This document shows positions 1 to 54,419 of a DNA stretch of 54,419 bases, piece after piece. The notes under the pieces were generated by a model. The model worked only from the letters and a program-made list of their open reading frames with translations, was not told the DNA's origin and ran no database searches. A program made the translations under genes and the position numbers. Source of the DNA: Terriglobia bacterium. Its GTDB lineage: Bacteria > Acidobacteriota > Terriglobia > Bryobacterales > Bryobacteraceae. The stretch is taken from the NCBI GenBank assembly GCA_021324185.1, contig JAJPJN010000139.1, forward strand, positions 1 to 54,419. The letters run 5' to 3'. The number at the start of each line of letters is the position of its first letter. Within the stretch, counting starts at the first letter, position 1.

Positions 1-107
1 ATGCGCCCTGTGCGCTTTGATTACCCGCGCACAACGGGCACCATGCGCCCTGTGCGCTTTGATTACCCGCGCACAACGGGCACCATGCGCCCTGTGCGCT
101 TTGATTA
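1..107. repeat. 42-bp direct tandem repeat, about 2.5 copies
   Basis: Two identical 42-bp units lie at 1-42 and 43-84, followed by the first 23 bases of a third at 85-107. The window edge cuts the array, so its real length is unknown. The unit is a multiple of three and stays open in frame 1. Each unit contains a short inverted repeat, CCCG-cgcacaa-CGGG. No sequence drift is visible between copies, which suggests recent amplification or homogenisation. Confidence 0.9.
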
Positions 108-108
108 A
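1..108 (+). CDS. possible 3' end of a gene running in from the left, encoding a 14-residue repeat
   Basis: Frame 1 is open from the window edge to a TAA at 106-108. Because the repeat unit is 42 bp, this frame encodes a perfect 14-residue repeat (RPVRFDYPRTTGTM) and ends part-way through the third copy. It could be the repetitive C-terminus of an upstream protein or merely an open frame through a non-coding repeat. No family is recognised, and nothing in the 35 codons proves translation. Confidence 0.25.
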   Translation: MRPVRFDYPRTTGTMRPVRFDYPRTTGTMRPVRFD

Positions 109-197
109 AAAACGTGCCGACCTCAAGCCTGAGCCGCCTCACAACACATTTGCCTCCGAATGTTTTATCTTCCTTCTTTTGTTGAGATACTGGAGTT

Positions 198-698
198 GTG
201 GTTACCGACCTCGTGCAAATTAAGCGCTATGGCGAAAAGCAGCGCGAGGAAAACATGCGCTTTCGAGCCTGGCTCAAGCGCCACAATTTCGTGGAGCGCC
301 GGTTTAAAGCCATCGCTCAAGAAATCGAAGAACAGGTGGACTGCACGCAGTGCGCGAATTGCTGCCGGGTTGCGACGACACAGATCAACGACCGTGATGC
401 CGCACGCCTGGCGCGCTATTTGGGCGTGAAACTACCGGACTTCCTGAAGCAGTACACCGAAGAGAGCGCAGAAGGCCGCATTCTGAAACGCACCCGAGAC
501 GGTTGCGTTTTCCTCGATGGCAATGTCTGCTCTGTGTACGAAGCGCGGCCTGGTACATGCGAGATGTTTCCCCATCTGATCAAAGGAAACGGATCGCTGC
601 TGAGCCGCATGTGGCACATGCCCGACCGCGCGGTCTACTGCCCCATCGTTTACAACACGCTCGAACAATTCAAGGCCGAGACTGGATTTACCAAATGA
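198..698 (+). CDS. YkgJ-family cysteine-cluster protein (CxxCxxCC)
   Basis: A 166-residue protein with the family motif CxxCxxCC at residues 49-56 (C49, C52, C55, C56) and a second cysteine group further on (GCVF, NVC, GTCEMFPH). This pattern is typical of the putative zinc- or iron-chelating YkgJ/UPF0153 family, whose biochemical role is not established. The GTG start at 198 is preferred because residues 4-30 still match the family N-terminus (DLxxIK...ENxxFRxxLK). An ATG at 255 has a better ribosome binding site (GAGGA, 246-250) but would remove that region. The stop overlaps the rmuC start as ATGA, so the two genes are probably translationally coupled. Confidence 0.82.
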   Translation: MVTDLVQIKRYGEKQREENMRFRAWLKRHNFVERRFKAIAQEIEEQVDCTQCANCCRVATTQINDRDAARLARYLGVKLPDFLKQYTEESAEGRILKRTRDGCVFLDGNVCSVYEARPGTCEMFPHLIKGNGSLLSRMWHMPDRAVYCPIVYNTLEQFKAETGFTK

Positions 699-2005
699 CG
701 ATCGTTTTGCTTGTGTGCCTTATCGCGGCGATCGGCTTTGCAGCTTATGAGCTGGCGGAAGCGCGCCGCTGGCAACAGAATTATCGCGAAACACGGGACC
801 AGCAGAATGAGTTGCGCGCGCAGCTCGAGCAGGCGCAAAGGACCGCTATAGAAAAAGAGGCGGAAAGCACGAAGAACCTGGAAATCGCTCAGGTTCAAAT
901 GAAGCTGCTCGCGCAAACCCAGCAGCAGATCGAAGACCGGTTCAAAGCGCTTGCGGCCGATACGCTGCAGACGAACAGCCAGCTCTTTCTGGATCGCAGC
1001 CGCGATCAGATCCAGCGCCTGGTCGAGCCGGTCAACCAGTCGCTGCAGCGTTTCGAAGAGCAGGTCCAAGCCATCGAGCGTTCGCGGATCGGAGCCTATG
1101 AAGGCATTTCCGCGCAGGTCCATGCTCTGACGGAGCTTCAGGAGCGCGTGCGCCAATCCACCGATCAGCTCAAGAACGCGTTACGATCTCCCAGCCAGCG
1201 CGGGCGTTGGGGCGAGATGCACTTGCGGCGTGTCGTCGAGATGGCAGGCATGTTGGAGTATTGCGATTTCGCGGAGCAGAAGACGCTGTTCGGAGAGACA
1301 AATCAGCGGCCCGATCTGATCGTGCGCTTACCCAACGAGTGCCAGGTAGTGGTGGATGCGAAAGTTTCGCTCGATGCTTATCTGCGGGCTATCGAAGCCA
1401 CCACTGAAGGCGACCGCCAGCAGTACCTGAAAGAACATGCAGCGCAGGTTAAGAACCATGTGCGGGCGCTCAGCGATAAATCGTACTGGCTGCGCCTGCC
1501 CTGTTCGCCCGAATTCGTGGTGGCGTTTCTGCCGCTCGAGCCGCTCTTCAGCGTCGCGCTGGAGCAGGATCCGGCATTGCTCGAATTCAGCGCCGAGCGG
1601 CGCGTGCTGATCGCCACGCCTACTACGCTCATCACCTTGCTGCTCACGGTCGCGCATGGCTGGCGGCAAAAGACGCTGGCCGAAAACATCGATAAGATAC
1701 GCGATGCCGGTATCGAGCTGCACGCGCGGCTATCGAAAATGTATGAGCACTTTGTCAGGCTGGGAGACGCCATCGGCAAGACGGTCGAGATGTACAACTC
1801 GACAGTCGGCTCCATGGAGCGCCATGTTTTGACCTCGGCGCGCAAGTTCCGCGAGCTGCGCCCGGCCAGCGCCGATGATGTGAAGGAAGCCGTTGAAATC
1901 GATCTCACGCCGCGCCGGCTGGACCCAGGGAAATGGCAAACCCGGCAGGCGGCACTCGAAAACGGTGCGCAGGAAGAACAGGCCGTTAATTCAGCTTTTC
2001 GGTAA
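695..2005 (+). CDS. rmuC: DNA recombination protein RmuC homologue
   Basis: A 436-residue protein. Residues 1-20 form an N-terminal membrane helix, about 20-140 is a charged, glutamine-rich coiled coil, and about 150-400 is the RmuC domain, with the conserved GRWGEMHLRRVVE segment and a VVDAKVSLDAY strand that resembles the nuclease-like core of the family. RmuC limits inversion and rearrangement at short repeats in E. coli; its exact activity is unproven. The ATG at 695 overlaps the upstream stop (ATGA), which fixes the start and excludes a longer reading from 503. The 3' end overlaps the convergent gene by 20 bp. Confidence 0.92.
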   Translation: MTIVLLVCLIAAIGFAAYELAEARRWQQNYRETRDQQNELRAQLEQAQRTAIEKEAESTKNLEIAQVQMKLLAQTQQQIEDRFKALAADTLQTNSQLFLDRSRDQIQRLVEPVNQSLQRFEEQVQAIERSRIGAYEGISAQVHALTELQERVRQSTDQLKNALRSPSQRGRWGEMHLRRVVEMAGMLEYCDFAEQKTLFGETNQRPDLIVRLPNECQVVVDAKVSLDAYLRAIEATTEGDRQQYLKEHAAQVKNHVRALSDKSYWLRLPCSPEFVVAFLPLEPLFSVALEQDPALLEFSAERRVLIATPTTLITLLLTVAHGWRQKTLAENIDKIRDAGIELHARLSKMYEHFVRLGDAIGKTVEMYNSTVGSMERHVLTSARKFRELRPASADDVKEAVEIDLTPRRLDPGKWQTRQAALENGAQEEQAVNSAFR

Positions 2006-3053
2006 TCGTTACCGGATTGGCAAGCCGGAAGGTCAGGGGCGTTTCGCTCTGTATGACAGCCGGTTTACCGCGCGTGAGCAGGACCGCGCCCGTTCCGGCA
2101 GCGCCGCCCAGGCCAGCTCCGATGGCCGCGCCTTTGCCGCCGCCCGCTGCTCCGCCGATGATCGCGCCTAAAGCTGCTCCCCCGGCAACCTTCGCCATCT
2201 CCTGCCCCGTGCTGCTGGGCCCGTGCAGCTCATAGACATTGGTCTCGATGCGAACCCGCTGCCCGTCGGTCGTGTTGATCTCGGTGACGGCAAGGGTCAA
2301 ACCGGCGGCGTTGGACAGATGCCCTGCGGATTGCGCATTGACGATTTTGCCCAAAACTTTCGAGCCGCGGTCGGCAATGATGAAGCCATCCATGATGATC
2401 GGCGACATCAGAGTCGCGCGGAATGTGTCGCCGGTGTAGTTGTGATCGGTTGAGAGCGTTTCGCCTATACGAATGGCAACGACGGTGCCGACCGGAAGCG
2501 TTACGGTGTGCGGCTGAGGCGCGGCTGGTGGAGGCGCTTGTGATGGCGAAGGCGCGTCCACGGTGTTCTTGGAATCAGCAACAGACTCGGGCACAACCGG
2601 AGGCGCGGATTGGGCAGCAGACGGCGCTTCACTGGGGGCTGGCAAGGGCGCGGAAACCGGCACGGGCGGCGGGACCTCGGCTTGCGCGAGGATTACCGGC
2701 TTCGCACTGGATTTCACGCGCGCGACGACGAGTTCAGGCCGGCGCCGTTCGACGACCCTCCTGGCAGGGACCGGAATTTTCACTTGTGTCGGCGCGCTCG
2801 GCTCGAGATCGGAACCGGTATCGGCGGGCGCGGGCAATCGTTGCTGGGCCCCGGCATCCCCGCCCGTGGTGGGCAGTTCCGCCGGAAGGGCTGAAACGTC
2901 GGCCGCCGGGGTTACCGGCACCGGGCGCCGTACGTCGCTGACATGCGCGACAATCAAAGCGCTTCCGAGCGCGACAACTACGCCGGATACAAACGCTGCT
3001 GTGACTTTGACAAGATTTGACGATTCCACAGGCGCAATCCCCTCATTAGACAA
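1986..3053 (-). CDS. membrane-anchored proline-rich protein with glycine-zipper domain
   Basis: A 355-residue protein. One membrane helix lies at about residues 15-37, followed by a long Pro/Ala-rich linker to about 185. The C-terminal domain begins near residue 187 (LPVGTVVAIRIGETLSTD), a fold also seen in TrbI/VirB10-like and peptidoglycan-associated envelope proteins. A glycine zipper follows at about 290-325 (repeated GAAxGxxxG), then a short beta segment. The layout suggests a protein anchored in the inner membrane and reaching into the periplasm. No specific function is assigned. It is divergent from dusB, with an 88-bp space between them. Confidence 0.6.
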   Translation of the reverse strand: MSNEGIAPVESSNLVKVTAAFVSGVVVALGSALIVAHVSDVRRPVPVTPAADVSALPAELPTTGGDAGAQQRLPAPADTGSDLEPSAPTQVKIPVPARRVVERRRPELVVARVKSSAKPVILAQAEVPPPVPVSAPLPAPSEAPSAAQSAPPVVPESVADSKNTVDAPSPSQAPPPAAPQPHTVTLPVGTVVAIRIGETLSTDHNYTGDTFRATLMSPIIMDGFIIADRGSKVLGKIVNAQSAGHLSNAAGLTLAVTEINTTDGQRVRIETNVYELHGPSSTGQEMAKVAGGAALGAIIGGAAGGGKGAAIGAGLGGAAGTGAVLLTRGKPAVIQSETPLTFRLANPVTITEKLN

Positions 3054-3070
3054 GAACGTGGGTCATGCGG

Positions 3071-3099
3071 TTCGAGTTTCGCCTCGCGCCAGTTAAAAT
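3071..3099 (+). promoter_or_regulatory. weak sigma-70-like promoter candidate for dusB operon
   Basis: A TAAAAT hexamer at 3094-3099 lies 42 bp before the dusB start, with a poor -35 match (TTCGAG, 3071-3076) 17 bp further upstream. It sits in the divergent space between the glycine-zipper gene and dusB. Only the -10 is convincing. Confidence 0.25.
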
Positions 3100-3141
3100 A
3101 GTGTCATTCCGGGTCACTTCCCCGCCCTGGACTCCCATTGG

Positions 3142-4200
3142 ATGACAGAAGACACCCATCTGGCAGGCGAAACCGCCGCCCCCACATTTTCCATCGGACC
3201 CATTGTCGTGCGCCCGAATACCGTTCTGGCGCCCATGGCGGGGGTGACCGACACGGTTTTCCGCCGCTTGATCCGCAAGCAAGGTGGTTGCGGCCTGCTG
3301 ATGACGGAGTTCACCAGCTCTCACGGGGTAGTAAGCACGCGCACGGCCAAAAAGCCGAACCGGAATTTCCGCTACCTGTACTTCGAGCCGGACGAGCACC
3401 CGATTGCCTGCCAGCTCTTTGGATCCGATCCGGACGTGATGGCAGAGGCTGCGAAGGTCTGCGAGGAACGCGGATTCGACATCGTCGACATTAATTTCGG
3501 CTGCCCGGTCAACAAGGTCGTGAAGTGCAACGGCGGGTCGGGCCTGCTGCGCAATCTTCCGCTGGTGGAAGAGATTCTGACGAAGGTGCGAGCCGCTATC
3601 TCGATTCCATTGACCTGTAAGTTCCGTGCCGGGTGGAACGATCGCGAGCTGGTAGCGGTGGAGATGGCGAAGCTGGCCGAGAACTGCGGATTAGCCGCCG
3701 TTGCGCTGCATCCGCGCACGCGCGAGCAGGGCTATAGCGGCCGGGCGGACTGGTCGCGCATTTCCGACATTAAGGCGGCGGTCCGTATTCCGGTAATTGG
3801 CAACGGCGATATCGTCACGCCGGAAGATGCGGTCAGAATGCAGCGTGAGACCGGATGCGATGCGGTCATGATTGGCCGCGCGGCTTCTTATAATCCGTGG
3901 ATATTCGCTCAGATCGATAGTTACCGGCGCACGGGAACATACGACGTCCCGCCCGATTGCGAGCGCTATCGCATCATGCGCACGTATTACCAAATGCTGC
4001 ATGAGCATGGGGAAGCCGATGCGATCGGCAAGATGAAACAGTTTGCGACCTACTTCACGCATGGCGTGCGCAACGGCGCCAGGCTGCGGACGGAGATTTA
4101 TCGCGCGCAGCAGGCGATTCAGGTTCTGGACATCGTCGATGCGTTCTTCAACGATCAGTTGAGATCGGAAGCGGTTCCCGCGTACGCCGGAGCCGCGTGA
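3142..4200 (+). CDS. dusB: tRNA-dihydrouridine synthase, DusB type
   Basis: A 352-residue FMN-dependent TIM-barrel enzyme that reduces uridine to dihydrouridine in the tRNA D-loop. Visible motifs are APMAGVTD near the N-terminus (flavin site), DINFGCPVNKVVK with the catalytic cysteine at residue 121, the CKFRAGW strand, HPRTREQGYSG and the phosphate-binding segments PVIGNGDI and GCDAVMIGRAA. Length and motif order fit DusB. It is the first gene of a tight operon: its stop overlaps the rnhA GTG start by 4 bp. The ATG at 3142 lacks a strong ribosome binding site. Confidence 0.93.
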   Translation: MTEDTHLAGETAAPTFSIGPIVVRPNTVLAPMAGVTDTVFRRLIRKQGGCGLLMTEFTSSHGVVSTRTAKKPNRNFRYLYFEPDEHPIACQLFGSDPDVMAEAAKVCEERGFDIVDINFGCPVNKVVKCNGGSGLLRNLPLVEEILTKVRAAISIPLTCKFRAGWNDRELVAVEMAKLAENCGLAAVALHPRTREQGYSGRADWSRISDIKAAVRIPVIGNGDIVTPEDAVRMQRETGCDAVMIGRAASYNPWIFAQIDSYRRTGTYDVPPDCERYRIMRTYYQMLHEHGEADAIGKMKQFATYFTHGVRNGARLRTEIYRAQQAIQVLDIVDAFFNDQLRSEAVPAYAGAA

Positions 4201-4661
4201 AGCAAGTCCAGCTCATCACCGACGGTGCCTGCGTCGGAAATCCGGGCCCAGGCGGTTGGGCGTGCATCCTGCGCTATGGCGAACATAAGCGCGAGTTCTT
4301 CGGCTGCGAGCCGCACACAACAAATAACCGCATGGAGCTTACTGCCGCGATTGAGGGGTTAAAGCACCTCAAAGAGAGCTGCTCGGTTGAGATCATCACT
4401 GACTCCGAATATCTGAAGAAGGGCATCACGAGCTGGATTCACGGCTGGAAACAAAAGAATTGGCTGACCGCCGAAAAGAAGCCGGTAAAGAACGACGATC
4501 TGTGGAGAGCGCTGGACGCGCTGGCGAGCAAGCACGAAACCAAGTGGAAGTGGACCAAGGGGCACGCCTCGCACGAAGACAACAACCGATGCGACGAACT
4601 GGCGACGCGCGCGGCCCGGGAGCAGATATCGAGTGAAGCCGGCGCGGACAAACTGTTCTGA
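4197..4661 (+). CDS. rnhA: ribonuclease HI
   Basis: A 154-residue enzyme that cuts the RNA strand of RNA-DNA hybrids. The complete catalytic set is visible: D9 in ITDGAC, E47 in NNRMEL, D69 in ITDSEY and D133 in NNRCDEL, with the assisting H123 in the TKGHASHED loop. The basic handle helix of E. coli-type RNase HI is present (GWKQKNWLTAEKKPVKN, about 83-100). It starts at GTG 4197, inside the dusB stop, and its own stop shares one base with the nadD start, so the three genes are probably translationally coupled. Confidence 0.96.
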   Translation: MKQVQLITDGACVGNPGPGGWACILRYGEHKREFFGCEPHTTNNRMELTAAIEGLKHLKESCSVEIITDSEYLKKGITSWIHGWKQKNWLTAEKKPVKNDDLWRALDALASKHETKWKWTKGHASHEDNNRCDELATRAAREQISSEAGADKLF

Positions 4662-5251
4662 TGGCCGATCAGCGCATCTGCCTGTTTGGCGGCACCTTCG
4701 ACCCCATTCATGCCGCGCACTTGCGGATGGCTGAAGAAGCCATCCGGCAATTCGATTTAGACCGCGTGGTATTCGTGCCGGCGGGAAATCCGCCGCATAA
4801 GGATGCGCGCGCGGTGACTCCATATGAAGATCGTCTGGAAATGGTGAAGCTGGCCTGCGCCGGCCATCTGAAATTCGAAGTTTCGGAGATGGAACGAGGA
4901 AGCGAACGTAGTTACACGATCCATACGCTCGAACGCTTTCGGAAGCAGCTTGCGCCTGATGACCACCTGTTCTTTCTTATTGGAGCGGATGCTTTCGATG
5001 AGCTCGAGACGTGGCATCGCTGGCAAGAGGTGGTTGGTCTGACTGAATTTATTGTTGTGTCGCGACCGGGCGCGACGTATCACATTCCCGCTGGTGCTAG
5101 AGTTCTGCGCCTGGACAATGTTCAGTTGCCCATTGCAAGCAGAGAGCTGCGAGCAAAGCTGGCAGCGGGCGAGGCGGCGCCGGAAATTCCGGCGGCCGTG
5201 CGCGAGTTCATCGCACGGCGCGGGCTTTATTGCTTAACCGGGACGCAGTAG
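4661..5251 (+). CDS. nadD: nicotinate-nucleotide adenylyltransferase
   Basis: A 196-residue enzyme that adenylates nicotinate mononucleotide to deamido-NAD. The nucleotidyltransferase signature GGTFDPIHAAH is at residues 10-20 with the (H/T)xxH pair at H17 and H20. Further family segments are VFVPAGNPPHK, FLIGADAFDE and FIVVSRPGA. The C-terminal ISSTxIR motif is replaced by IASRELR (about residue 160), a departure from the consensus at a loop that contacts the nucleotide. The ATG overlaps the rnhA stop by one base. The 3' end overlaps the convergent bacilliredoxin gene by 25 bp. nadC, the preceding step in NAD synthesis, lies at 12.3-13.2 kb. Confidence 0.93.
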   Translation: MADQRICLFGGTFDPIHAAHLRMAEEAIRQFDLDRVVFVPAGNPPHKDARAVTPYEDRLEMVKLACAGHLKFEVSEMERGSERSYTIHTLERFRKQLAPDDHLFFLIGADAFDELETWHRWQEVVGLTEFIVVSRPGATYHIPAGARVLRLDNVQLPIASRELRAKLAAGEAAPEIPAAVREFIARRGLYCLTGTQ

Positions 5252-5658
5252 CGGTCGAAGGCCTGCGCCAGCACCTGCGCAATCTCCGGCGCCTGGCGCG
5301 TTTCGATTTCGTGACGGTGAAGCATGAACACCGGCCTGCCGTCCCGGAAGAGCGCCATCGAGGGAGACGATGGCGGCACGCCAGGAAGTAATTCACGCAC
5401 GCGCGCTACCGCTTCGAGATCCGCGCCCGCAAAGACGGTGGCGACTTTGTCAGGCCGCGCGGAGTGCTGCAGCGCCATCCCAACTGCCGGACGCGCCTTC
5501 CCGGCCGCACAGCCGCAAACGGAATTGACGATCATCAACACGGTCCCGGAGTCCGGGCTGAGCGTGCGGTCGACCTCTTCGGGCGTGCGGGTCTCAACGA
5601 CTCCGTACTGCGTCAAATCGCGCCGCATCGCGGCAATAAGCTGTTCTGGATAACGCAT
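5227..5658 (-). CDS. bacilliredoxin (BrxA/BrxB, YphP/YqiW family)
   Basis: A 143-residue thioredoxin-like protein. It matches the bacilliredoxin family along its length: MRRDLTQYGV near the start, VNSVCGCAAGKARP with the CGC redox motif at C48-G49-C50, TVFAGADLEAV, PPSSPSMALFRDG and RHEIE. Bacilliredoxins remove bacillithiol from mixed disulfides on proteins in the cytoplasm. The ATG at 5658 is chosen because TAAGGAAATT precedes it and the homology starts there; a longer upstream reading runs into the neighbouring gene in an unlikely composition. bshA, the first bacillithiol synthesis enzyme, is at 20.4 kb in this window, which supports a working bacillithiol system. Confidence 0.92.
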   Translation of the reverse strand: MRYPEQLIAAMRRDLTQYGVVETRTPEEVDRTLSPDSGTVLMIVNSVCGCAAGKARPAVGMALQHSARPDKVATVFAGADLEAVARVRELLPGVPPSSPSMALFRDGRPVFMLHRHEIETRQAPEIAQVLAQAFDRYCVPVKQ

Positions 5659-5665
5659 AATTTCC

Positions 5666-6562
5666 TTAGCTCGAAGAACCGGGCCGCGGCGCCTGCACCT
5701 TAGGCGTCGACAGGTAGCCAACAATCGTGTCCTTGCGTACTTCATTGACAACGATCTCATCCGGTTGTCCGGCTTTGCCGGTATAGAACTGAATGGGCTC
5801 GTTGATGTTGCGGTCCTTCTTTTCAACCGTTTTGTCGTTGGCAGTGATTTGAATCGTGAATTTGTTGTGCTTCGGATCGGCCTTCTTCAACTCCACCATT
5901 ACGTCTGCCACGCGCGTTGGCTTCTTGGACTTACTGATGGTGAATTCGGTGTAATTCCGCTCGCCGAGTTCGCGCAGCGCTTTTAATTCTTTGGCATTGG
6001 TCGCTATCAGGCTTTCGTGATTGTCCAATTCGCCGGTGGCGCGCTTCAGTGTCGCAATGGTCTGCTCCAACTGGCTCTTGGTGTTTTGAACGTCGGTCTT
6101 GACGTTACCCACATCAGTCGAAACACTCGCGATCTGGGTATTGGCCTGATCTGCAGATTGCTTCACGGCAGCGATGGCCTGCTGCTGAGCCGCCTGTTCA
6201 TCGGCAACCTTTGCCTGCAATTCCTGGAGCCGCCGTTGTGCATCGACTTTCGCCTGGCCGACGGCAGCATTGGCTTCGCGGCGCGCTTGAGCAAGCTGCG
6301 CCTTGACGGCTTCCAGATGCTCCGTAGAGCGACGGACCTCTTCATTCGAAGCGACGCGGACCTGCTCCACCTCGCTGTTGAGCGCTCGTGTCAGCTTGTC
6401 CATTTCGGTGCGGTTTTCGGTTCGCACGTGGTCCAACTGAATGAACAGGAAAATGTTGGAAATGGCCAAAATCACGAGCACCCCGATCAGTACCGGTGTT
6501 TTCCAGTTCGGAGTGGATGGAGGCGGGATGATGTATGTCGGCTGTTGCGGTGAGCTACTCAT
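5666..6562 (-). CDS. membrane-anchored coiled-coil protein of unknown function
   Basis: A 298-residue protein. A Pro/Ser-rich N-terminal tail (1-20) precedes one membrane helix at about 23-42, then a long Glu/Gln/Ala-rich coiled coil (about 48-195), and a C-terminal domain of about 90 residues rich in Lys and beta-strand-like segments (YTEFTISKSKKPTRVADV, then KFTIQITANDK). GAGGAAG precedes the ATG. The organisation implies an inner-membrane anchor with a rod and an extracytoplasmic sensor or binding domain. The gene lies 7 bp before the bacilliredoxin start on the same strand, so the two may be co-transcribed. Confidence 0.55.
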   Translation of the reverse strand: MSSSPQQPTYIIPPPSTPNWKTPVLIGVLVILAISNIFLFIQLDHVRTENRTEMDKLTRALNSEVEQVRVASNEEVRRSTEHLEAVKAQLAQARREANAAVGQAKVDAQRRLQELQAKVADEQAAQQQAIAAVKQSADQANTQIASVSTDVGNVKTDVQNTKSQLEQTIATLKRATGELDNHESLIATNAKELKALRELGERNYTEFTISKSKKPTRVADVMVELKKADPKHNKFTIQITANDKTVEKKDRNINEPIQFYTGKAGQPDEIVVNEVRKDTIVGYLSTPKVQAPRPGSSS

Positions 6563-6592
6563 GTTTACTTCCTCTCAGCGTCGTTTTTATTT

Positions 6593-6647
6593 AAAGACAC
6601 ACCAGACGCTTCGGGCGCCTTGTTGATGGCGGACTAGACGTGTCTTT
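6593..6647 (-). terminator. long-range inverted repeat, possible terminator after tdk
   Basis: AAAGACAC at 6593-6600 is complementary to GTGTCTTT at 6640-6647. A smaller GCC/GGC hairpin lies inside the loop. Read on the minus strand, the right arm is followed by TTTAAATAAAA. It sits between the end of tdk and the next minus-strand gene. The large loop makes it a weak terminator candidate. Confidence 0.35.
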
Positions 6648-6660
6648 TCTTTATTATGTT

Positions 6661-7275
6661 TCAAGTTCGAGATTGCTGCTTGGCGGCAGTGGCAAAATCA
6701 AGCCTTTCCTGCCGCGGCATGCCGGGTTCAAAGCATCTGCGGCAGCGCGCTTCGTAGGCGCCGCCGGCCCCAATTAAGATCAGATCTTCCGATTCTACCA
6801 GCCGTTGCGTATGTTTGGCCGGTGAGCCGCAACACATACAGATGGCCAGCGTTTTTGTGATCGATTCGGCCAGCGCCAGCAGATCGGGAATCGGCGGGAA
6901 GGGCCGGCCAAGATAATCCGTATCCAGGCCGGCGACGATGACTTGCTTGCCGCTATCTGCAAGCTGATTCACGATCTCGATCAGGCCCGGGCCAAAAAAG
7001 TTCGCCTCGTCGATTCCCAACACCTGGGTGCGCCAGTCGATAGAACTCAGAATCGCGCGGGCATCGTTGACCGGTTGCGAAGCCATCCGGATATCTGCGT
7101 GGCTGACGATTTCGGCGTCCGAATAGCGCGTGTCGATTGCCGGTTTAAAGACTTGCACGCGCTTGCGGGCAATCATAGCGCGCCGCAGCCGGCGAATCAT
7201 CTCCTCGGTCTTACCGGAAAACATGGGGCCGCAGATGACTTCAATCCAGCCCGCGTTGGGGATGACAATCTCCAA
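6661..7275 (-). CDS. tdk: thymidine kinase (type II, homotetrameric)
   Basis: A 204-residue salvage enzyme that phosphorylates thymidine. It shows the P-loop GPMFSGKT at residues 16-23, the Walker-B-like GIDEANFFG, the lasso segment GLDTDYLGRPFPPIPDLLA, and the structural zinc cysteines in CMCCGS and CRRCF. The start is TTG at 7275: no ATG or GTG lies upstream of the P-loop in frame, and only three bases separate it from the stop of the fucosidase gene, so the two genes are probably co-transcribed. Confidence 0.93.
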   Translation of the reverse strand: MEIVIPNAGWIEVICGPMFSGKTEEMIRRLRRAMIARKRVQVFKPAIDTRYSDAEIVSHADIRMASQPVNDARAILSSIDWRTQVLGIDEANFFGPGLIEIVNQLADSGKQVIVAGLDTDYLGRPFPPIPDLLALAESITKTLAICMCCGSPAKHTQRLVESEDLILIGAGGAYEARCRRCFEPGMPRQERLDFATAAKQQSRT

Positions 7276-7278
7276 CGT

Positions 7279-8613
7279 CTAGACACCCTCCCGTTTTCGA
7301 TTCACGCGGATGGCAAGTTGGTCCTGCGTGGGTTCGCCGTCGCATTCCACTTGAAGAACAGTTGCGATCGGGTCCGGCGCGTACCGCGGCAAGCCGGTAA
7401 AGCGAACGCGAAACTGTTCCTGCTCAAATTGGACGGGCTGCCCGCTCGGGTACAGCTTTGCGGAAAGCACTTTCTGCTGCAAGCCACCCACGGCCAAAGT
7501 TTCGCCGGGCCAGAAGTAAGCATGAATGAACAAGGTGTTCCCCTGGCGCGTGAAGAGCGCGAATTCGGAGCGTTTGACCTGGCAGCGATCGGCGCGATGA
7601 ATCAAGGCGTTGTGCGCGTCCATCCAGCGGCCCACGGTAGTGAGAATTTGAATGGAAGGATCGGGGATAGAGCCGTCTCCTTTGGGGCCGATGTTGAGAA
7701 GATAATTGCCCTGATCGCGGGTGCAGGTCAGCAGATTTCGCACGATGGTTTTGGGAGACTTCCAATTGTCGTCGGCGCGCTGAAATCCCCAGCTATCATT
7801 CATGGTCATACAGGATTCCCAGGGCACGTCGTAGGCTTGAATGCGCTGCTCCGGAGTTTGAAAATCTTCCGGGATGCCGGAACGGTTATTGATGATGATG
7901 TCCGGCTGCAGCTTGCGAACCATTTGGTTCATCTGGACGGATTCCCATCCTTCCGGCGTCAGAGGCCAGCTCACGTCATACCAAAGGATGTCGACTTTGC
8001 CGTAATTGGTGCACAGCTCGCGCACCTGGCCGTGGATGTAAGCGACGAAGCGGCGGCGGGCAGCCTCGTCGGTTTTGCAGCGCGCGCCATCGGGATGGTG
8101 CCAATCCATCAGCGAATAATAGAAACCAAAGCGCATCCCTTCGGCTCGTGCCGCTTCCACGTATTCGGCAACCAGATCGCGGCCGGCTGCCTGCTTGGGA
8201 GCACAGTAGTTTGTCAGTTTCGTATCGAACAGGCAGAAGCCTTCATGGTGCTTTGTGGTCATCACCATATACTTCATGCCGGAGCTTTTGGCGAGCTTGG
8301 CCCAGGCGCGCGCGGCATGCGGCTGCGGGTTGAATTGCTTGGCTAATTGCTGGTATTCGGCAACGGGAATGCCTTCCTGCTCCATCGCCCACTCGTGCCG
8401 CCCTAAGACGCTATACAGGCCGAAATGAATGAACATGCCGAAGCGGGCTTCGTGCCACCATTGCATGCGGCGGTTGCGGTCTTCGACGGTAGAAGTGGTG
8501 GGGCCCAAATTAGCGGGAGCAGGGGTAGATGCAGTTTGAGCGCGAGCAGCTTCCGGCAATAACGCGGCAGCGGCTCCGGCCGTTTTGAGCACGTTACGTC
8601 GTGAGAGTGTCAT
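7279..8613 (-). CDS. alpha-L-fucosidase, GH29, Tat-exported
   Basis: A 444-residue exo-hydrolase for alpha-L-fucosyl residues. The first 26 residues look like a Tat signal (SRRNVLK, then an alanine-rich segment ending ARAQ). The GH29 barrel begins at WWHEARFGMFIHFG (about 52-65) and includes the TTKHHEGFCLFD active-site strand (119-130), YYSLMDWHHPD and ILWYDVSWP with the likely nucleophile D213; the usual WxDG is WYDV here. The acid/base residue is not clear from sequence, as is usual for the family. The start at 8613 places its upstream region against that of the divergent methyltransferase. Confidence 0.88.
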   Translation of the reverse strand: MTLSRRNVLKTAGAAAALLPEAARAQTASTPAPANLGPTTSTVEDRNRRMQWWHEARFGMFIHFGLYSVLGRHEWAMEQEGIPVAEYQQLAKQFNPQPHAARAWAKLAKSSGMKYMVMTTKHHEGFCLFDTKLTNYCAPKQAAGRDLVAEYVEAARAEGMRFGFYYSLMDWHHPDGARCKTDEAARRRFVAYIHGQVRELCTNYGKVDILWYDVSWPLTPEGWESVQMNQMVRKLQPDIIINNRSGIPEDFQTPEQRIQAYDVPWESCMTMNDSWGFQRADDNWKSPKTIVRNLLTCTRDQGNYLLNIGPKGDGSIPDPSIQILTTVGRWMDAHNALIHRADRCQVKRSEFALFTRQGNTLFIHAYFWPGETLAVGGLQQKVLSAKLYPSGQPVQFEQEQFRVRFTGLPRYAPDPIATVLQVECDGEPTQDQLAIRVNRKREGV

Positions 8614-8677
8614 AGGTATTTACCAGCAAGATAAGTTTAACCGCTCGCGCGGAGGCGGGCGGTTAAGCTGGTCGCAG

Positions 8678-9337
8678 ATGTTCTCGCGACGCCTGATAGA
8701 GCCGGAACTGCTGGATCATGCTCCTGCGGAAGAGGCGCGGGCGAATCTGGCGGATCTGATTCGAATCAATCAGAAATTCGGCGGCCATGCGGTCATTCTG
8801 AAGGTGCTCGGCAAGGTGGCGTCCGCCGAGGATTCGTTTTCGCTGCTGGATGTGGGGGCTGCATCCGGAGACACGGCGGTGGCGATCCGAAGCGCTTATC
8901 CGCATTCGCGGGTCTTCAATTTCGATTGCAGTGCGGTCAATCTGAGCGCGGCGCCGCAACCGAAGCTGATCGGCGACGCGTTCCAGTTGCCGTTTGCGGC
9001 GCGGAGCTTTGATTACGTGCTCTGCTCCTTATTTCTGCACCATTTTGAGGACGGGCGCGTGGTGCGGCTGCTGAAATCGTTCCATGAAGTCGCGCGCAAG
9101 GCCCTGCTGGTTTGCGATCTGGAACGCAACATTTGGCCGTACCTGTTTCTTCCAGCCACGAAGTTTTTGTATGGCTGGCAGCGCATCACGCTGCACGATG
9201 GTCCTGTCTCCGTGCGCGCTTCCTTCACCGCGGCCGAACTCAGAAATCTGGCCGGGCAGGCCGGACTGAACGACTGCGAGGTGAGCATCCACAGGCCGGC
9301 CTTCCGAGTGTCGCTGGTAGCGCGGAAACCGGGTTAA
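8678..9337 (+). CDS. class I SAM-dependent methyltransferase
   Basis: A 219-residue protein with a Rossmann methyltransferase core: LLDVGAASGDTA (motif I), an acidic FNFDCS strand after motif I, DAFQLPFAARSFDYVLCSLFLHHF (motifs II-III) and a C-terminal RVSLVARKPG strand. The substrate is not evident. The ATG at 8678 is preferred because MFSRR...PELLD resembles the N-terminus of related small-molecule methyltransferases; a reading from 8585 would overlap the fucosidase gene. It faces the MFS gene tail to tail. Confidence 0.78.
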   Translation: MFSRRLIEPELLDHAPAEEARANLADLIRINQKFGGHAVILKVLGKVASAEDSFSLLDVGAASGDTAVAIRSAYPHSRVFNFDCSAVNLSAAPQPKLIGDAFQLPFAARSFDYVLCSLFLHHFEDGRVVRLLKSFHEVARKALLVCDLERNIWPYLFLPATKFLYGWQRITLHDGPVSVRASFTAAELRNLAGQAGLNDCEVSIHRPAFRVSLVARKPG

Positions 9338-9354
9338 ATAAAAATGGAAGAGAT

Positions 9355-9388
9355 CCCGGTGGGTACTCGGAGGAAGATACCCACCGGG
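9355..9388. terminator. strong hairpin between convergent genes
   Basis: A perfect 11-bp inverted repeat (CCCGGTGGGTA at 9355-9365, TACCCACCGGG at 9378-9388) with a 12-base loop lies 17 bp after the methyltransferase stop and about 120 bp beyond the end of the convergent MFS gene. It lacks a clear run of T, so it may be a bidirectional terminator without a U-tract or a 3'-end stabilising hairpin. Confidence 0.55.
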
Positions 9389-9511
9389 GGCGCACGGCAG
9401 CATGTGCAAAGTGCGCCAGCTCGTGGGTTGATGGCGGTAGCGCTGCCTCGCCATAAACCGAACTTTTGCAGTGCGCGAACGTTAAGTTGAGCACACTGTA
9501 CGAGTGCCTAC

Positions 9512-10810
9512 CTACATATTACGCCGTTTTAATACTCTGGTACCAAGTATTCCACAACTTTTTTTTGGCGTATCGTGCATTTCCCAGTTGACAGGGTCCG
9601 GGCGGCTAATAATAAACCAGTAGCCGAGGACTCCTGCCAGCATCGCCAGAACCGCCAGTCCGAAGGCGGGCACAAACGAATGAGTCCAGCTTAAAGTCAA
9701 CCCTCCCAAATAGTTAGCGATCACACCGGCAAAATTTCCGATGCAGTTCTGGAAGCCCGTCCATTTGGCGGCAGCTTCGACCCCGGATAAGCGCTGCGTC
9801 AGAGCCCAGTGGTTCGAAGAGAAGCCGCCCATCGAAATGAGCGACAGAACCAGACAGAACTGAAAGAGGAACGGCTGGCGAACCAGCGCGGCGGGAATCA
9901 TAAAGACACAGGAGCCGAGCAGGCCGCAACAGACGAAAGCCTGGCGGACGCGTCCGGCATCGTGGGTGCGGCGGATCAGCGCATCGGCCAAAATTCCCAG
10001 CAGCATCGAGGAGATGGCGACGCCCCAAAACGGAAGCGATGCAAACAACGCCAGCCGGTCCCCGCTGATGTGGCGATCGGTCTCGAAATAGTAGGGAATC
10101 CAGTTGAGTAGGAAGAACCAGGCGTAATTGGCGCCGAACAGGCCCAGTACAGTGCCCCAGAAAGCGCGCGTCTGAATCAGTTGCCGGTAAGACGGGGACC
10201 ACGTCGGCCCGCGCTGGTTGGCGGGACGCGTCTTGAGCATCGGGGCGACAGCGCACCAGGGTATGAGCCATATTCCGCTGGCAATCGCGATGACGATGAA
10301 CATGCCGCGCCAGGTAAATTCGTTGAGCAGTTTGACACCGAAAAGCACGCCCAGCGCCGGGCCGATCTTTGAGCCTGCATCGATAAGCGCGTTGGCTGTG
10401 CCGCGCAGATTTTCCGGGAAGACGGCGGCGATGATCTTCGAATAGGCAGGATAGGCGACCGACTCGCCGGAGCCGAGGATGAGGCGCAGGGTCAGTATCT
10501 CGGCAAAGCTATTGGCCACGCCAGTAAGCCCGGTGGCGGCCGACCAGATTAGAAATCCCGCAGCATACAACCAGTTCACGTTCCAACGATCGATGGCCGG
10601 GCCCGCCAGCAGTTGCATCAAGGCGTAAGTGAACGAGAAGGCGGCAAGCAGGATGCCTAGCTGTTCCTGGCTGAAGTGAAGTTCGGTTTGTATGCTTCTG
10701 GCCGCCACACCGAGATTGCCGCGATCGGCGTAGTTGATACAGACCGAGATCACCAGTAACCCAAGCGCGATCCAATGCAGGAGGCGAGGCTTGCCGGCGC
10801 TGGGAAGCAT
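9512..10810 (-). CDS. MFS transporter, anion:cation symporter-like
   Basis: A 432-residue protein with 12 predicted membrane helices. The ACS-family signature is seen in helix 1 (INYADRGNLGVA, about 25-36) and in loop 2-3 (GPAIDRWNVNW); the central loop is about residues 195-215 (MLKTRPANQRGP). Members of this family take up sugar acids such as glucarate, galactonate and hexuronates with protons or cations. The substrate cannot be fixed here, but GH88, a sugar-acid-type enolase and a GMC oxidoreductase occur elsewhere in the window. It appears to be a single-gene unit. Confidence 0.82.
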   Translation of the reverse strand: MLPSAGKPRLLHWIALGLLVISVCINYADRGNLGVAARSIQTELHFSQEQLGILLAAFSFTYALMQLLAGPAIDRWNVNWLYAAGFLIWSAATGLTGVANSFAEILTLRLILGSGESVAYPAYSKIIAAVFPENLRGTANALIDAGSKIGPALGVLFGVKLLNEFTWRGMFIVIAIASGIWLIPWCAVAPMLKTRPANQRGPTWSPSYRQLIQTRAFWGTVLGLFGANYAWFFLLNWIPYYFETDRHISGDRLALFASLPFWGVAISSMLLGILADALIRRTHDAGRVRQAFVCCGLLGSCVFMIPAALVRQPFLFQFCLVLSLISMGGFSSNHWALTQRLSGVEAAAKWTGFQNCIGNFAGVIANYLGGLTLSWTHSFVPAFGLAVLAMLAGVLGYWFIISRPDPVNWEMHDTPKKSCGILGTRVLKRRNM

Positions 10811-10867
10811 AGAAGTACGAAAGCAGGAGTCAGAAGTAAGAATACAGAAGACAACGCAACGTGCCGT

Positions 10868-11566
10868 TTAATGCAGGTAGAACAGGCTGAGGCGGGGCAG
10901 GTTGGCGCGCGCGAGTAGGGCGGAATCGAGATAGCGGCGTTCGAGCATGGCGATCTGTTCCGCCGTCATCTTGCCGCGATAAGGCCTCAGTTCCTTTTCT
11001 AAGGATTGGCGGATGGCGAACAGGTCTTCATCGCTTTGCGCCACCCGGACGGCTGCCACGAGTTTTTCTTCGAGCGCGGTCAGGCGCTGCTCGAGTTCCT
11101 CGAGCTTATGAGTGTAGCTTTCGGCCGCGGCGGCGAGAGTTTCGAGCGCGGCGGCGATATCCGGAAACGCCTGCGTGTGCGCCGCCGATTGGAGCAGCCA
11201 GGCGCGGATCTCTTCGGGAGCGAAGCCCTCGGTAGCGGCTGCGGAACTGGCCTGCGGCTGCGGAGCGCGCTGCGCCGCTTCCGCAACTGCCTGGGCGCAG
11301 TATGCCAGGGAATTGACCAGCCGCCGCTTGGATTTACGCGCGCGCCATTTTTCGAACGCGTCATCAATTCCTTTGAGCACGGCCTCGAGTGGAATGCCGC
11401 TGCTCTTCCAGTTTTCGATGAGGGCCCAATCGAGCGGGGAAAGGAGAAAGAGTCCGGTGCCGCGGGTGCGTTGGAAGTGTTCCTCGATTTCGGTGAAGTA
11501 GTTGAAGTAATTGCCGGACCAGTCCGGATCGGCAGCCTCCGGATCGGTAGCTTCCGGCTCAGACAT
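10868..11566 (-). CDS. conserved protein of unknown function, last gene of the valS operon
   Basis: A 232-residue soluble protein without signal peptide or membrane helix. Residues 18-75 form a conserved-looking domain (YFTEIEEHFQRTRGTGLFLL, then SPLDWALIENW...IPLEAVLKGIDDAFEKW). The middle is Ala-rich with a helical segment and coiled coil (about 125-185); the C-terminus is helical and may bind a partner. It resembles proteins seen next to birA in related genomes, without assigned role (from memory, not checked here). It overlaps birA by 8 bp, so it is likely translated from the same transcript. Low-complexity alanine content limits inference. Confidence 0.6.
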   Translation of the reverse strand: MSEPEATDPEAADPDWSGNYFNYFTEIEEHFQRTRGTGLFLLSPLDWALIENWKSSGIPLEAVLKGIDDAFEKWRARKSKRRLVNSLAYCAQAVAEAAQRAPQPQASSAAATEGFAPEEIRAWLLQSAAHTQAFPDIAAALETLAAAAESYTHKLEELEQRLTALEEKLVAAVRVAQSDEDLFAIRQSLEKELRPYRGKMTAEQIAMLERRYLDSALLARANLPRLSLFYLH

Positions 11567-12314
11567 CGGGCCGCACTCCTCCGGCGGCTACGCGCTCCAG
11601 TTTGCCGCGATCAAGCTGGACCAGCAGGAATCCATTGCTGTCGAGACCGGCGGTAGTGCCTTTTTCACCGGTTTCTTCGATGATGATGCGCCGATGGAGC
11701 GCATAACTCGAGGCGCGTGTGAAAGCGCGCACAATGCTCTCCGGCCCTTCGCTTTTTAAGGTGGAGCAAAAGCTGTCAATGGCTTCGAGCAGATGGATGA
11801 CTACGGCCTCACGCGATTGCTCGCGGCCGCCGCTTTCGATGCGCAGCGAAGTAGCGGGCGTGCGCAGGCCATCCGGGAAGCTGGTTTGGTTGGCGTTGAT
11901 GCCGATTCCGGCCACAATGCATCCTTCGGTGAGGTGGGTCAGAATGCCGGCGACTTTGCGCTCCCGAATGAGCACATCGTTCGGCCAGCGCAGATCGCAA
12001 ATCAGCTCGGTTGCCTTTTGAATGGCTTCGGCGGCGGCTAATCCCAACAAGAGGCTGGCCACCGGCAGGCTTCCGGGCTTGAGCTGTAAGCGCAGCAGGA
12101 TGGAGCAGTAGATGCCGGCCTCGGGCTGAGAGAGCCAGGACCGCCCGAAACGGCCCATGCCCGCCGTCTGCTCATCGGCCAGCACAACGGTTCCATGAGA
12201 AGCGCCATCATTGGCCAGTGAACTAGCCTCGATCATTGTCGAGCCGATGGTGGGGTAATACAGGATCGGGTTGGAAGGACGGGCGCGTTGAATGCATGCG
12301 ATATCGAGAGGCAT
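11559..12314 (-). CDS. birA: biotin--[acetyl-CoA-carboxylase] ligase, no DNA-binding domain
   Basis: A 251-residue group I biotin protein ligase. It attaches biotin to the carrier subunit of acetyl-CoA carboxylase through biotinyl-AMP. Visible are PTIGSTMIEA, the biotin-AMP loop at residues 52-58 (GMGRFGR instead of the usual GRGRxGR), LRWPNDVL (about 108-115), KVAGIL and GIGINAN. The N-terminal helix-turn-helix of bifunctional BirA is absent, so it should not act as a biotin repressor. The ATG follows the nadC stop directly. The Arg-to-Met change in the loop is unusual; the loop controls release of biotinyl-AMP in E. coli BirA. Confidence 0.9.
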   Translation of the reverse strand: MPLDIACIQRARPSNPILYYPTIGSTMIEASSLANDGASHGTVVLADEQTAGMGRFGRSWLSQPEAGIYCSILLRLQLKPGSLPVASLLLGLAAAEAIQKATELICDLRWPNDVLIRERKVAGILTHLTEGCIVAGIGINANQTSFPDGLRTPATSLRIESGGREQSREAVVIHLLEAIDSFCSTLKSEGPESIVRAFTRASSYALHRRIIIEETGEKGTTAGLDSNGFLLVQLDRGKLERVAAGGVRPDV

Positions 12315-13157
12315 TTAGCGCGACTCCAATTCCAGCCGGAAGCTGATGTCGACAGCGGGCGCCGAATGCGTGATGGCTCCGCAGGAGATGAAATCCGGTC
12401 TGGCTGCGGCATAGGCGGGGACGGTGTCGAGTTGGATCCCGCCCGAGAGTTCCACCGTTGCCCGGCCGGCGATGTATCGAACCCAGACCTCGGCGTCGGC
12501 AGGCGTCAAATTATCGAGCAGCAGGTGCTTCGCCCCGCACGCGAGTGCTTCATCGAGTTCCTGGCGGGTGCGAACTTCTATTTCAACCGGACCATCGAAC
12601 GACGCAACGGCGTTGAGCGCGCTGCGAACGCCGCCAGCGGCAGTGATGTGGTTGTTCTTGATGAGCACGGCATCAAATAAACCATGGCGATGATTGGTAA
12701 CGCCACCGGCAGCGGCCGCCATTTTTTCAAGGACGCGCAGACCCGGCGTCGTCTTGCGGGTATCGAGAATTTGGACATTCGTCCCCGTCACCGCGTCGAC
12801 ATATTTCCGGGCCAGAGTTGCGATTCCGCTGAGCCGCTGGAGGAAGTTGAGCGCGACTCGTTCGCATTCGAGCAGAGCCCGCGCGCGGCCGGAGACTGCT
12901 GCAATCTGCTCGCCCGTAACCACACTTGACCCGCTCGCCTTAGATAGAGAAACCTCTGCCCCGCCCCGCGAGGAATAAATCAACGTCAGTAGTTCCACTC
13001 CGGCTAAGGTCAGATCTTGTTTGGCGAGGAAGGTTCCACTGGCTTGCAGTTCTCCAGGAACCGTCAGCTCAGAGGTGATATCGCCGGAACCGATATCTTC
13101 GGCGAGCGCGCGTTCGACAACGTCGCGTATGGCGGGATGCGAGATGTCGAATTTCAT
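12315..13157 (-). CDS. nadC: nicotinate-nucleotide pyrophosphorylase (carboxylating)
   Basis: A 280-residue quinolinate phosphoribosyltransferase. It converts quinolinate and PRPP to nicotinate mononucleotide, the substrate of NadD. Visible are EDIGSGDITSEL near the N-terminus, ERVALNFLQRLSGIAT, the active-site strand ILDTRKTTPGLR, NHRHGLFDAVLIKNNH, and the C-terminal ELSGGI and ISCGAITHS phosphate-binding segments. It lies between valS (3 bp gap) and birA (stop directly followed by the birA ATG), so it is part of one operon. Confidence 0.95.
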   Translation of the reverse strand: MKFDISHPAIRDVVERALAEDIGSGDITSELTVPGELQASGTFLAKQDLTLAGVELLTLIYSSRGGAEVSLSKASGSSVVTGEQIAAVSGRARALLECERVALNFLQRLSGIATLARKYVDAVTGTNVQILDTRKTTPGLRVLEKMAAAAGGVTNHRHGLFDAVLIKNNHITAAGGVRSALNAVASFDGPVEIEVRTRQELDEALACGAKHLLLDNLTPADAEVWVRYIAGRATVELSGGIQLDTVPAYAAARPDFISCGAITHSAPAVDISFRLELESR

Positions 13158-13160
13158 TCG

Positions 13161-15803
13161 CTATTCGGAGTTATCGAGCAGCTCACGATTTTTCTTGAGC
13201 TGCTCGCGATATTCGGTGAGCTTGGCGCGAACAGAGGAAATGATGTTTTCGGGCGCGCGTTCCAGAAACGCCGGATCTGACAACTGCCGTTCCGAGCTTT
13301 CAATTGCTTTATTGAGCCGTGAGATCTCCTTGAGGATTCGGGCGCGCGATTCCGCCGAACCGGCTCCGTTCTGACCGGCGACATGGATGATGAGATCGTA
13401 ATCGGGCGTGGAGCGCAGCACAGGCGATTGCTGGTCTGCCGTTCCGGAACGTTGTTCCAGCTTGAGGCGCGCCAGCGTGGAAATGGCGGCGAGGTCGGCC
13501 TTGGAGAAGAGAGGGCCGCGCAAGTAAAGCGTTGCCTCAGGGACCGATTTCGGATCGAGCTTGTGATCGGCTCGCAATTCGCGCGCAGTTGTGACAATGC
13601 GCTGAAGGCGATCGAACTGCGTTTCCTCGACCGGCAGCGATTCTGAAGTGGGATAGGGGGCCAAGGAAATGGAGCGCGCATGCGCAGCCGAAGAGATGCT
13701 CATGAGCCGCTGCCAGAGTTCCTCGGTCACGAACGGCATGAGCGGGTGCAGCAGACGCAGCATTCGCTCGTAGACAGAGAGCGCGACGGACCAGTGATCG
13801 TCCTGCCCGGAATTCGCGGTGAAGCGATTCTTCTTGATTTCGAGATACCAGTCACAGAATTCTTTCCAGACGAAATCCCAGAGCGTTTGTGCCGCTTCGT
13901 GATAACGATGAGCGCCCAGGCTCTCCTCTAATGCGGCGGCGCAGGCGTTGAGGCGCTGCTCGATCCAGATGTCTTCGGTGCTCCGCGCCCCGATGGGCTG
14001 TTCAGGATTCCAGCTTGTGAGGGCGGAGCGCTCCATATTCATGAACAGGAGGCGCGAAGCATTCCAGAGCTTATTGGCAAAGCCGCGCGACGCCTCAAAG
14101 CGGTTCATCTTGAGGGCGATGTCCGCGCCTGGAGCAACTGCCAGCAAAAACGAGATGCGGCAGGCATCGGTGCCGTATTCTTCCATCAGGTCGAGCGGAT
14201 CGACGACATTGCCCTTGGTCTTGGACATCTTCTGGTGCTCGGCGTCCCGTACCAGGCCGTGCAAGTGCACCTCGCGAAAAGGAACTTCGCCCGTGCACTC
14301 AATGCCCAACATCATCATGCGCGAGACCCAGAAGAACAAAATGTCGAAGCCGGTGATGAGCAGGGATGTCGGGTAGAAGGCGCGCAGGTCTTCCGTATCA
14401 TCGGGCCAGCCGAGCGTGGAGAACGGCCATAATCCGGAGCTGAACCAGGTATCGAGCACGTCCGGATCCTGCTCCACTTCGGTTGAATGGCAGTGTGGAC
14501 AGAGCGCGGGAGTTTCGCGCGCCACAGTAAACTGATGGCAGTTCCGGCAGTGCCAGGCGGGAATGCGATGGCCCCACCAGAGCTGGCGCGAGATGCACCA
14601 ATCGCGAATGTTTTCCATCCACTGAAAGAAAACGACCTCGCGATCATTGGGAACGAAGCGGATGCGGCCGCTGCGAACGGCTTCCATCGCTTTGGCTGCT
14701 AATGGCTTGGTGCGCACGAACCATTGCGTGGACACCAGCGGCTCAATGATGGTATCCGAGCGATCGCATTTGGCGATGTTGACGATGTATGGTTCCGTCT
14801 TGACTAACTGGCCGGATTGCTCGAGCGCGGCGACGATTCGCTTGCGCGCTTCGAAGCGGTCGAGCCCGGCGTACGGGCCTGCGGCCTCCGTCATGCGCGC
14901 GTCTTCGCCGATGACCTTCACAAGCGGCAACCCGCGCCGTTTGCCCACTTCAAAATCGTGGGGATCATGCGCAGGCGTGACTTTCACGACACCGGTGCCG
15001 AATTCAGGATCGGCGAGTGGATCGGCGAGGATTGGGATTTCCCGATGCAGGATGGGTAGAATCGCCGTCTTACCCTGCACATGCAGGTAGCGCTTGTCTT
15101 CAGGATGCACGACCAGGGCGGTGTCGCCGAGCATGGTTTCGGGCCGCGTGGTTGCGACGGTCAGGCTTTCATCGGAATCCTTAATCTGATAGCGGATGTG
15201 CCACAGATGACCTTGAACGGCATCATGCTTGGTTTCGACATCGGAGATTGCGGTCTCGCAATACGGGCACCAGTTGACCATGTATTCGCCGCGATAGATC
15301 AGGCCTCGTTCCCAGAGGCGCACAAACGTTTCGCGCACGGCGCGCGAAAGGCCGGCATCCATGGTGAAGCGCTCGCGTGACCAATCGACGCTCGCGCCTT
15401 CGCGGCGGATTTGATTGTTGATACGCCCGCCGTACTCTTCTTTCCATTGCCAGACGCGCCGCTCAAACTCTTCGCGGCCCAACTGTATACGCGTGAGGTG
15501 TTCCGAGGCGAGTTGGCGCTCCACCACCATTTGCGTCGCGATCCCGGCGTGATCGGTACCCGGAACCCAGAGCGTGGTTTCACCCCGCATGCGATGCCAG
15601 CGGACGGCGACATCCATGATGGTGTGCTCCAGCATGTGCCCGAGGTGAAGCGAGCCGGTGACGTTCGGAGGCGGAATAACGATAGAAAAGGTCTGGCCGC
15701 GCCGCGCCGTGGCGCTGTCCACTGTATAGATGCCGGATTCGATCCACCATTGCGCCCAGTGCGGTTCGAAGCGCTGTGGCTCGTAGATTTTCTCGAGCTG
15801 CAT
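13161..15803 (-). CDS. valS: valyl-tRNA synthetase
   Basis: An 880-residue class I synthetase, typical length for bacterial ValRS. The ATP-site HIGH motif reads HLGH at residues 53-56 (in PPPNVTGSLHLGH), and KMSKTKGN lies near residue 524. The editing (CP1) domain shows TTRPETMLGDTA. The zinc-like cysteine cluster CRNC...CPHC sits at about 427-446. The C-terminal coiled coil that contacts tRNA is present (about 815-880). It is the first gene of the valS-nadC-birA-unknown operon. Confidence 0.97.
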   Translation of the reverse strand: MQLEKIYEPQRFEPHWAQWWIESGIYTVDSATARRGQTFSIVIPPPNVTGSLHLGHMLEHTIMDVAVRWHRMRGETTLWVPGTDHAGIATQMVVERQLASEHLTRIQLGREEFERRVWQWKEEYGGRINNQIRREGASVDWSRERFTMDAGLSRAVRETFVRLWERGLIYRGEYMVNWCPYCETAISDVETKHDAVQGHLWHIRYQIKDSDESLTVATTRPETMLGDTALVVHPEDKRYLHVQGKTAILPILHREIPILADPLADPEFGTGVVKVTPAHDPHDFEVGKRRGLPLVKVIGEDARMTEAAGPYAGLDRFEARKRIVAALEQSGQLVKTEPYIVNIAKCDRSDTIIEPLVSTQWFVRTKPLAAKAMEAVRSGRIRFVPNDREVVFFQWMENIRDWCISRQLWWGHRIPAWHCRNCHQFTVARETPALCPHCHSTEVEQDPDVLDTWFSSGLWPFSTLGWPDDTEDLRAFYPTSLLITGFDILFFWVSRMMMLGIECTGEVPFREVHLHGLVRDAEHQKMSKTKGNVVDPLDLMEEYGTDACRISFLLAVAPGADIALKMNRFEASRGFANKLWNASRLLFMNMERSALTSWNPEQPIGARSTEDIWIEQRLNACAAALEESLGAHRYHEAAQTLWDFVWKEFCDWYLEIKKNRFTANSGQDDHWSVALSVYERMLRLLHPLMPFVTEELWQRLMSISSAAHARSISLAPYPTSESLPVEETQFDRLQRIVTTARELRADHKLDPKSVPEATLYLRGPLFSKADLAAISTLARLKLEQRSGTADQQSPVLRSTPDYDLIIHVAGQNGAGSAESRARILKEISRLNKAIESSERQLSDPAFLERAPENIISSVRAKLTEYREQLKKNRELLDNSE

Positions 15804-15881
15804 GGAAAACTTCAGGGTAACAACTGGCGGCCCGTTAACACCCGAAAGCTCGCGACGATGAGAATGCCGAACCGCGCAGAT

Positions 15882-16628
15882 CTACCTTGCATCGACTAAT
15901 TCGCGCAATCGAAGATAGCCGGCGCGGCTGACAGGGACCTGAGCGCCGCTGGTCAAAACGGCCAGCCGCGTTTCTTTCGTGTATGGCTCGATTTTTCCGA
16001 GCTTGTCGAGGTTGATGAGGAACGAGCGATGGACGCGCACAAAGCGCGAGGGGTCGAGCGATGCTTCAAGGCTAGAAAGAGTCTGCTGTTTCAGATACTT
16101 TTTGCCTCCGCTATGCAGCGCTACGTAATCGTCTTCGGCTTCGGCATAATCCAGTTGATCGGCCGCGATGATGTGAACGCGTGTGTTGTCGCGGATCACG
16201 ATGCGCTGTATGTACTGACCCGGCGGGGTGGCAGCCTGGCGCAGTTCGGCGGTGGCCGGATTGGGCGCTTTTTCCTGCAGGCGGCGGCGAACGCGATCGA
16301 GCGCGGTCTGGAAACGCGAGAGCTCGAATGGCTTCAACAGATAATCGACGGCAGCGGCATCGAACGCCCTGATGGCGTACTGATCGTACGCCGTGACAAA
16401 TACAACCGCAGTTTCGTTTGGTATCAGATCGAGAACTTCGAAGCCGTCTAGCTTCGGCATCTGCACGTCGAGAAAAATCAGATCCGGCTTCAGCTCGATG
16501 GCCGCTTTGACAGCATCGAAACCGTTGGTGCATTCCGCCACAATTTCGATGTCGGGCTCGTGGCCGAGATACTCGCGCAGAATCTGGCGCGCCAGATCTT
16601 CGTCATCGACAATGAGGGCTCGAATCAT
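15882..16628 (-). CDS. LytTR-family response regulator
   Basis: A 248-residue protein with an N-terminal receiver domain (acidic pair D9-D10, phosphoacceptor D54 in FLDVQMP, T79 and K99 in YLLKP) and a C-terminal LytTR DNA-binding domain (about 145-245, with VRVHRSFLINLDK and VPVSR). The ATG at 16628 is chosen because it begins the receiver domain (IRALIVDDE) and overlaps the kinase stop by 4 bp. It is the output of the sensor operon at 16.6-18.7 kb. Likely targets include its own operon, but no operator could be identified. Confidence 0.93.
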   Translation of the reverse strand: MIRALIVDDEDLARQILREYLGHEPDIEIVAECTNGFDAVKAAIELKPDLIFLDVQMPKLDGFEVLDLIPNETAVVFVTAYDQYAIRAFDAAAVDYLLKPFELSRFQTALDRVRRRLQEKAPNPATAELRQAATPPGQYIQRIVIRDNTRVHIIAADQLDYAEAEDDYVALHSGGKKYLKQQTLSSLEASLDPSRFVRVHRSFLINLDKLGKIEPYTKETRLAVLTSGAQVPVSRAGYLRLRELVDAR

Positions 16629-17689
16629 ATCGGTTGTGCCGGCGGCCGGAGTTTTTCCGGGCGGGCGGGACAAGGCAAGGTCAGGACAACCCGGTATTGA
16701 TTATTTTCGACTTCGGTTTCGAGTCTGCCGGAATTGCCATAGCGCGCGCGCAGGCGGTTGCGCACACTGGCAAGGCCGAATCCGTTTCTGCGCATGACGG
16801 GCGCATCGGGATCAAAAGAGTTTTCGATCACGACGCAGACTTTGTTCTGTATCCTTCGGCCACGGATGGCGATCTCGCCCCCATCGACGAGAGTAGCCAC
16901 ACCGTGTTTGATGGCGTTTTCTATCAGCGGCTGCACCAGCAATGGAGGGACTTCGCAATCGTCACAAGCGGGATCAAGATCCTGCCGTACACGCAGCCTG
17001 TTGCCGAAACGGACCTGCTCCACTTCGAGATAAGTTCTAGCCAGCGCGAGTTCTTCTGAAAAAGGAATGCTGGCGCGCTCGCCGAGACGCAGCGAACTGC
17101 GCAGAAAATCAGAGAGCCGGATACACATCTCGCGCGCGGCCGAAGGATTGGTGGCGGTCAAGGCGCTGATGGAATTGAGGCTGTTGAACAAAAAATGCGG
17201 GTTGACTTGAGCCTTGAGCGCTTTCAATTCCGCTTCGCGCGAGAGGATCTCGGCTTGCTTCGAGGATTGCACCGCCAGGAGTGTGTAGTGCAAGGCGACG
17301 GAAAGCAAATAGATCAGCAACACCATAAACGCGGTGACCGGTACGGCGGCGCGAAAGCGAGCATCCAGGCCGGGCAGCCACATGTCGCACACTGCGACGG
17401 TAATCCTCGCCACCAGCACGACCGCGGTACTCACGCACATGGCGGCGATGACGTGGGCGGCTACCAGCTTTGCGGGCGCCGTGGAGCCCAGCGGCAATGC
17501 GCGGCAGGTGTACCAGGGCGAAAGAGCAAGCGCCATCAGGACAATCACCGAGGGCACCGTGATTGTTACGCTCTCACCCGCTGTCAGCCCGCCCGAAAGA
17601 TTCAGCATGAAGCCGAACATGGCCGCCAAAGGAAGCCACGCCGCGAGGTACGCGATGAAAGCGCTGCGGGTTCGGAAGAGCGGATGCAT
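16625..17689 (-). CDS. LytS/YehU-type sensor histidine kinase
   Basis: A 354-residue membrane kinase. About four membrane helices occupy residues 10-150. A short coiled coil (AEILSREAELKALKAQ) leads to the phosphoacceptor histidine in VNPHFLFNSLNS (about 160-172). The ATPase domain has the N-box PLIENAIKHG and the glycine box NGFGLASVRNRL. This is the His_kinase (PF06580-type) class, which pairs with LytTR regulators such as the one it overlaps. The LiaF-like gene ends 3 bp before its start, suggesting that Lia-like membrane proteins modulate it. Confidence 0.92.
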   Translation of the reverse strand: MHPLFRTRSAFIAYLAAWLPLAAMFGFMLNLSGGLTAGESVTITVPSVIVLMALALSPWYTCRALPLGSTAPAKLVAAHVIAAMCVSTAVVLVARITVAVCDMWLPGLDARFRAAVPVTAFMVLLIYLLSVALHYTLLAVQSSKQAEILSREAELKALKAQVNPHFLFNSLNSISALTATNPSAAREMCIRLSDFLRSSLRLGERASIPFSEELALARTYLEVEQVRFGNRLRVRQDLDPACDDCEVPPLLVQPLIENAIKHGVATLVDGGEIAIRGRRIQNKVCVVIENSFDPDAPVMRRNGFGLASVRNRLRARYGNSGRLETEVENNQYRVVLTLPCPARPEKLRPPAQPI

Positions 17690-17692
17690 TCG

Positions 17693-18457
17693 CTAGTTGT
17701 CCAGCTCGACGCTGGATAAGACGCAGTTGCCGGTGATGATGAGCGCGGGAGGTTCCCGGCCGTTTTCTGCTCGCGGCGGAATAGTCCTGTTTTCCAGATT
17801 TGCCAGCACGCTGTGCGCTTGCACGCTGACTCGCCAGGTATCCGGAATACGAATCTCCGTGGAGGAGAGAACGCAATTCAGAAACAATGTGACGGATGCC
17901 GAACCCGCAGGAAGCTGCGCGCGCCGTAGATCAATTTCCATGCTGCCAAGCACGTTCTGCAACTCGCCTCCCTGAAAATTCACCGACTCGATACGCCGCT
18001 CGACGGAACCGGCCGTGACACTTTCGTTCAAGATATCGGCGTTCGGAGGCCCGGTGATGTTTGGAGTCTGCGGCTCGCGCGAGGGCATCGAATTTCGATC
18101 AAAAACTTTGGTCAATGCCAGAAATCCGACAGCAATGAACACTAATGAAAGCGGCCAGGTGCCGTTATGGTGGATCTGCAGAATGTTCAAATTCACCAGC
18201 AGCAGCAGCGATCCGATGCCGATCAAAAACAAACCCCAAAGCGCGCCGACCGCAGTCGGCCTGCCGATGAATCTTATGCTGCCAAACACGATGAGGATTA
18301 CCGGCCAATAGTCATAGAGCCGCTGGATATGCAAAACGCCGATGTTGTCCAGAAAAAGCGCCGTCCCAAAAGCAATCAGAACCACCGCAAGCGTGAGCTG
18401 ATGGACCGGCGAAATGTTGCGCCTGCATCTCCTGGGGCTGTCTACGAAAAAGGGCAT
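17693..18457 (-). CDS. LiaF-like membrane protein
   Basis: A 254-residue protein. Residues about 15-125 carry four short membrane helices in two helix-turn pairs of the LiaI/LiaF TM type (LTLAVVLIAFGTALFLDNIG and WPVILIVFGSIRFIG are typical). A linker follows, then a soluble beta domain (about 155-254) of the LiaF C-terminal type (QNVLGSMEIDLRRAQLPAGS, later VSVQAHSVLANLENRTIP). In Firmicutes LiaF inhibits a LiaS-type sensor of cell-wall damage. Here the kinase is of LytS type, so the assembly resembles LiaF/VraT-like modulators attached to another kinase class. The N-terminal Met-Pro-Phe start is uncertain by about 15 residues. Confidence 0.75.
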   Translation of the reverse strand: MPFFVDSPRRCRRNISPVHQLTLAVVLIAFGTALFLDNIGVLHIQRLYDYWPVILIVFGSIRFIGRPTAVGALWGLFLIGIGSLLLLVNLNILQIHHNGTWPLSLVFIAVGFLALTKVFDRNSMPSREPQTPNITGPPNADILNESVTAGSVERRIESVNFQGGELQNVLGSMEIDLRRAQLPAGSASVTLFLNCVLSSTEIRIPDTWRVSVQAHSVLANLENRTIPPRAENGREPPALIITGNCVLSSVELDN

Positions 18458-18464
18458 TGCCTGG

Positions 18465-18668
18465 TTAATCCTGACGCGGGTCGCCGTTTTTGAGGTCGAT
18501 TACGCCAATCGCGATCAAAGCCAGCGGCCAAAAGTTCCGAACATTATCTAGCGAGAGTACACCCGCGTAATCGCCTGCGACAAGGATTGTACCGGTAGCA
18601 ATCAGGACGATCGCAATGGCGGTGCTTGCCCAGGGAAAATCGGGAGCAGTTATGCGATTTTTGTGCAT
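18465..18668 (-). CDS. small LiaI-like two-helix membrane protein
   Basis: A 67-residue protein with two membrane helices (about 14-34 and 44-60) and the motif DNVRNFWPLALIAIGVIDL, typical of the LiaI/LiaF TM domain. It lies 7 bp upstream of the LiaF-like gene in the same operon. An in-frame ATG at 18815 directly follows AGGAGG, but the spacing is one base and the extra 49 residues have an unlikely composition, so 18668 is preferred. Confidence 0.6.
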   Translation of the reverse strand: MHKNRITAPDFPWASTAIAIVLIATGTILVAGDYAGVLSLDNVRNFWPLALIAIGVIDLKNGDPRQD

Positions 18669-18823
18669 CTTTGGCCTCGCTATCAGGGTAGAGACAGGCA
18701 AAGGCGGAAGCAGCAATTTTTCGGCGAAAACGCATTTTGGGCCGGTAAACGCCGGATACGGCAAGCACGCCGCCCCGGCAACGCGGCATCCGATTAATAA
18801 AAACAGCTCTTGCATTCCTCCTA

Positions 18824-18838
18824 ACGCTGTAGTAGCGT
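18824..18838. promoter_or_regulatory. 15-bp dyad upstream of the M56 gene, possible BlaI operator
   Basis: ACGCT-GTAGT-AGCGT is a dyad just before the plus-strand M56 gene and upstream of the divergent Lia-like operon. BlaI/MecI operators in other bacteria contain GTAGTA/TACTAC cores, and TGTAGTA is present here. An intact BlaI gene lies at 20.0 kb. The link is inference from position and core sequence. Confidence 0.35.
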
Positions 18839-18857
18839 AGACCACAAGCGTAGGTTT

Positions 18858-19276
18858 ATGGTGCAACTCAGTTTTCTGCTACAGCATCTGGCTGAATCGA
18901 CCGTTGCCGCCGGGCTGCTGGCGATTGCGGCCGTGTGGCTGCGGCGGCGCGGACAAGCTTCAGCCGCCGGGAGACACGGCCTCTGGCTGGTCGCGTTTGC
19001 GAAGTTCGTTGTACCTTCGGCCTTTCTTTGGTCGGCGGGAACATCGCTTGCTTCAGTTTGGGCGATCCAGCCGGTATACGGTGATGCTTCACGAGCTGGC
19101 GCACGTGAAGCGCCGCGACAATCTTAGCAGCAGTCTGGCGCATCTGGTGTGTTCGATTTTCTGGTTTCATCCACTGTTGTGTGGATGAAACGCCAGCTTT
19201 CAATCGACTGCGAATACGCCTGCGATGAGGTGGTGTTGGCGAAACCGGCTGGAGCGCCTCCTATGCTTCAGCCATT
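18858..19276 (+). pseudogene. remnant of BlaR1-like M56 peptidase (N-terminal part)
   Basis: The first 70 or so codons from ATG 18858 encode two membrane helices typical of BlaR1/M56 proteins ([36 protein letters not shown]). At about 19070-19080 the reading jumps frame and directly reaches the catalytic segment [14 protein letters not shown], so roughly 150 residues normally found between these parts are missing. A one-base loss near 19177-19186 (expected WWM, present as TGTGGATG) changes frame before KRQLSIDCEYACDEVVLAK. A second one-base loss in AAA near 19242 changes frame again before the segment that continues as the GWxTD gene. The zinc-binding HExxH-like HELAH is still visible, but no continuous product can be made. 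Confidence 0.8.
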
Positions 19277-19993
19277 GTGAAGGCAACGCGAGCCGCTCTG
19301 TTCGGCGCGGTTGCGGGAGTTTCAGGTATGACTGGATTCGAATTCAAGAAAAGGTTGGAGTGGATTATGAGTCAGGATCACACATTATTGAGGGCCAGGA
19401 GCCGCAGCTTCATCATCGCGGCAGTTGCAGCCCTTTTGGTCATTCCGTTCGCGGGCGGGTTTGCGAAGAGAAGCATGTTGCAAGCTCAAACCCTGCAGAA
19501 GCCGCATGGCGTCGAGTTTATTAGCGCGAGCGCATCCGGCACGCCGGAAAGCCGAAAGATTCTGGCCGCGCTCAAAGCTTTGCTGAATCCGAATGAAACG
19601 ATTTTTCCGTCCACAGGCAGTAATCACTGGGACAAGTGGCTGAATGAAGATGTCGCGTATCTGATTACGCCCGACGAGCGGGCGGCCGTCCTCGCACTGA
19701 AATCCGACGCTGAGCGCGAGCAATTCGTCAATCAATTCTGGGAGAAACGGAATCCGGCGCCTGGCTCAACCGTGAATGCGTTCAAGAATGAGCATTACCG
19801 CCGTATTGCCTTTGCGAATGACCGCTTCGCGGCGCAGGATGCACCCGGGTGGCAGACCGACCGGGGCCGCACCTACATCCTGCTGGGGCCGCCGGATGAG
19901 ATCGAGTCCTATCCGAATCAGAATCGCGAGACTTGGATCTATCGCAGCGGTATCACCATTGAGTTCAATACTTCCCACCGGCCCCAATCGTAA
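19277..19993 (+). CDS. GWxTD-domain protein, detached C-terminal part of the M56 gene
   Basis: A continuous 238-codon frame. Its first 30 codons are the end of an M56 peptidase domain (SIVKATRAAL, SGMTGFEFKKRLEWIM), next a membrane helix at about residues 40-58 and then a GWxTD domain (about 110-235: WLNEDVAYLITPDERAA, QFVNQFWEKRNPAPG, GWQTDRGRTYILLGPPDEIE). In Acidobacteriota GWxTD domains are often attached to exported proteins or peptidases; their function is unknown. ATG 19367 has GGAG six bases upstream and would give a self-contained 208-residue membrane-anchored GWxTD protein, so this piece may still be expressed. It ends 3 bp before blaI. Confidence 0.65.
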   Translation: MKATRAALFGAVAGVSGMTGFEFKKRLEWIMSQDHTLLRARSRSFIIAAVAALLVIPFAGGFAKRSMLQAQTLQKPHGVEFISASASGTPESRKILAALKALLNPNETIFPSTGSNHWDKWLNEDVAYLITPDERAAVLALKSDAEREQFVNQFWEKRNPAPGSTVNAFKNEHYRRIAFANDRFAAQDAPGWQTDRGRTYILLGPPDEIESYPNQNRETWIYRSGITIEFNTSHRPQS

Positions 19994-19996
19994 GTC

Positions 19997-20374
19997 ATGG
20001 CGCAGCCTCGCTTAAGCCGCTTCGAGTTGCAATTGCTCGAAAAGCTGTGGGAACTAGGGCCGTCTTCAGTGCGCGAAATTCAGGAGAGCCTGCCTGTGCG
20101 AGACCGGCCCGCCTACACTACCGTGCAGACCATGATTTACCGCCTGGAGCAAAAAGGAGTGGTCGTGCGGGTGAAAAAAATCGGCAATGCGCACATCTTT
20201 CAGGCGGCGGTGACTCGCAAGGCGGTGCATCGCCGGCTCATCAGCGATCTGCTGAATCTGTTTGGAGGTTCGCCGGAGCCGCTGGTCTCGCACCTGATCG
20301 AGACCGGCAAGCTGACGCTGGCCGATGTGAAACAGCTTGAAAAAACTTTGACCGAGATGGAAAAGCGCAAGTAG
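19997..20374 (+). CDS. BlaI/MecI/CopY-family repressor
   Basis: A 125-residue winged-helix regulator. The DNA-binding domain covers about 1-80 (LSRFELQLLEKLWELGPSSV, REIQESLP, YTTVQTMIYRLEQKGVVVRVK), and the C-terminal dimerisation helix region is about 85-122 (LVSHLIETGKLTLADVKQL). Family members are inactivated by proteolysis triggered by the cognate BlaR1/MecR1 peptidase. Here that adjacent peptidase is broken, so this repressor may be constitutive or answer to another M56 protein in the genome. Confidence 0.92.
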   Translation: MAQPRLSRFELQLLEKLWELGPSSVREIQESLPVRDRPAYTTVQTMIYRLEQKGVVVRVKKIGNAHIFQAAVTRKAVHRRLISDLLNLFGGSPEPLVSHLIETGKLTLADVKQLEKTLTEMEKRK

Positions 20375-20426
20375 CATTCCCGGAGCATTGCGGTTACCCG
20401 CCGTATCGGCCACGCATACTGGGAGC

Positions 20427-21530
20427 ATGCGGATCGGGATTACCTGCTATCCGACCTACGGCGGCAGCGGCATTGTGGCGACAGAGCTTGGGATGGAGCT
20501 GGCGCACCGCGGCCACGAAGTTCACTTCATCAGCTACGCCAATCCTATCCGGCTGGATCCGGATACGCCGGGCATCTATTACCACGAAGTGGAAGTTTCC
20601 ACCTACCCGCTGTTTCAATATCCGCCGTATTGCCTGGCGCTCGCTTCGCGTATGACGGAAGTGGCGGAGCGGCACCGGCTGGATCTGCTGCACGTCCATT
20701 ACGCGATTCCGCATTCCATCGCGGCGCTGCTTGCCAAACAAATGACCACGGGACGGAGGCTGCCATTCGTCACCACGCTGCATGGGACCGATATCACGCT
20801 GGTGGGCGCGGACCGCTCCTATTTCCCCATCACGAAATTTTCGATCGAACAATCAGATGGCGTGACCACCATCAGCGAGTACATGCAGAAGCGCACGCTG
20901 GAGTTTTTCGGGATCGACAAGCCGATCGAAGTGATTCACAATTTCGTGAACTGCTCGTTGTACCGCCCGGAACCGGAAGCACAGAGCCGCGGGCGCAAGC
21001 GCATCGTGCACATTTCGAATTTCCGGCCGGTCAAGCGCGTGCTCGACTGCATCCATGTCTTTGCGAAGGTGCGCGAACAAGTCGACGCCGAACTGCACAT
21101 GGCCGGTGACGGACCGGACCGTGGTCCGGCGGAGTGGCTGGCGCAGCAATTAGGCGTCGAGGAGCATGTGCGCTTTCTGGGTAAACAGGACCACATCTAT
21201 CGCCTGCTTCCACGCATGCACGCCCTACATCTGCCGAGCGAAATGGAGGCATTCGGCCTGGCGGCGCTCGAAGCCATGGCCTGCGGCGTTCCGCCCGTGG
21301 CGACGCGGGCCGGCGGGGTACCGGATCTGATTCAGGATGGCGTGGACGGCTTTCTGGAGCCGGTCGGCGATATTGACGGCCAGGCGAAACGGCTTGTGAG
21401 TCTGCTTACAGATCCTGCGCTCCACAGCTCCATGTCGCGTGCCGCGCGTGAAACCGCGATGAAGCGGTTTTGCACCGACTTAATTATTCCCCAGTACGAG
21501 CAGCATTATCGCCGGGTACTGGCCGGGTAA
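20427..21530 (+). CDS. bshA: N-acetyl-alpha-D-glucosaminyl L-malate synthase
   Basis: A 367-residue GT4 retaining glycosyltransferase that joins GlcNAc from UDP-GlcNAc to L-malate, the first step of bacillithiol synthesis. Typical features are the N-terminal MRIGITCYPTYGGSGIVATE, the LHVHYAIPHSIAA segment, TTLHGTDITLVG, ISNFRPVKRV and the nucleotide-binding EX7E motif in PSEMEAFGLAALEAMACG. The ATG at 20427 is chosen because the family begins at this point. A bacilliredoxin gene lies at 5.2 kb, but bshB and bshC are not in the window. Confidence 0.93.
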   Translation: MRIGITCYPTYGGSGIVATELGMELAHRGHEVHFISYANPIRLDPDTPGIYYHEVEVSTYPLFQYPPYCLALASRMTEVAERHRLDLLHVHYAIPHSIAALLAKQMTTGRRLPFVTTLHGTDITLVGADRSYFPITKFSIEQSDGVTTISEYMQKRTLEFFGIDKPIEVIHNFVNCSLYRPEPEAQSRGRKRIVHISNFRPVKRVLDCIHVFAKVREQVDAELHMAGDGPDRGPAEWLAQQLGVEEHVRFLGKQDHIYRLLPRMHALHLPSEMEAFGLAALEAMACGVPPVATRAGGVPDLIQDGVDGFLEPVGDIDGQAKRLVSLLTDPALHSSMSRAARETAMKRFCTDLIIPQYEQHYRRVLAG

Positions 21531-21612
21531 CGGAACTTCCAGCCAAGCGCCGGAGTCTAATCCTATAGGTCGCTGAGACCCGCACGGGCAACACTGTTGT
21601 AAGATTCAGGCG

Positions 21613-22275
21613 ATGGCGCATCTGACGATGGGGAACTCGGAAAATCTCTCGATTCTGGCAAGTGCACAAGCGGGCGTTTCCGAGGAAGATGCCCGTATTT
21701 TGCGCGGCCTGCGAGCGGGTATTGAAAGCGCGTATGAAGAGCTGCTGGAGCGGTATGAGCAACCGGTTTACAACGTGGTTTACCGCTTGCTGGGAAGCCC
21801 GAGCGATGCCTGCGATGTGGTGCAGGACGTTTTTTTGAAAATCTTCCGGGGTGTGAATTCATTTCGGGAGCAGAGCAGCCTGCGCACGTGGATTTATCGC
21901 ATTGCGGTAAATGAAGCGCATAACCACCGGCGCTGGTTTTCGCGGCACTCGCGGCACGAGGTGCCCATGGAAAGGGAGGCGATGGATCACGATGGCACTT
22001 TCGAATATCTGCAGGATCCCGGCCGCTCTCCCTACCAGCAGGCGCTGGATAGCGAAACCAAAAGTTTAATTGAGCAGGCGCTCATGAGGATCAATCCTGT
22101 CTTCCGGACAGCGGTTGTTCTGCGCGATATCCAAAACCTCAGCTATGAGGAAATTGCAGAGATTTTGCAGGTCTCATTAGGCACTGTAAAGTCGAGGATT
22201 CTTCGCGGACGCGAAGCGTTGCGCCGCGAATTGACGGGTCAGACAGGCGCGCGCTTCGCAGAGGCTCTGGCATAG
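21613..22275 (+). CDS. ECF-type sigma factor (RpoE-like)
   Basis: A 220-residue sigma-70 family member with only regions 2 and 4. Region 2 is at about 38-105 (AYEELLERYEQPVYNVVYRL, DVVQDVFLKIFRGV, SLRTWIYRIAVNEAHNHRR), and region 4 at about 155-210 (INPVFRTAVVLRDIQNLSYE, EIAEILQVSLGTVKSRILRG). It lies 6 bp upstream of a gene for a single-pass membrane protein, which fits a sigma/anti-sigma pair responding to envelope stress. A later ATG at 21628 is also possible. Confidence 0.93.
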   Translation: MAHLTMGNSENLSILASAQAGVSEEDARILRGLRAGIESAYEELLERYEQPVYNVVYRLLGSPSDACDVVQDVFLKIFRGVNSFREQSSLRTWIYRIAVNEAHNHRRWFSRHSRHEVPMEREAMDHDGTFEYLQDPGRSPYQQALDSETKSLIEQALMRINPVFRTAVVLRDIQNLSYEEIAEILQVSLGTVKSRILRGREALRRELTGQTGARFAEALA

Positions 22276-22280
22276 AGACT

Positions 22281-22841
22281 ATGGATTTGAACCGGGAGCA
22301 TATGATCGAAAACGAACTGCGGAAGCTGCCCCCCGCGCGGCCTCCGGCGTATTTGAGAACGGCTCTTCGTGTGATCGCTTCGCGCGAGCGGCAGGCCGTG
22401 ATCGAAACGCACGGATCGCGTTGGGAGCAGGTGTGGCAAGCCTGGAAGTTCCGGCTGAACGAGCTGATGAGGCCGTTTACCATTCCGGCAACGGGAGGGC
22501 TCGTTTCCGCCCTGGTTTTGTTTGCGCTCTTAGCGATCACCATCGGGCAGACAGGACGCGTGGCCTCTTATGAGGTTCCGGTGCTCTATGCGGACCGGAC
22601 CGGCGCCAACCTGGTTCCGGTAGAACTGCGCTCTGCCGTGATTGTCACGTTCAGCCTGGATGGGAACGGGCGCATTACCGATTACGCGGTGCATGACGGA
22701 TCGGACTCCTTTGTGGGCGATGCGGCGCACCTGCAGGGGCGGAATATCGCACTCCCCGAGTTTCCGAGCGTGCTCGCTTTGGCGCAGCCCATCAGCAGCG
22801 ATATCAGCATTCGCTTCACACCATTGTTATTCCGGCAGTAG
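22281..22841 (+). CDS. single-pass membrane protein, putative anti-sigma factor
   Basis: A 186-residue protein. Residues 1-70 are cytoplasmic and begin NREHMIENELRKLPPARPPA, a pattern similar to the N-terminus of some anti-sigma factors in which a conserved zinc-finger is reduced or absent. One membrane helix lies at about 73-93. The C-terminal part (about 95-186) is predicted to be extracytoplasmic beta-structure. No HxxxCxxC motif is present, so this is not a classical ZAS-type anti-sigma factor. The assignment rests on its tight position after the ECF sigma gene and its topology. Confidence 0.6.
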   Translation: MDLNREHMIENELRKLPPARPPAYLRTALRVIASRERQAVIETHGSRWEQVWQAWKFRLNELMRPFTIPATGGLVSALVLFALLAITIGQTGRVASYEVPVLYADRTGANLVPVELRSAVIVTFSLDGNGRITDYAVHDGSDSFVGDAAHLQGRNIALPEFPSVLALAQPISSDISIRFTPLLFRQ

Positions 22842-22948
22842 CGCAAAGTCGCTCTGCGTGCGGGAGGCACTGCAGCTCCTGCATTTTGCGCGAACCGCTG
22901 TCCGCATACGCAAGCAATCCGACCTAGTAGCTGTCCTCAGATGTGCGC

Positions 22949-22982
22949 CGCCTGGAAAGGCGACGGCGGGCTGGAAAGCCCG
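22949..22982. repeat. two adjacent hairpins with identical GGAA tetraloops
   Basis: CGCCT-GGAA-AGGCG (22949-22962) and CGGGCT-GGAA-AGCCCG (22967-22982) are perfect stems of 5 and 6 bp, separated by four bases. Both close on GGAA, a GNRA tetraloop if transcribed. They lie in a 259-bp space between convergent genes, in which no other gene or terminator was recognised. The arrangement looks like a dispersed palindromic element or a structured RNA 3' end. Confidence 0.55.
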
Positions 22983-23100
22983 ACCCCACAAGAAGGCTGC
23001 GGGCTCACGATGGAATTATTGGGCCGGGGTGTGCCGGGTTCGGGCGACTGGAGAAGTTAAGTTGCTGGGGTGAAAGGAAATATATCGCTGGCTAGTTTGG

Positions 23101-24843
23101 TCACCGGAATAATCTCGGGACACCTTTGGTGAAGCTGTCGCGCACGGCGAGATGGCGGCGGATGGGCGGTGGGGTCATGTCGCGCTTATCTGAGGTCCAG
23201 ATTTTTTCGCCTTGCGAGATGAGGTAATCGGCGGTGCGCGCGGCGAGCGATTGAATGGTGAGCCCGGGGTTTGCGGAGCCCTGTGTCGGGAGAATGCTGC
23301 CGTCACAAATAAACAGGTTATGCACGTCATGAGTGCGGCCGAATTTGTCGACGACCGAAGTGGCCGGATCGGAACCCATGCGCGCGGCGCCCACCAGATG
23401 GGCATAACGCGACTCCTGCACGACCTGCTCGGCACCTGCGGCCCACATGACCTCCATCACCTTTTTCTTGCCGAACTCGATCATCTTCTTGTCGTTGTCG
23501 TGAAGATTGAAGGTGACCTTGGGTACGGGGATTCCGTACTCGTCTTTTTCGTCCGCAATTTCGACGCGATTATCCGGCCAAGGCAGAATTTCACCGAGCA
23601 CGCCGAGCGTCGCCCAGTGGTTGTAATCCATTAAGACGCGCCGCATGCCCCAACCCCAGGCGCCGATTGCTGTCATCATCTGCTTTGCGAACGCGATGGG
23701 CAAGGGCGCAACGCTCTGGATTGCGAAGCCACGCGCGAAGCCTCTGCCCGGGTCTGTTTCATAGAACTCTTCCGTCATGGCATGCGCAGGCGGCGCTTTA
23801 TACATACGGATGAGACTAGGGAAGCGGCCGAGGACAACGTTGCCGGCTTGGGCCATGAGGTAACGGCCGACAACACCGCTGGAATTTGCCAGGCCGTGCT
23901 CATGGCCGGGACAGGCGGAGTTCAACAGAAGTCGCGGCGTTTCGATGGCATATCCGGCGACAATCACCGCCTTGGCGCGCTGAAAATGTTCGTGGCCATC
24001 GCGGTCGTAATAGAAGACTCCGTTGACGTGGTCTTTGTCGCGCATTCCGATGCGGAACGCCATGGAGAGCTCGCGCACTTCGGCGCCGTAGTCGAGCGCT
24101 TCCGGAACGTGAGTGATGAGCGTACTCGCTTTGGCGCCGACTTTGCAGCCCTGAATGCAAAAGCCGCGATAGATGCAGTGCGGCCGGTTGCCGTGTGAAC
24201 CGGAGAGAATTGCGACCGGGCCGCCGGCGCAGACGCGAATGCCCAATTTGGTGCAGCCCTTCACCAGCACGTCGCCGACGCCGCCTAGCGGATGGGGCCC
24301 GTATGGATATCCGTGCGGATCGCCCCAGGGAAAGTAAGCCGGACCGGCAACCGGAATCTCGCGTTCGAGCAATTCGTAATAGGGCTTCAGATCGTCGTAG
24401 GAGATGGGCCAATCCACCGCCACGCCATCTTCCGAGTAAACGCGGAAATCGGAGGGATGAAAGCGCGGGGCAAAAGCGGCCCAATGCACGGATCCGCCAC
24501 CGACGCCTTTGCCGCTATTGTTTTCTCCGAAGGTGAGCGGATCTTCTCCTCCCGTGATGCGGAGGTTGTTCCAGTAGAGTTTGTGCGAGCCTTTTTCGTC
24601 GCTGACCCAGTCGCGTTCCGGGTCCCAGAATGGACCTGCTTCGAGACCTACGACGGAGAAACCGGCCTTGGCGAGACGCTGTAGCAAGACGCCGCCGGCG
24701 GAGCCGACGCCGACAACGCAGTAATCGACCTCTTCGCTATCGAGGTAGTGCCGGTACTGTCTGGAGATGCGCTGCAGCGGTCCTAGAATGCGTTTGTCTT
24801 TTTCGTGCGGCGACTCAAACCTGCCGAGAAGCGGCGATTTCAA
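23101..24843 (-). CDS. GMC-family oxidoreductase, FAD-dependent large subunit
   Basis: A 580-residue flavoprotein of the glucose-methanol-choline family. The dinucleotide fold GxGxxG is at G45-G47-G50 (VGVGSAG), the FAD-associated GGGSVHWAAFAPRF segment is near residue 110, and the C-terminal part keeps ARMGSDP and SANPGLTIQSLAAR, the region with the catalytic His/Asn. CIYRGFCIQGCKVGAKAS holds cysteines typical of the membrane-bound gluconate/sorbitol dehydrogenase branch, in which a 3Fe-4S cluster is proposed. It oxidises a polyol, sugar or sugar acid. It overlaps the subunit-3 gene by 4 bp. Confidence 0.88.
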   Translation of the reverse strand: MKSPLLGRFESPHEKDKRILGPLQRISRQYRHYLDSEEVDYCVVGVGSAGGVLLQRLAKAGFSVVGLEAGPFWDPERDWVSDEKGSHKLYWNNLRITGGEDPLTFGENNSGKGVGGGSVHWAAFAPRFHPSDFRVYSEDGVAVDWPISYDDLKPYYELLEREIPVAGPAYFPWGDPHGYPYGPHPLGGVGDVLVKGCTKLGIRVCAGGPVAILSGSHGNRPHCIYRGFCIQGCKVGAKASTLITHVPEALDYGAEVRELSMAFRIGMRDKDHVNGVFYYDRDGHEHFQRAKAVIVAGYAIETPRLLLNSACPGHEHGLANSSGVVGRYLMAQAGNVVLGRFPSLIRMYKAPPAHAMTEEFYETDPGRGFARGFAIQSVAPLPIAFAKQMMTAIGAWGWGMRRVLMDYNHWATLGVLGEILPWPDNRVEIADEKDEYGIPVPKVTFNLHDNDKKMIEFGKKKVMEVMWAAGAEQVVQESRYAHLVGAARMGSDPATSVVDKFGRTHDVHNLFICDGSILPTQGSANPGLTIQSLAARTADYLISQGEKIWTSDKRDMTPPPIRRHLAVRDSFTKGVPRLFR

Positions 24844-25610
24844 TGCGTTCCCCCCTGGCCGTGATGCGTGGTTCCGGCGCCTGCGGCGCTCTCTTCGTAC
24901 TTATCTGAAATGGATGTGGCCGGCGCTTCCCACTCGTAGCGCTGCTCGTCTTTTTCCCAAGGTTCTGGATCGCCGTTTTCGAGCCGTGTGTAGGCGCGCG
25001 GATAGGCGGGGCCGCCGTAGCCGATTTCGTCCCAGGCCCAGGGATGAGCGTAATAAGCAGCTACGCAATCCTGTACCAGCAGATGCCAATAGCGTTGGAT
25101 GGACATGCGGCTCCAGATATCGAGAGCGGCTTTTTTTTCCCCGTCGTGAATCGATTTGAGTACGTAATCCTGTTCGAGCGGGCCGAGATCGAGAAAGGGC
25201 TTGTTGTACATGGCGGAAGCCGTTTCGTTGATGGCTTTGAGTCCAAGCGGGTGCGCTTCGCGATCGGGCGGCATATCTTCATATCGATAGCCATCGATCT
25301 CATTTTTGAAGAGGCGCTCATCGATGTAATTCACAATGGGGATGCGGTATTGGGGCAGGCGGTCGTGTTGCGGAAGCACGCGATCGCAGACGGCTTGCAT
25401 CAGCGGCAACTCTTCCGGGCTGAAGAAACGAATTTCCGGGACGTCGTAGACGCGCTTTTCGACGGTTTGACGCGTGGCGGCATCCCAAAAATTTTTCTGG
25501 CTCATGGTGGAATAGCCGGGATAATAGCCGGGCTGCCGCGTGGGTTTGCGCGGGCGTTTAGTGGTGGGATCGACGGGTAGAAGTTGCTCGCCGGTTTGGG
25601 TTTCGATCAT
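24840..25610 (-). CDS. gluconate 2-dehydrogenase subunit 3 family protein
   Basis: A 256-residue protein. A Pro/Arg-rich N-terminal part (1-55) precedes the subunit-3 domain: IRFFSPEELPLMQAVCDRVL, IPIVNYIDERL, LGLKAINETASAMY and LVQDCVAAYYAHPWAWDEIG. In gluconate or sorbitol dehydrogenases this small subunit is needed for maturation and export of the GMC subunit, sometimes by providing the Tat signal. No Tat signal is visible here. It overlaps both neighbours by 4 bp (24840-24843, 25607-25610), which fixes the gene order as one operon. Confidence 0.88.
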   Translation of the reverse strand: MIETQTGEQLLPVDPTTKRPRKPTRQPGYYPGYSTMSQKNFWDAATRQTVEKRVYDVPEIRFFSPEELPLMQAVCDRVLPQHDRLPQYRIPIVNYIDERLFKNEIDGYRYEDMPPDREAHPLGLKAINETASAMYNKPFLDLGPLEQDYVLKSIHDGEKKAALDIWSRMSIQRYWHLLVQDCVAAYYAHPWAWDEIGYGGPAYPRAYTRLENGDPEPWEKDEQRYEWEAPATSISDKYEESAAGAGTTHHGQGGTH

Positions 25611-26509
25611 CGCTTCTCCCTTCGCAGCGCGCTGGCCAGCACGCCGAGAAAACCACAGGCGGCAAACAGCAGCGGCGCAAAGACGGGTGGACCGTAGAGG
25701 ATGTTGTACAGCCAGGTTTTGGCGCCGCCCGGTCTGCGAACAATTCCGCGCACGTGATAGAAGAAGCCCATGCCGCCGTTGGCCATGGTGATGACGGAGG
25801 TGGCGGGCAGCATTTTCCTGGCGATGCGTTCACTGAAAATTGCTCCGATGCAGGCGGCGAGCTGGATGGGCGATATTACGAGCGGCGTCCATTGCGCCCA
25901 GATGCGAAAGCGGCTTTTGTAATGCGAATACCAGGCTTCGGCGCCGGAAAATAAGGTCCACAATGCAGCGACTGCGGCCAGATGTTTTTGAAATCTTCCC
26001 TCGTTCAACTCGCGCCGCCAGCCGCTATAGCGAATGTGCCCATATTTCGAATCTTCTTCGCGGCGCAGATAAGAAGCCATGAATCCGAGGTAGGCTGCGG
26101 TGCCGAATAACAGCGGCGCGAAGATGGGCGGGCCCATGATGATGTTAGTGATGGGCAGCCGCCAGCCTCCGGGCTTGCGCTGGATTCCGCGGATGTGAAA
26201 ACCAAAGCCGATGATGCCGTCGGCTAGCGTGATGGCGGATGTGACACGCAGCACATTTTCGGCCGCTCTTCGACTGAAAAATGCACAGCATGCGGCGCCG
26301 GTGACCACGCCGCTGAGAATTACCGGCGAGTACATAATCAGGTTGCTGTAACTGCCCTTGTAGTGTTCGTAAGCGACTTCCAGCCCGCTGACAAAGCTGG
26401 AAAGCGCGCTGATGAGCGATAGCGAACGCTGGAAGCGGCCGTCGCGCACATGCTGGTAAACCATTTCGGCGCTGCTTCGCGCTTCGGTCAGCAAACCCTG
26501 TAGCGGCAC
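25607..26509 (-). CDS. two-repeat polytopic membrane protein with conserved histidines
   Basis: About 300 residues, seven to nine membrane segments. The protein is an internal duplication: the first half (from DGRFQRSLSLISALSSF) and second half (from EGRFQKHLAAVAALWTLF) align throughout. Matching pairs include YEHYKG/YSHYKS, VTSAITLADGIIGFGFHIRG against ATSVITMANGGMGFFYHVRG, and GPPIFAPLLF/GPPVFAPLLF. Each repeat has two His in corresponding positions (four in total). It is the first gene of the operon with subunit 3 and the GMC enzyme (4-bp overlap), so it may be their membrane anchor or electron acceptor. GTG 26509, with AGGA upstream, is chosen; ATG 26464 is the alternative. No named family is recognised. 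Confidence 0.65.
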   Translation of the reverse strand: MPLQGLLTEARSSAEMVYQHVRDGRFQRSLSLISALSSFVSGLEVAYEHYKGSYSNLIMYSPVILSGVVTGAACCAFFSRRAAENVLRVTSAITLADGIIGFGFHIRGIQRKPGGWRLPITNIIMGPPIFAPLLFGTAAYLGFMASYLRREEDSKYGHIRYSGWRRELNEGRFQKHLAAVAALWTLFSGAEAWYSHYKSRFRIWAQWTPLVISPIQLAACIGAIFSERIARKMLPATSVITMANGGMGFFYHVRGIVRRPGGAKTWLYNILYGPPVFAPLLFAACGFLGVLASALRREKR

Positions 26510-26642
26510 AATTCCTAGACGTTGCCAAAGCCGAACCGTTGCGGCGGCAGGCAGATGTGCGGGGCTTTGTTGATTGTTTATGGCGCGCCGTTGCTCCGTC
26601 ACTTTTGCGCTGCGGCTGTGTCTTACGGATGGAGCAATGAAA

Positions 26643-28400
26643 ATGGCGAAAACAGCAGGCGATGTAATTGTCGAAACCCTCATGCAGTGGGGCGTGGACA
26701 CGGTATTTGGATTTCCGGGTGACGGTGTGGACGGCGTCATTGAGGCGTTTCGTAAGCAGATGGACAAGATCAAGTTCATCCAGGTGCGGCATGAAGAGGC
26801 GGCCGCGTTCATGGCCTGCGGGTATGCAAAATTCACGGGCAAGCTGGGCGTTTGCGTGGCGACGTCCGGACCTGGCGGCATTCACCTGCTGAACGGTCTT
26901 TATGACGCGAAGATGGATGGCCAGCCGGTGCTCGCGATTACCGGGATGCAGTTTCACGATATTATCGGCACCTTATCGCAGCAGGATGTCGCGCTAGATA
27001 AGTTATTCGACAACTGCTGCCTTTACAGCGAGCGAATCATGGGTGCGGCGCACGCCCAGAACGTGACGGAGATGGCGATCCGGACAGCGCTGGCGCGCAA
27101 GGGCGTGTCGCATATAACGATTCCGATTGATATTCAAGATCAGCCGGTGAGCGATGACGAGCGCTCGAACCGGAACGTGAAAGGACATGCCGATAGCGCG
27201 GCGTTCTCATTGGGCGGATTGAAGCCGCCGGAGCACTACTTACAGGCGGCAGCCCAAATTCTGAATCAAGGTAAGAAGATTGTGATTCTGGCGGGACGCG
27301 GCGCGCTCGGCTGCGGCAAGGAACTGGAGCAGATTGCGGAAACGCTGGCGGCGCCGATTGTGAAGCCGCTGCTGGGCAAGGCGTGCGTGTCTGATACGAG
27401 CCCGTACACGACCGGCGGCATCGGCCTGCTTGGTACGAAACCGTCGGAAGACGCGATGAAAGAATGCGACACGCTGCTGATTGTGGGTTCGAGCTTCCCT
27501 TATATCGCGTTCTATCCGAAGCCGGGGGAAGCGAAGTGCGTGCAGATTGAGCTGGAGCCGGAGCGGATCGCGCTGCGCTACCCGGTGGACGTGCCTCTTG
27601 TGGGCGATGCGCGCACGACGTTAACCGCACTGATCCCGCTGCTGAAGCGCAACAAGCATCGCGGTTTTCTGGAAGACGCGCAGAAAGGCATGAAGGAATG
27701 GATGAAGCTGATGGAAGAGCGCGGCACGCGCAAGGACGTTCCGATGAAGCCGCAGGTGGTGGCGTGGGAGCTTGGCAAGCGCCTGCCGAATAACGCGATT
27801 GTGGCGGGTGATTCGGGTTCCAACACGACCTGGTGGGCGCGGCAGATTCTAGCCAAAGAAGGCCAGATGCACAGTTGCTCAGGGAATCTGGCCACCATGG
27901 CCAATGGCTTTCCGTATGCAATTGCGGCGAAAGTGGCTTATCCGGACAGGCCGGTGATCGCCTGGGTGGGAGATGGCGGCTTCACCATGTTGATGGGCGA
28001 GATGGCCACATGCATGAAGTACAAGCTGCCGGTGAAAGTTTTTCTGATGAAAAATGATGAACTGGCGCAGATCAAGTGGGAGCAGATGGTTTTACTCGGC
28101 AACCCCGAATACGTGACGGGTTTGCAACCGATCGACTTCGCAGCGGTAGCGCGCGGCTTCGGCTGGAGCAGTTATCAGATCCGAACGCCGGCTGAATGCG
28201 CGAATGTTGTGGAGAGCGCGCTGGCTGCTTCGGGTCCGGTGATGGTGGAGTGCTTTATCGATCCGAACGAGCCGCCGCTGCCCGCGAAGATCAAGCCGGA
28301 GCAGGCCTGGCACTTTGCCGAATCGATGGCGAAAGGCACGAAGGACTGGCAGAAGATTGCGGAAGTGATCGCGAAGGACAAGATAAAGGAACTCGTGTAG
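26643..28400 (+). CDS. thiamine-pyrophosphate-requiring enzyme, pyruvate oxidase/acetolactate synthase-like
   Basis: A 585-residue three-domain TPP enzyme. The Pyr domain has FGFPGDGVDG and the cofactor-activating glutamate E51 in VRHEEAAAF. The central domain (about 190-340) is of the FAD/ADP-binding type. The C-terminal PP domain has VGDGGFTMLMGEMAT near residue 440 and KNDELAQIKWEQ at the Mg2+/TPP site. The pattern fits the PoxB-like subgroup rather than IlvB. Its reaction is not evident; decarboxylation of a 2-oxo acid is expected. ATG 26643 has GGAG at proper distance; 26637 is close. The following enolase-superfamily gene starts 9 bp after its stop. Confidence 0.85.
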   Translation: MAKTAGDVIVETLMQWGVDTVFGFPGDGVDGVIEAFRKQMDKIKFIQVRHEEAAAFMACGYAKFTGKLGVCVATSGPGGIHLLNGLYDAKMDGQPVLAITGMQFHDIIGTLSQQDVALDKLFDNCCLYSERIMGAAHAQNVTEMAIRTALARKGVSHITIPIDIQDQPVSDDERSNRNVKGHADSAAFSLGGLKPPEHYLQAAAQILNQGKKIVILAGRGALGCGKELEQIAETLAAPIVKPLLGKACVSDTSPYTTGGIGLLGTKPSEDAMKECDTLLIVGSSFPYIAFYPKPGEAKCVQIELEPERIALRYPVDVPLVGDARTTLTALIPLLKRNKHRGFLEDAQKGMKEWMKLMEERGTRKDVPMKPQVVAWELGKRLPNNAIVAGDSGSNTTWWARQILAKEGQMHSCSGNLATMANGFPYAIAAKVAYPDRPVIAWVGDGGFTMLMGEMATCMKYKLPVKVFLMKNDELAQIKWEQMVLLGNPEYVTGLQPIDFAAVARGFGWSSYQIRTPAECANVVESALAASGPVMVECFIDPNEPPLPAKIKPEQAWHFAESMAKGTKDWQKIAEVIAKDKIKELV

Positions 28401-28409
28401 GGTTCGGGA

Positions 28410-29531
28410 ATGAACTCCGGTGTTGCAGGTTCGAAGATCAAGTCGGGCCGAGTTTCCGCGTACACGATTCCAACCGATAAGCCTGAGAGCGATGGAACCG
28501 CCGAGTGGAACTCGACTACGATTGTGACTGTCGAGTTGACAGCGGAGAATGTCACCGGGCTGGGTTATTCGTATGCACACGAATCGGCGGCGAAAGTTGC
28601 CGAAGAACTGATTCGCAGGAAAATTCTGGGCAGGCACGCATTCGATATACCAAGCCTGCATGTGGCGATGGGGCGGCAGGTGCGCAACTGGGGGCGCCCG
28701 GGCGTTGTGGCGAGCGCTATTTCGGCGATCGATACGGCGCTTTGGGATTTGAAGGCGCGCTTGCTGGACTTACCGCTGCTCAATTTGCTGGGCCAGGTGC
28801 GCGAACAGATACAGGCGTATGGCAGCGGCGGCTTCACTTCTTACACCGAAAAGGAACTGATCGAGCAATTGACGGGCTGGGCGGATGACGGCTTTTTGTG
28901 CGTGAAGATGAAAATCGGCACGCATCCGGACGACGACGTGCCGCGTGTCAAAGCGGTGCAAAAGGCACTGGATGGCAAGGCGCAGCTTTATGTTGATGCG
29001 AATGGCGCCTATGATCGCCAGCAGGCGTTGCACAAAGCGCAGCAGTTTGGGGAGCTGGGCGTCACGTGGTTTGAAGAGCCGGTGACCTCAGATGACCGCA
29101 TCGGTTTGCATTTTATGGTGGAACGCGCGCCGGCGGTGATGAAGATCGCGGCGGGGGAATACAACTACACGCTGGACGATGCGCGGCTGCTGATTGAGGC
29201 GCAGGCGGTGGACGTGATGCAGACGGACGTAACGCGCTGCGGCGGGGTGACTAACTTCATCAAGATCGGCCATCTTTGCGAAATTTCGCATTACCCGTAT
29301 TCGGCGCACACGGCACCGTCGATACATGCCACGTTGTGCTGCGCGTTGCCGGCGGCGATGAACGTGGAGTACTTTCATGATCACGTGCGAATCGAGCACA
29401 TGATTTTTGACGGCGCCATTACGGCGAAAAAAGGTCTGCTGAAGCCGGATCTTTCGGCGCCGGGGCTGGGATTGAAGCTTAAGCGCGCTGACGCCGAAAA
29501 ATTTCAGATTTGGGCTGCAGAGATAAATTGA
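28410..29531 (+). CDS. mandelate racemase/muconate-lactonising-type enolase, probable acid-sugar dehydratase
   Basis: A 373-residue member of the enolase superfamily. All catalytic positions of the mandelate racemase subgroup can be placed: K166 and K168 in VKMKIG, metal ligands D196 (VDANGAY), E222 (FEEPV) and E250 (AAGEYNY), and the D273/H300 dyad (QTDVTRCGG, SAHTAPS). These enzymes abstract the alpha-proton of a carboxylate; most dehydrate sugar acids. The neighbouring TPP enzyme and the divergent GMC operon fit a sugar-acid route, though the substrate is open. The last 54 bp are repeated, with six mismatches, at 30886-30939. Confidence 0.88.
   Translation: MNSGVAGSKIKSGRVSAYTIPTDKPESDGTAEWNSTTIVTVELTAENVTGLGYSYAHESAAKVAEELIRRKILGRHAFDIPSLHVAMGRQVRNWGRPGVVASAISAIDTALWDLKARLLDLPLLNLLGQVREQIQAYGSGGFTSYTEKELIEQLTGWADDGFLCVKMKIGTHPDDDVPRVKAVQKALDGKAQLYVDANGAYDRQQALHKAQQFGELGVTWFEEPVTSDDRIGLHFMVERAPAVMKIAAGEYNYTLDDARLLIEAQAVDVMQTDVTRCGGVTNFIKIGHLCEISHYPYSAHTAPSIHATLCCALPAAMNVEYFHDHVRIEHMIFDGAITAKKGLLKPDLSAPGLGLKLKRADAEKFQIWAAEIN
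29478..29531 (+). repeat. left copy of an imperfect 54-bp direct repeat (end of the enolase gene)
   Basis: This is the 3' end of the enolase-superfamily gene, from CTTAAG to its TGA stop. It matches 30886-30939 at 48 of 54 positions. The two copies bracket the broken secreted-protein gene and the Clp-N gene. Confidence 0.85.
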
Positions 29532-29548
29532 CAGGCACGGGGCCGATG

Positions 29549-29584
29549 AGGCCGTGGTACTAAAGCTCGTAGTACTTTTGGCCT
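29549..29584 (+). terminator. stem-loop after the enolase gene
   Basis: AGGCC (29549-29553) pairs with GGCCT (29580-29584), and within it GTACT (29557-29561) pairs with AGTAC (29571-29575). TTTT lies inside the right arm and TT follows. It starts 17 bp after the enolase stop and could end transcription of the TPP enzyme-enolase unit. Confidence 0.45.
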
Positions 29585-29621
29585 TTCAGCCTGGATACGC
29601 AGAAATAGCTAAACTGCCGGC

Positions 29622-30245
29622 ATGACGTGGGAAGGCTGGACTGCCGCTCGAGTATGGTCGTCTGCGACTGTGGCGGTTGCGGTGGCGCTCGTCACGGGTG
29701 TTCGCTTCGCCGATGCACAATCGGTCACCGTAAATAAACTCCCAATCCTCGTTGATGGTTCGAGAGCGCCAGACAAGATCCCTGCTGACCTAGCGTATCG
29801 GCATTTCATAAGAGCTATCGCGGAGCATCTCCAACCTCTTCCTATCGAGCTCGCACGTAGAAATGCACACTTGGCTCGGTTGGCTTGACGGAGGCCGACC
29901 GCAGCAGGCTGATACAGTCCATCGCCATGCTTCGGGAGCAGCTCGACGGTATCGATCGAAGCAGAATGCAGCTTGTTGCAGACGCTTCGATAACGCCTGG
30001 GGACAGAAGCGCTGCCTTATCGAGACTTAGAGACAAAGAGCATGCGCTGGAGGAGCGAAGATTTTTCGACCCTTTACGCGGTCAGCACGACCGAAGATAA
30101 CAGCAATCTCGGGTCATGCAGTCATTACTTTTACCAGACACAGGTGAGCGCTACGGACCCAAGCAACACGGAATACAACGGGACCGGGGGCGGCATGGCG
30201 GACGTTACAAACTGCCGGAGGGATTGGGTAAATACCCCTACGTGA
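29622..30245 (+). pseudogene. broken gene for exported protein(s) of unknown function
   Basis: Codons from ATG 29622 give a signal peptide (TVAVAVALVTGVRFADAQS) and a domain with ILVDGSRAPDKIPADLAYRH. The frame stops at 29886-29888, but the next frame continues the same domain (LTEADRSRLIQSIAMLREQL, then DRSAALSRLRDKEHALEE), as if one G was lost near 29882. The same arrangement (xxxIPDxxAYxxFxRxxA, then a helical part) is familiar from exported acidobacterial proteins without assigned function. A third frame, 30042-30245, encodes a separate-looking cysteine-containing tail (SCSHYFYQTQVSATDPSNTE). A genuine overlapping second gene starting at TTG 29885 cannot be excluded. The 90 bp before it hold only the stem-loop. 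Confidence 0.5.
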
Positions 30246-30368
30246 CGGGCCGATCCTCCACTAAGCCGAACCCCGCGTGCACTTAGCTCGTCGCGTGATC
30301 TCCTAAGTTGCGCGTTTCTTTCTTAAGGCAGGAATACTAGGCGAACGTTGAGAGTGCTCTGAGGCGGG

Positions 30369-30839
30369 ATGTTGGAAGCGCCGTTTGAATTTACTCCGGG
30401 GATTGCAAGGCTACTAATTGCGGCGAGAATGGCTTGTGCGGACGAGGACGGGCGTGAGATTCTGCCGAAGCATCTAGTATTGGCAGCATTTAGCCAGATA
30501 CGAATTTTGCCGGAGATGGAGTTTTGCGATTTAGTGGGTGTTTTGGGGGTCGACGCAGCTGTGGGCGAGCAGCTCCGGCATGCGCTCCTTGAGCGGCGCG
30601 CAACCGAGGCGCCAGCCTTGCAAGGCGACCGGCTGCTTAGTGCGCAGACGATAGAAATCTTAGAAAAGGCAACCGAGCTTTGTCGAAGACGTTCCGAACC
30701 GCTAAGCGTGCTGCACGTCTTACTGGCCACTCTGGCCAATCTTCCGGATCTGAGTGCGTTGCTCAGGAGGAACGGTATCACTGAGTGGCTCATAGAAGGG
30801 GGCCTTCGACCGAGTCTCCGTCCAGGGCGGCAGAAATAG
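30369..30839 (+). CDS. stand-alone Clp N-terminal-repeat-like protein
   Basis: A 156-residue soluble protein resembling the N-domain of ClpC/ClpB. Repeat 1 covers about 7-75 (FEFTPGIARLLIAARMACAD, ILPKHLVLAAF, GVLGVDAAVGEQL) and repeat 2 about 86-140 (LLSAQTIEILEKATELCRRR, LSVLHVLLATLANLPDLSAL). No AAA+ module, Walker motif or membrane segment follows. Such orphan N-domains can act as adaptors or be remnants of Clp ATPases. ATG 30369 has GGCGGG just upstream. The gene lies in the apparent insertion; its codon use looks less GC-rich than the neighbours. The 123 bp before it show nothing recognisable. Confidence 0.6.
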   Translation: MLEAPFEFTPGIARLLIAARMACADEDGREILPKHLVLAAFSQIRILPEMEFCDLVGVLGVDAAVGEQLRHALLERRATEAPALQGDRLLSAQTIEILEKATELCRRRSEPLSVLHVLLATLANLPDLSALLRRNGITEWLIEGGLRPSLRPGRQK

Positions 30840-30885
30840 CGCCCGGTAAGAACGCGCTGGCAATCGCTCAAATCTGTCCAGAAGG

Positions 30886-30939
30886 CTTAAGGGCGCTGAC
30901 GCGGAAAAATTTCAGGTTTGGGCTGCAGAGATACACTAA
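30886..30939 (+). repeat. right copy of the 54-bp direct repeat (remnant enolase C-terminus)
   Basis: In frame this reads LKGADAEKFQVWAAEIH and a TAA stop, against LKRADAEKFQIWAAEIN at the end of the intact enolase gene. Identity is 48 of 54 bp. It is not preceded by the rest of an enolase gene, so it is either a target duplication that has diverged or the last piece of a deleted paralogue. Confidence 0.85.
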
Positions 30940-30954
30940 AAACTCGATTTCGTA

Positions 30955-31656
30955 ATGGATGCCGGAACGCGAATGCTTGTCCAGATGGCAAGCGCGCGGC
31001 GCTTTAACGGCTGGATGGCTGTGACCGTTGCTCCGTTTGTGAGTGGTTCGGTGCTGGAGGCGGGCGCCGGAATCGGGAACCTGACGGAGTTTCTTGTCGA
31101 GGGATCGAGAGAGTACATCGCCGCGGAGCCCGAACGGGAAAACCTGCGGCTGCTCGCCGGGCGTTTGGGCGCGCATCCCGGCCTGCGCATCGTGAAGTGC
31201 GACGTGCTGGAAGAGGGGGATCTGCGCGATTACTACAATGCGATGGATACCATCGTTTGCTTAAACGTGCTGGAACATATAGAGGATGACATTGCTGCTT
31301 TGCGCAACCTATATAGCTGTTTGCGGTGCGGCGGGCGCGCGATTATTCTGGTTCCTCATGGTCGAAGAGCGTACGGCAACCTGGACCGCGTGTTAGGGCA
31401 TTACCGCCGCTACACAAAAGCGGAGTTGCAGGAGAAGCTGGCGCTGGCAGGTTTTCACACCGAGCGAATGATGGAGTTCAACCGCGCCGCCTATCCCGGG
31501 TGGATCCTGAACAGCCGGATTTTGAAACGGACTACGCTGAGCGGAACACAGTTGCGCGTGTTCGATTTTTTTGTGCCGCTGTGGCGGCGCATCGATCGAT
31601 TTCTGCCGTGGCCCGCGACGTCGTTAATCGCGGTCGCTTCGCGCGCGGGTTGTTGA
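30955..31656 (+). CDS. class I SAM-dependent methyltransferase
   Basis: A 233-residue enzyme with the SAM-binding motif SVLEAGAGIGNLTEFL (about 31-47), acidic post-I strand IAAEPE, the motif-II region MDTIVCLNVLEHIEDD and GGRAIILVPHG. The C-terminal segment (YGNLDRVLGHYRRYTKAEL) is frequent in methyltransferases of glycan or lipid pathways. It is 7 bp ahead of a GT39-like membrane protein gene, and the two may act together on a surface glycan; this is inference. The start could also be ATG 30973. Confidence 0.78.
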   Translation: MDAGTRMLVQMASARRFNGWMAVTVAPFVSGSVLEAGAGIGNLTEFLVEGSREYIAAEPERENLRLLAGRLGAHPGLRIVKCDVLEEGDLRDYYNAMDTIVCLNVLEHIEDDIAALRNLYSCLRCGGRAIILVPHGRRAYGNLDRVLGHYRRYTKAELQEKLALAGFHTERMMEFNRAAYPGWILNSRILKRTTLSGTQLRVFDFFVPLWRRIDRFLPWPATSLIAVASRAGC

Positions 31657-31663
31657 GCAGAAC

Positions 31664-33391
31664 GTGCCTCCGCCTGAGAACGCGCTTGGCCTGGCGCCTG
31701 TTGATCTGATCGAGTTGGCTCTTCTGGGCCTTTTGCTAGCGGGCTTCGCGATTTGGCATCCGGCTGTGCGGCAGTGCGTGCAGCGTCTGGCAACCGAGAC
31801 CAAATGGTGTCTGGTGGTGCTGTTTTTGCTTCCGATTGCGCTGCGGCTTTTGCTATTGCCGGGTCATGGGGTCCCGGCGCCGGATATCTATGACGAGTTC
31901 AGTCATCTGCTGGTGGCGGATACGCTACTGCATCTGCGGCTGGCGAATCCGCCGCATCCGCTGCATCAGTTCTTCGAGACGTTCTTTGTATTGCAGCAGC
32001 CGACCTACAGCTCTATCTATTCGCCGGGCGAAGGCGCGATGCTGGCGCTGGGGCGGCTGATTGCAGGTTCGGCCTGGGCCGGTGTTCTGATTTCGACCGG
32101 CCTGTTCTGTTCGCTGTGCTATTGGATGCTGCGCGCCTGGATTCAGCCGATCTGGGCGCTGGCGGGCGGCGTGCTGGCGGTGATGGAATTCGGGCCACTG
32201 AATCTTTGGGCGAATTGCTATTGGGGAGGAGCGCTGGGGGCGGCGGCCGGATGCCTGGTGTTTGGGGCGCTGCCGCGATTGATTGCGCGGTGGAGCAAGC
32301 GGAATGCGGTGCTGCTGGGTCTGGGTTCCGGCATTCACTGCATCACGCGTCAATTCGAATCGACCCTGCTGCTGCTGTGTATTGTGCTGTTCTTCGCGCC
32401 ATTGTTGCGCAGACGCGATGAACTGAACAAGTTGCTGAAGGTATCGCCGTTCGCGATTGCCGCGGCAGTTCCGTTTTTGCTGCTGACGCTGCTGCAGAAT
32501 AAAGCCGTTACACAGAACTGGTTCGAGCTGCCGGAACAGCTAAGCCAGTATCAATACGGCGTACCGACGTCGCTTACGTTTCAGCCGGCGCCTGTCCCGC
32601 ATGTTCCGCTGACGCCGCAGCAGGAGCAGGACTACAAGGCGCAAACGCTGGGGCACGGCCTGGAGCCGGATTCGCTCTCGCGATTTTTATTGCGGCTGGA
32701 GTTTCGTGTTCGCTATTACCGCTTCTTTTTTCTACCGGCGCTTTATGTTGCGCTGGTTGCGTTTCTGTTTACCCTGCGGAAGTGGCCGATGATTTATGCC
32801 GCATGCGCGCTAGCTATTTTTGCGCTGGGAACGAATCTGTTCCCGTATCTGCTGGTTCACTATCTGGCAGGGGTTACGTCCCTGTTCGTGCTGGTTGCAG
32901 TCGCGGGGCTTGTGCAGTTGGGCAGAATTCAAATTCATCAGATGGCGGCGGGTGAGGTGGCGGTGAAGATTATCCTGCTGCTCTGCGCGGCGCAATTCCT
33001 GCTGTGGTATGGCGCGCACTTGTTCGAAGGAACGGCGGCGGCCGCTGCTGTGGAGCCTTACGAGACGTGGGACATGCTGCCGCATGGCGATCCGCACGGG
33101 CGGGTGCTTGTGAATAAGCAACTCGCCGGGATTCCCGGCAAGCTGGTGGTGCTGGTGCGATATTCGCCGCAGCATGTTTTTCAGAATGAATGGGTATGGA
33201 ATGGCGCGGATATAGACGGATCACGCATTGTGTGGGCTCGCGATCTGGGCGAAACGGAAAACGGGAAGCTGATAGCGTACTATCCGGATCGGGCGTTCTG
33301 GGTGCTGAGACCGGATGATCGTCCACCGGCTCTGGAACATTACGCGGCGAGGCCCAAGCCGGTGAGTTCTCCTTTTGAGGAGGTCCATTGA
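31664..33391 (+). CDS. polytopic GT39/ArnT-like membrane protein
   Basis: A 575-residue protein with roughly ten to eleven membrane helices and a C-terminal soluble tail (about 460-575). The first extracytoplasmic loop has PDIYDEFSHLLVADTLLHLR and QQPTYSSIYSPGEGAMLALG, with acidic residues placed as in GT-C glycosyltransferases that use polyprenyl-phosphate sugars. The donor and acceptor cannot be told. It starts at GTG 31664, just after the methyltransferase stop, in the same direction. Confidence 0.65.
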   Translation: MPPPENALGLAPVDLIELALLGLLLAGFAIWHPAVRQCVQRLATETKWCLVVLFLLPIALRLLLLPGHGVPAPDIYDEFSHLLVADTLLHLRLANPPHPLHQFFETFFVLQQPTYSSIYSPGEGAMLALGRLIAGSAWAGVLISTGLFCSLCYWMLRAWIQPIWALAGGVLAVMEFGPLNLWANCYWGGALGAAAGCLVFGALPRLIARWSKRNAVLLGLGSGIHCITRQFESTLLLLCIVLFFAPLLRRRDELNKLLKVSPFAIAAAVPFLLLTLLQNKAVTQNWFELPEQLSQYQYGVPTSLTFQPAPVPHVPLTPQQEQDYKAQTLGHGLEPDSLSRFLLRLEFRVRYYRFFFLPALYVALVAFLFTLRKWPMIYAACALAIFALGTNLFPYLLVHYLAGVTSLFVLVAVAGLVQLGRIQIHQMAAGEVAVKIILLLCAAQFLLWYGAHLFEGTAAAAAVEPYETWDMLPHGDPHGRVLVNKQLAGIPGKLVVLVRYSPQHVFQNEWVWNGADIDGSRIVWARDLGETENGKLIAYYPDRAFWVLRPDDRPPALEHYAARPKPVSSPFEEVH

Positions 33392-33439
33392 AGGAAGCGG
33401 GGAGGGCGTGTTTTGCCCAAAAAAGTACGTTTTTTGCGC

Positions 33440-33445
33440 TATACT
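33440..33445 (+). promoter_or_regulatory. -10 element candidate for infA
   Basis: TATACT lies 51 bp before the infA start, following a T-rich stretch. No good -35 at 16-18 bp is visible. AGAGGCG at 33489-33495 is the likely ribosome binding site. Confidence 0.3.
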
Positions 33446-33496
33446 CCGGGGTAGCGGACCACTCGATTTGGTCTGCATCTCCAACAAAAGAGGCGA

Positions 33497-33715
33497 ATGA
33501 GCAAAGAAGACAGCATTGAAGTTACTGGAACCGTAGTAGAAAAATTTCCGAGCGGCCTGTTTAGCGTTCAGTTGGACCAGGATAGAACGGTGCTTGCCCA
33601 CCTGGCGGGCAAGCTAAGGCGTAATCGCATCCGTGTTCTGGCGGGTGATCGCGTGACTCTCGAGATGTCACCGTACGATCTGACTAAAGGCCGGATCACT
33701 TACCGTCACAAATAA
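33497..33715 (+). CDS. infA: translation initiation factor IF-1
   Basis: A 72-residue single OB-fold protein that binds the 30S A site during initiation. It begins [19 protein letters not shown] and ends with [20 protein letters not shown], both characteristic of IF-1. Length is exactly that of the family. Here it stands alone, rather than within the ribosomal protein cluster (secY-map-infA-rpmJ) where it is often found. Confidence 0.97.
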
Positions 33716-33787
33716 GAGTCCGATCGCAACCTTGCGGGCTGCGGCTGACGTCCCACGCACAGCCTTCTGAAATTCCATCTGAAGTTT

Positions 33788-33813
33788 CGCTGGTTTAATC
33801 GCGCTGGTTTAAT
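33788..33813. repeat. 12-bp direct repeat upstream of the spermidine-synthase-like gene
   Basis: CGCTGGTTTAAT occurs at 33788-33799 and 33802-33813, a 14-bp period, ending 11 bp before the TTG start at 33825. The location would fit a regulator binding site near the promoter or start; no regulator is suggested. Confidence 0.55.
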
Positions 33814-33824
33814 AGCATAGAACT

Positions 33825-36227
33825 TTGTCAACCCTCGAATCACCACGCCTGGATGTAGCCGCGCCCCTCAGACGAAACCACTGGCCGCAAATTTATTTCG
33901 GGCTGGCTGCGACGTCGCTGGCGACGCTGCTGCTCGAATTAGCGCTGACGCGCGTGTTTTCGGTCATCTACTACTATCATTTCGCGTTCCTGGCCATATC
34001 GATCGCGCTGTTTGGGCTGGGGGCGGGAGGCGTGTTTTCGTATGTGATCGCGGGGTGGCGCGGATCGCTGTATGAAAAGCTGGGCGTGCTGGCGACGGTG
34101 AATGCCACAGCGCTGGTTCTCTGTTTGTGGTTTTTGCTGGAGCGCACCGGGCACATGTCGACGTGGGAACTGGGCACTGCGTACTTCGTGGCCGCTATTC
34201 CGTTTCTGCTTTCGGGCGCGATTATCTCGCTGTTGATCGCGGAGACGATTGAGCGCGTGAATCGCGTTTACTTTTTCGACTTGCTTGGCGCTGCCGGGGG
34301 ATGCGCGGTGCTGGTGCCGCTGCTGAATTGGGTGGGCGGTCCGGGAACCATTCTGGTTTCGGCCATTCTGTTCTCTGTTTCGGCAGCGATCTGGTTTCAT
34401 CTGGCGCGCGCGCCGCGGGGCCGGGTTATCGCGGTGGTGCTGGGGCTGCTGATTGTTTCGCTGATCACCTACAACGCGAAATTTCTGGTGATTGACGTGA
34501 AGTATGCCAAGGGCCAGGCGCTCACGAATGAGGAATTTGTCCGCTGGAACAGCTTTTCGCGGATTGCGCTGAAACCGGAGCCGGGCAGCGGGCTCAAGAG
34601 CATTGTGATCGATGCCGATGCGGCGACGGGCGTTGCCGATTTTCACTTCGATCGCCTCACGCCGCAACAGCGCTTCGATCTGGCGTATCACGGACCCGGT
34701 TTACCGTATGTGCTGAGGCCGGGCGCGAAGACGCTGGTTATTGGACCGGGCGGGGGTTGGGACGTTTCGCGCGCGCTCGCATCCGGCAGCAAGGATGTCA
34801 CGGGCGTAGAGATCAACCCGATTATTGCGAACACGATCATGCGCGAAAAATTTCCGGCGTATAGCAATTATCTGTACTTTCGTCCGGAAGTAAAGATTGT
34901 GGTGGAAGACGGCCGGTCGTTTGTGCGCAGATCGCCGGAGCGGTATCAGGTATTGCAGGCGACGCTGGTCGACACCTGGGCATCGACGGCGGCGGGCGCG
35001 TTTGCGTTATCGGAAAATAGTCTCTACACGACAAATGCTTTTCGGGATTACCTGTCGCACCTGACAGCAGACGGCATCATGTCTTTTACCCGGTGGGGAT
35101 TCAAGCCGCCGCGGGAATCGCTGCGGGTGGTGGCGCTTGCCGATGCGGCGCTCAGAGAGTTGGGGCAATCCGATCCGGCCAGAAACGTTGCCGTGCTGCG
35201 GGAGAACGCGCAGCATCTACAGGGGTGGGGAGCGCAGGATACGATTCTGGTTTCGCGCAATCCGTTTTCGCCGCAGGACATTGAGCGGTTGCAGAATGCG
35301 ATCCGTACGGCGAAGATGGAGCTTGTCTATTATCCAGGCACGCAATCGGCGAGCGCGTTTCGCGATCTGCTGCTGGCGCCCGATCCGAAGCGCTTTTACG
35401 AATCCTACCCATTCGATGTGCGCCCGGTCAGCGACGACCGGCCATTTTTCTTTTACACCGTTCAGCCGCGGGACTTGTGGCAGTTTGTACTGCGCGCCTC
35501 GCGGCAATCGGCCGATTACAAAGTGAACTCAGCGCTTCCGGTGCTTTTCGGTCTGGTCGCGATCAGCCTGATCGCGACGGTGATTATGCTTTCCCTGCCG
35601 CCGCTGCTGTTGGGCCAGCGCCTGCCGCGCGAAAAGGGCAGCTTGCGCGCGCTGATGTTTTTTGTTTGCATTGGCGCCGGATACATTTTGATCCAGGTTG
35701 CGCTGATTCAAAAATTCGTTCTGTTTTTAGGACATCCGACTTATGCGCTCACCGTCATTATTTTTTCCATGCTGCTGTTCAGCGGCGCGGGAAGCTTTTT
35801 AAGCAAGCGCATCGTGCGCGGTGAGATGGGGCGGCTGAGCATTGTGCTGGGCGTTATTGTTGCGGCGATTCTGGTGCTCGCTGCGGTGATTACGCCCATT
35901 GCCGAAAGTGGCGTTGCGCTGCCGTTCCCGGTTAAGGTGCTTGTCTCGGTGGCGCTGATCGGGCCGCTCGGATTTGTGATGGGCATGCCTTTTCCGACCG
36001 GGCTGGCGCTGCTTGAAAACGTGATGCCGGCTTCGGTGCGCTGGGCGTGGGCGATTAATGCGGCGTCGAGCGTGATGGGATCGGCGGCGGCGATGTTTCT
36101 GGCCATCTACATCGGGCTGAAACTGACGCTTATTGCGGGCGGATTATTTTACGCAGCCGCGTGGCTCAGCGCGTTCCGTTCGCCTTTGCGGCGCACGCGG
36201 GCGTTTGGTTTTCCGTTCTATGAGTAA
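33825..36227 (+). CDS. polytopic membrane protein with spermidine/spermine-synthase-like domain
   Basis: An 800-residue protein. The N-terminal part (about 20-220) has around seven membrane helices (LATLLLELALTRVFSVIYYY is typical of this group). A soluble Rossmann domain follows (about 300-440: LVIGPGGGWDVSRAL, GVEINPIIANTIM, IVVEDGRSFVRR, LVDTWASTAAG), then a further membrane part (about 570-790). The aminopropyltransferase-like domain has the SAM-type glycine loop, but polyamine synthesis is unproven for this membrane-fused group. It starts at TTG 33825; no ATG is available near the conserved N-terminus. Confidence 0.72.
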   Translation: MSTLESPRLDVAAPLRRNHWPQIYFGLAATSLATLLLELALTRVFSVIYYYHFAFLAISIALFGLGAGGVFSYVIAGWRGSLYEKLGVLATVNATALVLCLWFLLERTGHMSTWELGTAYFVAAIPFLLSGAIISLLIAETIERVNRVYFFDLLGAAGGCAVLVPLLNWVGGPGTILVSAILFSVSAAIWFHLARAPRGRVIAVVLGLLIVSLITYNAKFLVIDVKYAKGQALTNEEFVRWNSFSRIALKPEPGSGLKSIVIDADAATGVADFHFDRLTPQQRFDLAYHGPGLPYVLRPGAKTLVIGPGGGWDVSRALASGSKDVTGVEINPIIANTIMREKFPAYSNYLYFRPEVKIVVEDGRSFVRRSPERYQVLQATLVDTWASTAAGAFALSENSLYTTNAFRDYLSHLTADGIMSFTRWGFKPPRESLRVVALADAALRELGQSDPARNVAVLRENAQHLQGWGAQDTILVSRNPFSPQDIERLQNAIRTAKMELVYYPGTQSASAFRDLLLAPDPKRFYESYPFDVRPVSDDRPFFFYTVQPRDLWQFVLRASRQSADYKVNSALPVLFGLVAISLIATVIMLSLPPLLLGQRLPREKGSLRALMFFVCIGAGYILIQVALIQKFVLFLGHPTYALTVIIFSMLLFSGAGSFLSKRIVRGEMGRLSIVLGVIVAAILVLAAVITPIAESGVALPFPVKVLVSVALIGPLGFVMGMPFPTGLALLENVMPASVRWAWAINAASSVMGSAAAMFLAIYIGLKLTLIAGGLFYAAAWLSAFRSPLRRTRAFGFPFYE

Positions 36228-36236
36228 AGTGTTATT

Positions 36237-36857
36237 GTGCCGGCACAGGTAGGCAAGCAACACGACCTGCATGGAAGCGCTCCCGATAATCACCACACGG
36301 CGCTTTTGCTCATTGACTTAATAAACGATTTCGAATTTCCGCGCGGGGACGAGCTCTTTGCGCAGGCGTTGCCGATTGCGCCGCGGATTGCTGCGTTGAA
36401 GAAACGGGCAGCAGAAGCCGGCATCCCGGCCGTTTATGTGAACGACAATTTCGGCCGCTGGCAATCGAAATTTGAGCAGATTGTGGCTCACTGCCTTAGC
36501 GATGGCGTGCGCGGCAGGCCGATTGTGGAGCAGCTCGTTCCCGGCCCGCACGACTATTTCGTGCTGAAGCCGAAGCACTCAGGCTTTTATCAGACGCCGC
36601 TGGAATTGCTGCTCAAGCACCTGGGGACGCAACGGCTGATTCTTACAGGCGTTTCGTCGAACAGTTGCGTTTTGTTCACCGCGAACGACGCCTACATGCG
36701 GGATATGGAGCTGATTATTCCTGAGGATTGCATTGCCGCGTGCAATGAACAGGAGCACCGTTTCGCGCTGGAGCAGATGAAGACGATGTTGAAGGCAGAC
36801 ACGCGGCCGTCCGATGAGATTGAGTTGCGGAGTCTGCGTGCCCCGCAAACTGAGTAG
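36237..36857 (+). CDS. isochorismatase-like cysteine hydrolase
   Basis: A 206-residue alpha/beta hydrolase of the isochorismatase superfamily with the full catalytic triad: D27 (LLIDLINDF), K111 or K113 (VLKPKHSGF), and C144 (SSNSCVLFTA) preceded by the family cis-peptide region GVSSNS. Members hydrolyse amides (nicotinamide, ureidoacrylate, N-carbamoyl compounds) or isochorismate. The substrate is not clear. The GTG start at 36237 follows the previous gene by 9 bp, suggesting co-transcription. Confidence 0.85.
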   Translation: MPAQVGKQHDLHGSAPDNHHTALLLIDLINDFEFPRGDELFAQALPIAPRIAALKKRAAEAGIPAVYVNDNFGRWQSKFEQIVAHCLSDGVRGRPIVEQLVPGPHDYFVLKPKHSGFYQTPLELLLKHLGTQRLILTGVSSNSCVLFTANDAYMRDMELIIPEDCIAACNEQEHRFALEQMKTMLKADTRPSDEIELRSLRAPQTE

Positions 36858-36871
36858 GGCCGTTTTTTTCT

Positions 36872-38056
36872 TCAGTGCACGGTAACGTGCGTTTCCGGGC
36901 GCGGGAAGTGATGATTCTGGTTGTGGTTGTGCATGGTGCGCAGCGCGTCTTCGAGCGCTTCCACAAAGAAGTACTCGCCCCACATCACCGACTCGTCGAC
37001 GCCTAGACCTTTCGGCAGGTGATAGACGCCGCTCTTCAGCACGCCTTCCCATTCCGAGTCCCCGGCGGCCAGATAGCTGGTACAGAGATTGCGCAGAATG
37101 TGAATTGCCGTTGACCAATAAAAGTGACCTTTCATTGGGTCAGAGATAGAGCGGCAAAGCCTCAGCATTCCGGCGGCTGCAATGGCGGCGGCGGATGTAT
37201 CGACGATGGAGCGGTTTTCCGGGGGCGCATTGTAGTCCCAGGGCGGAATGCCGTCGACGGGGGTGTGGGTGATGTAGTAGTCGGTGCAGGCTTCGGCGGT
37301 GTGCAGAAAACGTGGATCGCGGCTGTATTCGTAGGATGTGGTGAAGCCGTAGAGGGCCCAGGCCAAGCCGCGCGACCAGCAGGAATCGCCTCGATAGCCC
37401 TGTTGGGTGGAAGTGCGCAAGAACTCGCCGGTTTCGGAATCGAAGATTCCCTCGTGCGCAACCGAGCCGTCGGCGCGAACAAGAAAGCGGCGCATGGTCA
37501 TGCAGTGCCGCACGGCGATATCGCGCAGTCGTTTGTCATTGCATTCGCGCGCGGCGTAAAAGATGAGCCCGACGTTCATCATGGTGTCGATGTAGACAGA
37601 GTCTTCGGCCACGAGTGAACTCAGATATTGGCCTACTTCATTGAAGCGCTCGGCGAGCGTTTTGCCGGCATTGAGCACCACTTCACGAATCTGCGGATCG
37701 CGCGTCATCTGGTACCAGCGATGGTAGGTCGAAAAAAAGATGAAGCCGAGATCGTGGACATCGTTATCGGTCTTGCGTGATTCGAGCGGGCGGCTATAGC
37801 GAATCGCCTGTTCCATCCAAAAGCGGGCGTCCTGTTTATCGGGCCCGCGATGGCGCAGGAAAAGCCACATCATGCCGGGCAGAAAACCGTCGCACCAGTG
37901 TGTCCAGGCCGGACCGGCGTGCTTCCATTTGCCGCTATTGGTGTACATGGGATAGAAATCGGGGTGATTTTCTATCAGCCGTTTTACTTGCTTTTCGGCG
38001 TAGAGAATGGCGTTCTCAAACAGCTCGCGGTCGGACTCGTAGCTAAATTGAATCAA
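36872..38056 (-). CDS. GH88 family hydrolase (unsaturated glucuronyl hydrolase type)
   Basis: A 394-residue (alpha/alpha)6-barrel protein. It removes unsaturated uronic acid ends left by polysaccharide lyases. Family segments are YPMYTNSGKWKHAGPAWTHW, DGFLPGMMWLF, TDNDVHDLGF and SVYIDTMMNVGL (the two catalytic aspartate regions), GYRGDSCWSRGLAWALYGF and WDYNAP. There is no evident signal peptide, so it may be cytoplasmic and act on imported disaccharides. Start TTG 38056 is preferred (GCAGGG upstream); a reading from 38095 would overlap the divergent CDGSH gene and a perfect -10 hexamer. Confidence 0.86.
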   Translation of the reverse strand: MIQFSYESDRELFENAILYAEKQVKRLIENHPDFYPMYTNSGKWKHAGPAWTHWCDGFLPGMMWLFLRHRGPDKQDARFWMEQAIRYSRPLESRKTDNDVHDLGFIFFSTYHRWYQMTRDPQIREVVLNAGKTLAERFNEVGQYLSSLVAEDSVYIDTMMNVGLIFYAARECNDKRLRDIAVRHCMTMRRFLVRADGSVAHEGIFDSETGEFLRTSTQQGYRGDSCWSRGLAWALYGFTTSYEYSRDPRFLHTAEACTDYYITHTPVDGIPPWDYNAPPENRSIVDTSAAAIAAAGMLRLCRSISDPMKGHFYWSTAIHILRNLCTSYLAAGDSEWEGVLKSGVYHLPKGLGVDESVMWGEYFFVEALEDALRTMHNHNQNHHFPRPETHVTVH

Positions 38057-38074
38057 GCAACACCCTGCGATGCC

Positions 38075-38080
38075 ATTATA
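38075..38080 (-). promoter_or_regulatory. -10 element (TATAAT) upstream of GH88
   Basis: A perfect TATAAT on the minus strand lies 19 bp before the chosen TTG start of the GH88 gene and only 6 bp from the CDGSH start on the other strand. No strong -35 is seen 16-18 bp upstream. If used, the leader would be short, and the GH88 start cannot be upstream of 38075. Confidence 0.4.
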
Positions 38081-38085
38081 GGGAA

Positions 38086-38316
38086 ATGGCAGCAAAGGTC
38101 ACCATCGTCAATAACGGTCCGATCCGCATTGAAGGTGAATTTACGATTCAGGATTCCGAGGGAAATTCATACGGGCTGGGCGGGCGCACAGTGATTTCGC
38201 TTTGCCGCTGCGGCATGGCGGAGAACAAGCCGTTTTGCGACGGGTCGCACGGCCGGAACGGTTTCAACTCTTATTGCAAAGCGCGCGAGCTGCCGCCGCC
38301 GAAGCCGAAAATCTGA
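38086..38316 (+). CDS. CDGSH iron-sulfur domain protein
   Basis: A 76-residue protein with the 2Fe-2S ligand set C40, C42, C51 and H55 (LCRCGMAENKPFCDGSH), as in mitoNEET-like proteins. GGGA precedes the ATG. Bacterial members are small redox or cluster-transfer proteins, and this one has no membrane anchor. It is divergent from GH88 and its 3' end meets the phosphatase-superfamily gene. Confidence 0.93.
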   Translation: MAAKVTIVNNGPIRIEGEFTIQDSEGNSYGLGGRTVISLCRCGMAENKPFCDGSHGRNGFNSYCKARELPPPKPKI

Positions 38317-38410
38317 TTAGCGGAATTCGCAGAGGCCGCATCGAGCTTCACCACACGATCCGGCATCGGAACCGGCCGCCCGGCCAGGTGCAGAATCGTC
38401 GAAGCGAAGT

Positions 38411-40699
38411 TCAGACTGTCGTATGGTTCCGTGATGCCTGCGTTGGAACGCCGGCGCCCGCGAGCATCCAGACCGAATGGGTTGAGATGCGGAAGAAACC
38501 TCCATGATTGCCCCCCGGATTGAAATTGCGGACATTGAAGTTCCAATGATCGGCGGCAAAGATCTCGAGATCCGGTTGCACGAGCTCGCGCCGGCGGCGC
38601 TCGTAGCGAAGCAGAAGCGGATTCATTCCCGGTGTTCCCGGCACGTACCGCGCAATGGGCGAAAGCTCCTCTGTGATGCCAATGATGCCGTTCGAATAGG
38701 CACACAAGTGGGTGGCCTGCAGCCATTCCCGCTCGCTGTGGGGCGCGGAGAGCCAGGTTGCGCGATCTGCATTTTCGGGAATCTTCAATTCCGGATCTTC
38801 GAACAGATGCAGTGGCAGCCCGGCGCGCCAGGGCTGGGGAGTGAATTGAATACGGCCGTCCGCATCCTGGATCAAATGGCTGACCGGCTGCGCTGAAATG
38901 TTGCCGGAAGCATCGGTACGGATGATCAGTTGATCGTCGTCCGTGGCATAGAGCCAATAGCTCTGATCGGCGGTGCCGGCAGCGGGCAGACGCAAGGCGG
39001 TGAAGTCGATGGGCTTGGGAGAGAGCGCGGGCTGCGGATTATTGCGAACCCGTTGCACCGCAAACAGCGGAAAATAATTCACGCGGCGGAATGAGCGTTC
39101 TTCATCCAACCGGCCGGCCGAGTCCAGCACGATGCCGGAGGCGCCTGGACCGACGATGTAATTCTGCAGATCATAGAGCGTGTTCGGATCGCCCAGGCTC
39201 ATCTCCGGGATCAGATCGGAAATTTTTCCGGAGAACGGCCGGTACGGATCGGGATGGAACGCTAGAAGCGCGCGTACATGGGCGAGATAAGAGGTGTAGG
39301 TATCGCGTTCCCGCTGCCAGTCGGTAAGCTGCTGCGCCTGGCGAAGAAAGGTTTTGTTCTGCCCGCTCTCGCGCTCCTCGCGCGGCTGCTTCGTTTGGTT
39401 TTCCAGAATTGTTTTTCGCTGGGCGATTGCAGGCTCGAGGGCGTGCAACTCCTCGCTCAGTTCGGCGCTCGCGGTGTTCCACTGGCTGCGGTGCTTGTCG
39501 ATGGTTGCCATGAGGTAAGCCGCGGCGGCCGAGCGAATCTCCGGCTTCAGGTCCGGGTTTGCGAGTTGCAGCAGCAGGATGTGGATCTTGTTCAGATCGT
39601 TATTGCGGAAAGATACGGAGGCGCGCTCATTGCCGTCCAGATCGATCCATACAGTGGGATATTGCTTGGACTGGCCGGACAAATAAAACGAGAGCGTGCT
39701 GGGGGCGTAGGCGCGTTTCACCAGCGGGTCGAGCGCGCGAACTTTGTAATCGCTCAATTCATGGCGGTTTAGCAGGACATGCTGGGCGCCGCCTTCGGTG
39801 CTATTAAACAGGTCCGGCAGGTTGAATCCCTGATTATGGATTCCAGGCACATTATTCATCCCGTGATCGGACACCACAACGAAGAGCGTCTGGGAGGCAA
39901 GCGGGCTCGATTGAATGGCAGTCCAGATGCGTCCGGCCAGGGCATCGAGATTCCGCAGCTTCTCTAATAACTCAGCCGCGTTGCTGGTAGCGTGGCCGGC
40001 ATGATCGATATCGCCGGTGAAGAAATCGAGATACAGAATGCGCGAATTCGCCAGGCCCGCGAGCAATTCCTTTTCGGTTTGGCGGGCCCATAGCTCATCG
40101 AGCGAGGGAGCGCTGCCGCTTTCGAGCATCGGGACCAGCACGCGAGCAGAGAAGCGCCGCTCCAGCACGTTCTTGAGGGTGCTCCAGCGGACGCCACGCT
40201 GGTAAAGCTGAAAGCTTTGGTAGGTCTGGTCCGGCGGAAAAGAATCGATCAGAAGCGGGATGCCTGCCCGGTCGAGTACTTGAACACCCGGCATGTCGAT
40301 CTCGCGGCTGCGTGCGTAGTCCAGATAAAACGGGAAAAAATTCAGATAATCGTAGACGTAGCCGGTGTAGCGGTCCCATTCGACGTTGCCGCGAATCAGG
40401 GTGTGATGGCCGGTGTCGAGCATGCACCAGGACGGAGCCGAAAGGCTGATGCCGCGGGTGTAGAAATTCTCAAAAACCGTCCCTCCGTCGCCAAAGATGT
40501 GTGCGAACCAGGGCAGGCGCGGCTTGCCGGTGGCAGCATCGATCTGCCGCATGTTGCTGTAAAGCAAGTCTGCATTCAGCCCGTCCACTTTCAAAATCAC
40601 CAGCCGTTTTGCGCCGGGCAATTGCGGGTTCGAGGGCTGCTGCGCGCAGGCGACGGCGAAGCACACTACAGCCGCAGCAATGATCCGTAAGAAGCGCAT
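38411..40699 (-). CDS. alkaline-phosphatase-superfamily phosphodiesterase/phosphatase, C-terminus frameshifted
   Basis: A 762-codon frame from ATG 40699. A signal peptide (about 1-20, ending FAVACAQQ, possibly a lipoprotein) precedes the catalytic domain: VILKVDGLNADLL (metal site), SLSAPSWCMLDTGHH (nucleophile region), GDIDHAGH and VVVSDHGMNN (second metal site), all expected for type I phosphodiesterases and alkaline phosphatases. A middle coiled-coil region lies at about 395-470. Near 38436 one base appears lost: the next frame continues as EPYDSLNFASTILHLAGRPV and on to a stop at 38271, the usual end of these enzymes, while the present frame ends ASRNHTTV. The gene follows the 658-residue unknown gene by 5 bp. 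Confidence 0.75.
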   Translation of the reverse strand: MRFLRIIAAAVVCFAVACAQQPSNPQLPGAKRLVILKVDGLNADLLYSNMRQIDAATGKPRLPWFAHIFGDGGTVFENFYTRGISLSAPSWCMLDTGHHTLIRGNVEWDRYTGYVYDYLNFFPFYLDYARSREIDMPGVQVLDRAGIPLLIDSFPPDQTYQSFQLYQRGVRWSTLKNVLERRFSARVLVPMLESGSAPSLDELWARQTEKELLAGLANSRILYLDFFTGDIDHAGHATSNAAELLEKLRNLDALAGRIWTAIQSSPLASQTLFVVVSDHGMNNVPGIHNQGFNLPDLFNSTEGGAQHVLLNRHELSDYKVRALDPLVKRAYAPSTLSFYLSGQSKQYPTVWIDLDGNERASVSFRNNDLNKIHILLLQLANPDLKPEIRSAAAAYLMATIDKHRSQWNTASAELSEELHALEPAIAQRKTILENQTKQPREERESGQNKTFLRQAQQLTDWQRERDTYTSYLAHVRALLAFHPDPYRPFSGKISDLIPEMSLGDPNTLYDLQNYIVGPGASGIVLDSAGRLDEERSFRRVNYFPLFAVQRVRNNPQPALSPKPIDFTALRLPAAGTADQSYWLYATDDDQLIIRTDASGNISAQPVSHLIQDADGRIQFTPQPWRAGLPLHLFEDPELKIPENADRATWLSAPHSEREWLQATHLCAYSNGIIGITEELSPIARYVPGTPGMNPLLLRYERRRRELVQPDLEIFAADHWNFNVRNFNPGGNHGGFFRISTHSVWMLAGAGVPTQASRNHTTV

Positions 40700-40704
40700 T
40701 GGGG

Positions 40705-42681
40705 TCACTTGCCCGATTGAGCCGCAACCGCTGCATCGGCAACGACGCCGCCGTTCGGCATGGTGCGGACCTTGCCAGGCGATTGCGTCAGGAGAGCGAT
40801 AGCGTGCGAACAATCGGCCTGCAGGTCGCTCGATTGCGAGATGCTTTTGATTTTTTCGAGGGTCGCGATGGCATGCGCGCGCACAGCCGGCGAGTTTACC
40901 TGCGCCATGGAAGCAGAAACCTGTTCCACGGCGGCGCGAATACGGCCGCTGTCGTAGCCCACCTCCGGTTGCGTGCCGGCTTCGGCTAATGCATCCAGGA
41001 AGTTCAAGTGATATTCCAGGCGCCGGTATGTATCGAGTTTTTTCAGGTTATCTGCGGCGCGCGGGGCACGGTCATGATAGAGACCGAATGTGCCTGCGCG
41101 CAGGAGCACATCAAGATCGAGACGGGCGCGCGATCTTCCAAAGGCGGCAATTTCGGCCCGGCGCTGCTGATCGAGCAAGACGGCCAAACGGCCTTCGGCG
41201 CGCGACTCTTCCTCAAGATGCTCATAGCGAATTTGCGCATTCTGCATCTCGCGAGCGGGCGCCGCTTCGAGCGGGTTGACTGAAACGCCGTCGAGGCGTG
41301 TCCGTATGGCTTTGCGCAACCCGGCATCCATCTGCTGATCGAGAACCAGAGCCACGCGCAGACGCGAATAGGCATCCAGCCGCTCGGCCTGATCCATTGC
41401 GGCGCCATGCCGGCCGCTCACAAAATCGTAGAGATCGGCGGCTACGTAGTAGTACCAATTCGTAAAGTGCGAGATGCCGATGACGCCCGCGGTGATCTCG
41501 TTGATGGAGCGCTGGGTCATCTCATGCCGCCGGATATGGATCTGGTCGCGGAAATCGACTAAAAGCAGCGGGAGCTTCGGATAGGTCAGACTGTAGACGC
41601 CTAGCGGAATCAGAGGTTGCTCGCGCGCTCCGTGCTCGCCCAGGGGCAGAAGGGAACCGCCGCTATCGAACGAGCGTGCGTAGGGAACCAGGCCGACTTT
41701 CGATGTCAATCTCGCGTCTGCCCACGGGTCGCGGATGTTCAGCAGTTTCCAGATGGGTTTTAAATCGGTACCGCCGGCGGGAACGGGATTGCCAGCCGGG
41801 AACCACAGCATGGCATATTCGCCGTCGTCGCCCGCGACTTTCAGCTGCTCAAAAATCAGCCCTGTCTTTTCGGCGCATTGCCGCAGAATCTCCCAATTGC
41901 GGCTGCAAATACGTTCTTCCTGAAACGCCGAATCCGCGCCGATCTTGGCCGCCTGCTTTTCGCTCACTAAGCCGCCCAGAAGTTTTTTGCGCAATTCCAG
42001 GCGCGCAACGATCGTGTCCACTTCGGTCTGAGTAAGAGCCGAGCCGTCGTCTGCGACGGGCGCGTTCCGCAGATAAGAGATCGCCGTTTCGAGATGCAAG
42101 CGTTCGTCGTCGAGCGCGTTGGCCCGGTACATCCGCGAGGTGGCGCGTACCGGCATCATCATGGGATCGAAAGCCGTCCATTGCACTAGTGTGCGACCGG
42201 CTTCCGTTAACACCGGGTGCTGCGGAGCGGTCAGGTCGAATAATGGTTTCGGATAGTCCGCCGCTGCGCTCTTTGAGCCGCTTCCCGGATGCCAGTAGAA
42301 AAACGGCACAGCGGAAAGCAGTTTTTTCCCAATTCCGGGGTTCGCGTAGTTGAGCAGCCAGACATCCAGTACGCGATCATTTTCAGGATCTTCATCGCCG
42401 AGCGTGTCGCGGAGAACGGCGATCAGCGGGATATCGCCGGGCGCAGCGCTGCCGGCATTAGTGTCCGTTGCGGCCCCGCAATTGCGGCAGAACAGCGTGA
42501 CCATTTGCGCAGTTTGGCCTACGGGATCGGCTTTCCAGTAATACATAAACTGGTTCTTTTGCACCGCCACCTGGGACAATGGCTGCACCGTGCCGTCCGC
42601 CGCCTGAGAGAAGCCGCACGCGATAATTCCAAAAATAAGAAGAAGCCGAAAAATTACACGCATAAACGCCGACTCAGGCAT
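40705..42681 (-). CDS. large exported protein of unknown function
   Basis: A 658-residue protein with an N-terminal signal peptide (FRLLLIFGIIACGFSQAA; maturation after about residue 27). Near residue 65 there is a CxxC (FCRNCGAATD). The region about 75-420 contains aromatic-rich segments (VPFFYWHPGSGSK, NWYYYVAADLYDF), and about 440-640 is helical, Ala/Arg-rich. No catalytic pattern, repeat or known family is recognised. It is followed at 5 bp by the phosphatase-superfamily gene, and both products are exported, so they may work on the same substrate. Start 42681 or 42663. Confidence 0.55.
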   Translation of the reverse strand: MPESAFMRVIFRLLLIFGIIACGFSQAADGTVQPLSQVAVQKNQFMYYWKADPVGQTAQMVTLFCRNCGAATDTNAGSAAPGDIPLIAVLRDTLGDEDPENDRVLDVWLLNYANPGIGKKLLSAVPFFYWHPGSGSKSAAADYPKPLFDLTAPQHPVLTEAGRTLVQWTAFDPMMMPVRATSRMYRANALDDERLHLETAISYLRNAPVADDGSALTQTEVDTIVARLELRKKLLGGLVSEKQAAKIGADSAFQEERICSRNWEILRQCAEKTGLIFEQLKVAGDDGEYAMLWFPAGNPVPAGGTDLKPIWKLLNIRDPWADARLTSKVGLVPYARSFDSGGSLLPLGEHGAREQPLIPLGVYSLTYPKLPLLLVDFRDQIHIRRHEMTQRSINEITAGVIGISHFTNWYYYVAADLYDFVSGRHGAAMDQAERLDAYSRLRVALVLDQQMDAGLRKAIRTRLDGVSVNPLEAAPAREMQNAQIRYEHLEEESRAEGRLAVLLDQQRRAEIAAFGRSRARLDLDVLLRAGTFGLYHDRAPRAADNLKKLDTYRRLEYHLNFLDALAEAGTQPEVGYDSGRIRAAVEQVSASMAQVNSPAVRAHAIATLEKIKSISQSSDLQADCSHAIALLTQSPGKVRTMPNGGVVADAAVAAQSGK

Positions 42682-42777
42682 CCCGAATCCAATCGGTAGA
42701 GCAATTCGTGCACCAAAGCGAGCGCGTCCACTCCTATATTTCTTAGACGCGCAAAATGCATGCTACGGTAAAAAGTA

Positions 42778-43200
42778 GTGCACTTCGATACGGCGCTAAA
42801 CCTGCTCTGGCTCGCGCTGGGCATTGTCGCCCTGGCGAGCACGGTTCGATCTGCGTTCTATCGCCGTTCCGCCGCGGGTGCTCCGGCGTGGCTTCACATT
42901 GTGGGTGTGGCCTTAATTGTGGCCGCGCTTTTTCCGTATATTTCCGCTACCGACGATCTGGTCCGCAGCGAGAATTTAACACATCAGGATCGCGACCACA
43001 GTTCTTCCGGCAAGAAGACCCCGAACAACAACCTTATACGGCTCTACGAAACGTTAGATAACCCACTGGCGGCTCCCACCTGCACTCTGACGCTGACGCT
43101 TTTCGCGGTGTGGGTTATCTTCTTATTCTTCGCGGAGCGGGTCCATCGTACGGCGCCCACCTGCGCCGGCCGTTCCCCACCTTTGGCGTTCCGCAGCTAA
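42778..43200 (+). CDS. small membrane protein of the metal-efflux locus
   Basis: A 140-residue protein with three predicted helices (about 7-25, 39-56, 101-120) and a polar Asn/Ser/Lys-rich loop between helices 2 and 3. It starts at GTG 42778 and lies 31 bp before the TolC-like gene. It could be an accessory factor of the efflux system, but no metal-binding motif stands out (H2, one C pair at the end). No family is recognised. Confidence 0.5.
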   Translation: MHFDTALNLLWLALGIVALASTVRSAFYRRSAAGAPAWLHIVGVALIVAALFPYISATDDLVRSENLTHQDRDHSSSGKKTPNNNLIRLYETLDNPLAAPTCTLTLTLFAVWVIFLFFAERVHRTAPTCAGRSPPLAFRS

Positions 43201-43231
43201 TCTTAAAAACCAGTTTTGTTGAGGAGGACTG

Positions 43232-44509
43232 ATGCCGCGCCGCAACTGGCGTTTGTGCACTGGTCTCCTGTTAGCAGCCGGATGTCTGGCCCAGACTGCC
43301 GCGCCACCGCGAGCAGTTACATGGCAGGAGACCATACAAAGATTTAGAGCGAACAATCCGACTCTGCTGGCCGGGCAATTCAATATCGACGAATCCCGCG
43401 CTGACGAGATCACGGCCTACCTGCGCCCTAATCCGGATTTTTCGTTTACGGCAGACGGCTTCCAGATCTATCCGCACCAGGGAGTCTGGCAGCCGCTTTC
43501 CGGCGTGCTGTTCACGCCTGGTGTCAGCTATCTGCATGAGCGCGAGCATAAGCGGGAACTGCGGCTTGCGAGCGCGAAACAAGCCACTGCGGTGGCTATG
43601 GCAACTCAGGCCGACCTGGAACGCACACTTATCTACAACCTGCGCGACGCATTTGTCCGGGTCCTGACCGCCAAGGCCGTTCTGCAGGTGGCGAAAGACA
43701 ACATGGCGTACTACGACAAAGAGATTGAGATCAATCGCGAGCGCTTCAATGCGGGCGGCATTTCAAAAGCCGATTTTCAACGCGTCGAGTTGCAGCGCAT
43801 TCAGTATGAATCCGACCTGCAGACCGCCACGGTGAATCTGCGAACGGCCAAAATCGATCTGCTGGCGCTGATGCGCGATCGCACTCCGGTGGACGAATTC
43901 GATGTGGAAGCTCCTTTCGATTTCAGCAGCTTTAATACATCGCTTCCGGAGCTGCGCCAGCTTGCGCTGAATACGCGGCCGGATTTGAAGGAAGCGCGCG
44001 AATCGCTCGAAAAGGCCCGGACGGATCACAAGCTCGCGATTGCGAACGGCTCGGCAGATCCGACTTTCAGCGTCTGGTACACGCATAACGGCTCTTTCGC
44101 CAATCCGAACGCATACAACACGGTAGGCGGCAGTATGAGCATCCCGCTGCGTATCTTCGATCGTAACCAGGGCGAAAAACTGCATACGCAACTGGATATT
44201 GCGCGCAACGAGAAATTAGTGGATGCCGCTCAGATTACGGCGCTGCACGACGTCGATTCGGCCTATGCGACGGTGCAAAGCACGTTGACGCTGCTCGCGC
44301 CGTACAAAGAGAAATATTTGAAGGAGGCGGAAAATGTCCGCGATACCGTCTCTTTTGCTTATCAGCATGGCGCGGCCTCTCTGCTTGATTTTCTCGATGC
44401 GCAGAAGCAGTACCGTGATACGCGACTCAACTACGTAAACCTGATCGGCTCGTATTTATCATCCGCAAACCAGCTAAACCTTGCCGTGGGACGCGAGGTC
44501 ATTCCATGA
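43232..44509 (+). CDS. TolC/CusC-family outer-membrane efflux protein
   Basis: A 425-residue protein: a signal peptide (about 1-20, WRLCTGLLLAAGCLAQ, with a possible lipobox), then the duplicated beta-alpha outer-membrane factor domains. It contains a typical helical repeat pattern (NLRDAFVRVLTAKAVLQVAK, RFNAGGISKADFQRVELQRI, and the second half LPELRQLALNTRPDLKEARE, YQHGAASLLDFLDAQKQY). GAGGAGG four bases before the ATG is a strong ribosome binding site. Its stop overlaps the adaptor gene start (ATGA, 44506-44509). Confidence 0.9.
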   Translation: MPRRNWRLCTGLLLAAGCLAQTAAPPRAVTWQETIQRFRANNPTLLAGQFNIDESRADEITAYLRPNPDFSFTADGFQIYPHQGVWQPLSGVLFTPGVSYLHEREHKRELRLASAKQATAVAMATQADLERTLIYNLRDAFVRVLTAKAVLQVAKDNMAYYDKEIEINRERFNAGGISKADFQRVELQRIQYESDLQTATVNLRTAKIDLLALMRDRTPVDEFDVEAPFDFSSFNTSLPELRQLALNTRPDLKEARESLEKARTDHKLAIANGSADPTFSVWYTHNGSFANPNAYNTVGGSMSIPLRIFDRNQGEKLHTQLDIARNEKLVDAAQITALHDVDSAYATVQSTLTLLAPYKEKYLKEAENVRDTVSFAYQHGAASLLDFLDAQKQYRDTRLNYVNLIGSYLSSANQLNLAVGREVIP

Positions 44510-45645
44510 AGTACGTCATTTACACAATTTGTTTCGTTTCGCTCATTTCCGGCTGCGTCATTCTCCCCGGATGCGGTTCCAAGAGCGCTGCCAATCCGTC
44601 TGCGATGGCGCCGCCACCGGCCACTGTGGTGGAGGAACCGGACCTCAATATCGTTAAGGTGGACCATCCGGAGCACTTCGCGCTCGTGACAGCCGGTTCC
44701 ATCCAAGAGCGTCCGGAAATTCATGCGGTGGGCGCGGTGAACCCGGATATAGAAAAATCAATTCCGGTTACTTCGCTGGCAGCAGGCCGGGTGGTGAGCA
44801 TTCATGCCAAGCTCGGCGCTGACGTGAAGAAGGGACAGTTGCTGCTGGAGATATTGAGCAACGACATCACGAATGCTTTTCAGACTTACCGGCAGGCAGT
44901 TGCCGACGCGGCGCTGGCGAAGAAGCAACTGGATCGCGCCAGGCTGCTGTATGAGCACGGCGCCATCTCCTTGAACGATCTGCAGGTGGCCGAAGATACC
45001 GAAGAAAAAGCGCGCGTAGCGGAAAACACAGCCGCGCAGGCGATACGCACTTTGGGCGGCGATCCGGCGCATGAAGATCCCGTGGTCAAGATCTACGCAC
45101 CGGCGTCCGGCACGATTGTAGAACAAAACGTGGTGCAATCAGCCAGCGTCCACACGCCGGATAATCAACCGAATTTGTTCACGATTGCGAATCTTTCGAC
45201 AGTTTGGGTGATCTGCGACGTGTACGAAAACGATCTTCCGGCCGTGCGCGTGGGCGATATTGCAGACGTGCAATTGAATGCCTATCCGAACCGGGTTTTT
45301 CACGGGCGCGTCAGCAACATCGGAAAGATTCTCGATCCGAACACGCGGGCGGCAAAAGTCCGCATTGAGTTAGCGAATCCCGGCATCATGCGCGTGGGGA
45401 TGTTCGTGACTGCCACGTTCTACGGCTTGCGCGGGCGCATTTACGCCACGGTTCCGAGTGATGCTGTGCTGCATCTACACGACCGCGACTGGGTCTTTGT
45501 GCCGGCAGGCAGCGGGCAGTTTCGAAGGACAGAGGTACAGGGCGGAAAATTTCTTGAGGGCCGGCAGATTATTCTCTCGGGCCTCTCACCGGGCCAGAAG
45601 GTCGTCAGCGATGCGCTCGCCCTTTCAGCGGAAGGCGAGCAATAA
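44506..45645 (+). CDS. RND efflux periplasmic adaptor (CusB/CzcB type)
   Basis: A 379-residue adaptor, probably a lipoprotein (SLISGC or ILPGC near residues 16-24). The biotinyl-lipoyl-like half motifs flank a helical hairpin (VTSLAAGRVVSIHAKLGADV and IYAPASGTIVEQNVV, separated by the hairpin at about 115-175). The beta-barrel domain (VWVICDVYENDLPAVRVGD) and membrane-proximal domain (VFVPAGSGQFRRTEVQ) follow. It links the TolC-like channel with the RND pump 12 bp downstream. No histidine- or methionine-rich metal-binding extension is present at the N-terminus. Confidence 0.9.
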   Translation: MKYVIYTICFVSLISGCVILPGCGSKSAANPSAMAPPPATVVEEPDLNIVKVDHPEHFALVTAGSIQERPEIHAVGAVNPDIEKSIPVTSLAAGRVVSIHAKLGADVKKGQLLLEILSNDITNAFQTYRQAVADAALAKKQLDRARLLYEHGAISLNDLQVAEDTEEKARVAENTAAQAIRTLGGDPAHEDPVVKIYAPASGTIVEQNVVQSASVHTPDNQPNLFTIANLSTVWVICDVYENDLPAVRVGDIADVQLNAYPNRVFHGRVSNIGKILDPNTRAAKVRIELANPGIMRVGMFVTATFYGLRGRIYATVPSDAVLHLHDRDWVFVPAGSGQFRRTEVQGGKFLEGRQIILSGLSPGQKVVSDALALSAEGEQ

Positions 45646-45657
45646 GCGGTAAATCAG

Positions 45658-48600
45658 ATGATTCGAGCTGTAGTCGATTTTGCTCTTCGCAACAGGTTAC
45701 TTGTACTGGCGGTAGCCATTGTCTTGCTGGTCTGGGGCGCCATTTCGTTTCACAATTTGCCTATCGAGGCGTATCCGGATGTGGCCAATAATTACGTACA
45801 GGTCATTGCTCAATGGCCGGGCCGTGCGGCCGAAGAAGTAGAGCAGCAGGTCACGATTCCGATTGAAATCCAGATGAACGGAATCCCGCATCTGGAACAT
45901 TTGCGCTCCGTATCGCTCTTTGGCCTATCGAGCGTGATGTTGATCTTTGATGACGAATCGGTGAATGATTGGAACCGTCAGAAGGTTCTGGAACGATTGT
46001 CGCAGGTCAATTTGCCGGATAGTTTGCAGCCGCAGATGGGCACGGACTGGAGTCCTGTTGGCCAGATCTATTGGTACACGCTAAAGAGCACTAATCCCCA
46101 GTATGACTTGATGGAGCTGAAATCCATCGAAGACTGGACGATGGAAAAGCAGTTGAAGTCGGTCCCGAACGTCGTGGACGTATCGAGCTTCGGCGGCCCC
46201 ACACGTGAATATCAGGTGCGCATCGATCCGGACAAGCTGATCGACTACGGGCTGAGCATCAGCCAGGTAGAACAGCAGCTTTCTTCTAACAACGAAAACT
46301 CCGGCGGTAGCTTTATTGAGGAGGGCCGGCAGCAGGTCAATATTCGGGAACTGGGATTAGTAGACCGTAGCCAGGACATAGGCGATATCGTCCTTACGAC
46401 TCAACACGGCACGCCGATACGGGTAAGGGACGTAGCAGTCGTCGCGCAAGGGCCCAAAATCCGCCTTGGTCAAATCGGTAAGGCCGTTCATCTTCCCGAC
46501 GGCCGCATTGTCGACAGTCCGGACGTGGTCGAAGGTATCGGACTATTGCGAAAAGGAGCGGAGTCGGACTCCACGCTAAAGGGCATCCATGAAAAGGTCA
46601 AGCAACTGAACGAACATTTGCTTCCGCCGGGCGTGAAGGTGGTTCCCTTTCTCGACCGCAGTGATCTGGTTCATTACACGACACACACGGTTCTACACAA
46701 TCTGGGTGAAGGGATCGGTCTCGTTGCTATTATTCTGTTCCTGTTTCTCGGCAACGTGCGTGGGGCGCTCATTGTCGCGCTGACCATTCCCTTTGCGCTC
46801 TTGTTTGCCTCTATATGCCTCGATCTGGATAAGGTGCCGGCCAATTTGCTTTCCCTCGGCGCATTGGACTTTGGAATGGTAGTGGACGGCGCAGTCGTGA
46901 TGGTGGAAAACATCGTGCGCCATATGGGCCACGCACATGGCGAAAAGACGGTTCTCGAACAGATTCGCGAGGCCGCACATGAGGTGCAGCGTCCGGTCTT
47001 TTATGCCATCGCGATCATCATCACTGCGTATCTACCGATCTTTACGCTGCAGTCGGTCGAGGGCCGCCTGTTTCGGCCCATGGCTCTGACGGTTGCATTC
47101 GCATTGTTAGGGGCGCTTTTGTTCTCAATCATCATCGCGCCCGTACTTTCAAGCGTTCTATTCCGGCATAGCGCCAGGGAATGGCGGAACCCCGTTATGG
47201 CCTTCCTCATTCGCAATTACAGAAAAGCGCTGCGGCGCTCGATTCGCTGGCGCATCATTGTGCTGGCGCCCGTTGCTGTGCTGTTTGTTTTTTCCAGTTG
47301 GCTGTTTGTGAGCGGACAAATCGGAAGTGAGTTTCTTCCGCACCTGGACGAAGGCGCAATCTGGGCGCGCGGCACACTGGCGCCCAGCACCGGTCCAGAG
47401 GAGGGCGCCGAATTGATGCGCAAGGCCAGACTCGTGTTTGCATCCTTTCCTGAAGTGACTCAGGTTGTTTCGCAGGTGGGCCGGCCCGACGACGGAACGG
47501 ATACAACTGGATTCTTCAATACCGAGTATTTCGTTGATCTGAAGCCCAAAGAACAATGGCGCCCCGTATTCCGGGAAAACAAAGACGAGCTGATAGCCGC
47601 GATGGATCGTGAAGTTTCCAGGTTTCCCGGCGTGCTCTGGAATTTTTCACAACCAATTGCCGACAACGTTGAGGAAGCGGTGAGCGGCGTAAAGGGAGAA
47701 TTAGCCGTTAAGGTATTTGGGCCCGATCTGCACGTTCTGGAGGATAAAGGGGAACAGATTGTAAACGTGATGAGCCATATCCCCGGCATTGCCGATTTGG
47801 GCCTGTTTCGGGTGCTCGGCCAACCCAACCTGAACTTAATTGTGAACCGGGAAGAAGTGGCTCGCTATCAACTCAACGTCGCCGACGTGCAGGATGCCGT
47901 CGAAACAGCTATTGGAGGTAAAGCGGTTAGCAAGGTGCTCCAAGGCGAGCAGGTTTACGATCTGGTAACTCGCTATTTGCAGCCATATCGGAATACACCG
48001 GAAGCTATCGCAAATATCCGCCTCTTGGCGCCTTCCGGCGAGCGTGTTTCCCTGGCACAGTTATGCACGATTAAAACGCAGGATGGAGCCTCGGAAATCT
48101 ATCGGGAAGCCAACTCGCGTTATGTTGCTCTGAAGTACAGCGTGCGAGGACGTGATTTGGGCAGCACAGTCGAACAGGCGATCCGGGAAGTGAACCAGAA
48201 GGTAAAACTTCCTACCGGCTACAGTCTGGACTGGGCGGGTGAATACGCAAGCGAACAACGCGCCAATAAAAGGTTGGAGCTGATCGTGCCAATCACGGTC
48301 GCTGTCATCTTTATGCTGTTGTACTCGATGTTTTCCTCGTTCAAATGGGCAGGGTTGGTGATGGTTACCGTTTTCCTGGCGCCTATTGGGGGCTTGCTGG
48401 CCTTGTACTTTTCGGGAACGCATTTTAGCGTGTCATCGGGAATCGGAATGCTTGCTCTCTTTGGCGTCTCCGTGCAGACGGGCGTCATTATGATTGAATA
48501 CATCAACCAGTTGCGCGCTCGTGGCCATGCAGTTGAGGATGCAGCAGTTGAAGGCGCGGTGCTTAGATTGCGGCCCATCATGATGACCATGCTGGTGGCA

Positions 48601-48792
48601 ACGTTGGGGCTCTTGCCGGCCGCCCTCTCTCGTGGTATCGGCTCAGATTCGCAAAGACCATTCGCGATCGTCATTGTCGGCGGCCTGAGCGCGACCCTTG
48701 TTATGAGCATCTTTGTTCTGCCGACAATCTATGTCTGGATCGCGCGTGCGGGAGACAGACTGCCGCCGGTAGATCTCGGGTTTGAGGAATGA
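45658..48792 (+). CDS. heavy-metal efflux RND pump (CzcA/CusA family)
   Basis: A 1044-residue inner-membrane pump with the RND 12-helix plan and two large periplasmic loops. Helix 4 carries the HME proton/metal relay ALDFGMVVDGAVVMVEN with D404, D410 and E417, matching D402, D408 and E415 of CzcA; the CusA-type pattern lacks the first Asp, so export of divalent cations (Co, Zn, Cd, Ni) is more likely than Cu/Ag. Other family segments are PIEAYPDVANNYVQV and GIGMLALFGVSVQTGVIMIEY. It is the last gene of the operon with TolC-like and adaptor genes. No metal-responsive regulator is nearby. Confidence 0.92.
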   Translation: MIRAVVDFALRNRLLVLAVAIVLLVWGAISFHNLPIEAYPDVANNYVQVIAQWPGRAAEEVEQQVTIPIEIQMNGIPHLEHLRSVSLFGLSSVMLIFDDESVNDWNRQKVLERLSQVNLPDSLQPQMGTDWSPVGQIYWYTLKSTNPQYDLMELKSIEDWTMEKQLKSVPNVVDVSSFGGPTREYQVRIDPDKLIDYGLSISQVEQQLSSNNENSGGSFIEEGRQQVNIRELGLVDRSQDIGDIVLTTQHGTPIRVRDVAVVAQGPKIRLGQIGKAVHLPDGRIVDSPDVVEGIGLLRKGAESDSTLKGIHEKVKQLNEHLLPPGVKVVPFLDRSDLVHYTTHTVLHNLGEGIGLVAIILFLFLGNVRGALIVALTIPFALLFASICLDLDKVPANLLSLGALDFGMVVDGAVVMVENIVRHMGHAHGEKTVLEQIREAAHEVQRPVFYAIAIIITAYLPIFTLQSVEGRLFRPMALTVAFALLGALLFSIIIAPVLSSVLFRHSAREWRNPVMAFLIRNYRKALRRSIRWRIIVLAPVAVLFVFSSWLFVSGQIGSEFLPHLDEGAIWARGTLAPSTGPEEGAELMRKARLVFASFPEVTQVVSQVGRPDDGTDTTGFFNTEYFVDLKPKEQWRPVFRENKDELIAAMDREVSRFPGVLWNFSQPIADNVEEAVSGVKGELAVKVFGPDLHVLEDKGEQIVNVMSHIPGIADLGLFRVLGQPNLNLIVNREEVARYQLNVADVQDAVETAIGGKAVSKVLQGEQVYDLVTRYLQPYRNTPEAIANIRLLAPSGERVSLAQLCTIKTQDGASEIYREANSRYVALKYSVRGRDLGSTVEQAIREVNQKVKLPTGYSLDWAGEYASEQRANKRLELIVPITVAVIFMLLYSMFSSFKWAGLVMVTVFLAPIGGLLALYFSGTHFSVSSGIGMLALFGVSVQTGVIMIEYINQLRARGHAVEDAAVEGAVLRLRPIMMTMLVATLGLLPAALSRGIGSDSQRPFAIVIVGGLSATLVMSIFVLPTIYVWIARAGDRLPPVDLGFEE

Positions 48793-48841
48793 TCGCAGCA
48801 GCCGACGTTTGCGCTGATCTGGTAGAGCCGCATTAATTCAT

Positions 48842-48855
48842 GTTTGGCGCCAAAC
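48842..48855. promoter_or_regulatory. 14-bp perfect palindrome between convergent genes
   Basis: GTTTGGCGCCAAAC has no central spacer. It lies 50 bp after the RND pump stop and 46 bp beyond the end of the GH-D-like gene. It may be a protein-binding site or part of a terminator; no U-tract follows. Confidence 0.35.
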
Positions 48856-48900
48856 GCGAGCCAAGGCCCAGTCGCAGCGCGACGCTCTCCACCCCGCGAG

Positions 48901-50586
48901 TTAAATGGGTAACGAGATGTCTTCGGAGTACCAGTCGAAATCCGACACTTTGCTACCCACCCGCCAACGCTCTGGTTGGTTGGTCTCAAACCAATCGAGC
49001 GGCTCACAAACCGGTTGCCGAACGGCAGCGTGCGAGAAGGCTTGCCGCAGTGCATCCCGCTGCTCCTGTTTGACCGCATCCGGCGCTGCGGAGACAAACA
49101 AAGCAGTGCCGCTTCGAGCCAACAAGTCGAGCCATCTCCGGTTGAGCGACCACGGGATGTCGTTAGTGAGTCCGACACAGTCGGCATCGACGTCAAAGAA
49201 TGTGCCTTGCTGAGGTGAGCGGAATGCCAGAGTGTTAACTCCCATTTTTCTCGTTCGCGACCAATCCCGCCCGCTGGTGTCGTCACCTGTGCGCTGGACC
49301 TCGAACAACCCGGCGGATAGATGCCCTATCGTGTTGCAGCCCAGCAAAGCTGTCGCGCCCGCGGCTTCACGCAGTGTCTGGTAAAACGCTCGGATGATCT
49401 CAGCAGTGGTACGCGTTCGATCAGCAAAACTCCATTGGGCGTCGGTGATTTCCGATCCCATCTGAAAACCCCAACGGCCTAGCAGATCGTAAGTCGAATA
49501 ATCGTGTTTGATAAGTCGAAATCCCCAGCCGCAAAGTCGCTTAACGTCGGTTGTGATCTGCTCCGCTGCGCCCTCCACCGTCGGATCAAGTGTACGCAAC
49601 TGCCCGCGTGCGTACCGGGATTCCGCAAACTTACTCTTGAGCAACAGAGTTTCGGAAACAGCGGCCCTCGTGGTAAGGGGCCGAAACCAGAGTCCGGGTC
49701 TAACGCCCATTCCAAGTATGTCTGACGCAAGCCGTGCCATGTCTGGAAATCGTGCATTTCCCTCGCTCCAGGGTCCTGTCGTGGGGTATGGAGACCATCC
49801 ATCATCGATGACCATAAAAGGACGATTAGGCCCCGGCGGAGCCCAGGACGCAATGCGCCCGGTATCGGCTCGTATGTCCTCCGCCGAGCTGTGGCCGTAA
49901 GCGTAATACCAATTGTTTCCGCCGTAAATCGGAGCGGGCATGAAAACGCCGCTTTGCGCCATTCTCCGGCACAGCTTTCGAGCAGCATCGAATGCACTGT
50001 GCCGCGCATAGTCTTCCAAGACAATGGTGGCAGCCGTTAGCGTCCTGTTGCCCAGTTCGACTCCCCGGCCGCCGTTTCGGACATCCAGCCACAAGACAAT
50101 TTCCGACGGAGTTGTTTGCCAGAAACAGAGAGCGCCTGCACCGGTTTGCACTCCCAGGCCGGTATAACTGTCCCGGCTGCCCGCAAGAAAATACCACGGA
50201 AGGATTCGGTCTGGTTCGAGCGGATGCCAGCCCAGGTCACCATAACTTCTCTCCCACGCGTCTCCTGAAACCCGCTCTGTGTTTGGCAAACTTCCCTGCC
50301 ACTGAAGACGCAGGCGAAGCAGACGCTGCCTTGGGCTTGACACCGAAACCCGCAATGACGTTTGATTCGCACCGGCTTCTGTGCTCACCAGGATGTCCTG
50401 AGCCGACCACGATGTCCGGTCTCGCTTCAGCTCCAGCGTTTCGTTTTCGGTGAACGCATGGATGTTCGTCGGGCCATTCACAATGTCGCTGGACTTCAGA
50501 GCGCGATCCCGAGTTGCGGCTCGCGACCGCACGGACACGGCGGACGCAGCAAGCGACGTGCAGAATCCACGGCGGTTTAATGGCAT
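48901..50586 (-). CDS. exported clan GH-D (GH36/GH27-like) glycoside hydrolase, alpha-galactosidase type
   Basis: A 561-residue protein. A Tat-like N-terminus (LNRRGFCTSLAASAVSV) suggests export. After a beta-sandwich region (about 40-215) a TIM barrel shows GGNNWYYAYG, FMVIDDGWSPYP, GMGVRPGLWFRPL, LIKHDYSTYD with the likely nucleophile D362, and TGDDTSGRDW with D435/D436 as acid/base. This is the clan GH-D arrangement; exact family and sugar are uncertain. ATG 50586 is preferred for the Arg-Arg motif. The 200 bp before the next gene contain nothing else recognisable. Confidence 0.72.
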   Translation of the reverse strand: MPLNRRGFCTSLAASAVSVRSRAATRDRALKSSDIVNGPTNIHAFTENETLELKRDRTSWSAQDILVSTEAGANQTSLRVSVSSPRQRLLRLRLQWQGSLPNTERVSGDAWERSYGDLGWHPLEPDRILPWYFLAGSRDSYTGLGVQTGAGALCFWQTTPSEIVLWLDVRNGGRGVELGNRTLTAATIVLEDYARHSAFDAARKLCRRMAQSGVFMPAPIYGGNNWYYAYGHSSAEDIRADTGRIASWAPPGPNRPFMVIDDGWSPYPTTGPWSEGNARFPDMARLASDILGMGVRPGLWFRPLTTRAAVSETLLLKSKFAESRYARGQLRTLDPTVEGAAEQITTDVKRLCGWGFRLIKHDYSTYDLLGRWGFQMGSEITDAQWSFADRTRTTAEIIRAFYQTLREAAGATALLGCNTIGHLSAGLFEVQRTGDDTSGRDWSRTRKMGVNTLAFRSPQQGTFFDVDADCVGLTNDIPWSLNRRWLDLLARSGTALFVSAAPDAVKQEQRDALRQAFSHAAVRQPVCEPLDWFETNQPERWRVGSKVSDFDWYSEDISLPI

Positions 50587-50786
50587 CGGATAACACAATA
50601 TCAGCGGCAGGCCGGTGTTTGTCACCTTTGAATTGTCACTTGGCCGTCAGTGCTGTCGACCGTCTATACCTGGATTGTCCGATCTTCCGGCATCCTGGCT
50701 GCGTTTGAACCCGATCTGGTAAGCCGCACTGAAGTTTGCATAGCAGAGGATCCCAAAATATTCAACGTATATTTTTGCGGGAACCG

Positions 50787-51458
50787 CTATTTCAACTGCA
50801 GGTACAGCTCCCGTGGAACCTCGGCATTAATTTCAACAGCCGGCATTGCTTGCTTGATCCGTTGTATTTCGTGTTCTGAAAGTCCGGAATCCTTCACAAA
50901 TAACTTCTTCAATTGTGGAAGCTTGATCTCGTAGGGAAAGCGCGTGATCTGATTGTTATAGAGGTCCAGCGATTCCAGTTTTTGCAGTTTGCTCAATGAA
51001 GCGGGCAGTCCCGTGAGCCGATTCGAACTTAGCCCGAGGCGGTGGCAGTTTACCAGCAATCCGATGTTGTCCGGGACCTGGCCCATATCGTTGTCATCGA
51101 GCCCGACTCCTTCCAAACGTGGCAGCTTCGCTAATGTTTCCACCACGTCATGAAAATTGAGCTTCGGGCTGCCGCCGATATAAATCGCACGCAGGTTCTT
51201 CAGCTCAACGATTGAGTTTGGCAAATGGGTGAGCTCATTGCGATTCAGCAACAGAGTTTGCAGGTTTTTCAAGCGATTTATTTCATCGGGTAGTGTATCC
51301 ATTTTCACGTGGTCTAAAAGAATCACCGTTACCTTTTCGGGTTCCTTCAACGCCTCTGGGAGAGAACGGTACAAACCGTTCGCGTCTTGCGCATGGAGTG
51401 TGGCGGCAAATATACCCATCGAAAAGAGCAACGGCAATTTCGTGTGCGTTCTTGTCAT
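50787..51458 (-). CDS. exported leucine-rich-repeat protein
   Basis: A 223-residue protein with a signal peptide (about 1-23, ending LHAQ) and at least five leucine-rich repeats of the LxxLPxxIxxLxxLxxLxLxxN kind between about residues 45 and 200 (TLPDEINRLKNLQTLLLNRN, HLPNSIVELKNLRAIYIGG, GLPASLSKLQKLESLDLYNN, RFPYEIKLPQLKKLFVKD). Such repeats form a protein-binding solenoid. It lies 127 bp downstream of the large permease gene on the same strand. The partner is unknown. Confidence 0.75.
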   Translation of the reverse strand: MTRTHTKLPLLFSMGIFAATLHAQDANGLYRSLPEALKEPEKVTVILLDHVKMDTLPDEINRLKNLQTLLLNRNELTHLPNSIVELKNLRAIYIGGSPKLNFHDVVETLAKLPRLEGVGLDDNDMGQVPDNIGLLVNCHRLGLSSNRLTGLPASLSKLQKLESLDLYNNQITRFPYEIKLPQLKKLFVKDSGLSEHEIQRIKQAMPAVEINAEVPRELYLQLK

Positions 51459-51585
51459 ACCGCACCATTTTAGGGCGATTCTCGACGCTCATCGGGGAAG
51501 CCGGCACACGGCAGATTGTCCTCAACGATCTCGAGACGCACGCGCCGTTGCCTGTTCGCATCTCCCGCACCGGATCACGACTCCC

Positions 51586-54105
51586 TCATTCCTGCCGTAA
51601 GGCCACGGCAGGTTCAACCCTGATAGCTCGCCAAGTCGGAATGACAGCGGCAATCACACTGCAGAACAAAAGAATGATAGCGGCGAGAGTAAAAGATGAT
51701 ACGTCGAAGGGGTCTACTTGGAACAGAAAATTCTTCATAAGCCTCAGGAGCACAGCCGACGCAGCTAATCCTCCGGCAAGCCCTAACGCAATCGCAACAG
51801 CGAGCCGGCCCGATACCGTCCGCACGATGTCGGCCTCCTGTGCCCCTAGCGCCATGCGAATGCCGAATTCCCGAAAACGCCGTCCCACCGAATAGGCTAG
51901 CGCGCTGTAAACGCCGATCCCAGAGAGCACCAGCGCCGAACACCCGAAGTACACGCATAACAAAGCAATCAAGTGTTCCTGCCAAAGTGATGCCTCTACT
52001 TCTTGCCGCAAGGTATGGATTGTTGCGAGCGGCAAAGTCGGCGCAAGCTCACGAACAATAGCTCTCATAGCACGAATCACTGCTCCCGGATCGCCGCTCG
52101 TGCGAACGTAAATTACGCCGCCCGCATGCGTCATGTCGGAAGCCGCATAGTAGATTGGCGGGTCTATCTCGCGCATCGAACGGTACTTTGCTGTTCCAAC
52201 GAGGCCGACAATCACCGCCGTGGGAGGTTTCGTTCCATCCACGCCCTGAACGATTTCCTTTCCCACTGGATTTTGACCTGAGAAAAAATAATCAGCAAAC
52301 GCACGATTGACAACAATGTGTGCGGGTTTCATCGCGACATCTCGCGCATCAAGATTCCTACCGGCGATCAGAGGAATGCCCAAGCTGTCGAAGTAATCAG
52401 GCGTGACGCGGTTTAGACTGGTGTTGAGAAACGTTCCGTTCGGAACATGGCTTCCGGCCGGTACCACGGTCGTTTTCGTTCCAATTCCGCGCATCAATTC
52501 ACCGCCGGCAAAACTGACGGCTCGCACACCGGGAATCTGTACCGCCCTCTGCCGTATGTTGACCAGAAGCGCTGTTGCTTTAGATTCCGGGAAGCCAGCA
52601 TCCCACGGGTCAATAACGGCCTCGACGACATGGTCCTGATCAAAGCCGGGGTTCAGATGAGTTAGATTCCAGAATGTCTTGAGAATAAGTACCGACGCGA
52701 TCACGAGCAGCACAGTCAAACCGATCTGGAACGCGATCACGCCATTGGCCGATACACTTGATACACTTCTGCTGTTCACAGCCATCTGCTGGTTCAGGTC
52801 ATGCCGCCACGCGCGCCGCACGGGAACGAATCCGAAGAGTGCCGCAGTCCCCAGCGAAACTATTGAGGCGAAAGCGAACACTCGGAGATCGGGCTGCACG
52901 TCGAGCACCGCTGGGGGCGAGTAAGGGCCTACGCCGAGAATGGGCAAAAATCTCAGCAGCAAAGGCGACATACTCGAAGCGAAAAAGATCCCGATCGTTG
53001 CGCCAGGTATAACCAGCAACAAGTTCTCCGAGTAGAGTTGCCGGACCAAAAGCCAGCGACTCGCGCCAAGAGACAACCTAACCCCGATCTCGTGATTTCG
53101 CTCGGCGGACTTTGCCAAAAATAACCCGGCCAAATTGGCGCAGTCCACCAAGAGCAGGAGCGCCACCGCGGCCATCAATAGGACAACGGATTGCGAAAAC
53201 TGCTCTCGTAATCGAGAAACACCCTGCCCTGCAGCGACAAGTGAGATGCGATAAGAACGCCAGTAAGCTATTTCTCCAGGTAATCGAGAAATCGGAAATG
53301 GCTTGGGGCTTCGCGCATACCAAGCGCGCCAAAGTGACTCTTCCATCTGAGTTAGCACAGGGGTCATAGCGCTAGCCGCCGCGATCGCATTTACTCCCGG
53401 CGCAAGCCGAGCCACAATTTGGAACTGAAGTGGATAATCACCGCCTGGTTCCGTCACCGGATTCCCGGTAAGCAGCGGGGCTGCCGAAATCGGCAATCGA
53501 ATATCCGGCACCCGGTCCGCATCAATTCCATGAAATCCTTGCGGCAAAACACCTACAACCACAAACGGCACGTTTCGAATGCGAATCACTCGATTAAGAA
53601 TGTGCTTATCCCGAACGAAGTGTCGCCTCCAGCATTGTTCACTGATGACCACCGGCACTTCACCGGGGACAACGGCGTCTGCCTCATCAAGGACGCGTCC
53701 CACAACGGCCTTCACACCGAGTTCGGAGAAATAATTCGGCGACACGATCTGCGTCGAAACCAGGTGCACGCCATCGCTCAGCGATAACGCTTGAAAACTG
53801 TTGCCGGCCCAACCTTGCTCGGCTACGGCGGCGGCGAAAATCTTCCTATCTTGCTGGACAAGTTCAAATTGGCGATAGAAGAAAGCCGTTTCGGGACGAA
53901 CCTGTCGTTTTCTCATCTGCTGAAGCAAATACAGATTCTCCGGGTCACGCACCGGCAGCGGCTTCAATACCAGCGCATTCAAGAAGCTAAAAATTACCGT
54001 GTTGGAGCCAATCCCGATCGCCAAAAGCAGAATCACCGAAATGCTGAATAGCTTTTGACGCCCCAAACGGCGAACTCCATAACGAATATCGCGCCACATG
54101 CGCAC
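51586..54105 (-). CDS. FtsX/MacB-type ABC permease, acidobacterial orphan-permease type
   Basis: An 839-residue protein. After helix 1 (SVILLLAIGIGSNTVIFSFL, about 22-42) comes a MacB-type periplasmic core domain, three helices of an FtsX domain (about 290-430), another helix (FQIGLTVLLVIASVLILKTF), a second core domain and a second FtsX domain (about 690-830). The duplicated architecture and the opening DIRYGVRRLGRQ are typical of the long permeases that are numerous in Acidobacteriota and usually lack an adjacent ATPase, as here. The substrate is unknown. The C-terminus ends IRVEPAVALRQE. Start 54105 or ATG 54099. Confidence 0.88.
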   Translation of the reverse strand: MRMWRDIRYGVRRLGRQKLFSISVILLLAIGIGSNTVIFSFLNALVLKPLPVRDPENLYLLQQMRKRQVRPETAFFYRQFELVQQDRKIFAAAVAEQGWAGNSFQALSLSDGVHLVSTQIVSPNYFSELGVKAVVGRVLDEADAVVPGEVPVVISEQCWRRHFVRDKHILNRVIRIRNVPFVVVGVLPQGFHGIDADRVPDIRLPISAAPLLTGNPVTEPGGDYPLQFQIVARLAPGVNAIAAASAMTPVLTQMEESLWRAWYARSPKPFPISRLPGEIAYWRSYRISLVAAGQGVSRLREQFSQSVVLLMAAVALLLLVDCANLAGLFLAKSAERNHEIGVRLSLGASRWLLVRQLYSENLLLVIPGATIGIFFASSMSPLLLRFLPILGVGPYSPPAVLDVQPDLRVFAFASIVSLGTAALFGFVPVRRAWRHDLNQQMAVNSRSVSSVSANGVIAFQIGLTVLLVIASVLILKTFWNLTHLNPGFDQDHVVEAVIDPWDAGFPESKATALLVNIRQRAVQIPGVRAVSFAGGELMRGIGTKTTVVPAGSHVPNGTFLNTSLNRVTPDYFDSLGIPLIAGRNLDARDVAMKPAHIVVNRAFADYFFSGQNPVGKEIVQGVDGTKPPTAVIVGLVGTAKYRSMREIDPPIYYAASDMTHAGGVIYVRTSGDPGAVIRAMRAIVRELAPTLPLATIHTLRQEVEASLWQEHLIALLCVYFGCSALVLSGIGVYSALAYSVGRRFREFGIRMALGAQEADIVRTVSGRLAVAIALGLAGGLAASAVLLRLMKNFLFQVDPFDVSSFTLAAIILLFCSVIAAVIPTWRAIRVEPAVALRQE

Positions 54106-54366
54106 TATTCTCTTACGGTTGAAATTATGGGGGGCAGGCGGCTTTGCACAGGAATGTCAGAAGCCACAGCTACCTTCTTTACGAGTTCCGTTGCCCAACC
54201 AGCGATGCTGTTGACAAACTCTGGCCGATTCGGAGCTACATGATAGGATTGCCTAAGCGTAAAAGGACGCATCCTGTCCGCGGAAAGGGTAGAAGCCCAC
54301 CTTTCGGTTTCGAGCCTCAGCAACCTTCTTTCAGCCCGATTGTGCGGATACCGGGCGCTTCGATGA

Positions 54367-54374
54367 AAGGAGGT
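54367..54374 (+). promoter_or_regulatory. strong ribosome binding site
   Basis: AAGGAGGT is complementary to the 16S rRNA 3' end over eight bases and is 4 bases before ATG 54379. It is the best Shine-Dalgarno sequence in the window and decides the start of the last gene. The 273 bp between the permease start and this gene show no clear promoter boxes or further gene. Confidence 0.7.
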
Positions 54375-54378
54375 CGCA

Positions 54379-54419
54379 ATGTCGACCAATCCGCAACCGG
54401 GGAAACGCCCACTTCCCGA
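54379..54419 (+). CDS. 5' end of a gene running out of the window
   Basis: Thirteen codons are visible (MSTNPQPGKRPLP). No family can be told from this. The gene diverges from the large permease, from which it is separated by 273 bp, so both may share a control region. A regulator of the permease is possible but is guesswork. Confidence 0.55.
   Translation, partial: MSTNPQPGKRPLP

Follow-up and report, generated by a model that had tools for sequence, protein, structure and literature searches.

A duplicated four-histidine membrane protein in a GMC dehydrogenase operon, with relatives beside octaheme cytochromes c and PQQ dehydrogenases

We analyzed a window of 54,419 nucleotides, positions 1 to 54,419 of contig JAJPJN010000139.1 from a Terriglobia bacterium (Bryobacteraceae), in which three adjoining minus-strand genes are arranged in the order P0001, subunit 3 and GMC dehydrogenase, with two divergent enzyme genes on the other side of P0001. 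The features discussed below are as follows.

23101..24843, minus strand: GMC dehydrogenase, named by Pfam; its closest solved relatives are the catalytic subunits of fructose and FAD-glucose dehydrogenases
24145..24177, minus strand: C223-x5-C229-x3-C233 of the GMC protein, predicted [3Fe-4S] ligands by alignment to the fructose dehydrogenase cysteines
24840..25610, minus strand: subunit 3, a Gluconate_2-dh3 protein (PF13618, 8.8e-24) in which no export signal was seen
25607..26509, minus strand: P0001, a four-histidine, eight-helix membrane protein, from its ORF, model and homologue alignment
26054..26467, minus strand: repeat 1 of P0001 (residues 15-152), from repeat-versus-repeat alignment
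26363..26365, minus strand: His49, in YEHYKG of repeat 1, kept in 44/44 relatives
26195..26197, minus strand: His105, in GFHIRG of repeat 1, kept in 44/44
25622..26029, minus strand: repeat 2 of P0001 (residues 161-296), from the same alignment
25922..25924, minus strand: His196, in YSHYKS of repeat 2, kept in 44/44
25754..25756, minus strand: His252, in FYHVRG of repeat 2, kept in 44/44
26574..28400, plus strand: ThDP enzyme, pyruvate-oxidase-like, a divergent and recurring neighbor whose start codon is not settled
28410..29531, plus strand: enolase-superfamily protein, sugar-acid-dehydratase-like, a recurring neighbor whose best NCBIfam match lies below cut-off

Both gene junctions are 4-bp overlaps, as a preliminary description of this DNA had stated without naming the strand: ATGA at 25610-25607 links P0001 to subunit 3, and TTGA at 24843-24840 links subunit 3 to the GMC gene, each preceded by a purine-rich stretch and the second depending on a TTG start. 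The same description read P0001, which is 300 aa long if GTG 26509 is the start codon, as an internal duplication with the same two histidines in each half, and both points hold. The repeats align with a Smith-Waterman score of 305, against a mean of 28.2 (SD 4.9) and a maximum of 53 in 1000 shuffles, while profile-profile comparison by hhalign gives a probability of 100% and an E of 5.8e-53 over 133 columns at 42% identity; the histidine pairs are H49/H105 in repeat 1 and H196/H252 in repeat 2.

All four histidines are kept in 44/44 distinct full-length relatives of the GMC type, so that the loss in most homologues raised earlier as a possible objection is not seen among close ones. This set counts only frames above 300 bits; copies that are truncated or split (L028, L037, L038, L060/L076 and L021/L036, the last interrupted by an internal stop) fall outside it, as does the single-repeat L062/L075. 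Acidic residues near the histidines are almost as constant (E44 and E191 in 44/44, D97 in 43/44), and conserved arginines likewise adjoin them.

The linkage to the dehydrogenase is tight. Subunit 3 and GMC genes lie beside 41/44 of these membrane proteins, and the remaining three (L010, L020 and L027) run into contig ends; the close homologues are thus not found mainly away from GMC operons. In the reverse direction, the P0001-linked clade of subunit 3 (E <=1e-15) occurs in 23/399 genomes of the class, and 23/23 match the membrane-protein profile, G010 through a fragment at a contig end and G460 through a one-repeat form. In G460 this single-repeat, two-histidine copy adjoins subunit 3 and GMC, and in G315 the order changes to subunit 3, GMC, membrane protein. 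A second full set lies in the same genome as the window (G000:C67:25963-26877; L002, L123), with a membrane protein 63% identical to P0001 and a ThDP enzyme too. At G283 (L060/L076), a truncated copy keeps only the first repeat, and the stretch holds ThDP and enolase genes and neither subunit 3 nor GMC, which looks like joint decay of the three-gene unit.

Membrane-protein matches were found in 12 genomes among 200 relatives and in 31 among the 399 class genomes, 24 of them of the GMC type and seven of a second type described below; these searches score few candidates per genome, which makes absences there less than firm. A pattern search of species genomes returned 26 loci from Acidobacteria, Bryobacteraceae, Terriglobia and similar, Chloroflexi (3), Eremiobacterota (2) and Verrucomicrobiota (1), under taxon labels that come mostly from metagenome bins and may in some cases be wrong. 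At scores above 80 bits, the ThDP enzyme recurs in 16/22 loci and the enolase-superfamily protein in 14/22, the window included and several loci being shortened by contig ends. The best NCBIfam match of the ThDP enzyme is also below cut-off. Together with the GMC operon the two may form one sugar-acid pathway; both are of kinds that we take to be normally cytoplasmic.

FAD-dependent glucose, fructose, sorbitol and gluconate dehydrogenases share two features with this operon: a GMC protein with cysteines for a cluster, three in number, and a small subunit of the PF13618 family. Known gluconate and sorbitol dehydrogenases of this class pass electrons to a cytochrome c subunit. Here, by contrast, we find an eight-helix membrane protein and no cytochrome c gene in the window. 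The preliminary description's statement to this effect is borne out for CXXCH-bearing frames of >=90 aa: four such frames hold the motif. One is valyl-tRNA synthetase, a Pfam scan of two others gave no match, and the fourth, 26148-26972 (minus strand), overlaps the P0001 gene in another frame. The spacing of the GMC cluster cysteines equals that of glucose dehydrogenase, whose ligands are given as Cys212, Cys218 and Cys222 (PMC6719666). Of 54 rows, 44 extend as far as the third cysteine, and every one of these has all three, same-genome repeats included.

A further difference from these sugar dehydrogenases concerns export. The small subunit of glucose dehydrogenase is described as carrying a twin-arginine signal (PMC6719666), whereas by eye we see no twin-arginine or other export signal on subunit 3 in 47 rows; in one of them, L017, an RRKF stretch has no hydrophobic stretch behind it. 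Of the 54 GMC rows, 51 include the N-terminus, and none of these shows an export signal by eye either. This genome holds four PF13618 genes: the two beside a membrane protein lack the twin-arginine stretch, while the stretch is present in the other two (C99 and C168), which stand without a membrane protein. A sequence search with subunit 3 against solved chains gave no hit up to E 1. The subunit is acidic, with a net charge of -3 to -19 in 47/47 rows. Judged from these N-termini, the GMC dehydrogenase is probably cytoplasmic.

We then asked what kind of protein P0001 is. It matches no NCBIfam family and no Pfam family over cut-off, cytochrome b families included (DUF2625, at E 0.12, is at chance level); the Pfam scan of P0002 was also without a match. 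Against the PDB sequence set P0001 finds nothing at E 0.001 or better. Confident models were obtained for P0001 (pLDDT 87.9) and for a relative of the octaheme type introduced below (87.3), and Foldseek returned no solved structure for either at E 0.001 or better. We discounted a likeness to 3d19 (E 2.6, TM-score near 0.5) as the general similarity of helix bundles, and NarGHI chains retrieved with the octaheme-type model (E 1.0 and 1.8) are at chance level. In both models the histidines sit near the C-terminal ends of helices 1, 3, 5 and 7. The preliminary description had called them intramembrane: membrane helices do carry the pairs, but in the P0001 model the histidines are placed 2-6 residues from the helix ends, close to one membrane face.

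The profile also reached beyond GMC operons. Seven weaker matches among the 399 class genomes are eight-helix-like and keep the same four histidines. Five of them lie after a complete octaheme cytochrome c gene (eight CXXCH motifs, PF13447); at L070 only the last 120 residues of an octaheme protein remain upstream, and at L074 the start of the contig encodes 27 residues similar to an octaheme C-terminus. A profile of the seven recovered 13 further full-length members in 396 genomes of the phylum, with an octaheme gene upstream in 13/13. The octaheme type thus comprises 20 distinct proteins, not counting the G297 fragment (L092/L118), the second G810 copy, which is broken (L122), or L093/L094, which are divergent, and the search detected the upstream octaheme gene for 19/20, L074 being the exception. 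The four histidines are kept in 18/18 aligned proteins, and few other residues are kept across the GMC and octaheme types; by hhalign (98.4%, E 9.4e-15) the two types are homologous. Among the 18 we found no Pfam cytochrome b match over cut-off. Twelve Pfam families were each matched by one or two members, weakly and in scattered fashion (best E 0.0035), and were rejected. Neither P0001 nor the scanned octaheme-type relatives have an NCBIfam cytochrome b match or a heme-c motif. Two neighbors deserve mention in their own right: at L073:8212-10542 a divergent, NorB-like COX1 gene flanks the octaheme and four-histidine genes, a hint of nitrogen-oxide chemistry there, and an arylsulfotransferase-like gene (L072:8235-10019) is found upstream of another octaheme gene.

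A third setting involves a single repeat. One genus has five genomes in which a PQQ dehydrogenase ending in a cytochrome c domain (three of the five Pfam-scanned) is immediately followed by a protein of one repeat and two histidines, and this form matches the octaheme type by profile at 94%, E 1.4e-7; A3 omits L081 and L087 (in-frame stop). Three weaker relatives have non-redox surroundings: the single-repeat protein L108/L115 lies beside a beta-lactamase-like gene, and the divergent, eight-helix-like, four-histidine L093 and L094 (G532 and G551) have in their vicinity genes for an RND efflux pump (L116) and a CAAX-protease-like protein (L117). The G297 fragment and the broken second G810 copy have no multiheme gene within the 9-10 kb around them. 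Among the literature matches listed, neither the complex nor the family is described in a title or the start of an abstract. By these searches the four-histidine proteins are an undescribed family, for which we found no description, built on a four-helix, two-histidine unit that is usually duplicated.

Octaheme genes without the membrane protein offer a comparison. Searching the 396 phylum genomes for the octaheme protein gave 68 places in 67 genomes, the 13 best being those beside the 13 membrane proteins found by profile. We compared 24 of the other 55, mostly the best-scoring and not a random sample, with neighboring representatives named by Pfam: nine have a cytochrome b, three a NapC/NirT protein, two a COX1-like protein and 10 none of these, and the membrane protein is present in 0/24. 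In the nine (L126, L133-L137, L142, L143 and L147; 9/24 loci), the octaheme gene and a bc-type cytochrome b gene stand directly side by side in a two-gene arrangement. Cytochrome b or NapC thus accompanies 12/24 of the related octahemes that lack the four-histidine protein and, within the sequence available around them, 0/20 of those that have it (Fisher p 1.3e-4), or 11/20 against 0/16 when >=1 kb of sequence is available on both sides (p 5.5e-4); the p values are too small because octaheme rows are related by descent, and in 4/20 membrane-protein loci the sequence upstream of the octaheme gene is cut off. One of the 20 has a divergent COX1-like gene. This pattern suggests that at octaheme loci the membrane protein does the job of classical quinol modules, from which it differs in matching no cytochrome b profile and carrying no heme-c motif.

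We consider it quite probable that P0001 is a redox membrane subunit. The preliminary description had proposed a redox anchor or electron acceptor holding heme b or a quinone, a role partly supported by the GMC linkage, the cluster cysteines and the existence of octaheme and PQQ forms. Its proposed survey of gene neighborhoods bears this out for close homologues, which stay at GMC operons; distant ones do lie away from them, and because these are mostly beside other redox genes, they strengthen the redox idea. More specifically, with a probability of roughly 0.55, P0001 would serve a GMC dehydrogenase, itself probably cytoplasmic, as its membrane subunit for electron transfer, with a heme b in each unit and quinone as the destination of the electrons. 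In each four-helix unit a heme b would sit between two histidines, one from the first helix and one from the third, so that P0001 would have two hemes near one membrane face, and electrons would run from substrate to FAD, to the [3Fe-4S] cluster of the GMC protein, to P0001 and to quinone. A heme b per repeat agrees with the presence, in each repeat, of two histidines that share one face. We infer the heme b, the quinone, the direction of electron flow and the membrane face of the histidines. NarI-type and cytochrome b561-type diheme anchors also have several helices with paired histidines and serve a soluble redox unit; the likeness is one of description rather than of direct comparison, and P0001 differs from them in that its profile finds no counterpart among the PDB sequences.

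Several observations pull against the heme reading. Histidines at helix ends near the surface, with acids nearby, would also suit a site for a quinone or a metal, a single genus supplies the PQQ link, and 10/24 octahemes lack all three partner types searched. P0001 could be a heme-free quinone anchor, its histidines and acids forming one or two quinone sites fed directly by the [3Fe-4S] cluster: the same gene linkage applies, and the histidines near the membrane face have conserved acids and arginines with them. We think this rather unlikely, since two kept histidines per repeat, in single-repeat forms (by eye) as well, fit paired axial ligands more simply. Less probable still is a copper, iron or zinc site in each repeat, made by the two histidines and a nearby acid and serving electron transfer or oxygen chemistry. 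An aspartate or glutamate does stand five residues ahead of the first histidine, in repeat 1 of both subfamilies and in repeat 2 of the GMC type, but repeat 2 of the octaheme type has its acid at another position, and the partners are electron donors or acceptors rather than typical partners of metal enzymes.

P0001 might instead have no redox function at all and only tether soluble enzymes or move their substrate. Its strongly basic histidine face, set against the acidic subunit 3, would suit tethering, and three relatives lie beside non-redox genes. We nevertheless give this little credence: a module common to GMC dehydrogenases, octaheme cytochromes c and PQQ dehydrogenases is hard to explain by transport, and at octaheme loci it is kept separate from cytochrome b and NapC.

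The redox subunit reading raises a question of sidedness. In the loops of the GMC type (27 rows), K+R averages 19.4 on the side of the termini and 13.3 on the histidine side; these counts would put the termini inside and the histidines outside, while a cytoplasmic GMC protein needs the histidines inside. With D+E at 0.1 against K+R at 13.3, however, the histidine face has the larger net charge of the two sides. The corresponding face is near neutral in the octaheme type (K+R 4.4, D+E 3.9; 7 rows) and acidic in the PQQ type (2 proteins). Signal-like N-termini were seen by eye on two octahemes and three PQQ dehydrogenases, and the partners of these two types look exported. Given the charges of the histidine face by type, and given that subunit 3 is acidic and shows no export signal by eye, we put at about even odds that the GMC-type module is inverted in the membrane relative to the octaheme and PQQ types. 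If so, the histidine face would follow its partner from the outside to the cytoplasm; without inversion, electrons would have to travel through most of the membrane's thickness, a distance that would call for another cofactor. On a wider and more tentative view, which we place somewhat short of even odds, these proteins form a new superfamily of two-histidine, four-helix heme modules, mostly duplicated, that plug into at least three unrelated redox enzymes, with a GMC branch that is perhaps inverted.

If the proposal is right, it would suggest a function for a family that has no convincing Pfam, NCBIfam or structural match. A new membrane redox subunit would join the short list of quinone-linked modules, and we would see how cytoplasmic GMC dehydrogenases can feed respiration without a cytochrome c. 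The family would then be a case of one module swapped among unrelated respiratory enzymes, possibly with inversion in the membrane.
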